Assembly: GCA_035546775.1 (NCBI GenBank)
Contig: DASZWD010000011.1
Coordinates: 1 to 57,345 of the forward strand
Direction: 5' to 3'
Origin: Acidimicrobiales bacterium
Lineage (GTDB): Bacteria; Actinomycetota; Acidimicrobiia; Acidimicrobiales; JACCXE01
DNA: 57,345 nt
Shown: one piece after another, positions 1 through 57,345 of the stretch
How the letters are laid out: every line of letters starts with the position of its first letter
Position numbering within the stretch: position 1 is the stretch's first letter
The notes under the pieces: generated by a model
Seen by the model: the letters and a program-made list of their open reading frames with translations, nothing else
Told to the model about the DNA's origin: nothing
The model's database searches: none
Translations under genes and position numbers: made by a program

Positions 1-399
1 CGGGTCGTCGAAGCGATGGTTGTGATCGGTGACGTAGACGTTCGGAGCCATCGTGATGTCGTCGCCGACGTCGATGCCGACGCGTGACACGAAGAACGAC
101 CCGCGCCCGATCGAGCAGCGATCGCCGAAGCGCAGCGCCCAGTCCTTGCCGTCCAGCTTCGGTCCGAGGTCCTCGCCGTAGAGGCCCGCCGACATGGTCA
201 CGTGCGGCCCGATGAGCGTGTCGGTGCCGATACGGATGAAGCGCTCGCCGAAGATGGCGCCGGGCGGGAACACGAGCGCGCTGCCGTCGCCGAAAGCGGC
301 GAATTTCTTGGCGGTGCGGTCGTTCGGGCCCACCGTGCCGGCGCGTTCAGCCCAGCGCGCCAGGCGATACAGCGCGTCGGCGAGGCCGGGCTTACGCAG
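1..399 (-). CDS. Hexapeptide-repeat (LbH) acyltransferase, partial
   Basis: This is the N-terminal part of a left-handed beta-helix acyltransferase; the window edge removes its C-terminus. Hexapeptide rungs are visible (IRIGTDTLIGPHV, FGDRCSIGRGS, VGIDVGDDITMAPNV), followed by YVTDHNH, a histidine-containing loop typical of O-acetyltransferases of this fold. The start is uncertain. The frame is open from about 453 but has no ATG, GTG or TTG until a GTG at 331-333, which would drop a plausible coding stretch (ADALYRLARWAERAGT). A CTG at 397-399 would include it and overlap the upstream gene's stop by 8 bases. The acyl acceptor cannot be told from sequence. It is probably co-transcribed with the gene ending at 392. 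Confidence 0.7.
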   Translation of the reverse strand, partial: MRKPGLADALYRLARWAERAGTVGPNDRTAKKFAAFGDGSALVFPPGAIFGERFIRIGTDTLIGPHVTMSAGLYGEDLGPKLDGKDWALRFGDRCSIGRGSFFVSRVGIDVGDDITMAPNVYVTDHNHRFDDP

Positions 400-1129
400 T
401 GGCGTCGTTGGCGGCGTTGGCCAGCGCCACGAATTCGTCGAGCTCGTCGCTCGTCAGCACGCTCAGCGCCTTGGCGAACGCGGCGTTGGTCTCGTCTTCG
501 GCCGCGTTCCAGTCGGCCGCGATCTCGGCCGAGCTTTCGGTCGGGTCGCCCCAGCCGAACATGGGGACCATGTGCGGCTGGCGGTGGCGCAGTGCGTCCT
601 CGGGGGCGATGCCCTGTCCCAGGATCGCTTGGGCGTGGATGGCGAAGCGCAGCTCGCGCAGCGAGTTCATGTGGAACACGGCCGCCGCCTTGGCGGTGTC
701 GGGCGGTGTCATACGGCGCCATCCCTCGAAGATCGGGGCGTTGAACCCATCGGCGTTGGCCGACACCTTGTGGGCCAGCTCGGCGAGGCGGGCGCAGTCG
801 ACGTCGTCGGGCAGGTGCTCTTCGCCCCAGCGCGCCGCGGTCTGCATGAACTCGAGGGCGGCCTGGGCGCGGGGCATCACGTCGGCGCCACCCTCCCAGT
901 TCGTCTTGACGTTGTCGGGGTGGAAGAACACGAACGCTTCGGTGACGACTTCGGAGTCGACGTCACCCAGCACGCCGCCGCGCCCTGCCGCGTAGAACGA
1001 CGCGCCAGGGAACCCGATCGAGGCGCCGTACATGTAGGTGGCGGCGTCGAGCATGAACCGGCTGGTGAGGTCGCGCACGGCGTCGGCGGAGGCGACGGCC
1101 GCTTCTTCGGGAGTCATAAAACCGACCAT
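392..1129 (-). CDS. SCO6745-family (SalK-like) protein
   Basis: This actinobacterial family has no firmly established biochemical activity. The encoded protein of about 245 residues has the family's typical sequence: an N-terminal MYGASIGFPGASFYAAGR segment, then VVTEAFVFFHP, a tryptophan/proline-rich middle, and an alanine-rich helical C-terminus. I chose the ATG giving MVGFMTPEE because a longer reading would run into the divergently transcribed gene starting at 1149; a further in-frame ATG (MTPEE) at 1117 is also possible. It is soluble, with no signal peptide or membrane segment. The neighbouring acyltransferase overlaps its stop, suggesting one transcript. Family assignment is from recall of conserved segments, not from a search. 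Confidence 0.65.
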   Translation of the reverse strand: MVGFMTPEEAAVASADAVRDLTSRFMLDAATYMYGASIGFPGASFYAAGRGGVLGDVDSEVVTEAFVFFHPDNVKTNWEGGADVMPRAQAALEFMQTAARWGEEHLPDDVDCARLAELAHKVSANADGFNAPIFEGWRRMTPPDTAKAAAVFHMNSLRELRFAIHAQAILGQGIAPEDALRHRQPHMVPMFGWGDPTESSAEIAADWNAAEDETNAAFAKALSVLTSDELDEFVALANAANDATA

Positions 1130-1148
1130 AGCGATTAGCTTGCGACGC

Positions 1149-1451
1149 ATGATCGTTGTCTCCGGTGTCCTCAAGATGAATCCCGACAAGCACGACGAGT
1201 TCGCCGAGGCGGCGCTCAAGATGGCGGCGGCGTCCAACGCCGAGGAGGGCGTGGTGGCCTACGGGTTCTACGCCGATCCGGGCGAGCGCGGCACGTTCCG
1301 GGTCTTCGAGGAGTACGTCGACGCCGACGCCCTCACGAGCCACTTCACCTCGCCCCACATGGCCGAGTTCATGGGTGCGCTCGGTGGCTGCGGTATCACC
1401 GAGTCGTCGATTCACAAGTACGACGTGATCGAGAAGTCCAACCTGATGTAA
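1149..1451 (+). CDS. Antibiotic-biosynthesis-monooxygenase (ABM/YgiN) fold protein
   Basis: A 100-residue protein of the dimeric alpha/beta-barrel ABM superfamily, whose members include quinol monooxygenases and many uncharacterised small oxygenases. The typical pattern is present: MIVVSGVLKMNPDKHDEF (first strand and helix), a middle EEGVVAYGFYADP, then FRVFEEYVDADALTSHFTSPHMAEF, matching the family's E-x-(W/Y)-x-s-x-x-x-l-x-x-H-x-x-s-x-H block. It is divergent from the SCO6745-family gene, with only about 20 bases between starts. A GC-rich hairpin 15 bases downstream probably terminates it. The substrate is unknown. Confidence 0.75.
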   Translation: MIVVSGVLKMNPDKHDEFAEAALKMAAASNAEEGVVAYGFYADPGERGTFRVFEEYVDADALTSHFTSPHMAEFMGALGGCGITESSIHKYDVIEKSNLM

Positions 1452-1465
1452 CGCCGCGCCCGTTA

Positions 1466-1487
1466 GGGCCGCGTTAGTTCGCGGCCC
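1466..1487 (+). terminator. GC-rich hairpin downstream of the ABM gene
   Basis: Perfect 8-bp inverted repeat GGGCCGCG / CGCGGCCC (1466-1473 and 1480-1487) with the loop TTAGTT, starting 15 bases after the ABM stop codon. Only a short T run (GCGTTTGG) follows, so it is a terminator-like structure rather than a classical intrinsic terminator. It separates the ABM gene from the kdp operon. Confidence 0.5.
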
Positions 1488-1550
1488 GCGGGCGTTTGGA
1501 TCGCGTTAGGCCGCTGGTCCGGTCCCCCACGGTGGGCGTACATCGGAGAT

Positions 1551-2306
1551 GTGCGTACTTCGGACTCGATCCTCGGCGTGGCCGCCGGCGCGCTGGCGAC
1601 CTTCGTCCTGAGCGTCGCGCTCGTCGGCCTGCGGGGCGAGCTGGCGCCCGAGATCATCGTGTTGCTGCTGGCGCTCATGGTCGTCGTCGTCGGCCGCATG
1701 ACCGACCGGGTCGCCTCCACGCTGTCGGCGTTCGTGGCCGCCACGTCGTTCGACTTCTTCTTCACCAAGCCGTACCTCACGCTGCGCATCGCCAACGCCA
1801 AAGACATCGAGGCGACGATCGTGCTGCTGGCCGTCGCCGCGGTCGCCGGCGGAACGACGGCGCGCACCCGGCGCGAGAAGCGCATCGCGCTGAGCCACGA
1901 CATGGACGTCGACGCCATCCGGCGTGTGCTCGACGTCGCCGGTGAGCGTTCCGTCGAAGACGTCGAGCTGGCCGTGCGCGCCGAGTTGCTCAAGCTCCTC
2001 GACCTGTCGGACTGCTCGTTCACCACGGCGCCCGTCGCCGTTCCCGAACTCGGTGCCACCGGGGGGCTGCCGCACACCTCACGGCTGGTCCACCGCCGCG
2101 AGGGTTTCCAGCTGCCCCAATCCGGCGTCGCCATCCCCGTCACCGCCGCGGGCGAGCGCGTGGGCGCGCTCGTCTGCACCCCGATCCCGGACGTCGGCGT
2201 CGATCTCCCGCGCCGACGCACCGCCGTGGCGCTGGCTCACATCCTCGGCCTGGCCATCGTGGCCGGCGCCGGTTCCTCCCCATCAAGAAAGGCATCCAAT
2301 GGCTGA
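1551..2306 (+). CDS. Stand-alone DUF4118 (KdpD-type membrane sensor region) protein
   Basis: A 251-residue membrane protein matching the central transmembrane part of KdpD (DUF4118) without the KdpD N-terminal ATPase/USP part and without a kinase. About four hydrophobic segments lie between residues 8 and 105. The KdpD-like motif FDFFFTKPYLTLRI follows the second hairpin and is followed by a basic TARTRREKR stretch. The C-terminal half (about 115-245) looks like a GAF-like soluble domain. The start is GTG. Its 3' end overlaps the following 42-aa peptide gene by 8 bases, so it is the first gene of the kdp operon. It may sense membrane or ionic state or modulate KdpD; this is inference. An orphan copy in front of kdpFABC is unusual. 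Confidence 0.7.
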   Translation: MRTSDSILGVAAGALATFVLSVALVGLRGELAPEIIVLLLALMVVVVGRMTDRVASTLSAFVAATSFDFFFTKPYLTLRIANAKDIEATIVLLAVAAVAGGTTARTRREKRIALSHDMDVDAIRRVLDVAGERSVEDVELAVRAELLKLLDLSDCSFTTAPVAVPELGATGGLPHTSRLVHRREGFQLPQSGVAIPVTAAGERVGALVCTPIPDVGVDLPRRRTAVALAHILGLAIVAGAGSSPSRKASNG

Positions 2307-2427
2307 CGTCGTGTTCATCCTGGTCACGGCCGTCTTCTTCGGACTTTGCGTTGCGTATGTCCGAGGGCTCGACCGGCTCGTACGCACGAGCGAAGAGGGC
2401 GAAGCAGCGATGGAGGCGACCCAGTGA
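2299..2427 (+). CDS. 42-aa membrane peptide upstream of kdpF
   Basis: A short membrane peptide beginning MADVVFILVTAVFFGLCV, with one transmembrane helix followed by a charged tail (RGLDRLVRTSEEGEAA). It overlaps the DUF4118 gene by 8 bases upstream, and its TGA overlaps the kdpF GTG (GTGA) downstream. A homologous peptide with the same GTGA overlap precedes the second kdpF at 20358-20516; both share the pattern FF-x-LCV-x-YV. That independent recurrence is good evidence that it is a real gene. Its role is unknown; by size and position it may be an accessory to the Kdp complex or a translational-coupling leader. Confidence 0.75.
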   Translation: MADVVFILVTAVFFGLCVAYVRGLDRLVRTSEEGEAAMEATQ

Positions 2428-2531
2428 TCGCCGTCCAGTCGCTCACCGTCGACAACATCATCGGCCTCGTCATCGCGCTGGTGCTGGTCGTGTACCTAAT
2501 CGTCGCGCTGATCATCCCGGAGAAGTTCTGA
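2424..2531 (+). CDS. kdpF: K+-transporting ATPase subunit KdpF
   Basis: A 35-residue single-span membrane peptide ending [12 protein letters not shown]; the (V/I)-x-P-E-K-F end is the hallmark of KdpF, the small stabilising subunit of the Kdp P-type ATPase. It starts with GTG inside the GTGA overlap with the 42-aa peptide, and its stop lies 1 base before the kdpA ATG. It is too short for routine gene finders, but the position and C-terminal signature are decisive. Confidence 0.9.
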
Positions 2532-2532
2532 C

Positions 2533-4251
2533 ATGTCCGGGGCAAGTTGGCTGCAATTCATCGTCTTCATCGCGGTGCTCGTCGCCACCGCGGTGCCGCT
2601 CGGCCTCTACATGGCCAAGGTCTACGGCGACGACGAGAAGGCGCCGCTCGACCGCGTCTTCCATCCGATCGAGAAGGTCATCTACCGCGTGTGCCGCGTC
2701 GACGAGACGCGTGAGCAGCGCTGGACCGTCTACACCTACTCCTTCCTGGCCTTCAGCGTGTTCTCGTGGGCGATCGTCTACGCCCTGGAGCGACTCCAGG
2801 GGCACCTGCCGCTGAACCCCGTCGGCATTCCGGGCGTGGTGCCGCACCTGGCGTTCAACACCGCCGTCAGCTTCATGACCAACACGAACTGGCAGAGCTA
2901 CGCCGGTGAGGCGACGATGAGCCACCTCACCCAGATGGTCGGCCTGTCGGTGCAGAACTTCGTGTCGGCGGCCGCGGGCATGGCCACGCTCGCCGCGCTC
3001 ATCCGCGGCCTGTCACGCCGGCGGGCGAGCACGATCGGCAACTTCTGGGTCGACCTCGTGCGCTCGACGGTGCGGATCCTCATTCCGCTGTCGTTCGTAG
3101 TGGCCGTCTTCTTCGTGAGCCAGGGCGTCATCCAGAACTTCCACGGCTTCACCACTGCCCACACCGTCCAGGGCGCGCACCAGCAGTTGATCCCCGGCGG
3201 CCCCGCCGCGAGCCAGGTGGCGATCAAGCAGCTCGGCACCAACGGCGGCGGCTTCTTCAACATGAACTCGGCGCACCCGTTCGAGAACTCGACGCCGCTC
3301 AACAACTTCGTCGAGATGTGGGCCATCCTCGTGATCCCCTTCGCCTACGCCTTCACCTTCGGCAAGATGGTGAAGGACAAGCGCCAGGGCATCGCGGTGT
3401 TCGCCATCATGTTCGTCGTCTGGTTCGTGATGGCTGTCGGTGCCCAGGTGTTCGAGGGCAACGGCAACCCGAACATCGACAAGGCGGGCGCGACACAAGC
3501 GGTCACCGCGCTGCAAGCCGGCGGCAACATGGAGGGCAAAGAAATCCGCTTCGGCCCGGCAGCCTCAGGGCTGTGGGCGGCGTCGACCACCGGGACGTCC
3601 AACGGGTCGGTCAACTCGATGCACGACTCGTTCACGCCCCTGGGCGGCGCCGTGCCGTTGAGCCACATGATGCTGGGCGAGATCAGCCCCGGCGGCGTCG
3701 GCGTCGGCCTGTCGGGCCTGCTGATCATGGCGATCCTGTCGGTGTTCATCGCCGGGCTCATGGTCGGGCGAACACCGGAATACCTCGGCAAGAAGATCCA
3801 GGCCGCGGAGATGAAGATCGTGGCGCTGTACATCCTCGCCATGCCCGCCGCCGTGCTTATCGGCGCCGGCGCGTCGATGTACATCAAGGACGTCCTGCAC
3901 ACCACGATCTGGAACTCGGGCGCCCACGGCCTGAGCGAGATTCTCTACGCCTTCACCTCGGCGGGCAACAACAACGGCTCGGCCTTCGCCGGCATCACCG
4001 CGGCGACACCGTGGATGGACACCGCCCTCGGCCTCGCCATGCTCGTCGGCCGCTTCCTCCTCGCCCTACCCGTGCTCGCGCTGGCAGGAGCGCTCGCCCG
4101 CAAGCGGGTGATGCCTGCGACCGAAGGCACCTTCCCGACGCACACCCCGTTGTTCGTCGGCCTTGTCATCGGTGTGGTCGTCATCGTCGGCGGCCTCACC
4201 TTCTTCCCGGCTCTGGCGCTCGGCCCCATCGTCGAGCACCTGCATCTTTAG
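2533..4251 (+). CDS. kdpA: K+-transporting ATPase subunit A (set 1)
   Basis: The 572-residue channel-like subunit of the Kdp high-affinity K+ pump, of usual family length and with about ten hydrophobic helices. Selectivity-filter-like segments are visible: [11 protein letters not shown] near residue 120, [17 protein letters not shown] near 237, [14 protein letters not shown] near 360, and [16 protein letters not shown] near 479. It takes K+ from outside and passes it to KdpB. It follows kdpF by 1 base and precedes kdpB by 9 bases. The paralogous kdpA at 18516-20237 is clearly similar but divergent, so the two sets are not a recent duplication. Confidence 0.97.
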
Positions 4252-4260
4252 GAGATCGCG

Positions 4261-6336
4261 TTGGCAACCCTTACCCCTGTTGCTCCCGAGCAACCCGAAG
4301 CGCGCAAGCGTGAGGCGCGACCGCTCTTCGAGCCGGCCATCGTGCGTCAGGCAACCGTCGACAGCTTCAAGAAGCTCGACCCGCGCGTGCAGGCCCGCAA
4401 CCCCGTCATGTTCGTGGTGCTCGTCGGCAGCGTGCTCACGACGCTCGTCTTCTTCCGTGACTATCAGACCGCCGGTGGCAAGCAGAATCTCTTCACCGGG
4501 CTCGTCACCTTGTGGCTGTGGTTCACGGTCCTCTTCGCCAACTTCGCCGAAGCCATGGCCGAAGGCCGCGGCAAGGCGCAGGCGGCGACGCTGCGCAAGA
4601 CGCGCTCCGAAACCATGGCGAATGTGCGCCGCGACGGCCAGATCGTCGAGGTGCCGTCGTCGCAGCTGACCGTCGACGACATCTGCGTCGTGAGCGCGGG
4701 CGAGATCATCCCGTCCGACGGCGAGATCATCGAAGGCATCGCGTCGGTCGACGAGTCGGCTATCACCGGCGAGTCGGCGCCCGTCATTCGCGAAGCCGGC
4801 GGCGACCGCTCTGCGGTCACCGGCGGTACCCGCGTGCTGTCGGACCAGATCGTCGTGCGCATCACCGCCCGCGCCGGTGAGACGTTCCTCGATCGCATGA
4901 TCTCGCTGGTCGAAGGCGCCAACCGCCAGAAGACACCGAACGAGATCGCGCTCAACACCCTGCTGGCGGTGCTCACCGTCATCTTCTTGTTGGCCACCGT
5001 CACCCTGCAACCGTTCGCCCACTACTCGGGCGCGGATCAGAAGGTGGTGGTGCTGGTCGCGCTGTTGGTGTGCCTCATCCCCACCACCATCGGGGCGCTC
5101 CTCAGCGCGATCGGCATCGCCGGCATGGACCGGCTGGTGCAGCACAACGTGCTTGCTATGTCGGGCCGCGCCGTGGAAGCCGCCGGTGACTGCTCGACGC
5201 TCCTGCTCGACAAGACCGGCACCATCACGCTCGGCAACCGCCAGGCGTCGGACTTCCTGCCGCTTACCGGCGTGACCGAGGAACGGCTGGCCTCGGCGGC
5301 GCAACTGGCGAGCCTGGCCGACGAAACCCCCGAAGGGCGCTCGATCGTCGTCCTCGCCAAGGACAAGTTCAACCTGCGTGAGCGGGCCGTCCACGATGCC
5401 GAGCTGATCCCCTTCACTGCACAAACCCGCATGTCAGGCCTCGACCTGCCTGACGGCACCTCGGTGCGCAAGGGCGCGGCTGAGTCGGTCAAGCGCTACA
5501 TCGTCGAGCAGAAGGGCAAGATCCCGGAGGGTCTCGACTCGATCGTCGAAGGCGTCGCCACCGCCGGCGGCACGCCGCTCGTCGTCACCGAGGGCAAGGA
5601 AATCCTCGGCGTCATCCACCTCAAGGACATCGTCAAAGAGGGCATCAGCCAGCGCTTTGACCAGCTGCGCTCCATGGGCATCCGCACGGTGATGATCACC
5701 GGCGACAACCCGCTCACGGCGCGGGCCATCGCGTCCGAAGCCGGCGTCGACGACTTCCTCGCCGAAGCCACCCCCGAAGACAAGATGGACCTGATCAAGC
5801 GCGAGCAGGCCGGCGGCCGCCTCGTCGCCATGACCGGTGACGGCACCAACGACGCGCCCGCGCTCGCGCAGGCCGACGTTGGCGTGGCGATGAACACCGG
5901 CACGCAGGCCGCCAAAGAGGCCGGCAACATGGTCGACCTCGACTCGAACCCGACGAAGCTGATCGAGGTCGTCGAGATCGGCAAGCAGCTGCTCATCACC
6001 CGCGGCGCGCTTACGACGTTCTCGATTGCGAACGACGTCGCCAAGTACTTCGCCATCATCCCGGCGATGTTCTCCGGCGTCATCCCCGTGCTCAACCGGT
6101 TGAACGTCATGCACCTGCAGACGCCGCGCTCGGCGATCCTGTCGGCGGTCATCTTCAACGCCATCATCATCATCTTGTTGATCCCGCTGTCGCTGCGGGG
6201 CGTGAAGTTCCGCGCCGAGAGCGCCGTGGCCATGCTGCGACGCAACCTCATGATCTACGGCCTCGGCGGGATCGTCGCCCCGTTCATCGGCATCAAGCTC
6301 GTCGACATGCTCATCACCGCCCTAGGAGTGAAGTAG
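4261..6336 (+). CDS. kdpB: K+-transporting ATPase subunit B, P-type ATPase (set 1)
   Basis: The 691-residue catalytic P-type ATPase subunit. The phosphorylation motif DKTGTIT is at Asp317, the actuator motif TGES at 169-172, the nucleotide-domain KGAAES near residue 403, and the hinge motif [17 protein letters not shown] near 525. It starts with TTG. It overlaps neither neighbour: 9 bases lie between it and kdpA, and kdpC starts immediately after its stop. It hydrolyses ATP to drive K+ transfer from KdpA across the membrane. The serine of TGES, inhibited by phosphorylation in E. coli KdpB, is present. Confidence 0.97.
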
Positions 6337-7098
6337 ATGCGTCGCCAACTCTTGCCCGCGCTGGGAATGCTGATCGTGTTCACGATCATCACCGGCGGGC
6401 TCTATCCCCTGCTCGTCACCGGCGTCGCCCAGGCGGCGTTCAAGGACAAGGCCAACGGCTCGCTCGTGAAGGTCAACGGCCACGTCGTCGGTTCGAAATG
6501 GATCGGCCAGCCCTTCAGCGCACCGAAGTACTTCCACCCGCGGCCGGCGGCCGACGGCTACGTGCCCGGCGCCCAAGGCGGCGGCACAGCTTCGTACGGT
6601 TCGAACTTCGGGCCACTCGAGCCGCGCCTGGTCGGGTTCGTGCCGGGCGTGAACACGGTGACGCTGACGGGCAAGCCTTCGAAGACGAATCCGTTCGCGA
6701 CCGCCGACGATCCCTTCTGCGTTCCGACCGACACCGACGGCAACGCGATCTTCGCACCCTCCGGTGGCGAGAAGTACGCCAAGAACAAGGACGGGAGCTA
6801 CGTCTGCAGCACGGACACGATTCCCGAACGGGTTACCGCGTACCGCGCCGAGAACAACCTCGATGCCAGCGTCGACGTGCCGGTCGACGCCGTCACTGCG
6901 AGCGGTTCGGGCCTCGACCCGGAGATCTCGGTGGCCAACGCACGCTTGCAGGCGCCGCGGGTTGCAACCGAGCGCGGTATGGCCGTCGCGGATGTGCTCA
7001 AGCTCGTCAAGAAGTACACCCAGGGCCGCGGCCTTGGTTTCCTCGGTGAGCGCGGCGTCAACGTCCTGCAGCTAAACATCGCCCTCGACAAGGCGTAG
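6337..7098 (+). CDS. kdpC: K+-transporting ATPase subunit C (set 1)
   Basis: A 253-residue single-span subunit. An N-terminal membrane helix (about 7-29) is followed by the periplasmic-type domain with [22 protein letters not shown] and the C-terminal [19 protein letters not shown]-x-LQAPRVA block, both diagnostic of KdpC. It is longer than the E. coli protein (190) because of an insertion around residues 95-160 that includes [19 protein letters not shown]. The same type of insertion is in the second KdpC and is common in actinobacteria. Its start codon directly follows the kdpB stop. It probably acts as an assembly or affinity factor for the pump. Confidence 0.95.
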
Positions 7099-7107
7099 CC
7101 AACGGAC

Positions 7108-9621
7108 ATGCCCCGCGGCGAACTGCGCATCTACATCGGCGCCGCCCCGGGAGTCGGCAAGACCTTCGCCATGCTCCACGAAGGCCGACGCCGGCGAGAT
7201 CGAGGCACCGACGTGGTCGTCGGCTTCGTGGAGACGCACGGGCGTCCCGCGACCGCGGCCGCCGTCGGTGACCTCGAAGTCGTCCCGCGGCGGGTCGTGC
7301 CCTACCGAGGCGTCGAGTTCGAGGAGATGGACACCGACGCCGTGCTCGCCCGGGCGCCGCAGGTCGCGCTCGTCGACGAGCTGGCGCACACCGACGTGCC
7401 CGGCAGTCGCCACGAGAAGCGGTGGCAGGACATCGAGGAACTACTGGCGGCTGGCATCACCGTCATCTCGACGGTCAACATCCAGCACCTCGAATCGCTC
7501 AACGACGTCATCGAGCGCATCACCGGCGTGGTCCAGCGCGAGCGGGTCCCGGATGCGGTGGTGCGGGCGGCCGATCAAATCGAACTCGTCGACATGACGC
7601 CCGAGGCGCTGCGGCGCCGCATGGCCCACGGCAACATCTACAAGGCCGAGAAGGTCGACGCTGCGCTGGGCCATTACTTCCGCGTCGGCAACCTGGCGGC
7701 GCTGCGCGAGCTGGCGCTGCTCTGGGTCGCCGACCGGGTCGAGGAAGGTATCGACGAATACCGCGAGCGGCACGGCATCAACGAAGTGTGGGAGACGCGG
7801 GAACGCGTCGTGGTCGCGCTCACCGGCGCGCCCGGCGGCGAGCAACTCCTCCGCCGCGGCGCCCGTATGGCGGGCCGTGCGCGCGGCGAGCTGATCGGCG
7901 TGCACGTGCGGACCGCCGACGGTCGCGAAGCACCGGACGAGGAGCTGCTCGACCGCCACCGCGCCCTGCTCGAGCAAATGGGTGGGCGCTACGCCGAGGT
8001 GACCGGCGACGATGCCGCGGACGCGCTGGTCCACTTCGCCAAGGGCGAGAACGCCACCCAGCTCGTGCTGGGCGCGTCGAACCGGTCACGCCTGCGCGAG
8101 TTCGCGCAGGGGTCGGTCATCAATCGCGTGATCCGCCAGTCCGCTCCCATCGACGTCCACGTGATCTCCTCGGGTCTGTCGCCCACCACGCCCGTGCGCC
8201 CGCGTCGACGCGGCCGGCGGGCGCCCGCCCCCCGGCCGCCGCGGGCCCGGGCGGCGGCGTGGCTCGCGGCCTTTGTCGGCATCCCCGCGATCGTGGTCGC
8301 CTTCGCGCCGTTCAAGAGTGCGATCGGCGTGCCGGGCCTCCTTCTCGGCCTCCTGCTCGCCCCGGTTTCCGTGGCGGTGCTCGGCGGTCTCGGACCGGCG
8401 CTCACCGCGTCGGCGGTCGCCTTCGTCTTCGCCGACTGGCTCTACATCGAGCCGACGCGCAGCCTTCGCTTCGCTCACGCCGGCGATGCCTTCGCCTTGG
8501 TGGTGTTCATGGTGGTGTCCGCGCTCGTCAGCGGGCTCGTCGACCGCTTGGCGCGCCACAGCGCGCAACTGGCGCGCAGCCAGGCCGAAACCGAGGCGCT
8601 GGCGCAGCTCGCCTCCGGGACGGCCCTGCTCGACAGCGCGGCGCTCACGCATCTCGTCGACGAGCTGCATCAGGCGCTCGGCTTCGACGGCGTCTCGGTT
8701 CTCGCGCCGACGCCCGACGGCTGGCGCGTCGACGCCTTCGCCGGCGAGCCGATCCCGACGACGCCTGACGGTGCGTCGTACTCGGCTGAGCTCGGCAACG
8801 GCGCGTTGCTCGTGGTGCGCGGCGCCTCGATGGCCGCGGCGGACCGCCGACTCCTCTCCGCGTTCGTCTCCCAGCTGCGCGTCGCCCAGGACTCCATGCG
8901 GTTGCAGGCCGCCGCGCTCGAGTCGAAGGGTTTGGCGGAGGGGAATCGGATCCGTGAGGCGATCCTCGCCGCGGTCTCCCACGACCTGCGCGGCCCGCTC
9001 GCCGGTATCAAGGCAGCGGCCACGAGCCTGTTGAGCCGCGACGTCGTGTGGCCGGCCGAGCAGGTGCGGGCGTTCTGCGAAACGATCGACCAGGAGTCGG
9101 AGCGACTGAACTCGGTCGTCACCAACCTGCTCGACATGGGTCGGCTCCAGGCGCAGATGGTCGGCCTGCGCATCGAGCCGACGTCGGTGGAAGAAGTCAT
9201 CTGGGCCGCCCTGGCCACATTGTCGGCTGACGTGTCCCGCGTCGAAGTAGTGGTCCCCGAAGACCTTCCACCCGTCTACGCCGATGCCGCCCTGCTCGAG
9301 CGCGCCGTGGCGAACGTGGCGCTGAACGCCATCAACTGGGCGCCCCAGGGCACGCCCGTGCGCGTCGAGGCGGGTGTGGCCGGGGGGCGAGTGGTGATCC
9401 GGGTCGTCGACCGCGGTGCAGGGATTCCCCGCGATCAACGGGCGGCCGTGTTTCAGCCGTTCCAGCGGCTGGGCGACGGTGGCAACGCCTTCATCTCCGG
9501 GATCGGATTGGGACTCGCCGTCACGAAGGGGTTCGTGGAAGCGATGGACGGCGACATCGCGATCGACGACACGCCCGGAGGAGGAACGACGATGTCGATC
9601 TCGCTGGGGCTGGCGGCATGA
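7108..9621 (+). CDS. kdpD: Sensor histidine kinase KdpD (set 1)
   Basis: An 837-residue K+-sensing histidine kinase. Order: KdpD N-terminal domain with Walker A GAAPGVGKT (about 11-19) and Walker B-like VDELAHTDVPGSRH; USP-like domain (about 230-350); four membrane segments of DUF4118 (about 385-485); GAF-like region; kinase core with the phospho-acceptor in AAVSHDLRGPL (His625), N-box NVALNAINWAP and G-boxes DRGAGIP and GLGLAV. In the phospho-acceptor box the usual LRTPL is LRGPL. Its stop overlaps the kdpE start (ATGA). It should phosphorylate KdpE and control kdpFABC. Firmicute KdpD binds c-di-AMP in the USP domain; I see no clear version of that motif here. Confidence 0.95.
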   Translation: MPRGELRIYIGAAPGVGKTFAMLHEGRRRRDRGTDVVVGFVETHGRPATAAAVGDLEVVPRRVVPYRGVEFEEMDTDAVLARAPQVALVDELAHTDVPGSRHEKRWQDIEELLAAGITVISTVNIQHLESLNDVIERITGVVQRERVPDAVVRAADQIELVDMTPEALRRRMAHGNIYKAEKVDAALGHYFRVGNLAALRELALLWVADRVEEGIDEYRERHGINEVWETRERVVVALTGAPGGEQLLRRGARMAGRARGELIGVHVRTADGREAPDEELLDRHRALLEQMGGRYAEVTGDDAADALVHFAKGENATQLVLGASNRSRLREFAQGSVINRVIRQSAPIDVHVISSGLSPTTPVRPRRRGRRAPAPRPPRARAAAWLAAFVGIPAIVVAFAPFKSAIGVPGLLLGLLLAPVSVAVLGGLGPALTASAVAFVFADWLYIEPTRSLRFAHAGDAFALVVFMVVSALVSGLVDRLARHSAQLARSQAETEALAQLASGTALLDSAALTHLVDELHQALGFDGVSVLAPTPDGWRVDAFAGEPIPTTPDGASYSAELGNGALLVVRGASMAAADRRLLSAFVSQLRVAQDSMRLQAAALESKGLAEGNRIREAILAAVSHDLRGPLAGIKAAATSLLSRDVVWPAEQVRAFCETIDQESERLNSVVTNLLDMGRLQAQMVGLRIEPTSVEEVIWAALATLSADVSRVEVVVPEDLPPVYADAALLERAVANVALNAINWAPQGTPVRVEAGVAGGRVVIRVVDRGAGIPRDQRAAVFQPFQRLGDGGNAFISGIGLGLAVTKGFVEAMDGDIAIDDTPGGGTTMSISLGLAA

Positions 9622-10328
9622 GCCGGGTGCTGGTGGTCGAGGACGACCTGCGCATCCTCAAGACGCTCGAAGTCAACCTGCACGCCCGCGGCTACGACGT
9701 CGACGTGGCGGCGACCGGCGAGCGGGCGCTGCAACTGGCGGCGCGCAAGCATCCCGACGCCGTCATCCTCGATCTCGGACTGCCGGCGATGGACGGCCTC
9801 GACGTCGTACGAGGGCTGCGCGGCTGGACCGCCGTTCCTATCGTGGTGTTGTCGGCGCGGGGTTCGGAGAGCTCCAAGGTGGAGGCGCTCGATCTCGGCG
9901 CAGACGACTACGTGACGAAGCCCTTCGGCATGGACGAACTCCTCGCGCGGCTGCGGGCCGCGATGCGGCGAGCCACGCTCCCCGAAGACGAAGCCGTCGT
10001 GACCACGCCCGACTTTGCCATCGACTTCAGCGCGAAACAGGTGCGGCGCAACGAAGAACTCGTTCGGCTGACACCCACGCAGTGGCACATCGTGGAAGTA
10101 CTCGTGCGCAACGCCGGCAAGCTCGTCACCCACGAGCAACTCCTGCGAGAGGTGTGGGGACCGAACTACCGCACCGAGACCAACTACCTGCGCGTGTTCA
10201 TGACACAGATCCGCCACAAGCTCGAGCCCGAGCCGGCCAAACCCCGGTACTTCATCACCGAAGCCGGTATCGGCTATCGGTTCGTGCTCCCGTCGACGGG
10301 CGAGGGGGAGGCGAAGACCAGTGGCTGA
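9618..10328 (+). CDS. kdpE: Response regulator KdpE (set 1)
   Basis: A 236-residue OmpR-family regulator. The receiver domain has the acidic pair VVEDD, phospho-acceptor Asp52 in ILDLGLPAMDGLD and the lysine in YVTKPFGMDELLARLRAA. The C-terminal winged helix has LTPTQWHIVEVLVRNAGKLVTHEQLLREVWG and ends with the GIGYRF wing. It overlaps kdpD by 4 bases at its start, and its end overlaps the following winged-helix gene by 8 bases. It is expected to activate transcription of the kdp operon(s) after phosphorylation by KdpD. Confidence 0.95.
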   Translation: MSRVLVVEDDLRILKTLEVNLHARGYDVDVAATGERALQLAARKHPDAVILDLGLPAMDGLDVVRGLRGWTAVPIVVLSARGSESSKVEALDLGADDYVTKPFGMDELLARLRAAMRRATLPEDEAVVTTPDFAIDFSAKQVRRNEELVRLTPTQWHIVEVLVRNAGKLVTHEQLLREVWGPNYRTETNYLRVFMTQIRHKLEPEPAKPRYFITEAGIGYRFVLPSTGEGEAKTSG

Positions 10329-10785
10329 GGTCGTGCTTGTTCGCTGGCCCGAAGAGGCCGCGGCCGGCGCGGCGCTGGCGCTCGAGGGCACGCCGGTGCT
10401 GTACCTGCTCGGGCCCCACGACGACCCGCCCGAACCGACGACCATCCTCGAGGACTGGGTCCGCATCCCCGGCGACGACCGCGACCTGCAGGCGCGCGTC
10501 GCCATGCTCGAGCGCCGCGTCGCCGCCCACGATGCGATACCTCGCCTCGACGACGCGCATCGTTTGCACTATCGGGGCCACGTCGTCCCGCTGGCGAGTG
10601 CCGACGCGCGTCTCATCGGCGTGCTCATCGAACGCTTCGGTGACCTCGTCGCCGACGCCGACCTGCAAACCGACAGCGGCGCGTCGATCCGGGGGCAGAT
10701 GACACGTTTGCGATCCCAGATGCGCGATATCGGACTCGACGTCGACCGCGTGTTGCGCCGCGGCTACCGGCTCCAGCGGCGATGA
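10321..10785 (+). CDS. Receiver-less winged-helix (OmpR-type) protein coupled to kdpE
   Basis: A 154-residue protein with a GTG start overlapping the kdpE end by 8 bases, so it is translationally coupled. The last 70 residues look like an OmpR/PhoB winged helix (LASADARLIGVLIERFGDLV, then IRGQMTRLRSQMRDIGLDV and the wing GYRLQRR). The first 70 residues are short and alpha/beta-like (VVLVRWPEEAAAG, GTPVLYLLGP) but lack the aspartates of a receiver. It may be a degenerate receiver protein that binds the same promoter as KdpE or dimerises with it; that is inference. It has no counterpart after the second kdpE. Confidence 0.65.
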   Translation: MAEVVLVRWPEEAAAGAALALEGTPVLYLLGPHDDPPEPTTILEDWVRIPGDDRDLQARVAMLERRVAAHDAIPRLDDAHRLHYRGHVVPLASADARLIGVLIERFGDLVADADLQTDSGASIRGQMTRLRSQMRDIGLDVDRVLRRGYRLQRR

Positions 10786-10801
10786 CCACGGGAAACGCCC
10801 G

Positions 10802-11995
10802 ATGTTCGGTCGCCGACGTGACCTGTGGGCTGGCTTCGCCGCCCTAACGCTCAGCTGCCTCGGTGATCTGATAACCGGGCTCACGCTCGGCTCGATCACC
10901 GGAACCCTTCAGCGTCTTCCCGGCCTGCTCGTGCTGGTGCCAGCGGCGATCGGCATGCGAGGCAACGTCTTCGGCGCGCTGGGCAGCCGCATCAGCACGC
11001 TGGCGCACCAAGGTCGGTTCCACGCAGTTCGCAGCGTCGAGTCGCCTACCGGGCAGAACATCGCGGCGGCGGTGGTGCTGTCGGCGACGACCTCCACCGC
11101 GCTTGCAGTGTTGGCCAAGGTGCTGTCGGCCGCACTCGGTGTGCGGCATTCGATCGCCCTCGCCGACTTCATCGTGGTGTCGGTATTGGGGGCCGCGCTG
11201 TCGTCGGTCGTGCTGCTCGCCGTCACGTTGTTCATGGCGCGCCGGAGCGTCCGCCACAACGTGGACCTCGACAACATCTCGGCGCCAGTCGTCACGACGA
11301 CCGGCGACGTCGTGACCCTTCCCAGCTTGTTCGCGGCCACGTTCCTCGTGCGGCGGCCGTGGGTGACACCGATCGTGAGTTGGTTGTGTGTCGCGGTGAC
11401 AATCGTTGCGCTTCTGTGGTTGCTGCGCCGGCCCGCTCTTGGGATCGCGCGGCGCATCGTCGTCGAGTCGACTCCGGTGTTGATGCTGGCCGCGACGGTG
11501 GATGTGGTCAGCGGTGTGGCGATCGAGCGTCGGCTTTCGTCGTTCCTCGCGCTTCCAGCGCTGCTGGTGCTGATTCCGCCGTTCCTCGAGGAATCAGGTG
11601 CGCTCGGCGGCATCCTGTCGGCGCGGCTCGCGACAAAGCTCCACCTCGGAATCATCGACACGAGGCCGCGTTCATGGTCTGGTGCTCGCGATGACATCGC
11701 GGTGGTGTTGTTCTACGCCGCGCCCGTCTACATCTTCCTAGGCGTCGTCGCCTCGGTCGCCTCCGGCGTAACTGGCATCGTGAGCCCCGGGATTTTCGGC
11801 CTGATCGCCGTCAGCGTTCTCGGTGGTGCCATGGCGACGGCGGCGGCGATCGCCATCGCCTTCGCGACCGCGATCGCGACCTTTCGGCTCGGCCTCGACC
11901 CCGACAGCCACGGCATCCCACTCGTCACGTCGAGCCTTGATCTGATCGGCGTGGGGTGCCTTCTCGCCGCCGCGGGACTGTTGCGTTTCGGTTGA
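10802..11995 (+). CDS. SLC41/MgtE-like divalent cation transporter (membrane domains only)
   Basis: A 397-residue multi-span membrane protein made of two MgtE-type transporter repeats. The first repeat carries LPGLLVLVPAAIGMRGNVFGALGSRIST (about residues 40-67), and the second carries PALLVLIPPFLEESGALGG near residue 257. The two-repeat design without the MgtE N-terminal and CBS regulatory domains resembles eukaryotic SLC41 Mg2+ transporters. It begins 16 bases after the winged-helix gene, so it probably belongs to the kdp operon, and it ends tail-to-tail with the KimA-like gene. Mg2+ is the likely substrate from family knowledge; another cation is possible. Confidence 0.7.
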   Translation: MFGRRRDLWAGFAALTLSCLGDLITGLTLGSITGTLQRLPGLLVLVPAAIGMRGNVFGALGSRISTLAHQGRFHAVRSVESPTGQNIAAAVVLSATTSTALAVLAKVLSAALGVRHSIALADFIVVSVLGAALSSVVLLAVTLFMARRSVRHNVDLDNISAPVVTTTGDVVTLPSLFAATFLVRRPWVTPIVSWLCVAVTIVALLWLLRRPALGIARRIVVESTPVLMLAATVDVVSGVAIERRLSSFLALPALLVLIPPFLEESGALGGILSARLATKLHLGIIDTRPRSWSGARDDIAVVLFYAAPVYIFLGVVASVASGVTGIVSPGIFGLIAVSVLGGAMATAAAIAIAFATAIATFRLGLDPDSHGIPLVTSSLDLIGVGCLLAAAGLLRFG

Positions 11996-12000
11996 CGGGG

Positions 12001-13848
12001 TCAGTCGACGTGGTACGGGATCGACGTCACGACGGTGCCTTCGCGAAACAGCAGCCGCGCCTTGAGGAACAGTGCCGTCTGGTTGTGCAACGCGTGTTCC
12101 CACCAGTGGCGGACGACCAACTCGGGCAGGATCACCGTGACGACGTCGTGCGGCCACCGCTGGTCGAGCTCGTCGACATAGGTCAGCAAGGGCCGAGTCA
12201 GCGCGCGGTAGGGGGACGCGACCATGTCGAGGGGAATGTCGAAGCCCTGCTGCACCCATCGTTGCGCGAGTTGGTCGGCCTTCTCGGGATCGAAGGCGAT
12301 GTGCACGGCGTGGAGGTACTGGGGCCGCAGCGTTTTCGCGTAGGCCAGCGACGACAGCACACCTTGATGGATGCGGCTGCCCACCAACACGACGACGGTG
12401 TGCACGATCTCGGGCATGCGGGCGTCCGGGGCGATCGCCGCGGCGGCGTCGAAGCGGCTGTAGTGACGGCGGATGAGTGAGAACAGCGTCACGAGCAGCG
12501 GGATCACGAGGGTGGGGATCCACGCGCCTTCGGTGAACTTGGAGACGACGACGACGCCGGTGACGGCCGTGGTGGCCGCCGCGCCGAGTCCGTTGATCGC
12601 CAAGCCACCGACCCATCCGGGTTCGCGGAGTCGCCAATGGTGCACGACCATGCCGGTCTGCGACAGCGTGAAGGACATGAACAGCCCGACGGCGAACAGC
12701 GGGATCAGCGCGCTGACATCACCGTTGAAGATGACCAGGAGCGCGCCGGCGGCGGCGGCGAGCACCAACACGCCGTTGGACAGGACAAGGCGGTCGCCGC
12801 GATTCGCCAGCTGCCGGGGCAGGAATCCGTCGGTGGCGACGATGCCGGCGAGCCTTGGGAAGTCGGCGAACGCCGTGTTCGCCGACAGCGTCAGGATCGC
12901 CGCCGTCGAGGCCTGCAGTAATCCGTAGAGCGGGCCGCTGCCGAACACCGCGCGGCCCATCGTCGACAGAATCGTCTGGTCGGGGCTCAGCGTTGGTCGC
13001 AGGCGCACCGCCAGCACCGCGATGCCGAGGAAGAGCGCGCCGAGGATCGTCGCCACCGCCATCAAGGTGATTGCTGCGTTGCGTGACTCGGGCTTGCGGA
13101 ACGCCTGTATCCCGTTCGAGATCGCTTCGACACCACTGAGAGCGACCGCGCCCGACGAGAAGGCGCGCAGCAGCAGGAACACCGACGCCCCGGTCAGTAC
13201 CGCATGCGCCCCGGTGAAGTGCGCCAAGGCTCCCGGGTCGGGAGGCAAGCGGTGCAGGCTGCCGGTGCTCACCCTGAAGAGCCCCCACCCCACCAACAGG
13301 CTCATCATCGCCACGTAGGTGTAGGTCGGCGGCGCGAACAGCCGGCCCGACTCGCGCACGCCGCGCAGGTTGGCGAGCACGATGAGCGTGAGCAGCCCGA
13401 GCGCGAGTTCCACGTCGTGGCCGCGCAGTGACGCAACCGCCGAGGTGATCGCCGCAACACCGGCAGCGATCGACACCGAAACGGTGAGCGTGTAGTCGAC
13501 CATGAGCGCCGCGGCGGCCGTGAGTGACGCGCCGGTGCCGAGGTTCTCGCGGCTCACGATGTAGGAGCCGCCGCCGGTCGGGTACGCGTACAGCGTCTGG
13601 CGATAGCTCGCCGCCACGATCGTCAGCAGGCCGATGACGACGAGCGAGATCGGCACGAGGTCGTGGAGCGCGGCCATGCCGGCAACCGGTACGAGCACGA
13701 CGAGGATCTCCTGGGTCGCGAAGGCCGTCGACGCGACTGCGTCGGTGCCGAACACGGCCAGGGCGACCAGCTTCGAGAGCCGTTGCTCGCCGAGTTTGTC
13801 CGATGCGAGGGGCGAGCCGACGAGGAGTCGCTTCAGGACCGAATACAC
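12001..13848 (-). CDS. KimA-like APC-family potassium importer
   Basis: A 615-residue APC-superfamily permease with a GTG start, resembling Bacillus KimA (YdaO) in size and conserved segments: VGSPLASDKLGEQRLSK at the start, AYPTGGGSYIVSRENLG near 95, DYTLTVSVSIAAGVAAI near 120, and NLRGVRESG near 160. About twelve membrane helices are followed by a cytosolic C-terminal domain (about 470-615, IVHTVVVLVGSRIHQGVLSSLAYA) as in KimA. KimA imports K+ with protons. It sits tail-to-tail with the SLC41-like gene and between two kdp sets, which supports a K+ role. Only about 44 bases separate it from the next minus-strand gene upstream, so no ydaO riboswitch fits in its leader. Confidence 0.75.
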   Translation of the reverse strand: MYSVLKRLLVGSPLASDKLGEQRLSKLVALAVFGTDAVASTAFATQEILVVLVPVAGMAALHDLVPISLVVIGLLTIVAASYRQTLYAYPTGGGSYIVSRENLGTGASLTAAAALMVDYTLTVSVSIAAGVAAITSAVASLRGHDVELALGLLTLIVLANLRGVRESGRLFAPPTYTYVAMMSLLVGWGLFRVSTGSLHRLPPDPGALAHFTGAHAVLTGASVFLLLRAFSSGAVALSGVEAISNGIQAFRKPESRNAAITLMAVATILGALFLGIAVLAVRLRPTLSPDQTILSTMGRAVFGSGPLYGLLQASTAAILTLSANTAFADFPRLAGIVATDGFLPRQLANRGDRLVLSNGVLVLAAAAGALLVIFNGDVSALIPLFAVGLFMSFTLSQTGMVVHHWRLREPGWVGGLAINGLGAAATTAVTGVVVVSKFTEGAWIPTLVIPLLVTLFSLIRRHYSRFDAAAAIAPDARMPEIVHTVVVLVGSRIHQGVLSSLAYAKTLRPQYLHAVHIAFDPEKADQLAQRWVQQGFDIPLDMVASPYRALTRPLLTYVDELDQRWPHDVVTVILPELVVRHWWEHALHNQTALFLKARLLFREGTVVTSIPYHVD

Positions 13849-13892
13849 GCGCCGTGTTTTCTAGCCGCTGCGCGGCATTGCTCGGTTCCCGG

Positions 13893-14312
13893 TTACGAAG
13901 TCACGACGGCAGTGCGCGAGTGTTCGTGGACGAACCCGATGACGTCGCCGGCCGGCGATACCACGACCGCCAGCGGTGCGGCCGCACTCCACCAGTGGTG
14001 CAGCACGCGCATGACGTCTGTGTCGTAGACCATTCCGGCGAGCGCCAGGTGACCGGGCAGCAGGACCCCGCGGCTGTCGGCGGCGCGGTAGCCCACGAGC
14101 ACGTCGCCGTCGAGTTCGAGGATGTTGGTCAACCGCACGCGGTGGCGAATTGCGACGCTGCTTCCCGCCGGCAGGGCGCCTCGTCGATCGCCGAGGTTGC
14201 GGACGGGTCGGCGCCGCCGCGCGAGCCATGCCAAAAGCACCAGCGCAGCCGCGCTAAGCACGAACATTGCGACCGCCGCTCGCCAAGGTGGCGATGTGCC
14301 CGCCGGGGCCAT
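13893..14312 (-). CDS. Small membrane-anchored protein, unknown function
   Basis: A 139-residue protein with an N-terminal membrane helix (MFVLSAAALVLLAWL, about 16-30), an arginine-rich stop-transfer (ARRRRPVR) and a beta-rich C-terminal domain including VRLTNILELDGDVLVGYRAAD. I do not recognise a family. It overlaps the end of the upstream gene (14254-14655) by 59 bases if the first ATG is used, or 14 bases if translation starts at the ATG at 14267. The two proteins have the same one-helix-plus-soluble-domain layout and probably work together. It lies directly upstream of the KimA-like gene on the same strand. Confidence 0.5.
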   Translation of the reverse strand: MAPAGTSPPWRAAVAMFVLSAAALVLLAWLARRRRPVRNLGDRRGALPAGSSVAIRHRVRLTNILELDGDVLVGYRAADSRGVLLPGHLALAGMVYDTDVMRVLHHWWSAAAPLAVVVSPAGDVIGFVHEHSRTAVVTS

Positions 14313-14655
14313 ACAAGCTCACCGCACCCGAGGGCGTCTGGATGCGCAGGATGGGTGTGCCGGCACGCGTGTACTCCTCGAGTCGTTCCGAGTCTGCGAC
14401 AACGACTTGCGTCACGGCGATGCACTGAACCCGCAATGGGCTCGCCGAGGGGACAATCACGAGTTCTCCCGAGCACCGCTGAACGTGGACCTCGTCGAGA
14501 GTGAGATCACCTCCCGGGGATCCACCCCAGGGGTCGGGCGTGGAAGCGGTAACGACCAGCCAGCGGAGGTAGCCCGGCCAGCGCAGGAGGAAGGGCGCGG
14601 CGACTGCCGCGGCCGCGCCGATGAGGAACACCACTGCAACGACAGCGATGAACAT
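14254..14655 (-). CDS. Small membrane-anchored protein, unknown function
   Basis: A 133-residue protein with an N-terminal hydrophobic segment (MFIAVVAVVFLIGAAAAVAAPFLL) and a soluble part rich in beta-type residues (DEVHVQRCSGELVIVPSASPLRVQCIAVTQVVV). No family was recognised. It is divergently transcribed from the universal stress protein gene, with about 65 bases between starts, and overlaps the next gene downstream. The KimA-like importer follows on the same strand, so these three genes may form one transcript. Confidence 0.5.
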   Translation of the reverse strand: MFIAVVAVVFLIGAAAAVAAPFLLRWPGYLRWLVVTASTPDPWGGSPGGDLTLDEVHVQRCSGELVIVPSASPLRVQCIAVTQVVVADSERLEEYTRAGTPILRIQTPSGAVSLYGPGGHIATLASGGRNVRA

Positions 14656-14720
14656 GGATGAAGCGAACCTCTTTCACGTGGTGAAGCCGGATTGGTGCCC
14701 GCGTGGGAGACTTCGGCCCC

Positions 14721-15146
14721 ATGCGGACGATTGTGGTGGGCGTCGACGGGTCCGAGACGAGCCTGCGAGCATTGAAGTTCGCGGCCGACCTGGCGAACGA
14801 TCTGCGTGACCCTCAACTGCTCGTGGTCTTCGCGCGGCACGTGTATCTGGCGATGCCCGAGCACGCGGCGGAGGACCTGTTCGCCGACGTGCTCGATCAG
14901 GTCGAGGCCACGATCAGACAGAACACGGCGACGGTCCTGGAGCATTCGGCGGCGCCGTGGCTGGTGATCACCCGTGAAGGTGAACCGGCCGACGTGCTGT
15001 GCGCTGTCGCCAAGGAGAACGGCGCCAGCTTCATCGTCGCCGGCCGCCGCGGCTGGACAACCGCCGCCGAGCTATTGCTGGGCTCGGTGTCGAACCGCCT
15101 CGTGCACCGCGCGGAATGCGCGGTGTTGCTCGTGCCCGACGCCTGA
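14721..15146 (+). CDS. Universal stress protein (UspA family)
   Basis: A 141-residue single-domain USP. It starts MRTIVVGVDGSETS with the ATP-contacting aspartate, and has the nucleotide-binding motif GRRGWTTAAELLLGSVSNRLVHRAECAVLLVP, a G-x2-G-x9-11-G-S pattern that predicts ATP binding. The ATG giving MRTIVVGVDG is preferred over the GTG 18 bases earlier, which would add an atypical extension. It lies between the KimA-like gene and the second kdp set. Kdp sensors carry a domain of the same fold, so a link to ion or energy stress is plausible but not shown. Confidence 0.85.
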   Translation: MRTIVVGVDGSETSLRALKFAADLANDLRDPQLLVVFARHVYLAMPEHAAEDLFADVLDQVEATIRQNTATVLEHSAAPWLVITREGEPADVLCAVAKENGASFIVAGRRGWTTAAELLLGSVSNRLVHRAECAVLLVPDA

Positions 15147-15148
15147 GC

Positions 15149-15325
15149 TCATGGGCTGACCGAGCGGGCGCGCTTGATCCATCGGCGCTGGGCCTCGATC
15201 TGACGGTTGAGCGCGTAGACGCGCCGGTCCTTGCGCTGGGTTGCCGCGGTGTTGCGTTCTGCGATCAACTCGGCGAGCTTCGCCTCGTAGACGTCGAGAC
15301 GCTCTGGGTTGGGTGTTCTTGACAT
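15149..15325 (-). CDS. 58-aa basic helical protein
   Basis: A small ORF starting ATG with a well-placed AGGAG upstream. It encodes 58 residues: SRTPNPERLDVYEAKLAEL, then a charged helical stretch RKDRRVYALNRQIEAQRRW and a basic end KRARSVSP. One long, probably coiled-coil, helix is likely. There is no membrane segment or recognised family. It ends tail-to-tail with the universal stress protein gene (3 bases apart) and lies downstream of the 34-aa Lys/Ala-rich gene, separated by a strong hairpin. Confidence 0.6.
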   Translation of the reverse strand: MSRTPNPERLDVYEAKLAELIAERNTAATQRKDRRVYALNRQIEAQRRWIKRARSVSP

Positions 15326-15355
15326 GGGTTGGGTGCTCCTGAATCGAAAGAGGTC

Positions 15356-15392
15356 CGACGCGACCGGACACCGCGCGTATCCGGTCGCGTCG
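15356..15392 (-). terminator. Strong hairpin between two small genes
   Basis: Perfect 13-bp inverted repeat, arms CGACGCGACCGGA (15356-15368) and TCCGGTCGCGTCG (15380-15392), loop of 11 bases. It starts 5 bases after the stop of the 34-aa gene on the minus strand and is followed in that direction by CTCTTTCG, a weak T-run. Most likely a transcription terminator or mRNA-stabilising stem that separates expression of the 34-aa and 58-aa genes. Confidence 0.6.
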
Positions 15393-15397
15393 AGGAA

Positions 15398-15502
15398 CTA
15401 GGCCTTGGCCCGATGGGCCATCTTCGCCTGCTTGGGAGCCTTGGCCGGCTTGGCCTTCGGCGCCGCGGACGCGGCGGGTTTCTTCGCTTGCTTGCCTTTC
15501 AC
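15398..15502 (-). CDS. 34-aa Lys/Ala-rich basic protein
   Basis: A tiny ORF with GTG start and a near-perfect Shine-Dalgarno (AGGAGG, 5 bases before the start). It encodes KGKQAKKPAASAAPKAKP, then AKAPKQAKMAHRAKA. About a quarter of the residues are lysine and a third alanine, like the tails of histone H1-like bacterial proteins, so nucleic-acid binding is a fair guess. It is followed by the 13-bp hairpin. No homologue was recalled. The strong ribosome site is the main evidence that it is translated. Confidence 0.55.
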   Translation of the reverse strand: MKGKQAKKPAASAAPKAKPAKAPKQAKMAHRAKA

Positions 15503-15653
15503 TGATCCTCCTCTCGAGGAGTCGACGACCAGTCAGAGGGCGCGCGTGGGTCAGCGGCGCTGGATGTGCGTTCTGGTGCTCACGGGAGCCTTCCTTGGGT
15601 CAGACGGTTGATGTACTTCGCCGACCAGGCTTCCCGGCACTCCAAACGCCAGA
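15503..15653 (-). other. Gap with possible micro-ORFs between kdpC2 and the 34-aa gene
   Basis: Nothing conventional is seen in this stretch. On the minus strand there is a possible 21-codon TTG ORF (ECREAWSAKYINRLTQGRLP) ending in a TGA that overlaps a GTG opening a 10-codon ORF (STRTHIQRR), the latter preceded by AAGGAAGG. Both are too short to call as genes from sequence alone, but the chain with the 34-aa and 58-aa genes makes a possible small-protein operon downstream of kdpC2. Confidence 0.25.
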
Positions 15654-16403
15654 TTACACCTTGTCGAGTGCGAGGTTCAGCTTCAATACGTTCACCGCGG
15701 GCTCGCCGAGGATGGCCAGGGCGCGGCCGATGGTGTTCTGGCGCACGAGGCGCATCACTTCGCGAAGGGGAAGGTGGCGGGCGCGGGCGACGCGGGGCGC
15801 TTGCAGCTTGGCGTTGGCGACGGTGATCGCCGGGTCGAGGCCGCTGCCCGACGCGGTGACGGCGTCGACCGGCACAGGAACGTCGAGTCCGAGGTGGTTC
15901 TCGGCGCGATAGGCCAGCACGCGCTCGGGCACGGTGTTGGCGTCGCACACGTACGAGCCGTCCTTGTTCTTGTCGTAGACGGGGTTGCCCTTGGCATCGG
16001 TGATCGGGTTGTCGTCATTGTCGGTCGACGGCACCGGCACGCAGTAGGGATCGGCCTTGGTGGCGTAGGGGTTCGGACCGTCGAGGTTCACGCCCGGCTG
16101 GTTGCCGATGAGCGCCGGGTTGGTCGGGCCGTAGTTCGAACCGTACGAGTACGTGCCGCCGCCCACCGCTCCCGGCACGTAGCCGTCGGCCGCCGGACGC
16201 GGGTGGAAGTACTTGGCCTTGGTGAAGTCCTGCCCGATGAGCGACGAGCCGACGACGCGGCCCGACGCGTCCTTGACCAGTGAGCCCTCGGCCTTGTGCT
16301 TGAACAGCACGCTGCTCGCCGCCGCCGTGCCAACGGCGTAGGCGAGGGTCAGCACGGTGAACAGCACGATGGCGACGAGCGCGGGGACGAGTTGACGGCG
16401 CAT
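15654..16403 (-). CDS. kdpC: K+-transporting ATPase subunit C (set 2)
   Basis: A 249-residue KdpC paralogue. An N-terminal membrane helix (about 7-29) is followed by [22 protein letters not shown] and, at the end, [22 protein letters not shown] and RVARAR. It carries the same type of middle insertion as the first copy ([18 protein letters not shown]), so both proteins share the actinobacterial layout. Its start codon overlaps the kdpB2 stop region by 1 base. It is the last gene of the minus-strand kdp transport operon. Confidence 0.95.
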   Translation of the reverse strand: MRRQLVPALVAIVLFTVLTLAYAVGTAAASSVLFKHKAEGSLVKDASGRVVGSSLIGQDFTKAKYFHPRPAADGYVPGAVGGGTYSYGSNYGPTNPALIGNQPGVNLDGPNPYATKADPYCVPVPSTDNDDNPITDAKGNPVYDKNKDGSYVCDANTVPERVLAYRAENHLGLDVPVPVDAVTASGSGLDPAITVANAKLQAPRVARARHLPLREVMRLVRQNTIGRALAILGEPAVNVLKLNLALDKV

Positions 16404-18505
16404 TACTTCACTCCTAGGGCCGTGACGACCATGTCGATGAGCTTGATCCCGATGAACGGCGCGATGAGCCCGCCGACCCCGTAGATGAACAGGTTGCGGC
16501 GCAGCACCTCGGTCGCGGTGAGGGCGACGAACTTCACGCCCCGCAACGCCAGCGGCACGAGCGCCACGATGATGACGGCGTTGAAGATGACCGCCGACAG
16601 GATCGCCGAGTGCGGCGACGCCAGGCGCATGACGTTGAGCTTGTCGAGCGCCGGCAGGAGGCCGGAGAACATCGCCGGGATGATGGCGAAGTACTTGGCC
16701 ACGTCGTTGGCGATCGAGAAGGTCGTGAGCGAACCGCGGGTGATGAGGAGCTGCTTGCCGATCTCGACGATTTCGATGAGCTTGGTCGGGTCGGAGTCGA
16801 GGTCGACCATGTTCCCCGCCTCGCGCGCCGCCTGCGTGCCGGTGTTCATGGCCACGCCGACGTCGGCCTGAGCGAGCGCCGGCGCGTCGTTGGTGCCGTC
16901 GCCGGTCATGGCGACGAGGTTGCCGCCGCGCTGCTCCTTCTTGATCAGCGCCAGCTTTTGCTCAGGCGTCGCTTCGGCGAGGAAGCCGTCGAGGCCTGCT
17001 TCCTCGGCGATCGCCGCGGCCGTCAGCGGGTTGTCGCCCGTGATCATCACCGTGCGGATGCCGAGCCGGCGCAGCTCGTCGAAGCGTTCGCGCAGGCCGG
17101 CCTTCACGATGTCCTTCAAGCGGATCACGCCGAGGATGCGATTGCCCTCGCACACGACGAGCGGCGTACCGCCCTCGCGCGAGATCGACTCGACGAACTC
17201 GGTCAGCTCGGGCGGCACGTGGCCGCCCTTTTCGGCGACGTAGTGGCGCATCGAGTCGGCCGCGCCCTTGCGGATCTCGCGCCCCGAGGTGGTGAGATCG
17301 ACGCCCGACATGCGCGTCTGCGCGGTAAAGGGGACGAGCACCGCGTCGCCGGGACGCTTGGGCAGTGCGCCGTAGGCGTTGATGCACAACTCGACGACCG
17401 AGCGTCCCTCGGGGGTCTCGTCGGCGAGGCTCGCCAAATACGCCGCCTCCGCCAGTTCGTCGATGCGCACGTCGTGCACCGGGATCAACTCGGTGGCGTG
17501 ACGGTTACCGACGGTGATCGTGCCGGTCTTGTCGAGCAGAAGCGTCGACACGTCGCCCGCCGCCTCCACGGCGCGACCCGACATGGCGAGCACGTTGCGT
17601 TGCACGAGGCGGTCCATGCCGGCGATACCGATGGCCGAGAGCAGGCCGCCGATCGTCGTCGGGATCAGGCAAACCAGCAGCGCCACGAGCACAACGACCT
17701 GCTGGCCGGCGCCGGCGTAGATGGCAAACGGCTGGAGGCTGGCGACGGCGAAAAAGAAGATGATCGTGAGGCCAGCGAGCAGGATCGACAGCGCGATCTC
17801 GTTCGGCGTCTTCTGACGATTGGCGCCCTCGACGAGGGCGATCATCCGGTCGAGGAACGTCTCGCCCGACCGCGCCGTGATCCGCACGACGATTTGGTCC
17901 GACAGCACACGCGTGCCGCCGGTTACGGCACAGCGGTCGCCACCGGACTCGCGGATGACGGGCGCCGATTCGCCCGTGATCGCCGACTCGTCGACCGACG
18001 CGATGCCTTCGATCACGTCGCCGTCCGACGGGATCGTTTCGCCCGCGGCCACGACGCACTCGTCGCCGACTTCGAGCTTGCTCGAGGCAACCTGCTCGAC
18101 GGTGCCGTCGGCGCGGCGACGGTTGGCCATCGTCTCGCTGCGCGTCCTGCGCAGCGCCGCCGCCTGCGCCTTGCCGCGGCCTTCGGCCATGGCTTCGGCG
18201 AAGTTGGCGAACAAGACGGTCGCCCACAGGAACAGCACGACGAGCCCGGCGAAGACGTTCTGCGCGCCGGTCGACCTACCAAAGTCGCGCACGAGCAGAA
18301 TCGACGTGTACACGCTGCCGATCTCCACCACGAACATGACGGGGTGGTTGACCATCGTGCGCGGGTTCAGCTTCCTGAAGCTGTCGAGAATCGCCGGGCC
18401 CACGATGGCGCGGTCGAACACGCCGCGCTTGCGGGACTCTGGCGGCTGCGAGTGCACGGGTGCAGGCCCGGCCGCGGCCGGCGGTGGGGTGAGAGTGGTT
18501 GTCAC
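16403..18505 (-). CDS. kdpB: K+-transporting ATPase subunit B, P-type ATPase (set 2)
   Basis: A P-type ATPase subunit of 700 residues from the GTG start ([15 protein letters not shown]), 10 bases after the kdpA2 stop. A longer reading from 18547 would overlap kdpA2 and lacks support. The catalytic motif DKTGTITVG is at Asp325, with TGES at 177-180 and [17 protein letters not shown] in the hinge. It has a proline-rich N-terminal extension of about 35 residues absent from set 1. The function is the same as KdpB1; divergence over the whole length indicates an old or independently acquired second system. Confidence 0.96.
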
Positions 18506-18515
18506 GTTCGCTGCC

Positions 18516-20237
18516 TTAGAGGTGAAGGTGTTCGAGGATGGGGCCAAGCGCCAGGGCCGGGAAGTACGTGAGGCCGGCGACGATGAAGATGACGGCGGTC
18601 ACGAGCCCGCCGAAGACCGCGGTGTGCGTGGCGAGGGTCCCCGACGTGGTCGGAACCGTCGGCTTGCGCACGAGTGATCCGGCGATGGCGAGGACCGGGA
18701 TCATGAGGAAGAACCGGCCGACGAGCATCGTGAGGCCCATCGTCGTGTCCATCCACGGCGTCGCGGCGGTGATGCCCGCGAATGCGGAACCGTTGTTCTG
18801 CGCCGCCGAGGTGAAGGCGTAGAAGATCTCGCTGAACCCGTGGGTGCCGGCGTTCCAGATCGTCGTGTGCAGCACCGACTGGACGAACAACGAGGCGGCG
18901 GTGAAGCCCAGCAGCACCGCCGGTACCGCCAGGAGATACAGCACGAGCAGCTTGGTCTCCTGCGACTGCAGCTTCTTGCCGAGGTACTCCGGTGTTCGCC
19001 CGATCATGAGTCCGGCGATGAACACCGCGAACAGCACGTTGACCAGCAGGCCCATGAGCCCGACGCCGACGCCGCCGGGCGTGACCTCGCCCGTCAGCAT
19101 GCCCATGAACGGCATCATCGAGCCCATCGGCGTCCAGCTGTCGTGCATCGAGTTCACCGAGCCGTTCGAGGTGAAGGTGACCGACGCGCCCCACACTGCG
19201 GAGGACGACACGCCGAAGCGCACGTCTTTGCCTTCCATGTTGCCGCCGCCCTGGCCCGCGGTGATCGACTGGTCGGCACCGGCCCGGGCGAGGGCGGGAT
19301 TGCCGTTCGTCTCGGCGAAGCTGGCGAAGAGGCACGCGCCAAGCCAGATGGCGAACATGATGCCGAAGACCATGCGGCCCTGGCGCTTGTCCTTCACCAG
19401 GTGGCCGTAGGCGAACGCCAGCCCGAACGCGAGTGCGACCGTGAGGTACAGCTCGACGAAGTTGGAGAACTGCGTCGGGTTCTCGAACGGATGGGCCGAG
19501 TTCATGTTGAAGAAGCCGCCGCCGTTGGAGCCGATCTGCTTGATGGCGAGAAAGCCGGCGACGGGACCGCCCGGGATCATCTGCTTGACGCCTTCGAGCG
19601 TGGTGACGGAACGGAAGCCGTGGAAGTTGGCGATCACGCCTTGGCTGGCGAGGATGAAGGCGAAGACCACCGCCATCGGCACGAGAATGCGGATGGTGCC
19701 GCGTACGAGGTCGACCCAGAAGTTGCCGAGTCCGGTGGTGCGGCTGCGGGCGATGCCGCGAATGAGCGCCACGACGACGCACATCCCGACGGCCGCCGAG
19801 GCAAAGTGCTGCACCAGGAGGCCACCGATCTGGGTGAGGTGGCTCATGGTCGCCTCACCGCCATAGGCCTGCCAGTTGGTGTTGGTGACAAAGCTGTTGG
19901 CGGTGTTGAACGCCAAGTGGGCGCCGACGGCGGGAACCTTCGTCGGGTTGAACGGCAGCTTGTCCTGTACGCGCATGATCACGTACAGCACGACGGTCGA
20001 CACGAGGCTGAACGCGATGAGGCTCAGCGTGTACATCTTCCAGGTCTGTTCCGATTCCGGATCGACCCGCATGAGCTTGTAGGCGACGTTCTCGATGGGC
20101 CGAAACACCCGGTCGCCCGGAGCGCGCCCGTCATCCTCAGAGCCGAAGACCTTGGCGATGTAGCGGCCGAGAGGGATCGTCGTGGCGATGACGACGACGA
20201 TCAGCGCCAGGAATTGGAGAAACGCAGGAGTCGACAC
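18516..20237 (-). CDS. kdpA: K+-transporting ATPase subunit A (set 2)
   Basis: The 573-residue channel-like Kdp subunit. The GTG start ([15 protein letters not shown]) 1 base after the kdpF2 stop is chosen over the upstream in-frame start at 20288, which would overlap kdpF2. Filter-like segments match set 1: [50 protein letters not shown], and [15 protein letters not shown]. Its order and spacing with kdpF and kdpB are the same as in the first operon, but on the minus strand. Confidence 0.96.
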
Positions 20238-20238
20238 G

Positions 20239-20361
20239 TCAGAACTTCTCCGGGAACACGAGGACGGCCACGAGGTAGGCGACGACAATGACGGTCAACG
20301 CCAGCGCGATGAGGTTGTCGACGAGGGAGGCCGCGCCGACAGCGGCGACGAGCGCGCTCAC
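20239..20361 (-). CDS. kdpF: K+-transporting ATPase subunit KdpF (set 2)
   Basis: A 40-residue membrane peptide with GTG start, ending [12 protein letters not shown]. The V-F-P-E-K-F end is the KdpF signature. Its start codon overlaps the TGA of the 52-aa upstream peptide (GTGA), as in the first operon, and the kdpA2 GTG follows its stop by 1 base. Confidence 0.9.
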
Positions 20362-20516
20362 GCGGCCGGCTCGAGCGCGTCGGCGCCAGCAGTGTCGCCG
20401 TCGTCTTCGATCTGGTGGGGAATGTCCGGTCCGATGATGCGGCCGCACACGTTCACGTATCCGACGCACAGGGCGAAGAACGCGACGATCGTCGCGAGGA
20501 AGGCAATATCAGTCAC
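20358..20516 (-). CDS. 52-aa membrane peptide upstream of kdpF (set 2)
   Basis: A short ORF with GTG start encoding TDIAFLATIVAFFALCVGYV, one transmembrane helix, then VCGRIIGPDIPHQ and an acidic tail ([16 protein letters not shown]). It is homologous to the 42-aa peptide at 2299-2427: both have D-(V/I)-x-F-x4-x-x-FF-x-LCV-x-YV at the same place. Its TGA overlaps the kdpF2 GTG exactly as in set 1. It is the first gene of the divergent kdp transport operon. Function unknown; an accessory subunit or a coupling leader is likely. Confidence 0.75.
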   Translation of the reverse strand: MTDIAFLATIVAFFALCVGYVNVCGRIIGPDIPHQIEDDGDTAGADALEPAA

Positions 20517-20641
20517 GCGGCCCAGGGAACAGGGCGATTGTTTCGGCGATGTTTCCCTTAACGCGACGCGAACGGCCGGGCCGCGAATCTTGTCGCCGTC
20601 GTAACTCCGCTCGTCCCTGCGCCTTGTAGGACAATGACGCG
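20517..20641. promoter_or_regulatory. Divergent intergenic region between kdpFABC2 and kdpDE2
   Basis: The 125 bases between the starts of the minus-strand 52-aa peptide/kdpFABC2 operon and the plus-strand kdpD2 must hold both promoters and probably the KdpE site. It contains short AT-richer blocks (GCGATTGTTTCGGCGATGTT, and CCCTTAACGCG) in a GC-rich background. I could not assign -35/-10 boxes or a clear KdpE repeat. Confidence 0.4.
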
Positions 20642-23155
20642 GTGAGCTCGCTGCCCCCCAAGCGTGGTCTGCTACGGATCTATCTCGGTGCCGCGCCCGG
20701 CGTCGGCAAGACCTACGCCATGCTCAACGAGGGGCGCCGCGGGTTGTCACGCGGCAAGGACGTCGTGGTCGGGGTCGTCGAGACGCACGGGCGCGCGAAT
20801 ACGCAGGCGCAGATCGGCGATCTCGAGGTCATCCCGCGCCGGACCGTCGAGTACCGCGGGACGACGCTGACCGAGATGGACACCGACGCCATCATCAAGC
20901 GGCATCCCCAGCAGGTTCTCGTCGACGAGCTGGCGCACACCAACGCGCCGGGGAGCGACTGCGAAAAGCGCTGGCAGGACATCGATCGCATCCTCGACGC
21001 CGGCATCGACGTCATCTCCACGGTCAACGTGCAGCACCTCGAGAGCCTCAACGACGTGGTCGAGCAGATCACCGGTATCACCCAGCGCGAGACGGTGCCT
21101 GATGCGTGGGTGCGCAACGCCGACCAGATCGAACTGGTCGACATGTCGTCCGAGGCGCTGCGCCGGCGCATGGCGCACGGCAACATCTACCCGGCCGAGC
21201 GGATCGACGCCGCCCTCGGCAACTACTTCCGCCTCGGCAACCTGACCGCCCTGCGCGAGCTCGCCCTGTTGTGGGTGGCCGACCGCGTCGACGAGTCCCT
21301 CGCGGGCTACCGGGAGCGCCACGGCATCGCCGACCCGTGGGAAACCCGGGAGCGGGTCGTGGTGGCGCTCACGGGCGCGCCCGGCGGTGACGACCTCATC
21401 CGGCGCGCGGCGCGCATCGCGTCGCGTGTCAAAGGCGACCTCATCGGCATCCACGTCGACACCGGTGCGGCCGCGGGCCGCGCGTCCGGCCTTGGCGAGC
21501 ACCGGGAGTTGTTGCGGCAGGTCGGTGGACGCTACGTCGAGGTCGCGGGCGACGACGTGTCGCGCGCGCTCGTCGACGCGGCGCGCGCCGAGCAGGCCAC
21601 GCAGCTCATCGTCGGCGCAACCCGCCGGTCACGCTTCAGCGAGTTGTTCTCGGGCTCGGTCATCAACAAGGTCATGCGTCTCGCCGGCGATATCGATGTG
21701 CTCGTGATCGGTTCGGCCGAGCCAAGCAGCGAGCGCGCGCCTGTGCGGGCGCCGCATCTGAAACGCAACCTGCCGTGGCGCCGGCGTGTCGCGGGGTGGG
21801 CGCTGGCGGTCGTCGGCCCGCTGCTGCTTGGTCTGTTCCTCAGCGCGGGCAACGACGTCCTGCAGCTGTCCACGGTGTTCCTCCTCTTCGCCTTGCTGGT
21901 GGTGGCCACGTCCGCCGTCGGGGGCGTCGGTCCCGCGGTGCTCGTAGCCGCCATCTCGGCGCTGGTCGTCAATTGGTATTTCGTGCCACCGGTGCACACC
22001 TTCACCATCCAGGACGGCGAGAACGTGGTGTCCCTCGTGGTGTTCGTCGCCGTGGGCTTGATCGTCTCCTGGTTCGTCTCCACCGCGGCGCGCCGCGCCA
22101 CGGAGGCGGCGCGGGCACGTTCGGAAGCCGAGACGCTCGTACGGATGGCGGCGGCATCGATGACGGCGGACCCGATGGCCGCGCTGGTCGAGCACGTGCG
22201 CGCCAGCTTCAATCTGCGCGGGGTCTCGGTTCTCGAGCGGAGCAACGGCGGGTGGAGCGTTGACGCGTCGGCCGGTGAGGACCCGCCGCTGACGCCCGAA
22301 GCCGCCGACGAAGTGCTCGCCATTGACGAGCAGGTGTCGCTGGCGCTCGCCGGCGATCACATCCACGCCGAAGACCGGATCGTGCTCTCGGCGTTCTGTG
22401 CCCAACTCGCGGTTGCCTTCAAGAGCCGCCGTCTCGCTAGCGACGCCGCGGCGGCGACGGAGTTGGCGGCCGCCGACGAACTGCGGTCGGGCTTGCTGGC
22501 CGCCGTGTCGCACGACCTACGCACGCCGCTGGCGTCGATCAAGGCGGGCGTGAGTTCGTTACTCGCCGACGACGTGGCGTGGTCGCGCGAGGCGGTACTC
22601 GACTTCCTGCACGCCATCGACGACGAGACCGACCGCCTCTACGCGCTGGTGGCGAACCTGCTCGACATGAGCCGCATCAACGCCCGTGCGCTGCATGTCG
22701 GCCGGGTCGCGGTCGGCGTCGAAGAAATCGTGCCGGCGGCGCTGGCCAGTCTCGGCGATCGCGGCCGCGGCGGTCACGTCCGCGTCGATGTACCCGAGAC
22801 GCTGCCGCGCGTGTCCACCGACCCGGCGCTGCTCGAACGCGCCTTGGCCAACATCATCGACAACGCCCTCGCCTGGTCACCGGAGGACGAGCCGGTGCGC
22901 GTCGAAGCCGGCGTCGTGGGCGATGCTGTGCACGTGCGCGTCGTCGACCGCGGTCCCGGAATCGCGCCCGCCGACCGCGAGCGCGTGTTCCTGCCCTTCC
23001 AACGCGTCGGGGACCGTTCGAACGGCGCCGGCGTCGGCCTCGGTCTGGCGGTGGCGAAGGGCTTCGTCGACGCCGTCGGCGCTGACCTCACGCTCGACGA
23101 CACCCCCGGCGGCGGGACGACGATGGTCGTCGCCGTGCCGCTGGCCCACGCATGA
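20642..23155 (+). CDS. kdpD: Sensor histidine kinase KdpD (set 2)
   Basis: An 837-residue KdpD with GTG start and the same domain order as set 1: Walker A GAAPGVGKT near residue 18, USP-like domain (about 235-355), four DUF4118 membrane helices (about 380-490), GAF-like region, then kinase core with AAVSHDLRTPL (phospho-acceptor His624), NIIDNALAWSP and GVGLGLAV. After Walker B the usual PGSRH is PGSDC here, a local difference from KdpD1 and most homologues. It diverges from the kdp transport genes it probably controls and overlaps kdpE2 by 4 bases. Confidence 0.95.
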   Translation: MSSLPPKRGLLRIYLGAAPGVGKTYAMLNEGRRGLSRGKDVVVGVVETHGRANTQAQIGDLEVIPRRTVEYRGTTLTEMDTDAIIKRHPQQVLVDELAHTNAPGSDCEKRWQDIDRILDAGIDVISTVNVQHLESLNDVVEQITGITQRETVPDAWVRNADQIELVDMSSEALRRRMAHGNIYPAERIDAALGNYFRLGNLTALRELALLWVADRVDESLAGYRERHGIADPWETRERVVVALTGAPGGDDLIRRAARIASRVKGDLIGIHVDTGAAAGRASGLGEHRELLRQVGGRYVEVAGDDVSRALVDAARAEQATQLIVGATRRSRFSELFSGSVINKVMRLAGDIDVLVIGSAEPSSERAPVRAPHLKRNLPWRRRVAGWALAVVGPLLLGLFLSAGNDVLQLSTVFLLFALLVVATSAVGGVGPAVLVAAISALVVNWYFVPPVHTFTIQDGENVVSLVVFVAVGLIVSWFVSTAARRATEAARARSEAETLVRMAAASMTADPMAALVEHVRASFNLRGVSVLERSNGGWSVDASAGEDPPLTPEAADEVLAIDEQVSLALAGDHIHAEDRIVLSAFCAQLAVAFKSRRLASDAAAATELAAADELRSGLLAAVSHDLRTPLASIKAGVSSLLADDVAWSREAVLDFLHAIDDETDRLYALVANLLDMSRINARALHVGRVAVGVEEIVPAALASLGDRGRGGHVRVDVPETLPRVSTDPALLERALANIIDNALAWSPEDEPVRVEAGVVGDAVHVRVVDRGPGIAPADRERVFLPFQRVGDRSNGAGVGLGLAVAKGFVDAVGADLTLDDTPGGGTTMVVAVPLAHA

Positions 23156-23832
23156 CCGCGATGCGGGTGTTGATCGTCGAAGACGACCTGCCGCTGCGGC
23201 GGGCCCTTATGGCCAACCTGAGCGCGCGTGGTTTCGACGTCGACGTGGCCGGGTCGGGCGAAGAGGCGCTTACCAACGCGGCGCGGGTGCACCCCGACGT
23301 CGTGTTGCTCGATTTGGGACTGCCCGGCATCGACGGCATCGAGGTCGTGCGCGGTCTGCGCCAGTGGTCCCGCGTGCCCATCGTCGTGCTGTCGGCCCGC
23401 GACGCCGAGGCGTCGAAGGTGGCGGCGCTCGACGCCGGGGCTGACGACTACGTCACCAAGCCTTTCGGCATGGACGAGTTGCTGGCGCGCCTGCGGTCGG
23501 CGCTGCGCCGCGCCGCGCCCACTCCCGAAGAGGCGGTCGTCGCGACCGACACCTTCTCCGTCGATCTCGGCGAACGGGTGGTGACCCGAGACGGCGCCGC
23601 CGTCCACCTCACGCCCACCGAATGGCACGTGCTGGAAGTGCTCGTGCGCAACGCCGGCAAGCTGGTCACGCAGTCGCAGCTGCTCCACGAGGTATGGGGG
23701 CCGCAGTACGAGAAGGAAACGAACTACCTGCGGCTGTATCTCGCCCAGCTGCGGCGAAAGCTCGAGCCCGATCCCAGCCAACCGCGCCATCTCATCACCG
23801 AGCCCGGCGTCGGCTACCGCTTCGTTACGTAG
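23152..23832 (+). CDS. kdpE: Response regulator KdpE (set 2)
   Basis: A 226-residue OmpR-family regulator. The receiver has VEDD, phospho-acceptor Asp54 in LLDLGLPGIDGIE, and YVTKPFGMDELLARLRSA. The winged-helix DNA-binding domain has LTPTEWHVLEVLVRNAGKLVTQSQLLHEVWG and ends GVGYRF. It starts inside the kdpD2 stop (ATGA). The tryptophan dioxygenase gene begins 10 bases after its stop, so read-through into the kynurenine genes is possible. Confidence 0.95.
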   Translation: MTAMRVLIVEDDLPLRRALMANLSARGFDVDVAGSGEEALTNAARVHPDVVLLDLGLPGIDGIEVVRGLRQWSRVPIVVLSARDAEASKVAALDAGADDYVTKPFGMDELLARLRSALRRAAPTPEEAVVATDTFSVDLGERVVTRDGAAVHLTPTEWHVLEVLVRNAGKLVTQSQLLHEVWGPQYEKETNYLRLYLAQLRRKLEPDPSQPRHLITEPGVGYRFVT

Positions 23833-23842
23833 GATCCGGGCG

Positions 23843-24499
23843 GTGGACGACGCCGCCGACGACAAGGCACTGACGTACACGTCGTATCTCGCCCTCGACG
23901 AGATCCTCGGCGCGCAGCGGCCGCAGTCCGACGAGCACGACGAGATGCTGTTCATCGTCGTGCACCAGGTCTACGAGCTGTGGTTCAAGCAACTGCTGCA
24001 CGAGCTGCGCCACGTGGGCGCCGAGCTGCGCGCCGGCGACGCGGCCCACGCCCTGCACACGCTCAAGCGCGTCCTCACCATCCTGAAGGTCGTCGTGGCC
24101 CAGATCGACGTGCTCGAGACGATGACGCCGCGCCAGTTCCTCAGCTTCCGGACGCGGCTGGCGTCGGCGAGTGGCTTCCAGTCGCAGCAGTTCCGCGCCA
24201 TCGAGGCGCTGCTGCCCACGTTGTTCGATGCCCTCGTGGCGTTCCTCGGCGTCGCCGGCGACCTGGAGGACGCGCTCGTCGCCGTCTACGCGGCCGACGG
24301 CGTGGGCGCGCAGCTGTGCGAGCGTTTCGTCGACCTCGACGAGGGACTCCAGGAGTGGCGGTACCGCCACGTGAAGATGGTCGAGCGCACGATCGGGACC
24401 TCCCACGGCACCGGCGGATCCATGGGGGCCGCGTACCTCCGCACGACGCTGTTCCAACCGGTGTTCCCCGCGCTGTGGGCCGTGCGGGATCGCTTATGA
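23843..24499 (+). CDS. kynA: Tryptophan 2,3-dioxygenase
   Basis: A 218-residue haem dioxygenase that opens the indole ring of L-tryptophan to N-formylkynurenine. Family motifs: HQVYELWFKQLLHEL (active-site His), LSFRTRLASASGFQSQQFR (substrate-carboxylate Arg), WRYRHVKMVERTIG (haem-ligand His) and GTGGSMGAAYLR. It is shorter than the well-studied bacterial enzymes (about 280 residues), with a reduced middle section, but keeps the named residues. The GTG start is 10 bases after kdpE2. Its stop overlaps the kynureninase start (ATGA). No formamidase gene is seen nearby. Confidence 0.9.
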   Translation: MDDAADDKALTYTSYLALDEILGAQRPQSDEHDEMLFIVVHQVYELWFKQLLHELRHVGAELRAGDAAHALHTLKRVLTILKVVVAQIDVLETMTPRQFLSFRTRLASASGFQSQQFRAIEALLPTLFDALVAFLGVAGDLEDALVAVYAADGVGAQLCERFVDLDEGLQEWRYRHVKMVERTIGTSHGTGGSMGAAYLRTTLFQPVFPALWAVRDRL

Positions 24500-25617
24500 C
24501 CGCCGAGGAACTCGCGCAGCACTACACGCGCTTTCGCGTCGGCGAGCGCGTGCTGCTCACCGGGCACTCGCATCAGGCGTGGCCCGACGTCGCCTTCGAG
24601 GGCCAGCAGGAGGCATTCACCGACGCCGCCGAGTTCGTCGACGACAAATGGGCGCGCGCCGCGGCCAAGGCCGAGCGCGTGCGCGACGGGTACCGCGGCT
24701 TCCTCGGTGAGCCGCGGGCCGAGATCGCACTCGGCGCGAACACGCACGAGCTCGTCGTGCGCTTCCTCTCGGCCCTCGACCTGCGCGCCCGGCCGCGGCT
24801 CGTCACGACCGACGGCGAGTTCCACAGCCTGCGCCGCCAGCTCGGTCGCCTCGGCGAAGCCGGCATCGAAATTGTGCGAGTCGGCGTCGACCCGCTCGAC
24901 ACGGTGGCCGAGCGCCTCGGCCACGCCGTCGACGAGTTCAGCGCCGCGGTGCTGGTGTCGTCCGTGCTGTTCTCCTCGGCGCGCATCGTGCCGGGTCTGC
25001 CCTGGTTGGCGCGGGCGTGCGAGCACCACGGCACCGAACTGCTCGTCGACGCCTACCACCACCTCGGCGCCGTGCCCTTCGACATCGGGGGGCTCGAGAA
25101 CGCCTGGGTCGTCGGTGGCGGTTACAAGTACCTGCAGCTCGGTGAGGGGAATGGCTTCATGCGCCTGCCGCCGCAGGCGCAACAACTGCGGCCCGTCGTC
25201 ACCGGTTGGTACGCCGAGTTCGACTCGCTGGCCGCCGCGGCGGCGAGCGACACGCAGTACGCCGGTGGCGGCGACCGCTTCGCCGGCGCCACCTACGACC
25301 CGACGAGCCACTACCGCGCCGCGCGCGTCTTCGACTTCTTCGACGCCCACGGCCTCACCGCGGCGGTGCGGCGCGGGATCTCGCTGCACCAGACGACCCT
25401 GATCGCGCAGCGCCTCGGCCTGGACGAACCACGCGAGCACTTCGGTGGCTTTGTCGCGCTGGTGACCCCGCGCGCCGTCGAGCTGCGCGACGCGTTGCGC
25501 GCCGAACGCATTCACACCGACGTGCGCGGCGACGTGCTGCGCCTCGGCCCCGCTCCCTACGTCACCGACGACCAGCTGCACCACGCCCTCGACGTGTTGA
25601 TCGCCCACCTCGGCTGA
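24496..25617 (+). CDS. kynU: Kynureninase-type PLP enzyme
   Basis: A 373-residue aminotransferase class V-fold protein, most likely kynureninase (kynurenine to anthranilate and alanine). The PLP lysine is in GGGYKYLQLGEG, the aspartate that contacts the pyridine nitrogen is in LLVDAYHHLGAVPFD, and TGWYAEF and HYRAARVFDFF fit the family. Start ATG at 24496 overlaps the dioxygenase stop; a much longer in-frame reading upstream is antisense-frame noise. With the dioxygenase it forms a two-gene tryptophan catabolic unit. A general class V aminotransferase is the main alternative. Confidence 0.8.
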   Translation: MTAEELAQHYTRFRVGERVLLTGHSHQAWPDVAFEGQQEAFTDAAEFVDDKWARAAAKAERVRDGYRGFLGEPRAEIALGANTHELVVRFLSALDLRARPRLVTTDGEFHSLRRQLGRLGEAGIEIVRVGVDPLDTVAERLGHAVDEFSAAVLVSSVLFSSARIVPGLPWLARACEHHGTELLVDAYHHLGAVPFDIGGLENAWVVGGGYKYLQLGEGNGFMRLPPQAQQLRPVVTGWYAEFDSLAAAAASDTQYAGGGDRFAGATYDPTSHYRAARVFDFFDAHGLTAAVRRGISLHQTTLIAQRLGLDEPREHFGGFVALVTPRAVELRDALRAERIHTDVRGDVLRLGPAPYVTDDQLHHALDVLIAHLG

Positions 25618-25655
25618 AATCGCCGCAACCGCTCAATCACCGGCGGAACGCGCCG

Positions 25656-26513
25656 ATGGGAAAGCGAGGACTTTTGGTGGCAACGGAAACAGAGCGGCGC
25701 GTCTACACACCCGAACTCAAGGCGGAAGCCTTGGAACTGTGTCGCGCCGGTGAACCACACGACGCCGTCGCCGCCCTGCTCGACGTGCCCGAACCCATCG
25801 TGCGCATGTGGGTGCTGCGCGAGCAGTTCAGCTACGCCGGCGAGGCCAACGCCAAGCCCACGACCACGCCGGCGCCCGCGGCGAAGCCCGCGGTCACGCC
25901 ACGCCCCACCCCGGACGTGAGCGCCGACAAGCGCTGCATGGTGTGTGGCCGCGGCCCGGCGCTTGACGCCACTCTGCGTTCGGTTACCGGCATCGTCATC
26001 GCGTTCCGCATGCGGCGCATCAGGGGCACGTTCTGTCATGACTGCGGCGTCGCCATGGCGCGACGCTGGCTCAACCGCACCCTGCTCACCGGCTGGTGGG
26101 GCCTCTTCTCCGGATTCGCCAACTTCTATGCCATCGGCGTGGACGCCAACGACCTGTCGCGCTTCCGCCGCTTGGCCGCGCCTACCGGCGAGCCGGTCAA
26201 GGCGCCGCTGGCCGTGGGCAAGCCGATGTTCCAGCGCGTCGGCGTGTACGCCGCGGGACTTCTGCTGCTGGTGTCGTCCGCCATCGGTGTCCTCGGCGTG
26301 CTCGGCTCACAGCAGTTGCCGTCGGCCTACGCCGGCAAGTGCGTGGCGTTCGCGCCGAAGCGCCTCGTACGCCAGCCCGACTGCTCGGGCGCCCACGACG
26401 GGCGCGTCGTCGCCGTCGTGAGCGGCGCCACGCTGTGCCCGCCCGTCACCGACGCCACGCTGCGGCTCAAAGTCGACAAGCGCAAGCAACTCTGCATCGA
26501 CCTCGACCAATGA
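25656..26513 (+). CDS. Composite HTH / zinc-ribbon / membrane protein, unknown function
   Basis: A 285-residue protein. N-terminus: a transposase-OrfA-like helix-turn-helix (RRVYTPELKAEALELCRAGEPHDAVAALLD). Then a Thr/Pro/Ala linker, a two-CxxC zinc-binding region (CMVCGRGP and FCHDCG), a tryptophan-rich amphipathic part (GWWGLFSGFANFY), one membrane helix (about 203-225) and an extracytoplasmic domain with the cysteine/histidine pattern QPDCSGAHDGRVVAVV seen in septum-formation-type lipoprotein domains. Its stop overlaps the next gene's ATG. The combination is unusual and I know no function for it. The start at 25656 follows the kynureninase by 38 bases. Confidence 0.6.
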   Translation: MGKRGLLVATETERRVYTPELKAEALELCRAGEPHDAVAALLDVPEPIVRMWVLREQFSYAGEANAKPTTTPAPAAKPAVTPRPTPDVSADKRCMVCGRGPALDATLRSVTGIVIAFRMRRIRGTFCHDCGVAMARRWLNRTLLTGWWGLFSGFANFYAIGVDANDLSRFRRLAAPTGEPVKAPLAVGKPMFQRVGVYAAGLLLLVSSAIGVLGVLGSQQLPSAYAGKCVAFAPKRLVRQPDCSGAHDGRVVAVVSGATLCPPVTDATLRLKVDKRKQLCIDLDQ

Positions 26514-27694
26514 CCGCTCTGAACCAACGCTTCATCCGGATTCTCGGCGTCAGCGTCGCCGCCATCTTGCTGCTCGACGTGGTCTCGCTCGCCGGGTGGA
26601 GCGAGGCGCACGCGCACCGGCCCTCGTGGGCGTCGCAGCACGCCCGCCTGGCGGGTCCGGCGGGCTTGCCGGTGCTCGAGCGTTTCGTCGAGCACGCCCG
26701 CGGCCTGCGGTTCAAGCAACCCGTCAACGCGGAACTCGTCGACCGCCAGCAGCTGAACGACGCCCGCCACACCGAAGAGGATCTCGCCAGCTCGACGAGC
26801 GACAACGCGCTTCACGCGACGTCGCGACCCGACGTCGGTTCGGTGCTCGGCGTCATGGGCCTCGTGCCCAAAGGCGCCAACGTGTCGGGCGCGGTCGACA
26901 ACGCCGAGGACAACGGCGTCGTCGGCGTGTACTTCCCGCGCCAGAAGCGCCTGCTGGTGATCGGCCAGGAGCAGACGCCGTTCGTGCGCGAGGTCCTGGT
27001 GCACGAGCTCACCCACGCGCTCGACGACCAGTACTTCGACATCGGCCGCCGCGACATCGGCCTGCACGACGACGAGGCGCTCGACTCGTGGCGTGCCCTG
27101 AACGAAGGCGACGCCACCTCCGTCGAGAAGAAGTACGTCGACGCGATGTCACCGGCGGATCGGCAATCGGCGCTCGCCGCCCAAGGGGCCTTCGGCGGCG
27201 GCGGCCCGGCAACCGTCGTGGACGACCTGCTCTCCTATCCCTACGTCGCCGGGCTCGCATTCGTGCAGAAGCTGCGCGACTCCGGGGGCAACAAGGCCGT
27301 CAACGCCGCGTTCCGACACCCGCCGACGACGTCGGAGCAGATTCTGCGCCCCGACCACTTCCTCACCCTCGACACGCCGGCGATCGTGACCAAACCGACG
27401 CCGCGGGGCACACCCGTGGGTCGCGGCGTGTTCGGCGTGCTGCAACTCGGTGAGCTGCTGAGCACGGTGGCCGACGGACCGGCGATCCGCGACGCCCTCG
27501 ACGGCTGGAACGGCGACCGTTTCGTGGCCTGGACCGAGCCGACGGGTGCGACGTGCCTCGACATCAACGTCGCCAACGACTCGCCGACGGCGGCGGGCAA
27601 GCTGGCTGCCGCGTTCCAGACGTGGCTCGCCCACAACCCGACGGGTTCGGTGAACGTCAGCGGCGACGTCGTCAAGCTCGAACGCTGCGCCTGA
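26510..27694 (+). CDS. Membrane-anchored zincin-like metallopeptidase
   Basis: A 394-residue protein with an N-terminal signal-anchor (about 10-33, ending EAHAH) and a single gluzincin-type motif HELTHALDDQ with HExxH near residue 165; a downstream glutamate in ALNEGDATSVE is a candidate third ligand. The rest is alanine/aspartate-rich without recognised domains. It overlaps the composite protein's stop by 4 bases, indicating joint expression, so it may process an extracytoplasmic substrate together with it. The family resembles uncharacterised actinobacterial secreted zincins. Confidence 0.65.
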   Translation: MTALNQRFIRILGVSVAAILLLDVVSLAGWSEAHAHRPSWASQHARLAGPAGLPVLERFVEHARGLRFKQPVNAELVDRQQLNDARHTEEDLASSTSDNALHATSRPDVGSVLGVMGLVPKGANVSGAVDNAEDNGVVGVYFPRQKRLLVIGQEQTPFVREVLVHELTHALDDQYFDIGRRDIGLHDDEALDSWRALNEGDATSVEKKYVDAMSPADRQSALAAQGAFGGGGPATVVDDLLSYPYVAGLAFVQKLRDSGGNKAVNAAFRHPPTTSEQILRPDHFLTLDTPAIVTKPTPRGTPVGRGVFGVLQLGELLSTVADGPAIRDALDGWNGDRFVAWTEPTGATCLDINVANDSPTAAGKLAAAFQTWLAHNPTGSVNVSGDVVKLERCA

Positions 27695-27727
27695 GCACGC
27701 GCCGGCGGGCGCGGCGATGATGTCGCC

Positions 27728-28324
27728 ATGGACATCTGGGAAGCCATGTACACGACGCGGGCGATGCGCCGACTCGACAGCCGGCCCGTCCCGGAAGCGG
27801 ATCTGTGGAAGATCTGCGAGGCGGCGACGAAGGGCCCGTCGGGATCGAACGCGCAGCCGGTGCGCTGGATCGTCGTGACCGACGCCGACAAGCGGGCCCA
27901 GCTCGGTGCCATCTACAAGAAGTGCTGGGAGCCCGTCTCCAAGATGTACGGCGGCAACATCGACGCCCGCGACACGCAGCAGGCGCGGGTGTTCGATTCG
28001 GCCAACTACCTCGGCGACCACATGGGCGACGCCCCGGCGATCATCATCCCGGCGTCGAAGAACGGTGACCCCGGCTCGGTGTACGGCGCGCTCCAGAACC
28101 TGTTCCTCGCCGCTCGCGCCCTTGGTCTCGGCACGACGCTCACCACCGTGCACCAGTTCGCCGAAGACGAAGTGCGCGCCGTGCTCGGTATCCCGTCGGA
28201 CGTGAAGACGTGGGCGATGGTCCCGGTCGGCTACCCGTTGGGCAAGTGGGGCGAGGCCAAGCGCCGCCCCGTCGAAGACGTCACGTACTGGAACGGTTGG
28301 AAGGCGACCCGGTCCCGGCAGTAG
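27728..28324 (+). CDS. Nitroreductase-family FMN oxidoreductase
   Basis: A 198-residue nitroreductase-fold protein. The FMN phosphate/ring contacts are seen in TTRAMRRLDSRPVP (arginine-rich start) and PSGSNAQPVRWIVV, and GSVYGALQNLFLAARALGLGTTLTT is the conserved dimer/cofactor helix. It reduces an unknown substrate using NAD(P)H. Its 3' end overlaps the convergent MarR gene by 44 bases, so the two can be regulated against each other by antisense transcription. Confidence 0.85.
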   Translation: MDIWEAMYTTRAMRRLDSRPVPEADLWKICEAATKGPSGSNAQPVRWIVVTDADKRAQLGAIYKKCWEPVSKMYGGNIDARDTQQARVFDSANYLGDHMGDAPAIIIPASKNGDPGSVYGALQNLFLAARALGLGTTLTTVHQFAEDEVRAVLGIPSDVKTWAMVPVGYPLGKWGEAKRRPVEDVTYWNGWKATRSRQ

Positions 28325-28757
28325 CGCAGGGGTTGAGGCGGTCGCGCAGGGTGCGGCACACCGACTCGAGCTGGTGGCGTTCCTCGGCGCTGAGCACCTC
28401 GACGTAGTTCGACTGGAGCGCGTCGAGGTGCCGCTTGACCGCGGCCACCGTCACTTTGTTGCCCTTGGGCGTCAGCTGCGCGAAGGCACCGCGTGCGTCT
28501 TCGGGGCACGTCGTGCGCTCGACCAAGCCTTCGGCGCTCAGGCGGTCAATCGCGCGTGACAAGCCGCTCGGGCTGAGACCCGTCTGCGCCGCGAGGTCCG
28601 ACATGCGCAGGCGCTGGCCGTCGGAGCGTCCCAAGCGGAGAAGGATCCCGAAGTTGGCCGGCACGCTGGCGTCGTCGAGGGCGCGCATGAGCGCGTCGTA
28701 GGCCTCGATGAAGAGACCGACGGCGGTGATGCGCTCGTCGTGCAGGACCGGATCCAC
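28281..28757 (-). CDS. MarR-family transcriptional repressor
   Basis: A 158-residue winged-helix protein. The recognition region is LRMSDLAAQTGLSPSGLSRAIDRLSAEGLVER, followed by the wing with ARGAFAQLTPKGN, as in MarR/SlyA. The GTG start is only 91 bases from the yceI ATG, and the gap holds two TTGC-N4-GCAA palindromes, the type of site MarR proteins bind, one overlapping the yceI promoter. So it probably represses yceI, and perhaps itself, until a ligand or oxidant binds. It overlaps the nitroreductase end. Confidence 0.9.
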   Translation of the reverse strand: MDPVLHDERITAVGLFIEAYDALMRALDDASVPANFGILLRLGRSDGQRLRMSDLAAQTGLSPSGLSRAIDRLSAEGLVERTTCPEDARGAFAQLTPKGNKVTVAAVKRHLDALQSNYVEVLSAEERHQLESVCRTLRDRLNPCATAGTGSPSNRSST

Positions 28758-28782
28758 GTCCGAAACTGTACCGGAGAAGTAT

Positions 28783-28825
28783 TTGCATACGCAACGATCT
28801 CAGGTATAGTTGTTTGCACACGCAA
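28783..28825 (+). promoter_or_regulatory. yceI promoter with two MarR-type operators
   Basis: Two palindromes TTGCATACGCAA (28783-28794) and TTGCACACGCAA (28814-28825), centres 31 bp apart (three helical turns). The first overlaps a -35-like TTGCAT (28783-28788), with 16 bases to the -10 TATAGT (28805-28810). The second lies at about +4 to +15, over the initiation region. Occupation of both sites would block polymerase. The divergent marR gene starts 26 bases to the left, so autoregulation is likely. Confidence 0.75.
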
Positions 28826-28848
28826 GTACATGAAAGGAACCCAGTCCG

Positions 28849-29430
28849 ATGACCACCACTGCCCCGCAGAACAACCTCCGCAGCTTTCACGGCCTCGACA
28901 TCCCCGAGCCGGGCACCTTCGCCATCGACACGTCGCACTCGTCGGTCGCCTTCACCGTGCGCCACCTGATGGTGGCCAAGACCAAGGGCCGCTTCGCCGA
29001 CTTTGCCGGCCAGATCATCCTCGACGAGGATCCGCTGCAGAGCTCGGTCGACGTCACCATCCAGGCGGCCTCGATCGCGACGGCCGACGATCAGCGCGAC
29101 GGTCACCTGCGCAGCGCCGACTTCCTCGACGTCGAGACCTATCCGACGCTGCATTTCGTCAGCACCGCCGTCCGCCACAAGGGCGGCTCCAGCTTCGAAG
29201 TCGCCGGTGACCTCACCGTGCGCGGTGTGACGAAGCCCGTCACCCTCGCTCTCGACTACGAAGGCACCGTCACCGACCCGTGGGGCGGCCAGCGCGCCGT
29301 GTTCAGCGCGTCCACCAAGATCAACCGCGAAGAGTTCGGCCTCACGTGGAACCAGGCTCTGGAGACGGGTGGCGTCCTCGTGGGTAAGGATGTTTCCATC
29401 GACCTTGAAGTAGAAGCCGTCCGCCAGTAG
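28849..29430 (+). CDS. YceI-family lipocalin-like protein
   Basis: A 193-residue beta-barrel protein of the YceI family. Typical segments: FAIDTSHSSVAFTVRHLMVAKTKGRF at the start, SVDVTIQAASIATADDQRDGHLRSADFLD in the middle, and the C-terminal FGLTWNQALETGGVLVGKDVSIDLEVE. The family binds isoprenoid-type lipids. There is no signal peptide, so this member is cytoplasmic. It is expressed from the MarR-operator promoter upstream. The pirin gene starts 3 bases after its stop, so they form one transcript. Confidence 0.9.
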   Translation: MTTTAPQNNLRSFHGLDIPEPGTFAIDTSHSSVAFTVRHLMVAKTKGRFADFAGQIILDEDPLQSSVDVTIQAASIATADDQRDGHLRSADFLDVETYPTLHFVSTAVRHKGGSSFEVAGDLTVRGVTKPVTLALDYEGTVTDPWGGQRAVFSASTKINREEFGLTWNQALETGGVLVGKDVSIDLEVEAVRQ

Positions 29431-29433
29431 CCC

Positions 29434-30387
29434 ATGCCTGCCGTATCCGTTGACGAGATCCTGACGCTCGATCCGATCGACGCTCCGCCACCCGACGTAC
29501 CGGCTCGTCCGGTGCGCCGGGTGAGCACGGCGCCGAGCGGTTATGAGGGCGAAGGGTTTCCGGTGCGGCGCGCCTTCGCCGGCGCGCCTCAGGAGTTACT
29601 CGACCCGTTCATCCACATGGACCAAATGGGCGAGGTGGAGTACGCGCCCGGTGAGGCGCGCGGCACGCCGTGGCATCCCCATCGCGGGTTCGAAACCGTC
29701 ACCTACATGCTCGACGGCGTCTTCGAGCACCGGGACTCGATCGGCAACGGTGGCGTCATCACCGACGGCGCGACCCAGTGGATGACCGCCGGCGGCGGCA
29801 TCCTCCACATCGAGCGACCGCCGGACTACCTCGTGCGCTCGGGCGGGTTGTTCCACGGCGTGCAGCTGTGGGTGAACCTTCCGGCGGCGGACAAGATGAT
29901 CCCCGCGGCCTACCAGGGCATCGAAGCGGCCGACGTGCGCCTGGCGCGCAGCGCGGACGGCGGGGTACTCCTGCGCGTCGTGGCCGGTGACGTCGCCGGC
30001 GTGCATGGTCCGGGCGCCACGCATACGCCGATCAACTACGTCCACGCCACGGTCGCCCCCGGCGCCGAACTGGTGCTGCCGTGGCGGGCCGACTTCAACG
30101 CCCTCGTGTACGTACTGTCAGGCGAGGGCTACGTCGGGCCGGAGAAGCAGCCGATCCGCACCGGCCAGCTCGCGGTGCTCGAGCCGAACCACCCCGGCCC
30201 GATCGTGGTCACCGCCGCCCACCACCAGGAGAGTCGCCACGAGGCCCTCGACGTGCTCGTGCTGGGCGGTCGGCCGATCGGCGAGCCGATCGCGTGGCAG
30301 GGGCCGTTCGTGATGAACACCAAGGCCGAGTTGCAGCAGGCGATGGAGGACTACCACCGCGGAAAGATGGGTGTCATTCCCGACTAG
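29434..30387 (+). CDS. Pirin-family bicupin protein
   Basis: A 317-residue bicupin. The metal-binding cupin motif is intact: [14 protein letters not shown] (two His), [13 protein letters not shown], and [10 protein letters not shown] (His and Glu), as in pirin, where Fe is bound by three His and one Glu. The C-terminal cupin ([16 protein letters not shown]) lacks a clear metal set, as usual. Bacterial pirins can have quercetinase-type or regulatory roles; no substrate can be inferred. It begins 3 bases after the yceI stop. Confidence 0.9.
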
Positions 30388-30404
30388 TTGGGTACGCGCG
30401 TTGT

Positions 30405-31028
30405 ATGACGACCTACTCCCTGCCGGACCTGCCCTACGACTACAGCGCGCTGGAGCCCCACATCAGCGGGCGCATCATGGAACTGCACCACGACAAGCAT
30501 CACGCCGCCTACGTGAAGGGGGCCAACATCGCGCTGGAGAAGCTGGCCGACAGCCGGGACAAGGACGACTTCGCGTCGGTCGCCCAGCTCGAACGCAATC
30601 TGGCGTTCAACGTGTCGGGCCACGTCCTGCACTCGGTGTTCTGGACGAATCTGTCGCCCGACGGCGGCGGTGATCCCTCGGGCACCCTCGCCGACGCGCT
30701 GGGCCAGACCTTCGGCGGCGTCGGTCGCTTCCGCAAGCACATGAAGGAAGCGGCGGCGACGATTCAGGGTTCGGGCTGGGCGCTGGCGTCGTGGGAGCCG
30801 ATGGCGCAGCGCATCGTCGTGCAGCAGGTGCACGACCACCAGGGCCAGCACGGCCAGGGCAGCATCCCGCTACTGGCCATCGACGCGTGGGAACACGCCT
30901 ATTACCTCCAGTACGAGAACAACAAGGCCGACTTCTTCGAGGCGATCTGGAACGTCGTCAACTGGAGCGACGTGGCGGCGCGTTTCGAAGCGGCGCGCGC
31001 CGCCGACCTGCTGTCTACGACTCGCTAG
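30405..31028 (+). CDS. Superoxide dismutase, Fe/Mn type
   Basis: A 207-residue SOD. Metal ligands are in [13 protein letters not shown] (first His), [12 protein letters not shown] (second His) and [13 protein letters not shown] (Asp and third His). I cannot decide Fe or Mn from sequence, though close homologues in actinobacteria use either. The start is 17 bases after the pirin stop. It shares the palindrome CTAG with the stop of the convergent cyclase gene, so the two genes abut with no terminator. The chain nitroreductase, YceI, pirin and SOD suggests oxidative or redox defence. Confidence 0.92.
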
Positions 31029-33685
31029 TCGCCGAGCGCGTCGAGCGCCAGGGCGACCGCCACGTCGGCGTCCACTGCTTCGGCGAGCTCAAGTTGCGCC
31101 TGCAACGCCTCGAATGCCGGTTGGTCAGCGGGCTCGCGCACTAAGCCGATCGTTTCGCGCAACGAGATGGACGACGCGAGGATGACGGCGGCGGTCGCCG
31201 GGGCGTGGTCGGCGAGCACCCGCGCGGCTAGTTCGAGACTCTCGGCGAGATCGCCCTGAGCGCCGGTCGTGTGGGCGCGCGTTATTGCGGACCGCAGGAA
31301 CGGAAGAGCCGCCGTCGGCTGTCCGTCGTCGACCTCGACGGCCGCCAGGCACAACAGCAAGTAGCTCGTGGACTCCTCGTTGCCGGCTTTCGTCGCCATA
31401 TCGAGCGCGTCGTGCAGGATTCGCCTCGCCTGGGTGTAATCGCCGCGCCGGCGAGCGATCAGGCCCAGCAAGTTCGTCAGGCCGAACTCGACGTCGGGTG
31501 ATGGGTAGGCGCGTGCCGTCTCGACGCCTTCGAGCGCGAGGTTCCACGCACGCGCCAGGTCGCCCCGCTGTTGGGCGACATAGGCGAGGTGCGCGAGGAT
31601 CAGGGCGATCGTGTCTTCACGTTGGGTCCGCCGGGCGACGTCGAGTGCACGCGTCAGGAGCGCCTCGGCGGTGTCGAAGTCGCCGTCCCACATCGCGAAC
31701 TGGGCGAGGTCACCGATGGCGATCTGCGCGCCGTCGGGCGTCCCAATGCGCTCAGCAAGGTCGGCGGCCTGCTCGTAATACGCGCGCGCCGCGTCGCGTT
31801 GGCCCTGCTGCAGAGCCAGCCGTCCGGTTTCTGCCAGCGCGCGCCGGCGATGGGGGGTTTCGACGTCGACGGTGGCGGAGAGGACCTCGTCGCACGTGGC
31901 GCGCCCTTCGCTGAAGCGCCCCTTGCGGGCCCAGAACGGCTGGAGCAGCACCAGGGCGCGCAGTTGGAGTTCCCGGTCGTGCTCACCGCCCCAGCGGAGC
32001 GCGGCGGCGAGGTCGTCGCTGATGATGTCGACCCACTCGGGGCGCTCCATCTGCTCTTCCTCGATCTCGTCGACGAAGTACCGCGCGTGGCGTTCCTCGA
32101 TCGCGGCGCGCTCGCCGCAGGCGTCGAGTTCGTCGAAGGCGAAGGCGCGGATCGACTCGAGGTAGCGCAACCGCGTGGTGGCCGACTCCGACACGAGCGA
32201 CTTGTGGATCAGCGCGGCGAGCGTGTCGTCTGGTTCCGGCAGGTCACTGCCGCACACGGCGCGGGCGAGCCCGAAGTCGAACTCGGACGGGAACACGGCG
32301 AGGCGGCGGAAGAGGAGTTGCTCGTCGTCGCCCAGCAACCCGTAACTCCACTCGATCGCACCGCGAAGGGTCTTCTGGCGATCGGCAGCGGTGCGTTTCC
32401 CGCGGGTGAGCAAGTCGAAGCGATCGTCGAGTTGCCGCGCGATCTCGTCGAGGGCCAACGACGCCGCGCTCGCCGCCGCCAATTCGAGGGCAAGCGGCAA
32501 GCCGTCGAGGCGGCGGGCGATCGTGAGCGTGTCGGGCAAGGTGGTGTCGTCGAGGACGAAGTCGGGCTGCACCAGCGCGATGCGGTCGGCCAGGAGGGCC
32601 ACGGCTTCACCGCCGTCGTCGTCGACACTCAGCGGCGCCAGCGGCAGCAGCCGCTCGCCTTCGAGCTCGAGGGCCTCGCGACTCGTCGTCAGCACGCGCA
32701 CACCGAGACCGCTCGCGAGCAGGCGCTCGACGACAAACGCGGCGTCGTCGATCACGTGCTCGCAGTTGTCGACGACGAGCAACACGTTCTTGTCGCGGAC
32801 GTCTTCGGCGATGGCGTCGAGCAGCCCGCGGTGCGCTTCCTCGCGCACACCCAACGCCGCGGCGAACGCCGCCACCACGCCGGCGCCGTCGACGGCGCCC
32901 GCCAACTCGACGAACCACACGCCGTCGCCGTGGCGCGCCAGCCGCTCGGTGGCGACGCGCAGCGACACGCGGGTCTTGCCCGTTCCGCCAGGGCCGACGA
33001 TGGTCACCAAGCGGTCGTCGTCGAGCAGGTGATGCAGGCGCGCCAGCACCTCGGTGCGCCCGACGAAGCTCGACGGCGGCACGGGGACGTTGTTGCGCAC
33101 GACGTCGAGCCCGCGCACGGGCGGGAACTCGCGCTCGAGGCCGTCGGCCGCCAACTGGTACAGCCGCATCTCGGACGGCAGGTCCTTGAGGCGGTGGAAC
33201 CCCAGATCGATCGTGTCGACGCCGTCGGGCCAGGCGGGCGTCGCGGCGTCGAGGGTCGCTTGGGTGATGAGCACCTGTGCGCCGGTGGCCGCTGACTCGA
33301 CGCGCGACGCGGCGTGCACCGTGAGCCCGGCGTAGTCGTTGTCGTGGGCGCGGTACCGCGCCGGACCGGTGTGGAGGCCCATCCGGACCTTGACCGGCGG
33401 TCCCGGCGACCAGTCGTGCGCCGCGATGGCGCGCTGCATGGCGATGGTCGCGGCCACCGCCTGGGCCGCGTCCTCGAACACGACGAAGAACGAGTCGCCC
33501 GCCGTCGACACCTCACGGCCGCCGTGGGCGGCGAACACCGGCCGCAGGACGGCATGGTGCATTTCGAGAACGGTGAACCAGTCCTCGCCGAGCTCGTGGG
33601 CCTTGCGCGTCGAGCCTTCGATGTCGGTGAACAGGAACGTGAGCGCGCCCGACGACGGCAGGGCTACCTCAGCTTCGTCGGGCAC
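31025..33685 (-). CDS. Class III nucleotide cyclase / AAA-type ATPase / TPR regulator
   Basis: An 886-residue modular protein. Residues about 1-185: class III adenylate/guanylate cyclase, with the metal site in [24 protein letters not shown], and the loop [13 protein letters not shown], where the usual asparagine is histidine, a change common in actinobacterial cyclases. Residues about 205-560: P-loop ATPase with Walker A GPGGTGKT and Walker [12 protein letters not shown]. Residues about 590-880: helical TPR-like repeats. Such proteins often couple a signal to cAMP or act as switches. There is no DNA-binding domain at the C-terminus, unlike LuxR-type relatives. It abuts the SOD gene convergently. 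Confidence 0.85.
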
Positions 33686-33700
33686 GACCCCGATCTTGAT

Positions 33701-34492
33701 CTAGTCCGAGGACGCCTGCAGCAGCTTGAGACCGCCGAGCGACGGAAGCACGAGCGGGTCGCAGCTGGTGAAGCCGAGGTAGATGTCCGACGTGGTGCCG
33801 CCCTCGAGGACGTCGAGCGGCGCCTCGAGATGGATGTGCGCGCCGATCACGAAGATCGTGTCCTTGTGCACGAACCAGCCCTCGCCGTCGGGGATGTAGT
33901 TCCCGCTCGAGTCCCTCAGGTAGATGGTGTCGGTGTACTGCTCGTTGAACGTGATGGTGCCGACGCCCGGGAGCACGTGCTGCTCGTTGGGTGCGGGCTC
34001 GGTCCGGTTGCCGTTCACGTCGACCAGGACGGTGTTCGCCTGGGCCCCTTCGGTGTTCCACAAGCACGAGCTGGTGATCGTGCCCAAGGCCACGCCGGCG
34101 AGGGCGCCGCTGACGCCGCGCACGTCGGTCAGCGTCGAGCTGGCCTGGGCGTACGGCGTGCCCCGGCGGTTGCCCTTGATCGTCTCGACGATCGCCTTCA
34201 CGCTCACGCCGACGGCCTTGGTGTTGACGATCTGGGCCGTCGAACCGCCGCCGTTCTTGCCCATCGTCACCACTGGGCGGGCCACGGTGAGTTCGACGCC
34301 GTCGGTGCCGTTGTTGGACAGATTCAGCGGCTGCAGCGCCTGCCCGTACAAGCTGACGTCGGCGATGATGCCGGCCGCGCCGCCGCCGACGTCGGCCTGC
34401 GGCGTGTCGTCGGCGCGGGCCGAGCTCACGAATGCGCTGCCGGCGATCAACGTCAGTGCAGCGCTCGCGGCCACAAAGAAACGACTCTTCAC
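33701..34492 (-). CDS. Secreted protein of unknown function
   Basis: A 263-residue exported protein. A clear signal peptide (KSRFFVAASAALTLIAGSAF, cut after SSARA) is followed by a Gly/Thr/Ser-rich beta-type domain (GGGAAGIIADVSLYGQALQP, ELTVARPVVTMGKNGG) that resembles secreted actinobacterial choice-of-anchor P proteins, although I am not sure of the family. Two cysteines (SSCLWN and TSCDP) could form a disulphide. It stands alone between the cyclase gene and the ABC transporter; its promoter lies in the 91 bases upstream. Confidence 0.5.
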   Translation of the reverse strand: MKSRFFVAASAALTLIAGSAFVSSARADDTPQADVGGGAAGIIADVSLYGQALQPLNLSNNGTDGVELTVARPVVTMGKNGGGSTAQIVNTKAVGVSVKAIVETIKGNRRGTPYAQASSTLTDVRGVSGALAGVALGTITSSCLWNTEGAQANTVLVDVNGNRTEPAPNEQHVLPGVGTITFNEQYTDTIYLRDSSGNYIPDGEGWFVHKDTIFVIGAHIHLEAPLDVLEGGTTSDIYLGFTSCDPLVLPSLGGLKLLQASSD

Positions 34493-34583
34493 GAATTCCC
34501 CCTAGGTAGCCCCATGCTCCTCAGTAGCAACGGAGATGGTGCCCTGTACTTGCGCGGTTCGCGTGTGACATGCGGCACACGCC

Positions 34584-36395
34584 TTAGCGGTAGCCGGCCG
34601 CCTGGATGCCGAACAACTCCGCGTACAGGCCGCGTTTGGCCATCAGGGTCTCGTGGTCGCCGAACTCGGCGACGCGGGCGCCGTCGAGCACGACGATGAG
34701 GTCGGCCATCCGCACCGTCGAGAAACGGTGCGATACGAGCACGGTGATGCGGCCATCGGCGGCCGCTGCCCGGGACGCCGCCGCGAACCGCTCGAACAGC
34801 GTGTGCTCGGTTTCGGCGTCGAGGGCGGCGGTCGGTTCGTCGAGGATGCACAGCAGCGGCCGGTCGCGCATGAAACCCCGCGACACCGCCAGCTTCTGCC
34901 ACTGCCCGTGGCTCAGGTCGCGGCCGTCGCGCCAGGACGGCCCGAGCTGGGTGTCGAGCCCCTCGGGCAGCTTCTCGACCACGTCGGTGGCGCCGCCGCG
35001 CTCGACGGCCGTCTCCACCGCCGGGCGTTCGTCGTGGCGCGGCAGGTCGCCGAGGCCGACGGTGCTCGAGGCCAGGAACTCGAACTTGAAGAAGTCCTGG
35101 AAGGCCCCCGCGAGCCGCTCGCGCCACGAGGCCGGGTCGATCCGTGCGAGGTCGGTGTCGTCGACGAGGATGCGGCCCTCCGTCGGGTCGTACAGGCGAC
35201 TGAGCAGTTTCGTGAGCGTCGACTTCCCGGCACCGTTCTCGCCGACGATGGCGACGACGGCGCCCGCGGGCAGCGTCAGGTCGATGTCGTCGAGCACCAA
35301 GGTGTCGGTGCCGGGATAGGCGAAGGACACGTGGTCGAAGCGAATCGACTTGTCGATGCGTTCGGGGGCGGGGCCGGTGTCGACGCCGCGGCGCGACGCC
35401 ACGAATCGCTCGAGCCACAGCAGCCGTTGCGCCGCCTCGATGTTCCAGCGCAGGAACTCCGTCTGGCCGACGGTCTGGCCCAAGAAGCGGGACAGGGCGG
35501 CGCCCGCCGCGAGGGTGAGCACGACGTTGCCGGCGGACGCGTGGGGGAGGTGGGCGACGTACGAGACCGACGCGATGTAGGCGAGGCTGAACAGCAGCCA
35601 CGCGGCGGCCGACTGCGTCGCGGTGATCCAGCGTTGGCGCGCGACCTCGGCGTAGCCCTGGCCGAAGGCGGCGCGCCGGCGGCCGACGGTGACGTCTTCG
35701 GCGCGCGACACGCGCAGTTCCTTGGCGGTGGCGGGCGTCGTGCCGAGTTCGAAGAAGTGGCGGGCGAGGCGGACTTGCGGTGCGGCGCGTTCTTCAGCGG
35801 CGCGCTCGATGCCGGCGCGGCGCGCCGACACGGTGACGGTCGGGACCGCCAGGAACACCAGGAGCCCGAGCACCGGTTTGATCGACATCAACAAGCCGAC
35901 GGTGATCAGCAGCCGAATCGTCGAGCCGACGTATTGCATCAACGATGGGTAGATGTGGTCGAGCAAGAAGGCGTGGTCGCGCAGGATCTGGAGCCGGTTG
36001 AGGTATTCAGGCCGTTCGTGGTGCTCGACGGTGGAGACGTGGGCCTGGAGCTTGGCCACGTGGGTGTTGACCGCCAGGGCGATGCGATCGCTGAAGATCG
36101 AGGTGAAGCGCGACCCGATGGTACGCATCAGCCAGCCCGCCCCGCCGGTGAGGGCGAGGCCCATGGCGGCGACGAGGATCCCGTGGCTGTCGTGGCTCGT
36201 GACCCCGTTGAGCAGCACCTTGAGCCACAACGCCGAGAGCGCTTCCGGTAGCAAGCCGCCGACGGTGAAGACGAACGAGACGACGAGCAGCATCGGCTGC
36301 GCGTCGAACGCGAACTTCAACGAGTGCATGAGCGACGGGAACATCGGCGGGATGTCGACGTCGTTGCGGTCGGGACGGGCGATGCCGCTCAGCAT
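34584..36395 (-). CDS. ABC exporter half-transporter (partner 1)
   Basis: A 603-residue membrane-spanning half ABC exporter: six-helix domain (about 30-330) followed by an ATPase domain. Walker A GENGAGKST, signature LSHGQ (not the usual LSGGQ), Walker B LLCILDEPTAALD, H-loop LVSHRFSTV. The ATG lies in the TGATG overlap with the upstream partner. The degenerate signature suggests one of the two ATP sites is weakened, as in many heterodimeric exporters. The substrate is unknown; drug, lipid or peptide export is possible. A much longer reading through 38129 is only an antiphase frame and is rejected. Confidence 0.9.
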   Translation of the reverse strand: MLSGIARPDRNDVDIPPMFPSLMHSLKFAFDAQPMLLVVSFVFTVGGLLPEALSALWLKVLLNGVTSHDSHGILVAAMGLALTGGAGWLMRTIGSRFTSIFSDRIALAVNTHVAKLQAHVSTVEHHERPEYLNRLQILRDHAFLLDHIYPSLMQYVGSTIRLLITVGLLMSIKPVLGLLVFLAVPTVTVSARRAGIERAAEERAAPQVRLARHFFELGTTPATAKELRVSRAEDVTVGRRRAAFGQGYAEVARQRWITATQSAAAWLLFSLAYIASVSYVAHLPHASAGNVVLTLAAGAALSRFLGQTVGQTEFLRWNIEAAQRLLWLERFVASRRGVDTGPAPERIDKSIRFDHVSFAYPGTDTLVLDDIDLTLPAGAVVAIVGENGAGKSTLTKLLSRLYDPTEGRILVDDTDLARIDPASWRERLAGAFQDFFKFEFLASSTVGLGDLPRHDERPAVETAVERGGATDVVEKLPEGLDTQLGPSWRDGRDLSHGQWQKLAVSRGFMRDRPLLCILDEPTAALDAETEHTLFERFAAASRAAAADGRITVLVSHRFSTVRMADLIVVLDGARVAEFGDHETLMAKRGLYAELFGIQAAGYR

Positions 36396-38209
36396 CAGGC
36401 GCTCACCTCCGCGTCGGCGTCTTCGCCTTCGGGGTCGCCGGTGAAGCCTTCTTCTTCGAAGCGGGCCGCCTGCAGGTCGAACATCGTGCGGTAACGGCCG
36501 CCCCGCGCCATGAGCTCGGCGTGCGTGCCGAGCTCGATCACCTTGCCGTGTTCGAGCACGCAGATGAGATCGGCGTGACGCACGGTGGCGAAGCGGTGCG
36601 AGACGAGGATCGTCGTCTTGCCCTTGGTCGCCTGGAGGATGCGGTCGAAGATCTCGGCCTCGCCCCGCACATCGAGCTGCGCCGTCGGCTCGTCGAGCAG
36701 CACCACCTCGGCGCCGGTGCGCACCGCGTAGAGGGCGCGAGCCAAGGCGACGCGCTGCCACTGCCCGCCCGACAGGTCGGTCCCGTCGGCGTAGCCGCGG
36801 TTGAGGATGGTGTCGAGGTCGGCGAGCTGGTCGGCGCCGGCGTCGTGCAATGCCGCGGCGATGGTGTCGCGGTCGCCCCCGGTGGGCGCCACGTTGTCGG
36901 CCAATGGCAGCTCGTACTTGACGTAGTCCTGGAACACCGCCGCCAGTTGCCGGCGCCAGCTGTCGAGGTCGAGGGCGCGCAGGTCGGTGCCGTCGACCCG
37001 GATGGCGCCGTCGACGGGGTCGTACAGACGGCACAGCAGTTTCGCCAGCGTCGTCTTGCCGGCCCCGTTCTGCCCGACCACGGCGATCGACTTGCCCGCC
37101 GGAATACGCAGCGACAACCCGTCGAAGATCTTCGGGCCGTCGCGGTAGGCGAAGGTCACGTTGTCGAACACGATGGCGTCGCGCGGCGCCGTCGCGGCGA
37201 TGGTGCCGTTGCGGGGGACCGTGGCCGTGGCCTTGAGGTCGGCGACGAGGTCGAGTACGACCGGGACGGGTTGGCTGCCCTGGCGGAACCACCAGTCGAC
37301 TTCGCCGAAGGCGAGCGCGCTCGTGCCCAGGGCCGCCTGGGCGAACACCGTGACGGCGCGGATGCCGATGCGGCCGTGCGCCGCGTCGTGCGCTAACGCC
37401 CAGAACAGCACGACGTTGCCGCCGGCGATGGCCGTGATGGCCACCACGATCGGCGTCTTGTGCAGCGACCGCGCCTTGATGATCAGCTCGACCATCTTCT
37501 TGCGGCGTGAGAAGTAGCGGTCGACGGTCCAGTCGGCGAGGCCGAACATCCGGATCTCTTTGGCGGCCGGGGCGCGCACCGCGAGGTCGTAGGCGTAGTT
37601 GACGTGGCGCAACTCTTCGGCGACGGTCGGGTCTTCCCACGCCTTCCACACCGACGACTTGCGCAGCAGCCGGTGGGTCCACACCCAACCGAAACTGGCG
37701 AGGAACGGCGCCCACCAGCGGTAGCCGAACAGCACGAGCGCCAGGGAGATGCCGCCGCCGATCTCCACGAAGCCGTCGGCGATCCGGGGGAGGCAGGCGC
37801 TCATCGGCGGGCCGGCGACACCGAGGTCGAAGTCGCGCGCTTGGATCAGGCGGTCGTTGATCTCCGGGCGCTCGAGGTGGGCGATGCCGGCCGGCGCCAG
37901 CGACGCTTCGAGCAGCGCGTCGTGCAGGAAGGTGGTGGCCTTTTGCGCCAGGTTGGTCGACAGCGTGGCGTTGATCGGCGGCAGCACTTCCATCAGGCCG
38001 AAGAGCACGCCGACGGTGACGAGCGGCCCGCCGAGGGCGTGGTGGCCTTGCACGACGCCGATGAGCTGGCCCATTGCGAGGGCGAAGAGGGCCGGCAGCG
38101 CGGCGCGCACGACGATGAAGAGCCACCACCCGCCGCCGAGGACCGGGTCGACCCGCGTCAGCAGGGTGAGGAACCGGTACTCCGCGCTCTGCCTGATCCT
38201 CCCCACCAT
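36395..38209 (-). CDS. ABC exporter half-transporter (partner 2)
   Basis: A 604-residue half ABC exporter. Membrane domain about 25-320, ATPase domain with Walker A GQNGAGKTT, signature LSGGQWQRVALARAL, Walker B VVLLDEPTAQLD and H-loop LVSHRFATV. It has the full canonical signature, so it likely complements the degenerate one in the partner encoded immediately downstream (TGATG overlap). The C-terminus is acidic (DPEGEDADAEVSA). A heterodimer with the next gene is the likely functional unit. Confidence 0.9.
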   Translation of the reverse strand: MVGRIRQSAEYRFLTLLTRVDPVLGGGWWLFIVVRAALPALFALAMGQLIGVVQGHHALGGPLVTVGVLFGLMEVLPPINATLSTNLAQKATTFLHDALLEASLAPAGIAHLERPEINDRLIQARDFDLGVAGPPMSACLPRIADGFVEIGGGISLALVLFGYRWWAPFLASFGWVWTHRLLRKSSVWKAWEDPTVAEELRHVNYAYDLAVRAPAAKEIRMFGLADWTVDRYFSRRKKMVELIIKARSLHKTPIVVAITAIAGGNVVLFWALAHDAAHGRIGIRAVTVFAQAALGTSALAFGEVDWWFRQGSQPVPVVLDLVADLKATATVPRNGTIAATAPRDAIVFDNVTFAYRDGPKIFDGLSLRIPAGKSIAVVGQNGAGKTTLAKLLCRLYDPVDGAIRVDGTDLRALDLDSWRRQLAAVFQDYVKYELPLADNVAPTGGDRDTIAAALHDAGADQLADLDTILNRGYADGTDLSGGQWQRVALARALYAVRTGAEVVLLDEPTAQLDVRGEAEIFDRILQATKGKTTILVSHRFATVRHADLICVLEHGKVIELGTHAELMARGGRYRTMFDLQAARFEEEGFTGDPEGEDADAEVSA

Positions 38210-38248
38210 GGGGGAGAAGTTACGCCAGGGGTGTAACAGGCGGTCTCG

Positions 38249-38944
38249 TCAACCGAAGATCAGGCCGAGTTCCTCGATGAGTTCGGCGGTGCCGACCCGT
38301 TCGAGCAGGACGCGCACGTTGCGCAGCGACGGATGGCGGAAGGCGCCCCGCGGCAGCGGGTCGACGTGCTGGGTGCCCGGCACCAGCCAGCGTCCCGTGG
38401 ACGCGTCGCCGGCGAAGGCCAACTCGCAGCCGGTGAAGCGGCGGCCATCGGTGCCGAGTCCGGCGACCTCGGTGATGCCGGCGCGGGCGGCGGCGACGAA
38501 GGCGTCGGCCGACGCCGGGCGCGCCCCGTCGGCGACGAGTGTGGCGCGGGCGCGCCGGACATCGCCGGTGCGCAGCAACTCGTGCATCCGGCGGTAGCCG
38601 GCGACGGCGACGTCGACGTATTCGGCGCCCGGTTCGTCGGCGTCGTCGAGCAGCCCGCAGCGGTCGAGCAGCAGGCTCGGCGCGTCCTCGACGGGCGCGG
38701 CCCGCAGGTGGTGGGTGTCGCCTTCGATCACGTGCTCGGCTAGCCACCCGCCGCGGGTGGCGATGACGTGCTGGGCACGCCAGCGGGTGACGACGGCGAT
38801 CGCTTCGGGACTGGCGAGGACGCTCAGCGCGGTGAGGTGGTCGTCGCTGAGCGCGTCCACGTTCGGTTCGCCGACGGGATAGGGCGCCCGCAATCCGAGC
38901 GTGTGGCACAGCTCGTCGATGGTCGATGTCTGCAGCAAGGTCAT
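38249..38944 (-). CDS. Last gene of WXG100-like operon, possible EspG-type protein
   Basis: A 231-residue soluble protein. Some segments resemble EspG chaperones of type VII secretion: early PYPVGEP motif, central RAQHVIATRGGWLAEHV and LRAAPVEDAPSLLLDRCGLL, and late CELAFAGDASTGRWLV matching the family's GRYLV region. The match is weak and by eye. Its ATG overlaps the stop of the 115-aa gene (ATGA), so it belongs to the four-gene operon. No EccB, EccC or EccD membrane component is found in the window. Confidence 0.45.
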   Translation of the reverse strand: MTLLQTSTIDELCHTLGLRAPYPVGEPNVDALSDDHLTALSVLASPEAIAVVTRWRAQHVIATRGGWLAEHVIEGDTHHLRAAPVEDAPSLLLDRCGLLDDADEPGAEYVDVAVAGYRRMHELLRTGDVRRARATLVADGARPASADAFVAAARAGITEVAGLGTDGRRFTGCELAFAGDASTGRWLVPGTQHVDPLPRGAFRHPSLRNVRVLLERVGTAELIEELGLIFG

Positions 38945-39288
38945 GCCTTGTCCTCCCCGGGGTTGTGCAGTCGCTGAAGTAGTGCGTGGTCGTTGCCGTG
39001 GAGATCGCCGAGGGCATCGGCGGCCGCACCGCGTTGGCCGAAGGTGGCGACGGCGAGCGCGTCGGCGTCGAGTTCGTTGGCGACGTGGTGGAGCTGATGG
39101 ACCGTGGTGTGCAGCGCGGCTTCGACGCGCGCCGCGTCGGCACCGGCGCCGCCGGCGTGCAGCAATGTCGTGAGGTGCCGCACGCGGGCGGCAACCTCGG
39201 TGGCAATGCCCGCCGCGTCATAGGACGCGTTGCGGCACAGCGCGCTAAGCGCCGCCAGTTCCGCCGGGTCGATGCTGATGCGGCTCAT
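38941..39288 (-). CDS. 115-aa helical protein in WXG100-like operon
   Basis: A 115-residue predicted helical protein with no recognised motif: SIDPAELAALSALCRNASYD, later VRHLTTLLHAGGAGADAARV and HHVANELDADALAVATFG. The alanine-rich helical composition resembles small type VII substrates or their partners. It has ATGA overlaps at both ends with neighbouring genes, so translation is tightly coupled. Confidence 0.6.
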   Translation of the reverse strand: MSRISIDPAELAALSALCRNASYDAAGIATEVAARVRHLTTLLHAGGAGADAARVEAALHTTVHQLHHVANELDADALAVATFGQRGAAADALGDLHGNDHALLQRLHNPGEDKA

Positions 39289-39527
39289 CGCGGTGTTCCC
39301 GCGGTGGCGCGCATGAGGGCGGCGGCGTCGCGCAGCGCGGCGGCGCTGGCGCGCAGTTCGTTGCGGCGCTCGACGATGAGGGCGCGGAAACGGTCGGCCG
39401 CCGGGCCGGCCCACGTGGCGGTGACGGCGCGGGTGGCCAGCAAATCGCCTGACGCTTCGAGGCGCGCCGCCCGGTCGTCGCACAGGGCGGCGACGGCGTG
39501 CAGTTCTTGCACGAGCGACGGGTTCAT
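39285..39527 (-). CDS. WXG100-like protein (second gene)
   Basis: An 80-residue helical-hairpin protein with a central W-x-G turn: TATWAGPAADRFRALI. The helices before (HAVAALCDDRAARLEASGDL) and after (LRASAAALRDAAALMR) fit the WXG100 four-helix-bundle dimer fold. No clear C-terminal Y-x3-(D/E) secretion signal was found. Starts and stops overlap with the neighbouring genes (ATGA both sides). It probably dimerises with the 87-aa protein encoded just upstream. Confidence 0.7.
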   Translation of the reverse strand: MNPSLVQELHAVAALCDDRAARLEASGDLLATRAVTATWAGPAADRFRALIVERRNELRASAAALRDAAALMRATAGTPR

Positions 39528-39787
39528 GCGCCGGCGGCCTCGATGGCGGCGCGGCGGCGGCCGACTTCGACCGCCGCGTCGTGGAGCGCGGCTTCGAGGC
39601 GGCGCAGCGACGGCTCGTGATCTTCGCGCCAGGCGGCGCGGAAGCGCTCTGCCGCGTTGCCCTGCCAGTCGGTCGCTTCGATCTCGGCGGCGAGGGCGGC
39701 GCGGATCTGTTCGAGCGCCGCGCCGTGGCGGGCGACGGCGGCTTCGAGGCGGGTCAAGGACGCGAGTTCGGCTCCGACGATTCCCAC
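39524..39787 (-). CDS. WXG100-like protein (first gene)
   Basis: An 87-residue helical hairpin with the W-x-G turn TDWQGNAAERFRAAWRED and flanking helices (ASLTRLEAAVARHGAALEQ; LRRLEAALHDAAVEVGRRR). The start is a GTG (GIVGAELASL); a second GTG 9 bases upstream is also possible. It overlaps the next WXG100-like gene (ATGA), making a typical Esx-type pair. There is no secretion ATPase nearby, so the partner secretion machine, if any, lies elsewhere. Confidence 0.65.
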   Translation of the reverse strand: MGIVGAELASLTRLEAAVARHGAALEQIRAALAAEIEATDWQGNAAERFRAAWREDHEPSLRRLEAALHDAAVEVGRRRAAIEAAGA

Positions 39788-39858
39788 GGGGCGCACGCTA
39801 AGGAATCGCCCGGCGGCGGTCCATGGCGCGATCGCGCCGCCTGGGTTTGCACCGGTAA

Positions 39859-40317
39859 CTACCCCAGCGGCGCAGTGGCAATTGTTTCGTAGCGGGCGGG
39901 GGCGGAGCCGCCGAGGTGGCTGCGGATCAACGCCACCTCTGTGACGTCCCACGACGCGCGGAACGCCCCGCCCGCCAGCGCGCGCGGCGCCCGGCGCGCC
40001 AGCGTGAGGTGGCCGCGGAACGACTCGGTGCCGAACGCCGCGCCGAGGTCGTCGAGTCCCGCCGCCGGGACCACCAGCACGTCGCGCCCGAGCATCCTTG
40101 TCGCCGGCCCGAGCACGACGCGCCGCGCCGCCGCGCCCGCCGCCACCGAAGCGAGTTGTGCCGCCCACGGCGCCGCGTCCTCGACCTCGCCGAGGAACCG
40201 CAGCGTCACGTGCCACTGCTCGGGCGGCGTCCAGCGTGCCGCTCCCTCGGGACGCGCCAGCAGCGCCAACGCGGCGCGCACCTCGTCCGACGGCCACACC
40301 CCGACAAAGAGTCGCAT
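39859..40317 (-). CDS. thpR: RNA 2',3'-cyclic phosphodiesterase (2H family)
   Basis: A 152-residue two-histidine phosphoesterase. The paired catalytic motifs are WHVTLRFLGEV near residue 36 and RGHLTLARRAP near 103, i.e. two H-x-T-L elements, and it starts MRLFVGVWPS as in the ThpR/LigT family. The enzyme opens 2',3'-cyclic phosphates and can act on tRNA ends in vitro. It is divergent from the HTH gene at 40340, with 22 bases between starts. Confidence 0.85.
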   Translation of the reverse strand: MRLFVGVWPSDEVRAALALLARPEGAARWTPPEQWHVTLRFLGEVEDAAPWAAQLASVAAGAAARRVVLGPATRMLGRDVLVVPAAGLDDLGAAFGTESFRGHLTLARRAPRALAGGAFRASWDVTEVALIRSHLGGSAPARYETIATAPLG

Positions 40318-40339
40318 CGCCGCGCGAACCTACGCAGCG

Positions 40340-40723
40340 ATGGCGGACCGCATCATCGTCGTGTTGCCCGACGACGCGTCCGACGACGACCGCCGCGCCG
40401 CCCGCGCCCTCGGCGCCACCGAGATCGTGTCGCTCACCGAATTCCGTGCTCTCCAGCCCGCCGCCCCGGAAGCACCTATTCCGACCTTTACGCCCGCAGA
40501 AACCGGGGTACTCACCGAGCTTGCGTATCGCCCGGACACCCGCAGCCGGCTGGCGGCGCGCCTCGGCGTCACCACGTCGACGCTCGACAATCACCTCGCC
40601 GCGATCAAGCGCAAGGTGCTCGACCACCTCGCTACCAGCGGAAACGTCCCGTTAGACGGCTACCTGTCGATGGAAGCACTCGTCGGCTGGACGATGCGTC
40701 ATTTCCCGCATCAAGAAACTTGA
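40340..40723 (+). CDS. Small HTH protein upstream of dnaK
   Basis: A 127-residue protein. The N-terminal half begins DRIIVVLPDDASDDDRRAAR; the C-terminal half has a LuxR/sigma-4-like helix-turn-helix (TRSRLAARLGVTTSTLDNHLAAIKRKVLDHL). It resembles a truncated regulator without a receiver. Its stop codon (40721-40723) lies inside the HAIR palindrome and the -35 box of the dnaK promoter, so the dnaK control site overlaps its 3' end. Its role is unknown; regulating its own region or the heat-shock operon is conceivable. Confidence 0.55.
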   Translation: MADRIIVVLPDDASDDDRRAARALGATEIVSLTEFRALQPAAPEAPIPTFTPAETGVLTELAYRPDTRSRLAARLGVTTSTLDNHLAAIKRKVLDHLATSGNVPLDGYLSMEALVGWTMRHFPHQET

Positions 40724-40750
40724 CAACAAAGGTGTCAAGTTTGCTATAGT
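40717..40750 (+). promoter_or_regulatory. HAIR operator and promoter of the dnaK operon
   Basis: Perfect inverted repeat AACTTGACA (40717-40725) / TGTCAAGTT (40733-40741) with a 7-base spacer, the spacing of the HspR HAIR site (CTTGAGT-N7-ACTCAAG). Its left arm contains a -35 TTGACA (40720-40725), and the -10 TATAGT is at 40745-40750, a 19-base spacer. The hspR gene is the last of the same operon, giving autoregulation by HspR/DnaK. Confidence 0.85.
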
Positions 40751-40772
40751 CAACCTCCAAAGGAATTCGTAG

Positions 40773-43137
<2,365 letters not shown>

Positions 43138-43145
43138 ACCCCTAG

Positions 43146-44291
43146 TTGGCGCCGCGTAACGACTGGTTAGAGAAGGACTTCTACAAAGTCCTCGGTGTTT
43201 CCGACACCGCCACCGAGAAGGAGATCACGCGCGCCTATCGCAAGCTCGCCAAGCAGTACCACCCGGATGCGAATCCGGGTGACACCGCCGCCGAGACGCG
43301 CTTCAAGGAGATCTCCGAGGCCTACGACGTCATCGGCGACGCCGAGCACCGCAAGGAGTACGACGAGTTCCGTCGTCTCGGCCCCGTCGGGGGCATGTTC
43401 GGCGGCGGCGGGGCCGGCGCGCCGGGCGGCTTCAACACCAACTTCCGCGTCGACGACATCAGCGACCTGCTCGGCGGCCTGTTCGGCCGCGGGCGCCAAC
43501 GGGGCGGTGGCCCGGCGGGGGCAACCACGACCGGCCCCCAGCGCGGCAGCGACCTGGCCGCGGAACTGCACCTGTCGTTCGTCGACGCGGTGCAGGGCAT
43601 CACCACGCAGGTGCACGTCAACAGCGACGCCCCGTGCCACGTGTGTAGCGGCTCGGGCGCGGCACCGGGTACGTCGCCTGTCATCTGTCCCTCCTGCGGT
43701 GGGCGTGGGGTGATCAGCGACGACCAGGGCCTGTTCAGCTTCAGTTCGACGTGTCGCACCTGTGGCGGCACGGGCATGAAGATCGAGACGCCGTGCGGCA
43801 ACTGCCGCGGCAGCGGCATCGAGCAGCGCGCCCGCCAGGTCAAGGTGCGCATTCCTGCCGGCGTCACCAACGGCCAGCGCATCCGGCTGAAGGGGCGCGG
43901 CGGCGCCGGTCGCAACGGCGGGCCCGCCGGCGACCTGTACGTCACGGTGCGCGTCGGCTCCCACCCGTTGTTCGGGCGGACCGATCGCAACCTCACGGTG
44001 ACGGTGCCCGTCACGTTTGCCGAGGCGGCACTGGGTACGACGGTGAAGGTGCCGACCCTGACCGACCCGGTCACCGTGCGCATCCCGTCGAGTACGCAGT
44101 CCGGCGCGGTGCTGCGCGTGCGCGGACGCGGCGTGCCGGGCGAGCACAATCGGGCCGCCGGTGATCTGCTCGTCACCGTGCAGGTGGCGGTGCCGAAGGA
44201 CCTGAGCGAGGAGAAGCAGGCGGCCCTCGAAGCGTTGGCGGCTGCCGACCCCGACGAAGGCGCACGCCTTCGGTCGCACCTAGGCGTATAG
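43146..44291 (+). CDS. dnaJ: Co-chaperone DnaJ (Hsp40)
   Basis: A 381-residue full-length DnaJ with TTG start 8 bases after grpE. J-domain with HPD in KQYHPDANPGD; Gly/Phe-rich region (GGMFGGGGAGAPGGF); four zinc-binding C-x-x-C-x-G-x-G repeats (CHVCSGSG, CPSCGGRG, CRTCGGTG, CGNCRGSG); C-terminal substrate-binding domain (VRIPAGVTNGQRIRLKGRG). It stimulates DnaK ATPase and delivers substrates. Confidence 0.97.
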   Translation: MAPRNDWLEKDFYKVLGVSDTATEKEITRAYRKLAKQYHPDANPGDTAAETRFKEISEAYDVIGDAEHRKEYDEFRRLGPVGGMFGGGGAGAPGGFNTNFRVDDISDLLGGLFGRGRQRGGGPAGATTTGPQRGSDLAAELHLSFVDAVQGITTQVHVNSDAPCHVCSGSGAAPGTSPVICPSCGGRGVISDDQGLFSFSSTCRTCGGTGMKIETPCGNCRGSGIEQRARQVKVRIPAGVTNGQRIRLKGRGGAGRNGGPAGDLYVTVRVGSHPLFGRTDRNLTVTVPVTFAEAALGTTVKVPTLTDPVTVRIPSSTQSGAVLRVRGRGVPGEHNRAAGDLLVTVQVAVPKDLSEEKQAALEALAAADPDEGARLRSHLGV

Positions 44292-44306
44292 AAGGAGCTG
44301 ACTCCC

Positions 44307-44666
44307 GTGGCCATGTTCAACAACAACGACGAGCACAAGCGACGGGCGGTCTACGTCATCTCGGTCGCCGCCGAACTGGCTGGCGTGCATCCCCAAACCC
44401 TGCGGATCTACGAGCGCCGCGGCCTCGTCGGCCCGGCCCGCACCGGCGGCGGCTCCCGGCGCTACTCCGACGAGGACATCGCCCTGTTGCGCCGCATCCA
44501 GCAACTGACGGCTGAGGGCCACAACCTCGAAGGCGTCCGCCGCATCCTCGAACTCGAGGAGGAGAACGAACGCCTGCGCAACGAACTCGCCCGTCTCCAG
44601 CAGCAATACCGCCGCGACCTCGTCCCCTTCAAAGACTCCCCCACCCAGTTCCGCCCCCCGCAGTAA
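44307..44666 (+). CDS. hspR: Heat-shock repressor HspR (MerR family)
   Basis: A 119-residue MerR-family repressor. The DNA-binding domain has YVISVAAELAGVHPQTLRIYERRGLVGPART and SRRYSDEDIALLRRIQQL, followed by a short coiled coil (ELEEENERLRNELARLQQQY). The start is GTG at 44307 or ATG at 44313. As the last gene of dnaK-grpE-dnaJ it should bind the HAIR site at 40717-40741 and repress its own operon, released when DnaK is occupied by misfolded proteins. No clpB is seen here. Confidence 0.93.
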   Translation: MAMFNNNDEHKRRAVYVISVAAELAGVHPQTLRIYERRGLVGPARTGGGSRRYSDEDIALLRRIQQLTAEGHNLEGVRRILELEEENERLRNELARLQQQYRRDLVPFKDSPTQFRPPQ

Positions 44667-44672
44667 CCGCGT

Positions 44673-44735
44673 TTCTGTGCCGTCTTTTGGCGGCCATTTC
44701 GCGTCGACGTCGCGAGATGGCGGCCATAAATCGGC
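44673..44735. repeat. Inverted copy of a 63-bp repeat, left side of DUF559 gene
   Basis: The reverse complement of this segment aligns without gaps to 45635-45697: 49 of 63 positions are identical by hand alignment. Core words ATGGCCGCCAT, GACGTCG and CGAAATGGCCGCCAA are shared. Within it, TGGCGGCCAT occurs twice 30 bp apart (44688 and 44718). The two copies flank the DUF559 gene at 44737-45612 in inverted orientation. Confidence 0.7.
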
Positions 44736-44736
44736 A

Positions 44737-45612
44737 TCAGCTTCGGGGGAGGGGTCGTCGCCGCGCCTGAGCAAGGAACTCGGTCATGCGGCGGGCCGCC
44801 CAGTCGGGGTTGCGGTAGCTCTCGCGCCAGGTCATCCGATTCGGCAACCAACCCGTTGCCGCTACGACGGCTGACTCGCGGGTGGCGTCGTACACCGGTT
44901 GGTTGCGGTGACCGAGTCCGTCGAGTTCGAGGAAGCCACCAGGCTCGGGCCAGGCGACGTCAACTCGCGCCACGAACTCGTCGTAGCGGTTGCGCACGAC
45001 GAACTGACGAGTCGGCTCGGGCACGCCCTCGGCGCGTCGCGCGATCTGGATCGCAATCGTTTCGAGCCGGCTTTCTGTGGGCGGTGCGTTCGGTGGGCGC
45101 AGGTCGAGCACGCGCCGCATCCGGCCGACGCCAGGCGTGTGCCGAGCACTGAGGTCGCCGAGGAGCGCCAACTCGTCGTCGATCGTGAAGAGCTTCTTGT
45201 GCAGCGCCGATTCGTTGGCTTGCTCCCATCGGTCGTCACCGAGAAGCGTCGCCAGGTCGATCATCGTCTGCAGGGGACTCGTGCACAGGGCGCCGCGAGC
45301 GACGCGGGGTTCACCGCCCAGGTCCGGCATCCGGCGGCGAGACACCGGTGGCGGGTCAAGGTCGTGGACGGCGTCGAGGTCGTAGAGGCGGGCGGCGACG
45401 AGCCCCCAAGCCGGAATGTCTTGCCGAACCATGCGCGCCAGTGCCTCGTCGAAAGGCGTCGGCGGCGCGGAGCCCTCGGCGTAGACGCCATGCACCACCT
45501 GCGTGAACAATTCGCGGGCGCCTCCACACCGCAGCGAGGACCGCGTGTGGCCCATCGCAAGCAGTTCGTCGTACCGAAAGAAGCGCCTCACCGGCGGTGG
45601 ATCCCAGTTCAC
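44737..45612 (-). CDS. AbiEi-like wHTH / DUF559-type PD-(D/E)xK protein
   Basis: A 291-residue protein. The N-terminus (RRFFRYDELLAMGHTRSSLR) looks like the AbiEi antitoxin winged helix; the C-terminus (about 185-280) has a restriction-endonuclease-like core: FVARVDVAWPEPGGFLELDG and RNQPVYDATRESAVVAATGW, with TGWLPNRMTW at the end, as in DUF559/Vsr-like proteins. Such AbiEi-DUF559 proteins are common in actinobacteria with no proven role. It is flanked by imperfect 63-bp inverted repeats, and a paralogue lies at 46957-47835. Activity as a nuclease or as an antitoxin is unproven. Confidence 0.65.
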   Translation of the reverse strand: MNWDPPPVRRFFRYDELLAMGHTRSSLRCGGARELFTQVVHGVYAEGSAPPTPFDEALARMVRQDIPAWGLVAARLYDLDAVHDLDPPPVSRRRMPDLGGEPRVARGALCTSPLQTMIDLATLLGDDRWEQANESALHKKLFTIDDELALLGDLSARHTPGVGRMRRVLDLRPPNAPPTESRLETIAIQIARRAEGVPEPTRQFVVRNRYDEFVARVDVAWPEPGGFLELDGLGHRNQPVYDATRESAVVAATGWLPNRMTWRESYRNPDWAARRMTEFLAQARRRPLPRS

Positions 45613-45634
45613 CTTCGTCCCTCGTGACTCTCAT

Positions 45635-45697
45635 GCCAGCAAATGGCCGCCATTTCCTGACGTCGTCACGAAATGGCCGCCAAGAAATGGCGCAGAA
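45635..45697. repeat. Inverted copy of a 63-bp repeat, right side of DUF559 gene
   Basis: The partner of the repeat at 44673-44735. It contains AAATGGCCGCCA twice with 30-bp spacing (45641-45652 and 45671-45682). It lies 22 bases upstream of the DUF559 gene start, so it could also serve as an operator region. No target-site duplication or transposase is seen. Confidence 0.7.
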
Positions 45698-45775
45698 GTT
45701 GGAGGGGAAGCGGGGCTGAGACGTCGGAGGGTACGTGCGGGGTGTTACATCGTTCGGCGCCGGGTATTTCCTCGC

Positions 45776-46960
45776 GTGTCAGTCGCCTCGGATGTCTGGG
45801 TTCTCGCCGATAGGTACGAAGTGGGCCGCGTCATCGGACGCGGCGGAATGGGCGAGGTGCGCCACGCCCGCGACCGGCGGCTCGGGCGCGACGTCGCCAT
45901 CAAGTTCTTGCGCCGCGACCTGGCGGCGCAGGAGGCGGCGCGGCAGCGCTTCGAAGACGAAGCACGCAACGCGGCCCGCCTGACGCATCCGAACGTCGTG
46001 CTCGTGCTCGACACTGGCGAGCACGACGGCGTCCCCTATCTCGTGATGGAGTGCCTGCCGGGGCGCACGCTGCGTGACGAACTGAAGGAGGGCCCGGTTC
46101 CCGTCGCCCGGCTGACGTGGATCGCGCGTGACGTACTCGCCGGTCTCGCGGCGGCCCACGAAATGGGCATCGTGCACCGCGACGTCACGCCCGCCAACAT
46201 CCTCTTGACCGAAACCGGTCGGGCGAAGCTCGCGGACTTCGGCATCGCCAAGACGCTGGACGCGCCCTCGGTCACCGTCGTCGGCCAGGTGCTCGGCACG
46301 CCCGCCTACGTGGCGCCCGAGCGGCTGCTGGGCGAGCCGGCGACTCCCGCCGCCGACGTCTACGGCGTGGGCGCCACGCTCTACCACGCCCTCGCCGGCA
46401 GCCCGCCGTTCACGGGCGACTCGCCGATCGCGATCGCGCACCAAGCGGTCTCGTCGCGGCCCGAGCGACTCGAACACCTGCGGCCCGACGCACCCCTCGA
46501 CCTCGTCGCCGCCGTCGACCAGGCGATGGACCCGGACCCGACTCGGCGCCCGACGGCCGAGGCGCTCGCCGCCAGCCTCGCCGGCGAGGAGACGCTCGGC
46601 GCGGAGACTTCCGCCCTGCCGGTCGTGGACGACGACGCCCTCGGACCCGAAACGGTCGCCCAACCCGTCGTGGAACCCGAGCCGGTGCGGCGCGGCTGGC
46701 GAGAGCGGCGCGTGATGCTGGCGACGGTCGCGGCCGCCGCGCTCATCGGTCTGCTCTTACTGGCGCTCACCGATCACACCGGCGGCCCCGAAACCCCGGC
46801 CCGGGCCGACACGACGGCCTCCAGCGTCACCACCGCGGTCACGGCGCCGCCGACGACCACGCCACCGGTCACGGCCCGCGTCGTCGTCCGCTCACCAATC
46901 CAGCGCGCCCCCAAGCCCGGCCCCGCCCACCACGGCCCCGGCAAGAAGCCCAAGCACTAG
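45776..46960 (+). CDS. Membrane Ser/Thr protein kinase
   Basis: A 394-residue Hanks-type kinase with GTG start at 45776; upstream in-frame sequence is antisense to the DUF559 gene. Gly loop GRGGMGEV, ATP lysine in VAIKFL, catalytic loop HRDVTPANIL, DFG in LADFGIAK, and APE in YVAPERLL. In the catalytic loop the usual HRDLKPxN lysine is threonine. One membrane helix (about 312-331), then a short Thr/Pro-rich outer tail without PASTA domains. Its stop shares CTAG with the convergent DUF559 paralogue. Confidence 0.9.
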   Translation: MSVASDVWVLADRYEVGRVIGRGGMGEVRHARDRRLGRDVAIKFLRRDLAAQEAARQRFEDEARNAARLTHPNVVLVLDTGEHDGVPYLVMECLPGRTLRDELKEGPVPVARLTWIARDVLAGLAAAHEMGIVHRDVTPANILLTETGRAKLADFGIAKTLDAPSVTVVGQVLGTPAYVAPERLLGEPATPAADVYGVGATLYHALAGSPPFTGDSPIAIAHQAVSSRPERLEHLRPDAPLDLVAAVDQAMDPDPTRRPTAEALAASLAGEETLGAETSALPVVDDDALGPETVAQPVVEPEPVRRGWRERRVMLATVAAAALIGLLLLALTDHTGGPETPARADTTASSVTTAVTAPPTTTPPVTARVVVRSPIQRAPKPGPAHHGPGKKPKH

Positions 46961-47835
46961 GCGGCTCCTCGGCCGCGCCGCCGTGCCGACGCCATGAACG
47001 CCCGGAGCCGGCGCCCCGTCGGAATGGGGTTGTGGCGCACCTCGCGCCAGGTGAATCGCCCACACAGCCATCCCGTCGCGATCACCACGTTCGTCTGACG
47101 GACGGCGTCATACACGGGTTGATCCTTGTGGCCCTGCCCGTCGAGTTCGTTGAACGCCCCGATGGCGCACCAGGCAAGGTCGACCCGGGCGACGAAGCGA
47201 CCGTCTTCGTTGTTGACGACCACGTGTCGGTCGGGCTCAGGGACGTCCTCGACTTGTCGGGCGAGTTGCACCATCAATGTTTCGAGCAGGCTCTCGGTTG
47301 GCGGCGCGCCCTTGGGTCGCAGCGCCAGCACGCGCTTGATGCGGGCGGTGCCGGGCGCCCGGACCGCGGCGAGAAGCGGGAGCGCGTCGGTGAGCTGCTC
47401 TATATCGAGCAGTTTCTTGTGGAGCGCGCACTCCAGCGCCTGTTCGAACACGAGGTCGTCGACGAGCGGGGCGATGTCGACCAGCGTCTGAAGTGCGTCC
47501 GTGCACCAAACGCCGTCGACTCGGATCGGCTCCGGACACACAGGCGTGCACCGCAGTCGGGGCGTGTCGTTGTCGCGCAGTTCGATGCCGTCAAGCCCGA
47601 GCATCCTGCCGGCGACGAGGCTCGTGGCCATGCCGTCCGCCGCGAGCATTCGGCCAAGCTGTCGCTCGAACGCTGTCGGCTCCGCGCCGCCTTCGAGGTA
47701 CCAGCCATGGGCGACCCGGTGGATCCGTCCGACCTTGAGCGCCCACTCAAGCTCCTTCTTGGTGTGTCCTTCGGCGATGAATTCCCGGCGGCTGAAGATC
47801 CTCCGCACGACCCCTCCAGATTCGGGTGGCGCCAC
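46957..47835 (-). CDS. AbiEi-like wHTH / DUF559-type protein (paralogue)
   Basis: A 292-residue paralogue of the protein at 44737-45612, with the same layout: N-terminal winged helix (RRIFSRREFIAEGHTKKELEW), shared centre (ALHKKLLDIEQLTDALPLL; RVLALRPKGAPPTESLLETL), and C-terminal nuclease-like core (FVARVDLAWCAIGAFNELDG, QPVYDAVRQTNVVIATGW, GRFTWREV). The start is GTG at 47835; a later GTG before RRIFSRREF is equally possible. It ends tail-to-tail with the kinase gene. An ATGCCCC/GGGGCAT dyad lies at its start. Function unknown. Confidence 0.65.
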   Translation of the reverse strand: MAPPESGGVVRRIFSRREFIAEGHTKKELEWALKVGRIHRVAHGWYLEGGAEPTAFERQLGRMLAADGMATSLVAGRMLGLDGIELRDNDTPRLRCTPVCPEPIRVDGVWCTDALQTLVDIAPLVDDLVFEQALECALHKKLLDIEQLTDALPLLAAVRAPGTARIKRVLALRPKGAPPTESLLETLMVQLARQVEDVPEPDRHVVVNNEDGRFVARVDLAWCAIGAFNELDGQGHKDQPVYDAVRQTNVVIATGWLCGRFTWREVRHNPIPTGRRLRAFMASARRRGRGAA

Positions 47836-47939
47836 ATGCCCCTGGAAACGCCGTTCTCACCGGCCGGAGGGGGCATATGGGCGCCCGCAAACTTGGCGGG
47901 GGGAGTGGTGGCTCCGACGGTACGCCGAGGGTGTTACGC

Positions 47940-48242
47940 CTAGGCGGCGCGCATGGCCCGGGCCAGTTCCTCCTCGAAGGTGACGGCGCGGGGCGGGCGG
48001 CGGCGGGAGTCGTAGGCGTCGAAGCGGACGACGACGTCGTCGAATCGGAGGAACGGGTTCGGCCGGCGGACGGGCAGCGCTCGCAGGACGGAGTACGCCT
48101 CGTAGATCTGTTCGAACTCGCGACGGTCGCCACCGTGGTCGGGGTGGCAGCGCTGTGCGGCGGCGCGAAACGCGGACGTGACGTCGTCACGGGATGCATT
48201 GACATCGAGGCCCAAGAGGGCATAGGCGTTTGCGCCGTCCAT
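47940..48242 (-). CDS. Small J-domain protein
   Basis: A 100-residue protein, mostly a J-domain: NAYALLGLDVNASRDDVTSAF, then the HPD motif in RCHPDHGGDRREFEQIYEAYSVL. A short C-terminal extension (RFDDVVVRFDAYDSRRR) follows. It likely recruits an Hsp70 to an unknown substrate. It is divergent from the NarL-type regulator gene at 48355, with the 112-base gap holding a strong dyad. Confidence 0.8.
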   Translation of the reverse strand: MDGANAYALLGLDVNASRDDVTSAFRAAAQRCHPDHGGDRREFEQIYEAYSVLRALPVRRPNPFLRFDDVVVRFDAYDSRRRPPRAVTFEEELARAMRAA

Positions 48243-48315
48243 GGCGGTATTTCCTTCCGTGCGAATCCGTTCGCAGGAGGCCCATCGGCGTAAGTCGCGC
48301 GGAAATTGAGCAGCG

Positions 48316-48338
48316 GATACGCGACTTCTTGGCGTATC
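48316..48338. promoter_or_regulatory. Operator-like dyad upstream of NarL-type regulator
   Basis: Perfect 7-bp inverted repeat GATACGC (48316-48322) / GCGTATC (48332-48338), 9-base spacer, 17 bases before the regulator GTG. It overlaps a second inverted pair, AAGTCGCG (48292-48299) / CGCGACTT (48320-48327). Position and symmetry suggest a protein-binding site for autoregulation or control of the divergent J-domain gene. Confidence 0.5.
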
Positions 48339-48354
48339 GGTCGATTAAGAGGCC

Positions 48355-49032
48355 GTGACATTCCGGCTCGTGTCAGAAGAAGACCGGTCGGCGTCGATTC
48401 GGGTTGTCATCGCCGAAGACCACGGCCTCGTGCTCGAAGCGATCAAGGGACGACTCGCGCTCGACCCGGCTATCGAAGTCATCGCCACCGTCGGCACCGG
48501 TGAGGACCTTGTGAGCGCCTACGACGAGTTGGGCCCTGACGTCGTGCTCACCGACATCGGTATGCCGGGTATGTCGGGTATCGAGGCGACCGCGAAGATT
48601 CGCGAGCTGAACCCGACCGCCCGCGTGCTGTGCCTGTCGGGCTACGACGACCGCGAGACGATCGCCCAGGCCGTGGCCGCGGGAGCGTCCGGCTTCGTGG
48701 TGAAGACGATTCACCCGCAGGAACTGTGCGACGTGGTGCGAAAGGTGCATCGCGGCGAACTGGTCTTCGACCAGGCGGCGACCGAGGCCCTGATGGCCGA
48801 GGTGCGCTCGCCCTCGGTGGCCAAGCAGGACACGACGAGCCCGCTCTCCGCGCGCGAGCTCGAGATCCTCAACCTCGTGGCCCAGGACCTCACCAACGCC
48901 GAGATCGCCGAGGCGCTGTTCATCTCGCCGCTCACGGTGAAGACCCACGTCGAGCGCATCCTCGCCAAACTCGGCGTGCGCGGGCGCGTCGGCGCCGTGC
49001 GCCAGGGGATCGCCATGGGAGTTCTTTCCTAA
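48355..49032 (+). CDS. NarL/LuxR-type response regulator
   Basis: A 225-residue two-domain regulator with GTG start. Receiver domain: acidic VIAEDHGLVLEAI, phospho-acceptor Asp in DVVLTDIGMPGMSGIEA, and lysine in GFVVKTIHPQEL. C-terminal LuxR helix-turn-helix: LSARELEILNLVAQDLTNAEIAEALFISPLTVKTHVERILAKL. It sits just before the flagellar genes with no partner kinase, so it may regulate motility; that is inference from position. Confidence 0.9.
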   Translation: MTFRLVSEEDRSASIRVVIAEDHGLVLEAIKGRLALDPAIEVIATVGTGEDLVSAYDELGPDVVLTDIGMPGMSGIEATAKIRELNPTARVLCLSGYDDRETIAQAVAAGASGFVVKTIHPQELCDVVRKVHRGELVFDQAATEALMAEVRSPSVAKQDTTSPLSARELEILNLVAQDLTNAEIAEALFISPLTVKTHVERILAKLGVRGRVGAVRQGIAMGVLS

Positions 49033-49046
49033 CTTTCCTCATTTCG

Positions 49047-49079
49047 ACCTCCTGCGGTCCGACTAGTTACGCAGGAGGT
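49047..49079 (+). promoter_or_regulatory. Hairpin sequestering the flgN ribosome-binding site
   Basis: Perfect 10-bp inverted repeat ACCTCCTGCG (49047-49056) / CGCAGGAGGT (49070-49079), 13-base loop. The right arm is the Shine-Dalgarno of flgN (AGGAGG, 6-7 bases before the ATG at 49084), so folding would block translation. A G-U and a C-G pair can extend it. There is no T-tract, so it is not a typical terminator. A regulator that opens or stabilises it is unknown; CsrA from this locus is one candidate. Confidence 0.7.
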
Positions 49080-49083
49080 TGCA

Positions 49084-49572
49084 ATGGACGAACTCGCGAC
49101 CGTTCTGCGACGCGAACGCTGGCTCTTGTCAGTACTGCTATTCCGTCTGACAGAAATGCGTCATCTGCTGGCCGCGAACGACTCACGGTTCTTGGGTTGG
49201 GCATCGGCCGAGGTCGAAGACGCCGTGGCCCGCGTCCGCGAGGCCGAGCTGATTCGCAACGCCCTCGTCAGCCGCCTCGCTCGTGAGATGGAAATGCCCG
49301 AGGACGACCTCACGCTGTCGTCACTGGCGCGCGTCGCCCCGGAGCCCTACCGCCAGATCTTCTCCGAGCACCGCACCGCGTTCCTCGAACTCGTCAACGA
49401 AGTGCAGTCCGTCAGCCAGACGAACCGCCGGCTCGCCACCAAGGGCATCCAGGGCCTCAACGAAGTCCTGTCGATGCTGAACGAAGAGCCTGACGTGCAC
49501 ATGTACGGCCCGAACGAAAACGCCAGCTGGACGCGCACCGCCGCGCCGAGCTCGCTGGACCAGAGCCTGTAA
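49084..49572 (+). CDS. flgN: Flagellar export chaperone FlgN
   Basis: A 162-residue predicted helical protein located directly before flgK, the usual place and size of FlgN, which keeps the hook-filament junction proteins FlgK and FlgL in an export-ready state. Visible: LLSVLLFRLTEMRHLLAANDSRFL, a charged central helix (EVEDAVARVREAELIRNALVSRLA) and the C-terminal SVSQTNRRLATKGIQGLNEVLSML typical of the FlgN family. Its ribosome site lies in a strong hairpin. flgK begins 3 bases after its stop. Confidence 0.8.
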   Translation: MDELATVLRRERWLLSVLLFRLTEMRHLLAANDSRFLGWASAEVEDAVARVREAELIRNALVSRLAREMEMPEDDLTLSSLARVAPEPYRQIFSEHRTAFLELVNEVQSVSQTNRRLATKGIQGLNEVLSMLNEEPDVHMYGPNENASWTRTAAPSSLDQSL

Positions 49573-49575
49573 CCG

Positions 49576-50925
49576 ATGTCGCTCGAGACGTCACTGTGGA
49601 CTTCCGTCAGCGGGCTGTTCGCCGCGCAACGGCAGCTGGAAGTGGCGTCGCACAACATCGCCAACGTCAACACGCCGGGCTACTCCCGCCAGCGCGTCGA
49701 GCTCGAGCCGTCGCGCCCGCAGCCGGGCGTGACGGGGAGCGGCGGCGGCGTCGTCGGCACCGGGGTCACGATCAAGGACATCATCCGGCTGCGCAACGGG
49801 CTCACCGACTCGGCGTACTGGACCGAGTCCGGTAACTCGGGCGCCACCCAGGTCCGCTCCGACGTGTTGCAGCGGGCCGAAGGCATCCTGGGACCCGTCG
49901 GCAGCGGCGTGCCCGAAGGACTCTCGAAGTTCTGGACCGCGTGGGACAACCTGTCGCTCAACGGCAACGACACCGCGGCGCGCCAAGGCGTCCTCGACGC
50001 CGGAAACGAACTCGCCAGCCAGATCCGTGGCGCGTCGGCCCAGCTCCAGCGCCTGACGTCGGACACGACACACAACGTGAGCGAGACGGTCGACAACGTC
50101 AACCGGCTGGCGGCGCAGGCGGCCAACCTGAACCAGGCCATCAAGGAATCGATGGTCTCGGGCCACACGCCCAATGACTTGATGGACCAGCGCGACCAAG
50201 TCATCGACCAGCTCACCAACCTCACCGGCGGCATCGTGCAAGCGGGCGACTTCGGTACCCAGAACGTGTACGTCAGCAACCGCCCGCTCGTTTTCGGCAG
50301 CGACACCGAAACGATGCAGGCCTCGACGAGCGGCGCCGTCACCTGGACGATCGACGGCAAGTCGGTCACCGGCGGCGGCCGTCTGGGCGGACTCCAGGAA
50401 CTGGTCAACACGACGCTGCCGAGCATCGGCAGCGACCTCGACAATTTCGCCGACGGCCTGCGCGACGTGATCAACACCGCGCACCTCGCCGGCGTCGATC
50501 AGGACGGCAACCCCGGCCAGGCGTTCTTCACCGGTACCGGCGCCCACGATCTGGCCGTCAACGCTTCGTTGACCACGCGCAACGTCGCGGCGGCGACGAC
50601 CAACAACGCCAGCGACGCGTCGAACGCGCTGAACATCGCCGGGCTGCGCACCGCGGCGGCCGTCGGTTCGGGCACGCTGGGCCAGTCGATCCAGGCGCTC
50701 GCCGGTCGCCTCGGCGGCATGTCGGCCAGCGCCCAAGCCAGCGCCAGCGCCAGCCAGGACATGCTCGACAGCATTTCCACGCAACGGGCTCAAGACAGCT
50801 CCGTGTCTACCGACGAGGAACTAGCCAACATCGTGCAGTTCCAACATGCGTACGAAGCGTCGGCGAAGGTCCTCCAAGTGGTCGACTCGTGTCTCGACAC
50901 GCTCGTCAATCTGGTTCGGAGTTAG
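49576..50925 (+). CDS. flgK: Flagellar hook-associated protein 1
   Basis: A 449-residue hook-filament junction protein. The N-terminal axial motif LWTSVSGLFAAQRQLEVASHNIANVNTPGYSRQRVEL and the C-terminal EELANIVQFQHAYEASAKVLQVVDSCLDTLVNLVRS are diagnostic of FlgK; the middle forms the variable domain. Exported by the flagellar type III apparatus with FlgN help. It lies in an operon with flgN before and flgL after it (2 bases). Confidence 0.96.
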   Translation: MSLETSLWTSVSGLFAAQRQLEVASHNIANVNTPGYSRQRVELEPSRPQPGVTGSGGGVVGTGVTIKDIIRLRNGLTDSAYWTESGNSGATQVRSDVLQRAEGILGPVGSGVPEGLSKFWTAWDNLSLNGNDTAARQGVLDAGNELASQIRGASAQLQRLTSDTTHNVSETVDNVNRLAAQAANLNQAIKESMVSGHTPNDLMDQRDQVIDQLTNLTGGIVQAGDFGTQNVYVSNRPLVFGSDTETMQASTSGAVTWTIDGKSVTGGGRLGGLQELVNTTLPSIGSDLDNFADGLRDVINTAHLAGVDQDGNPGQAFFTGTGAHDLAVNASLTTRNVAAATTNNASDASNALNIAGLRTAAAVGSGTLGQSIQALAGRLGGMSASAQASASASQDMLDSISTQRAQDSSVSTDEELANIVQFQHAYEASAKVLQVVDSCLDTLVNLVRS

Positions 50926-50927
50926 GT

Positions 50928-51821
50928 ATGGAACGCGTCACCCAAGCGACGATGCACCAGACGGTGCTCAATGGACTCCAGACGAGCCTGGGCCGCGTCT
51001 CCAGCGCCCAGGCGCAGCTGGCGTCGGGCAAGAAGATCAACAACTACAGCGACGCACCGGCCGATGCGTCCGCCGCCATGCGCATGAAGGCCGAAGAGGC
51101 GGACTGGACGTCCTACGGCAAGGCGGCCGACGACGGCCAGGCGTGGCTCAACACGCAGGACTCCGCGCTCCAGGACGCCACGACGGTGATGCAGCGCGTG
51201 CGCGAACTTGTCGTCGCCGGTGGCGTGTCGCTCAACGACCCGACGTCGCGCGAAGCGATGGCATCGGAGATCGACCAGCTCTCCCAGCAGCTGGCGTCGA
51301 TCGCCAATACGACCTACCAGGGCCAGTCGGTATTCGGCGGCTTCGCCTCACAGGCCGTCGCCCAGGTCGGCGGCAACTGGACGTGGGCCGGCGACAACGG
51401 CGCCGTCAACCGGCGCGTGTCGCCGGACATGGTCGTGCAGGTCAACGGCAACGGCCAGCAGATCTTCGGCCTCGGCGCCGGCCAGACGAACGTGTTCACC
51501 GCCCTCCAGACGATTTCGGCCGACTTGCGCGCCGGCAACACGTCCGCCTTGTCGAACACCGACCTGGCGATGGTCGACACGACCGCGGGCTACATCAAGT
51601 CGGGTCTCACCGCCGTGGGCGCCCGCAGCAACGTCATCGACGTCGCCAAGACGAGCGGCCAGTCGCAGATTGCCGTGCTCAAGGACCAGCGCTCGAGCCT
51701 CGAGGACGCCGACGTGGCCGAGACGGCGCTCAACATGCAGCTCGCCCAAACCGGCTACCAGGCCGCGCTGGCGGCGGCGTCTCGCTTGTCACTGCCCACG
51801 CTGGTCGACTTCCTTCACTAG
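50928..51821 (+). CDS. flgL: Flagellar hook-associated protein 3
   Basis: A 297-residue FlgL. The N-terminal coiled-coil axial region (QTVLNGLQTSLGRVSSAQAQLASGKKINNYSDAP) and C-terminal axial helix (DVAETALNMQLAQTGYQAALAAASRLSLPTLVDFL) follow the flagellin/FlgL family, without the hypervariable domain of flagellin. The ATG at 50928 is used. It forms the second part of the hook-filament junction. Confidence 0.93.
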   Translation: MERVTQATMHQTVLNGLQTSLGRVSSAQAQLASGKKINNYSDAPADASAAMRMKAEEADWTSYGKAADDGQAWLNTQDSALQDATTVMQRVRELVVAGGVSLNDPTSREAMASEIDQLSQQLASIANTTYQGQSVFGGFASQAVAQVGGNWTWAGDNGAVNRRVSPDMVVQVNGNGQQIFGLGAGQTNVFTALQTISADLRAGNTSALSNTDLAMVDTTAGYIKSGLTAVGARSNVIDVAKTSGQSQIAVLKDQRSSLEDADVAETALNMQLAQTGYQAALAAASRLSLPTLVDFLH

Positions 51822-51834
51822 GCCGTTGACTACT

Positions 51835-52266
51835 GTGACCGCAGTGCGTGTCACGACCGAACGCTTCGGCGACCTCGATGTCGCGGCCGACCGTGTGCTG
51901 TCCTTCCCGGACGGCTTGCCCGGCTTTGCCGATGCTCACGGTTTCGTCCTCGTCGACGTCCAGGACAACGAAGCATTCTTTTGGCTTCAGTCGACCGAAG
52001 ACCCGGGCCTCGCGTTCTTGTGCGCGATCCCGTGGTTGTTCTTCCCTGAATACGCACCCGAAGTGCCTGACGACGATCAGACGGCGCTCGAGTTGGAAAC
52101 CGCCGAAGACGCGATGGTGTTGACGATCCTCACCGTCCATCGCGAAGAGAGCTACGTAACGGCGAACCTGCTCGGCCCCGTGGTCGTCAACCAACGGACG
52201 CGTGTGGGGCGACAGGTCGTGCTGTTCGGCGACGATTACCCCGTGCAGGCGCCCCTCGTGGCATAG
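51835..52266 (+). CDS. fliW: Flagellar assembly factor FliW
   Basis: A 143-residue FliW. Characteristic segments: FGDLDVAADRVLSFPDGLPGFADAHGFVLVD, FFWLQSTEDPGLAFLCAIPWLFFPEYAPEV, and NLLGPVVVNQRTRVGRQVVL. The start is GTG at 51835 (51844 also possible). FliW binds flagellin and, when free, binds CsrA to relieve its repression of flagellin translation. csrA follows 9 bases downstream, and the flagellin leader at 57247-57289 carries a CsrA-type hairpin. Confidence 0.93.
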   Translation: MTAVRVTTERFGDLDVAADRVLSFPDGLPGFADAHGFVLVDVQDNEAFFWLQSTEDPGLAFLCAIPWLFFPEYAPEVPDDDQTALELETAEDAMVLTILTVHREESYVTANLLGPVVVNQRTRVGRQVVLFGDDYPVQAPLVA

Positions 52267-52275
52267 GGGCTGCCG

Positions 52276-52509
52276 ATGCTCGTCCTCACGCGACGCACCA
52301 ACGAGTCGCTGATCATCGGCCACGACATCGTCGTCACCGTTCTCGAGATCCGGGGCGACACCGTGCGCCTCGGCGTGCGGGCCCCTCGCGAGGTGTCGGT
52401 CCACCGCGAAGAGATCTACGCGAAGCTGCGCAACGAGAACCAGGCGGCGTCGAACGTCAACGCCACCGACACGTCGTTCCTGCCGAAGCCGCCCAAGCCC
52501 AAACCGTAA
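52276..52509 (+). CDS. csrA: Carbon storage regulator CsrA
   Basis: A 77-residue CsrA. It begins [20 protein letters not shown] with the RNA-contacting strand, then [29 protein letters not shown], both highly conserved. The C-terminus is extended by about 15 residues with a KPPKPKP end. It represses translation by binding GGA motifs in leaders; here the likely target is flagellin mRNA. It sits directly after fliW. Confidence 0.95.
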
Positions 52510-52524
52510 GTACTCAAATCGGGA

Positions 52525-52544
52525 TTCCGGTCAACCGATCGGAA
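52525..52544 (+). promoter_or_regulatory. Short hairpin directly before the glycosyltransferase gene
   Basis: Stem TTCCGGTC (52525-52532) / GATCGGAA (52537-52544) with loop AACC, one G-U pair, ending 4 bases before the ATG at 52549. No T-tract follows, so it is unlikely to be a simple csrA terminator; it may limit ribosome access to the 1345-aa gene. Confidence 0.4.
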
Positions 52545-52548
52545 CCTG

Positions 52549-55500
52549 ATGAACGACAGGCTCGTCCTGGCCTTGCCGGAGGACGCGCGCCCCGGTGTCG
52601 TGTGGTGCGCGCCGTTGTTGAACTTCAGTGGCTACGCCGACGAGGCGCGCGCCTTCGTCCTCGGTCTGCGCGAGCGCGGCGTCGAGCTGCGGGCCGAAGC
52701 GATCGGTGATCCGTCCTCGGCGTTCGTGAAGGGCCTGTCGCCGGCGATGAAGGACGCGCTCGACGCGGCGACGCGGGCCTCCAAGCCGCGCCACTCGGTC
52801 AACGTGCTGCACGTGCCGGGCGAGGCGGCCAAGCGCTTCCCGGGTGCGAGCTACCACGTGGCCCGCACGATGTTCGAGACCGACGGCCTGCCCCGCGACT
52901 GGGTGCCGCGCCTCAACGAGATGGACGAGCTGTGGGTGCCGTCGGTGTTCAACGTCGAGACGTTCCGCGCCGCGGGCGTCACCGTGCCGATGTTCGTGGT
53001 GCCCGGTGGCGTCCATCCGGCTGCGCTGGCCCCCGCCGAGCCCCTTCCCATCGAGGGCCTCAACTCGACCGTCTTCCTGTCGGTGTTCGAGTGGAGCTTC
53101 CGCAAAGGCTGGGACGTGCTGCTGCGGGCGTGGGCCAAGGCGTTCTCACCCCACGACGACGTCACGCTGCTGCTGCGCACCTACCCCATGAAGCGCGCTG
53201 GCGGCCGAGTGACCACCGACGACGACATCGAGCGTCAGATCAACACCTTCCTCGGCCAGATCGGCACGTCGCGCAAGAAGGTGGCGCCCATCGTGGTGCT
53301 GCACGACCACGTGGCCGACGCCGACATGCCGCGGCTGTACGCCGCCGCCACCGCCTACGTCAGCCCGACGCGAGGCGAAGGGTGGGGACGCCCGATGCTC
53401 GAGGCGATGGCGGCGGGCCTGCCGACGATCGCCACGCGCTGGAGCGGCAACCTCGCCTTCATGAACGACGACAACAGCCTGCTGGTCGACGTGGAGCGCC
53501 TCGAAAAGGTCGACTACCGGGAGGAGCTGGCGTTCTACCGCGGCCAGCGCTGGGCCAAGCCCTCGGCGTCGCACCTCGCGGTATTGCTGGAAACGGTTGC
53601 CGCCGCGCCCGAAGCCGCGGCGGCGCGCGGCCGGCGGGCGCAGGAGGACGTGGCGGCGCACTGGACGTGGTCGGCCGCCGTCGACGTCGCCGCCGAGCGG
53701 CTCGAGGAGATCAATGCCGGCATGCGCCGCGCGACCCCCCGTCCCGGCGGAGTGCCGGTGCGCTGGGTGGGCGAGCAGTACTCGTGGCACAGCCTGGCGC
53801 AGGTCAACCGCGAGCTGTGCGCCCGCCTCGCCGCCACCCCGGCCGTCGACCTCGAAGTCGCGACGCGCGAGCACGCGCTGCACCGCCCCGTGCGCGGCGA
53901 CGCCGTGGCCGCCGTCGAAGCCCGCACCGGCGACGTGTTGGATCGCCCCGCCCGCGTCGAGGTGCGCCACCAGTGGCCGCCGAACTGGACCGCGCCGCGC
54001 CAGGGTGCCTGGGTCGCCATCCAGCCCTGGGAGTTCGGCGGCTTGCCCGACGAGTGGCTGCCGGCGCTTACGCATCAGGTCGACGAGGTGTGGTGCTACA
54101 CGGACTTCGTGCGCGACTGCTACGTCGCGTCCGGCGTGCCCGCCGAACGCATCCGCGTGATTCCCCTCGGCGTCGACGCGGCGCGCTTCACGCCCGACGG
54201 CCCGCGCTTCGCGCTCCAGACCCACAAGACCACGCGCCTGCTCTTCGTCGGCGGCACCATCGAGCGCAAGGGCATCGACGTGCTGCTCGACGCCTACACC
54301 GCGTCTTTCACCCGCGACGACGACGTCTGCCTCGTGATCAAGAGCACCGGCTCGGACACCGTCTACAAGCACAATTCCGCCGACGCCCGCGTGCGCGCTC
54401 TCGCCGCCGATCCGTCCCAGCCCGCGATCGAGTTGGTCACCGACGACCTGAGCGCCGACGACATTGCCGCGCTGTACCGGTCTTGCGATGCCCTCGTGCA
54501 CCCCTACCGCGGTGAAGGTTTCGGCCTGCCGATCGCCGAAGCGATGGCGTGCGGGTTGCCGGTGATCGTCACCGACTACGGCGCGGCGCGCGACTTCTGC
54601 GACGCGCAGACCGCGTACCTGATCCCGGCGAGCGTCGTGCCCGTCCCCGAAGGCGGCCTCGTCCCCAACACCACCGGTTACTGGTGGGCCGAGCCCGACC
54701 GCGACGCGCTCGGTGAGCTCATGCGCCACGTGGTGGCGTCGCCCGACGAGGCGCGGGCCCGCGGCGAACTCGGCCGCCAGCGCATCGTGCGCGACTTCAC
54801 GTGGGAACGCGCCGCTTCGCTGGTCGAGGAACGCCTCACCGCGCTGGCCGCGGTGGTGCCCGTCCGCTTCAGCGAGCACGTGCCCGCGGAACCGGCGCCG
54901 GCCAAGACCAACCAGCTGAGGTTCGAACGGATCGAGGGCGGCCTGGTGTCGGCCTGCATGATCGTGCGCGACGAAGCCGAGAACCTGCCCGGCTGCCTCG
55001 CGGCGCTCGAGGGGATGGTCGACGAGATCGTGGTGTGCGACACCGGCTCGACCGACGACACGCGCGAGATCGCCCGCGCCGCGGGCGCCGTCGTGATCGA
55101 GACGGAATGGACCGACGACTTCGCCGCGGCGCGCAACACCGCGCTCGCCGCCTGCACGGGCACGTGGATCCTCTGGATCGACGCCGACGATCGTCTGCGC
55201 GGTGACCCCGCCGCGTTCCGCAAGGTGCTGGCCGGCAACCCACCGGTCGACACCATCGCCCTCACCATCGACCAACTCGACGCCACCGGCACCGCCGTCG
55301 GCTTCTCGGATCAGAACGTGCGCCTGTTCCGCCGCACCAAGGGTCAGTGGGCCGGCCGGCTCCACGAGACCGTCGTCGCCCGCCCGGGCAAGACAGCGCT
55401 GCGCCCCGGCTTCACCACCGACGTGTGGTTCCTGCACTCCGGCTATGCGACCGAAGCCGTCGCCGGCAAAGCCAAGGCCGAACGGAACATCCGCATCGGC

Positions 55501-56586
55501 GAACTCGAACTCGCCGAAGGGCCCGCACCGTCGCGGCGCGCCTTCGTGCTGGTCAACCTCGGCCGCTCGCTGGCGGGCGCCGGCCGCCTCGACGAGGCCG
55601 TCGCCCGGTTCGAAGAAGCCCTCGCCCTCACCAAGCTCGCCGCCGAGCGGCGCCGGGCGCTGCGCCACGGCGCCGAAGCGCTGCTCGACGCCGGCCGGCC
55701 CGCCGACGCCCTCGACTGGATCGAGCGGTTGCGCGCCGTGAGCACCAACACCGACATGGCCGACTGGCTCGAAGCCATCGCGCGCACCGACCTCGGGGAC
55801 CTCGACGCCGCGCTGGCCAAGCTGACCGACTTGCACCGCGTGCGCGACGACGACGGCCTCGTGCTGCCCGACCACGTGGTGCGCATGCGCCGCGCCCGCA
55901 CGTTGCGCGACGCCGGCCGGCACGCCGAGGCCGCCGACGACCTGCTGGCGATCATCGACGACAACGTGGCGCCGCCGTGGGCGATGCTCGCCGAGGCCAA
56001 CGCGGCGGCCGGCCGCGACGCCACGCTGGTTGCCGCCGCCATCCCCCAGGGTCAGCTCACCTTCGCCCTCGGCCAGCTGCTCGGCGTGGCGCCCGAGGTG
56101 GCCGACGGCATCGCCGAGGCGATGTTCGCCCGCTTCCCGGGCGACGCGGCTGCGCTGGCGTTCGCCTCCGAGATCGCGCCCCGGCTGCCGATCGAGCGGG
56201 CGCTTGAGTGGTCGGCGCGCCTGCGCCACAACGGGCTGCCTCAGGGCTGTCCGCTTGTCGCCATCGCCTCGGACGCCAGCCGTTCGACGGCGGATCGAGT
56301 GCAGGCGGCCTGCCTGATCAATGGCGCCTTCGGCGACCACGACGCGGCGCGCGCTGCCGCCCGCGCCGTCGCGCCCGCCATTGCCGACACCGACATGGTG
56401 ACGGCGCTCGTGCTGATGGGCGAGATGGCTCCCGAGCTACTGCCCGATTTCGTCGTCGCCGCGGCCGCCGACCGCCGGCGGGCCTACGTGGTCGCCGTCG
56501 CGCTCAACGAGCTCGGGGCGCCAGACGAGGCCGCGGCGTTGCTGGCGATGGTCGGCGAGGAAGCCGCGGTGGCTTCGAAGATCTAG
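52549..56586 (+). CDS. Three-module glycosyltransferase (GT4-GT4-GT2) with TPR-like tail
   Basis: A 1345-residue protein. Module 1 (about 1-400): GT4-type, with PTRGEGWGRPMLEAMAAGLP near 273. Module 2 (about 410-780): second GT4 with YRGEGFGLPIAEAMACGLPV near 655. Module 3 (about 795-1000): GT2, beginning VSACMIVRDEAENLPGCLAAL and carrying the DxD-type motif LWIDADDRL. C-terminal about 1000-1340 is helical and TPR-like. Lying between csrA and flagellin, it is a strong candidate for flagellin glycosylation; acceptor and sugars are unknown. The ATG at 52549 is used. Confidence 0.85.
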   Translation: MNDRLVLALPEDARPGVVWCAPLLNFSGYADEARAFVLGLRERGVELRAEAIGDPSSAFVKGLSPAMKDALDAATRASKPRHSVNVLHVPGEAAKRFPGASYHVARTMFETDGLPRDWVPRLNEMDELWVPSVFNVETFRAAGVTVPMFVVPGGVHPAALAPAEPLPIEGLNSTVFLSVFEWSFRKGWDVLLRAWAKAFSPHDDVTLLLRTYPMKRAGGRVTTDDDIERQINTFLGQIGTSRKKVAPIVVLHDHVADADMPRLYAAATAYVSPTRGEGWGRPMLEAMAAGLPTIATRWSGNLAFMNDDNSLLVDVERLEKVDYREELAFYRGQRWAKPSASHLAVLLETVAAAPEAAAARGRRAQEDVAAHWTWSAAVDVAAERLEEINAGMRRATPRPGGVPVRWVGEQYSWHSLAQVNRELCARLAATPAVDLEVATREHALHRPVRGDAVAAVEARTGDVLDRPARVEVRHQWPPNWTAPRQGAWVAIQPWEFGGLPDEWLPALTHQVDEVWCYTDFVRDCYVASGVPAERIRVIPLGVDAARFTPDGPRFALQTHKTTRLLFVGGTIERKGIDVLLDAYTASFTRDDDVCLVIKSTGSDTVYKHNSADARVRALAADPSQPAIELVTDDLSADDIAALYRSCDALVHPYRGEGFGLPIAEAMACGLPVIVTDYGAARDFCDAQTAYLIPASVVPVPEGGLVPNTTGYWWAEPDRDALGELMRHVVASPDEARARGELGRQRIVRDFTWERAASLVEERLTALAAVVPVRFSEHVPAEPAPAKTNQLRFERIEGGLVSACMIVRDEAENLPGCLAALEGMVDEIVVCDTGSTDDTREIARAAGAVVIETEWTDDFAAARNTALAACTGTWILWIDADDRLRGDPAAFRKVLAGNPPVDTIALTIDQLDATGTAVGFSDQNVRLFRRTKGQWAGRLHETVVARPGKTALRPGFTTDVWFLHSGYATEAVAGKAKAERNIRIGELELAEGPAPSRRAFVLVNLGRSLAGAGRLDEAVARFEEALALTKLAAERRRALRHGAEALLDAGRPADALDWIERLRAVSTNTDMADWLEAIARTDLGDLDAALAKLTDLHRVRDDDGLVLPDHVVRMRRARTLRDAGRHAEAADDLLAIIDDNVAPPWAMLAEANAAAGRDATLVAAAIPQGQLTFALGQLLGVAPEVADGIAEAMFARFPGDAAALAFASEIAPRLPIERALEWSARLRHNGLPQGCPLVAIASDASRSTADRVQAACLINGAFGDHDAARAAARAVAPAIADTDMVTALVLMGEMAPELLPDFVVAAAADRRRAYVVAVALNELGAPDEAAALLAMVGEEAAVASKI

Positions 56587-57203
56587 ATCGCGCGGGCGCC
56601 GAGGTAGCGCTCGTTGCCGTCGAAGATCTCCCCCACACGCAGCCGCGCCACGCCGAGCCAATCGCACACGTTGTTCATCACGACCTGCGGCCGCTGAACG
56701 AGTGACTCGTAGCTCACGGCTCGCCAGCTGCGTCCGTGCACCAACGAGGCGATGAGGCAAGACGCTTCTTGCAGATTGGCCATAGCGGTGTCCTCGTCGG
56801 GAACGTGGCCCGCTCGCACTTGGGACGGGGCGGCCGCCCACCAGTCGCGCATCATGACGACGATGGCGTCCGGGTCATAGTCGGACACGGGCGCGACCGG
56901 CCAGTGACGAAGCTCTGAGCCTTCATAGGGGAACGAGCGGTGGAGGACCTCGCATCCGGCTTGTGCCAGCAGCTTCGACATGAGGCGTGTGCCGCACGAC
57001 TCACCGCCGACCACCGCGAGGCGGCGGACAGCGAATCCGCCGTCGGCGGGCTCGAGCACACCACCAAGGGCGACGGCGTGCGGGGCGACTGCGGGATCGG
57101 CGATCGCGGCGCCCGCAGGCGGGGACGAAGGCAGAATCTCGTGACCGGCCACCCGATCCGATCGGTGGGCGGCGCAGCCGAGTTGAGCGAAAGAATTTCT
57201 CAT
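56583..57203 (-). CDS. Sulfotransferase-family P-loop protein
   Basis: A protein of about 206 residues with the sulfotransferase-like P-loop VVGGESCGTRLMSKLLAQAGC and a following HRSFPYEGSEL, in the general shape of PAPS-binding sulfotransferases; the C-terminal half has VSYESLVQRPQVVMNNVCDWLG, another segment typical of that fold. I start at the internal ATG (RNSFAQLGC) because the longer reading to 57269 runs into the flagellin leader. It is convergent with the giant glycosyltransferase (stops overlap by 4 bases). Modification of flagellin glycans is an inference from position. Confidence 0.6.
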   Translation of the reverse strand: MRNSFAQLGCAAHRSDRVAGHEILPSSPPAGAAIADPAVAPHAVALGGVLEPADGGFAVRRLAVVGGESCGTRLMSKLLAQAGCEVLHRSFPYEGSELRHWPVAPVSDYDPDAIVVMMRDWWAAAPSQVRAGHVPDEDTAMANLQEASCLIASLVHGRSWRAVSYESLVQRPQVVMNNVCDWLGVARLRVGEIFDGNERYLGARAI

Positions 57204-57246
57204 CGATTCCTCAAATCGCCGGATAGGCGATCCGACGGGATGAGTG

Positions 57247-57264
57247 CCTGACAGGGAAGTCGGG
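57247..57264 (+). promoter_or_regulatory. CsrA-type binding hairpin in the flagellin leader
   Basis: A 6-bp stem CCTGAC (57247-57252) / GTCGGG (57259-57264, one G-U pair) displays the hexaloop AGGGAA, placing GGA in a hairpin loop, the classical high-affinity CsrA site (compare consensus ACARGGAUGU: here ACAGGGAAGT). A second GGA pair lies in the ribosome-binding site (AAGGAGGAGACA, 57277-57288) before the GTG at 57289, so one CsrA dimer could bridge both. Confidence 0.75.
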
Positions 57265-57288
57265 TCCACTCAAATCAAGGAGGAGACA

Positions 57289-57345
57289 GTGAGTCTTCGC
57301 ATCAACTCGAACGCTGCGGCGTTCAATGCGTATCGCAACCTCAGC
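57289..57345 (+). CDS. fliC: Flagellin, N-terminal start (partial)
   Basis: Only the first 19 codons are present (GTG start, then SLRINSNAAAFNAYRNLS), cut by the window edge. This is the conserved N-terminal axial sequence of flagellins. An AAGGAGGAGACA Shine-Dalgarno lies directly upstream, preceded by the CsrA-type hairpin. Flagellin is the filament subunit, exported after FlgK and FlgL. Confidence 0.85.
   Translation, partial: MSLRINSNAAAFNAYRNLS

What the first reader, a model, noticed from the sequence alone, without database searches (positions are those of the whole stretch)
57247..57291. CsrA-type hairpin plus GGA in the Shine-Dalgarno of flagellin, near fliW-csrA
Seen: a 6-bp stem (CCTGAC/GTCGGG) displays AGGGAA in its loop, and 12 bases after the stem the ribosome site AAGGAGGAGACA has GGA repeats before the GTG. 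Known: CsrA dimers bridge a loop GGA and a Shine-Dalgarno GGA, and FliW frees CsrA when flagellin is exported (Bacillus hag). fliW and csrA are adjacent about 5 kb upstream. Inference: the whole homeostatic loop is present here in a likely actinobacterium.
Basis: partly seen in the sequence, partly recalled or inferred. Interest (0 to 1): 0.7.

Follow-up and report, generated by a model that had tools for sequence, protein, structure and literature searches.

The report
CsrA-binding leader of an actinobacterial flagellin
The stretch just before this bacterium's flagellin gene folds into a small RNA hairpin that is almost certainly a docking site for the repressor CsrA, and the same two-site arrangement is kept, with completely different stem sequences, in flagellin genes across the phylum Actinomycetota, so a feedback loop known from Bacillus and Campylobacter appears to run here too.

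Summary
The hairpin is real and functionally constrained. At 57247-57264 CCTGAC[AGGGAA]GTCGGG closes a hexaloop of exactly the form CANGGANG that CsrA/RsmE prefer. The stem extends outward to 57242-57271. The loop GGA lies 21 nt before the GGA of the Shine-Dalgarno sequence. Across the class (Acidimicrobiia by linked record titles), 54 of 82 flagellin leaders in 21 of 24 families carry CANGGANG upstream (background about 0.05 per leader). The stems covary strongly (82% of cells paired versus 53% shuffled; six of seven pairs with changes on both sides). The Shine-Dalgarno itself is CANGGA in 178 of 206 leaders versus 31 of 270 control genes, so it looks like a second CsrA site. CsrA and FliW occur in nearly every genome with a flagellin. 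The mechanism (FliW-gated CsrA repression of flagellin translation) is inferred, not shown, and is already known in Bacillus and Campylobacter. This is a new member of a known kind, documented here across Actinomycetota. A less expected lead: the hook gene flgE carries one or two such hairpins in three families.

The parts
57242..57271 (+). Leader hairpin (upstream CsrA site): inner stem 57247-57252/57259-57264, hexaloop AGGGAA 57253-57258, outer stem 57242-57246/57267-57271, bulge 57265-57266
   Evidence: Sequence, fold, conservation and covariation in relatives
57276..57283 (+). Shine-Dalgarno CAAGGAGG, overlapping second CsrA motif (C-ANGGAN-G)
   Evidence: CANGGA at the Shine-Dalgarno in 178/206 flagellin leaders versus 31/270 control genes
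57289..57345 (+). Start of flagellin gene (GTG); continues in contig C5 (locus L002/L106, 85-894), followed by fliD
   Evidence: 141-bp contig overlap, Flagellin_N and Flagellin_C in Pfam
57218..57225 (+). Candidate sigma-28 -10 element GCCGGATA
   Evidence: Resemblance to GCCGATAA; CCGAT/CCGAC lies within 60 nt upstream of the stem in 75/127 hairpin-bearing leaders versus 30/270 controls; this copy has an extra G and is inferred only
52276..52509 (+). csrA, 77 aa, single copy in the genome
   Evidence: PF02599, E 5e-24, 1.3e-24; aligns to solved CsrA structures
51835..52266 (+). fliW, 143 aa
   Evidence: PF02623, E 1.9e-38; aligns to FliW of the FliW-CsrA complex 5dmb
50928..51821 (+). flgL (hook-filament junction protein); neighbour in the same late flagellar block
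   Evidence: Flagellin_N and Flagellin_C in Pfam

Best explanation
This is a CsrA-repressed flagellin leader of the Bacillus hag / Campylobacter flaA type. The transcript probably starts just upstream of the hairpin. One face of a CsrA dimer binds the AGGGAA hexaloop and the other binds the CAAGGAGG motif 21 nt downstream, covering the ribosome site and blocking flagellin translation. FliW, encoded next to CsrA, removes CsrA when it is free. Before hook completion cytoplasmic flagellin titrates FliW, so flagellin shuts off its own synthesis; export of flagellin frees FliW and reopens translation. Shown here: the leader architecture, its conservation and covariation, and the presence of all proteins. 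Inferred: CsrA binding, repression, FliW antagonism and the feedback.
For: Loop and closing pair match CANGGANG, named as the high-affinity CsrA/RsmE apical hexaloop in PMC4894983; the SELEX consensus is RUACARGGAUGU with hexaloops in most ligands (PMC7652899). Class-wide: 54/82 leaders, 21/24 families. Covariation score 0.70 versus 0.19 shuffled; sliding the partners destroys it. Phylum sample: 91/143 leaders have the motif, 69/143 with a stem of at least 4 bp, versus 5/140 and 0/140 controls. Shine-Dalgarno CANGGA in 178/206 versus 31/270, with N varying (A116 C39 T12 G11) while C and A are fixed. The 21-nt gap equals that of C. jejuni flaA; in other leaders 63 of 72 gaps fall within the 10-63 nt bridging range (range from PMC7652899). 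CsrA in 68/74 and 48/49, FliW in 68/74 and 47/49 flagellin genomes. Position 44 of this CsrA is Arg (R44A is the mutation used to alter the RNA-binding surface) and position 55 is Asn (the N55D mutant is used in B. subtilis FliW work).
Against: Leader folding energy is not better than shuffles. The model of the hairpin alone is too short to find the site genome-wide (best genome hits E >= 0.35). A GGA in a Shine-Dalgarno is ordinary; only its CA context is unusual. Some flagellins in CsrA- and FliW-positive genomes lack a recognisable hairpin (family f32; copies directly behind csrA in family f113). No binding or expression data exist for this organism.
Confidence: 0.9

Rival explanations
1. 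The hairpin is a general translation or mRNA-stability element (5' stabilising stem or ribosome standby site) unrelated to CsrA; its GGA is an accessory ribosome-binding sequence.
For: A 5' stem close to the inferred transcript start could stabilise an abundant mRNA; in one genome without detected CsrA (G594, L181) a GGA hairpin is still present.
Against: It does not explain why the loop is always A-N-GGA-N closed by C-G while stem sequences change freely, nor why the Shine-Dalgarno keeps the CA context. The two genomes that lack FliW without an obvious assembly gap (G278, G759) have neither site in the leaders examined (L063, L151).
Confidence: 0.06
2. Chance: a short hairpin and an ordinary GGA-rich Shine-Dalgarno in a GC-rich genome.
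For: The single leader taken alone is not significant by folding energy; AGGAGG is a common ribosome site.
Against: 0 of 140 control genes of the same genome have the motif with a stem of 4 bp or more, and conservation across 21 of 24 families with compensatory changes.
Confidence: 0.02
3. CsrA binds, but with a different output: stabilising the mRNA, or the abundant flagellin leader acting mainly as a CsrA sponge for other flagellar mRNAs.
For: C. jejuni flaA mRNA titrates CsrA from weaker flagellar targets (PMC4894983); flgE leaders carry similar hairpins in some families.
Against: The second site covers the Shine-Dalgarno, which favours repression; FliW is present as the antagonist. The sponge role and repression are not exclusive.
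Confidence: 0.15

Closest known systems
Bacillus subtilis hag leader with the Hag-FliW-CsrA partner switch
   Same: Two CsrA sites in the flagellin leader, one over the Shine-Dalgarno; fliW and csrA adjacent; no second CsrA copy
   Different: Here csrA and the flagellin are separated by a glycosyltransferase gene and a divergent gene; the stem sequence is unrelated; nothing tested experimentally in this lineage
Campylobacter jejuni flaA 5'UTR (SL1 and SL2)
   Same: ANGGA hexaloop upstream, ANGGA on the ribosome site, 21-nt spacing between the GGAs, FliW as antagonist, compensatory changes among species
   Different: In C. jejuni both motifs sit in adjacent hairpins and fliW is not next to csrA; here only the upstream hairpin is clearly conserved
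Escherichia coli glgC leader
   Same: Hairpin-loop site tethers the CsrA dimer, which bridges to the Shine-Dalgarno
   Different: Unrelated gene; CsrA there is controlled by the CsrB/C RNAs, not FliW

Membership tests
CsrA-regulated flagellin leader (hag/flaA type) | GGA in the loop of a hairpin upstream of the Shine-Dalgarno, matching the CsrA consensus | tested here: met
   CAGGGAAG hexaloop at 57252-57259; conserved and covarying in relatives
CsrA-regulated flagellin leader (hag/flaA type) | Second CsrA motif overlapping the Shine-Dalgarno at bridging distance | tested here: met
   CAAGGAGG 57276-57283, 21 nt from the loop GGA; CANGGA at the Shine-Dalgarno in 178/206 leaders
CsrA-regulated flagellin leader (hag/flaA type) | CsrA and FliW encoded in the same genome | tested here: met
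   csrA 52276-52509, fliW 51835-52266
CsrA-regulated flagellin leader (hag/flaA type) | CsrA binds the leader and represses translation | not testable with these tools
   Needs gel shift, toeprint or reporter assay
CsrA-regulated flagellin leader (hag/flaA type) | FliW antagonises CsrA and is titrated by flagellin | not testable with these tools
   Only homology: FliW aligns to 5dmb chain A, CsrA to 5dmb chain D
Rfam families | Match above gathering score to a catalogued RNA family | tested here: not met
   Only a chance-level hit, 14.4 bits against a gathering score of 41.2

The most novel reading that the evidence does not exclude
In some Acidimicrobiia CsrA controls not only the filament but also the hook: flgE leaders of three families carry one or two ANGGA-loop hairpins with differing stems, so the FliW-CsrA switch would regulate hook and filament synthesis together.
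Probability: 0.5. Interest if true: 0.5.

Novelty: new member of a known kind. Interest (0 to 1): 0.4.

Why it matters
CsrA-FliW control has been worked out in a few Bacillota and Campylobacterota. Its use in Actinobacteria was suggested only from the presence of fliW (PMC4682653), and a survey of actinobacterial flagella merely lists CsrA and FliW among genes searched (PMC10746217). The leader evidence here shows that the RNA side of the circuit is conserved across Actinomycetota, including cultured Microbacterium, Arthrobacter, Leifsonia and Planomonospora in which it can be tested. It gives a simple signature (CANGGANG hairpin plus CANGGA Shine-Dalgarno) for predicting CsrA targets outside Gammaproteobacteria.

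Tried and rejected
Whole-leader folding energy: not informative. Rfam: no family. Covariance model of the 20-nt hairpin on the own genome: only weak hits, E >= 0.35; judged by eye they look like GC-rich coding sequence. A permissive hairpin definition (any GGA loop of 5-8 nt, one bulge) gives 102/143 but also 28 in shuffled leaders, so the stricter CANGGANG count is preferred. FliW-less or CsrA-less genomes as natural negative controls: few are clean. In G152 the flagellin hit carries an internal stop, in G248 it is a short frame and in G300 it is split; G227, G245 and G369 are less complete assemblies (74-89%); in G681 the contig ends beside csrA. Only G278 and G759 are usable, and both lack the two sites.

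Full report
Observation. The sequence is as described. The 6-bp stem CCTGAC/GTCGGG at 57247-57264 encloses AGGGAA; the Shine-Dalgarno AAGGAGGAGACA starts 12 nt later and the flagellin begins with GTG at 57289. The fold extends the hairpin with GAGTG/CACTC (57242-57271). The window is a complete contig cut inside the flagellin. Contig C5 of the same genome repeats its last 141 bp and carries the whole flagellin, then fliD.

Surroundings. fliW (51835-52266) and csrA (52276-52509) are adjacent and single copy in this genome. They follow flgK and flgL. A 1345-aa glycosyltransferase gene (52549-56586) and a divergent sulfotransferase-like gene (56583-57203, minus strand; below the Pfam cut-off) lie between csrA and the flagellin.

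More than chance. The leader alone has an ordinary folding energy (z -0.56). The test is conservation. 83 flagellin-type leaders (82 after dropping one FlgL) were taken from 74 genomes of the class that have a flagellin hit. A GGA hexaloop hairpin of at least 4 bp occurs in 43 of 83, against about 2 expected from dinucleotide shuffles. Selecting on the loop only (CANGGANG, 22-120 nt upstream), 54 of 82 leaders and 21 of 24 families have it; the background is 0.05 per leader. The flanking bases, which were not used for selection, pair in 84-91% of cases for pairs 2-5, against 45-57% when partners are shuffled. On 47 distinct 20-mers, 82% of cells are paired (53% shuffled), six of seven pairs show changes on both sides, covariation is 0.70 against 0.19, and sliding the partners by one base drops it to 0.16-0.22. 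Because the loop is fixed and the stem is free, selection acts on a displayed A-N-GGA-N loop.

Phylum. In 49 further flagellin genomes of the phylum the same architecture appears with new stems (for example GCCC[ACGGAT]GGGC, GTAGC[AAGGAT]GCTAC). Over 143 leaders, 91 have CANGGANG and 69 have a stem of at least 4 bp, against 5 and 0 of 140 control genes. Named genomes add Microbacterium, Arthrobacter, Leifsonia, Herbiconiux, Planomonospora, Pilimelia, Patulibacter and several Bacillota. Solirubrobacter and Conexibacter use a pentaloop variant such as GGCGAC[AGGGA]GTCGCC. With loops of 5-7 nt and stems of at least 4 bp the totals are 127 of 206 flagellin leaders and 24 of 270 control genes. At least 15 of those 24 are flagellins that the filter missed, judging from their printed N-termini, so the true background is lower.

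Second site. The Shine-Dalgarno of these genes is CANGGA in 178 of 206 leaders, against 31 of 270 controls. Among Shine-Dalgarno sequences with GGAG it is 165 of 178 against 27 of 163. The N varies, which ribosome pairing alone does not explain. In the window it is CAAGGAGG. The loop GGA and the Shine-Dalgarno GGA are 21 nt apart. Elsewhere the median gap is 33 nt and 63 of 72 lie within 10-63 nt, the range over which a CsrA dimer bridges (PMC7652899).

Promoter. A sigma-28-like CCGAT/CCGAC lies within 60 nt upstream of the stem in 75 of 127 hairpin-bearing leaders (30 of 270 controls), mostly 5-20 nt before the stem. The window has GCCGGATA at 57218-57225, which is imperfect; that the transcript includes the hairpin is inferred.

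Proteins. CsrA and FliW occur in 68 of 74 each and in 48 and 47 of 49 flagellin genomes. Most exceptions are incomplete assemblies or genomes whose flagellin is itself broken. G278 (no FliW, CsrA only as weak fragments) and G759 (no FliW) lack both leader sites in the leaders examined (L063, L151). Relatives of G759 also have some flagellins without sites, so this is supportive only. The window's CsrA has Arg at 44 and Asn at 55, and both CsrA and FliW align to chains of the solved FliW-CsrA complex 5dmb. The flagellin keeps the ENLTASESQIRDTDMA C-terminal stretch seen in solved flagellins.

Mechanism. The best explanation is translational repression by a CsrA dimer bridging hairpin and Shine-Dalgarno, relieved by FliW, with flagellin titrating FliW. 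This is the known circuit of B. subtilis hag (PMC7652899, PMC6529632) and C. jejuni flaA (PMC4894983). Architecture and conservation are shown; binding and regulation are inferred.

Extension. The hook gene flgE has ANGGA-loop hairpins in 14 of 29 sampled leaders against 3 of 140 control genes (Fisher p about 4e-10). All 13 sampled genomes of families f55, f58 and f64 are positive, often with two hairpins in tandem, while families such as f59 have none. The window's own genome has one weaker example 37 nt before flgE. Related leaders are not independent, so the p-value overstates the evidence, but the stems differ between genomes. In C. jejuni flgE mRNA is among the transcripts listed as enriched with CsrA (PMC4894983).

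Taxonomy.

Verdict. It is a new member of a known kind; what is added is its conservation through Actinomycetota with covariation, the Shine-Dalgarno signature, and the flgE lead. No paper describing this leader in Actinobacteria was found in the held library, which does not include most subscription journals.

Noticed in passing
L106:13131-13146 (own contig C5) and L205-L232: flgE (hook) leaders carry one or two ANGGA-loop hairpins: 14/29 sampled versus 3/140 control genes; all 13 genomes sampled in families f55/f58/f64, none in f59, f78, f79, f19, f42, f17, f43, f72.
   Followed up: partly
genomes G032, G165, G238, G291, G380, G382 (family f32): Two to five CsrA-family matches per genome, and flagellin leaders with weak or atypical GGA hairpins.
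   Followed up: no
L299, L303, L308 (Solirubrobacter, Conexibacter): The flagellin-leader hairpin uses an ANGGA pentaloop (GGCGAC[AGGGA]GTCGCC) instead of the hexaloop, repeated before several tandem flagellin copies.
   Followed up: no
L154 (G525), L155 (G721): Flagellins placed directly behind fliW-csrA lack both CsrA sites, while other flagellin copies in the same genomes (L197, L198) have them.
   Followed up: no
window 52549-56586: 1345-aa multi-domain glycosyltransferase (GT4-type, GT2-type and TPR parts) between csrA and flagellin, with a divergent sulfotransferase-like gene at 56583-57203; possible flagellin modification genes.
   Followed up: partly
L095 (G152), L093 (G248): Two related genomes with no detected csrA or fliW have damaged or truncated flagellin genes; one leader has lost the hairpin and the other keeps it, suggesting decay in progress.
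   Followed up: no
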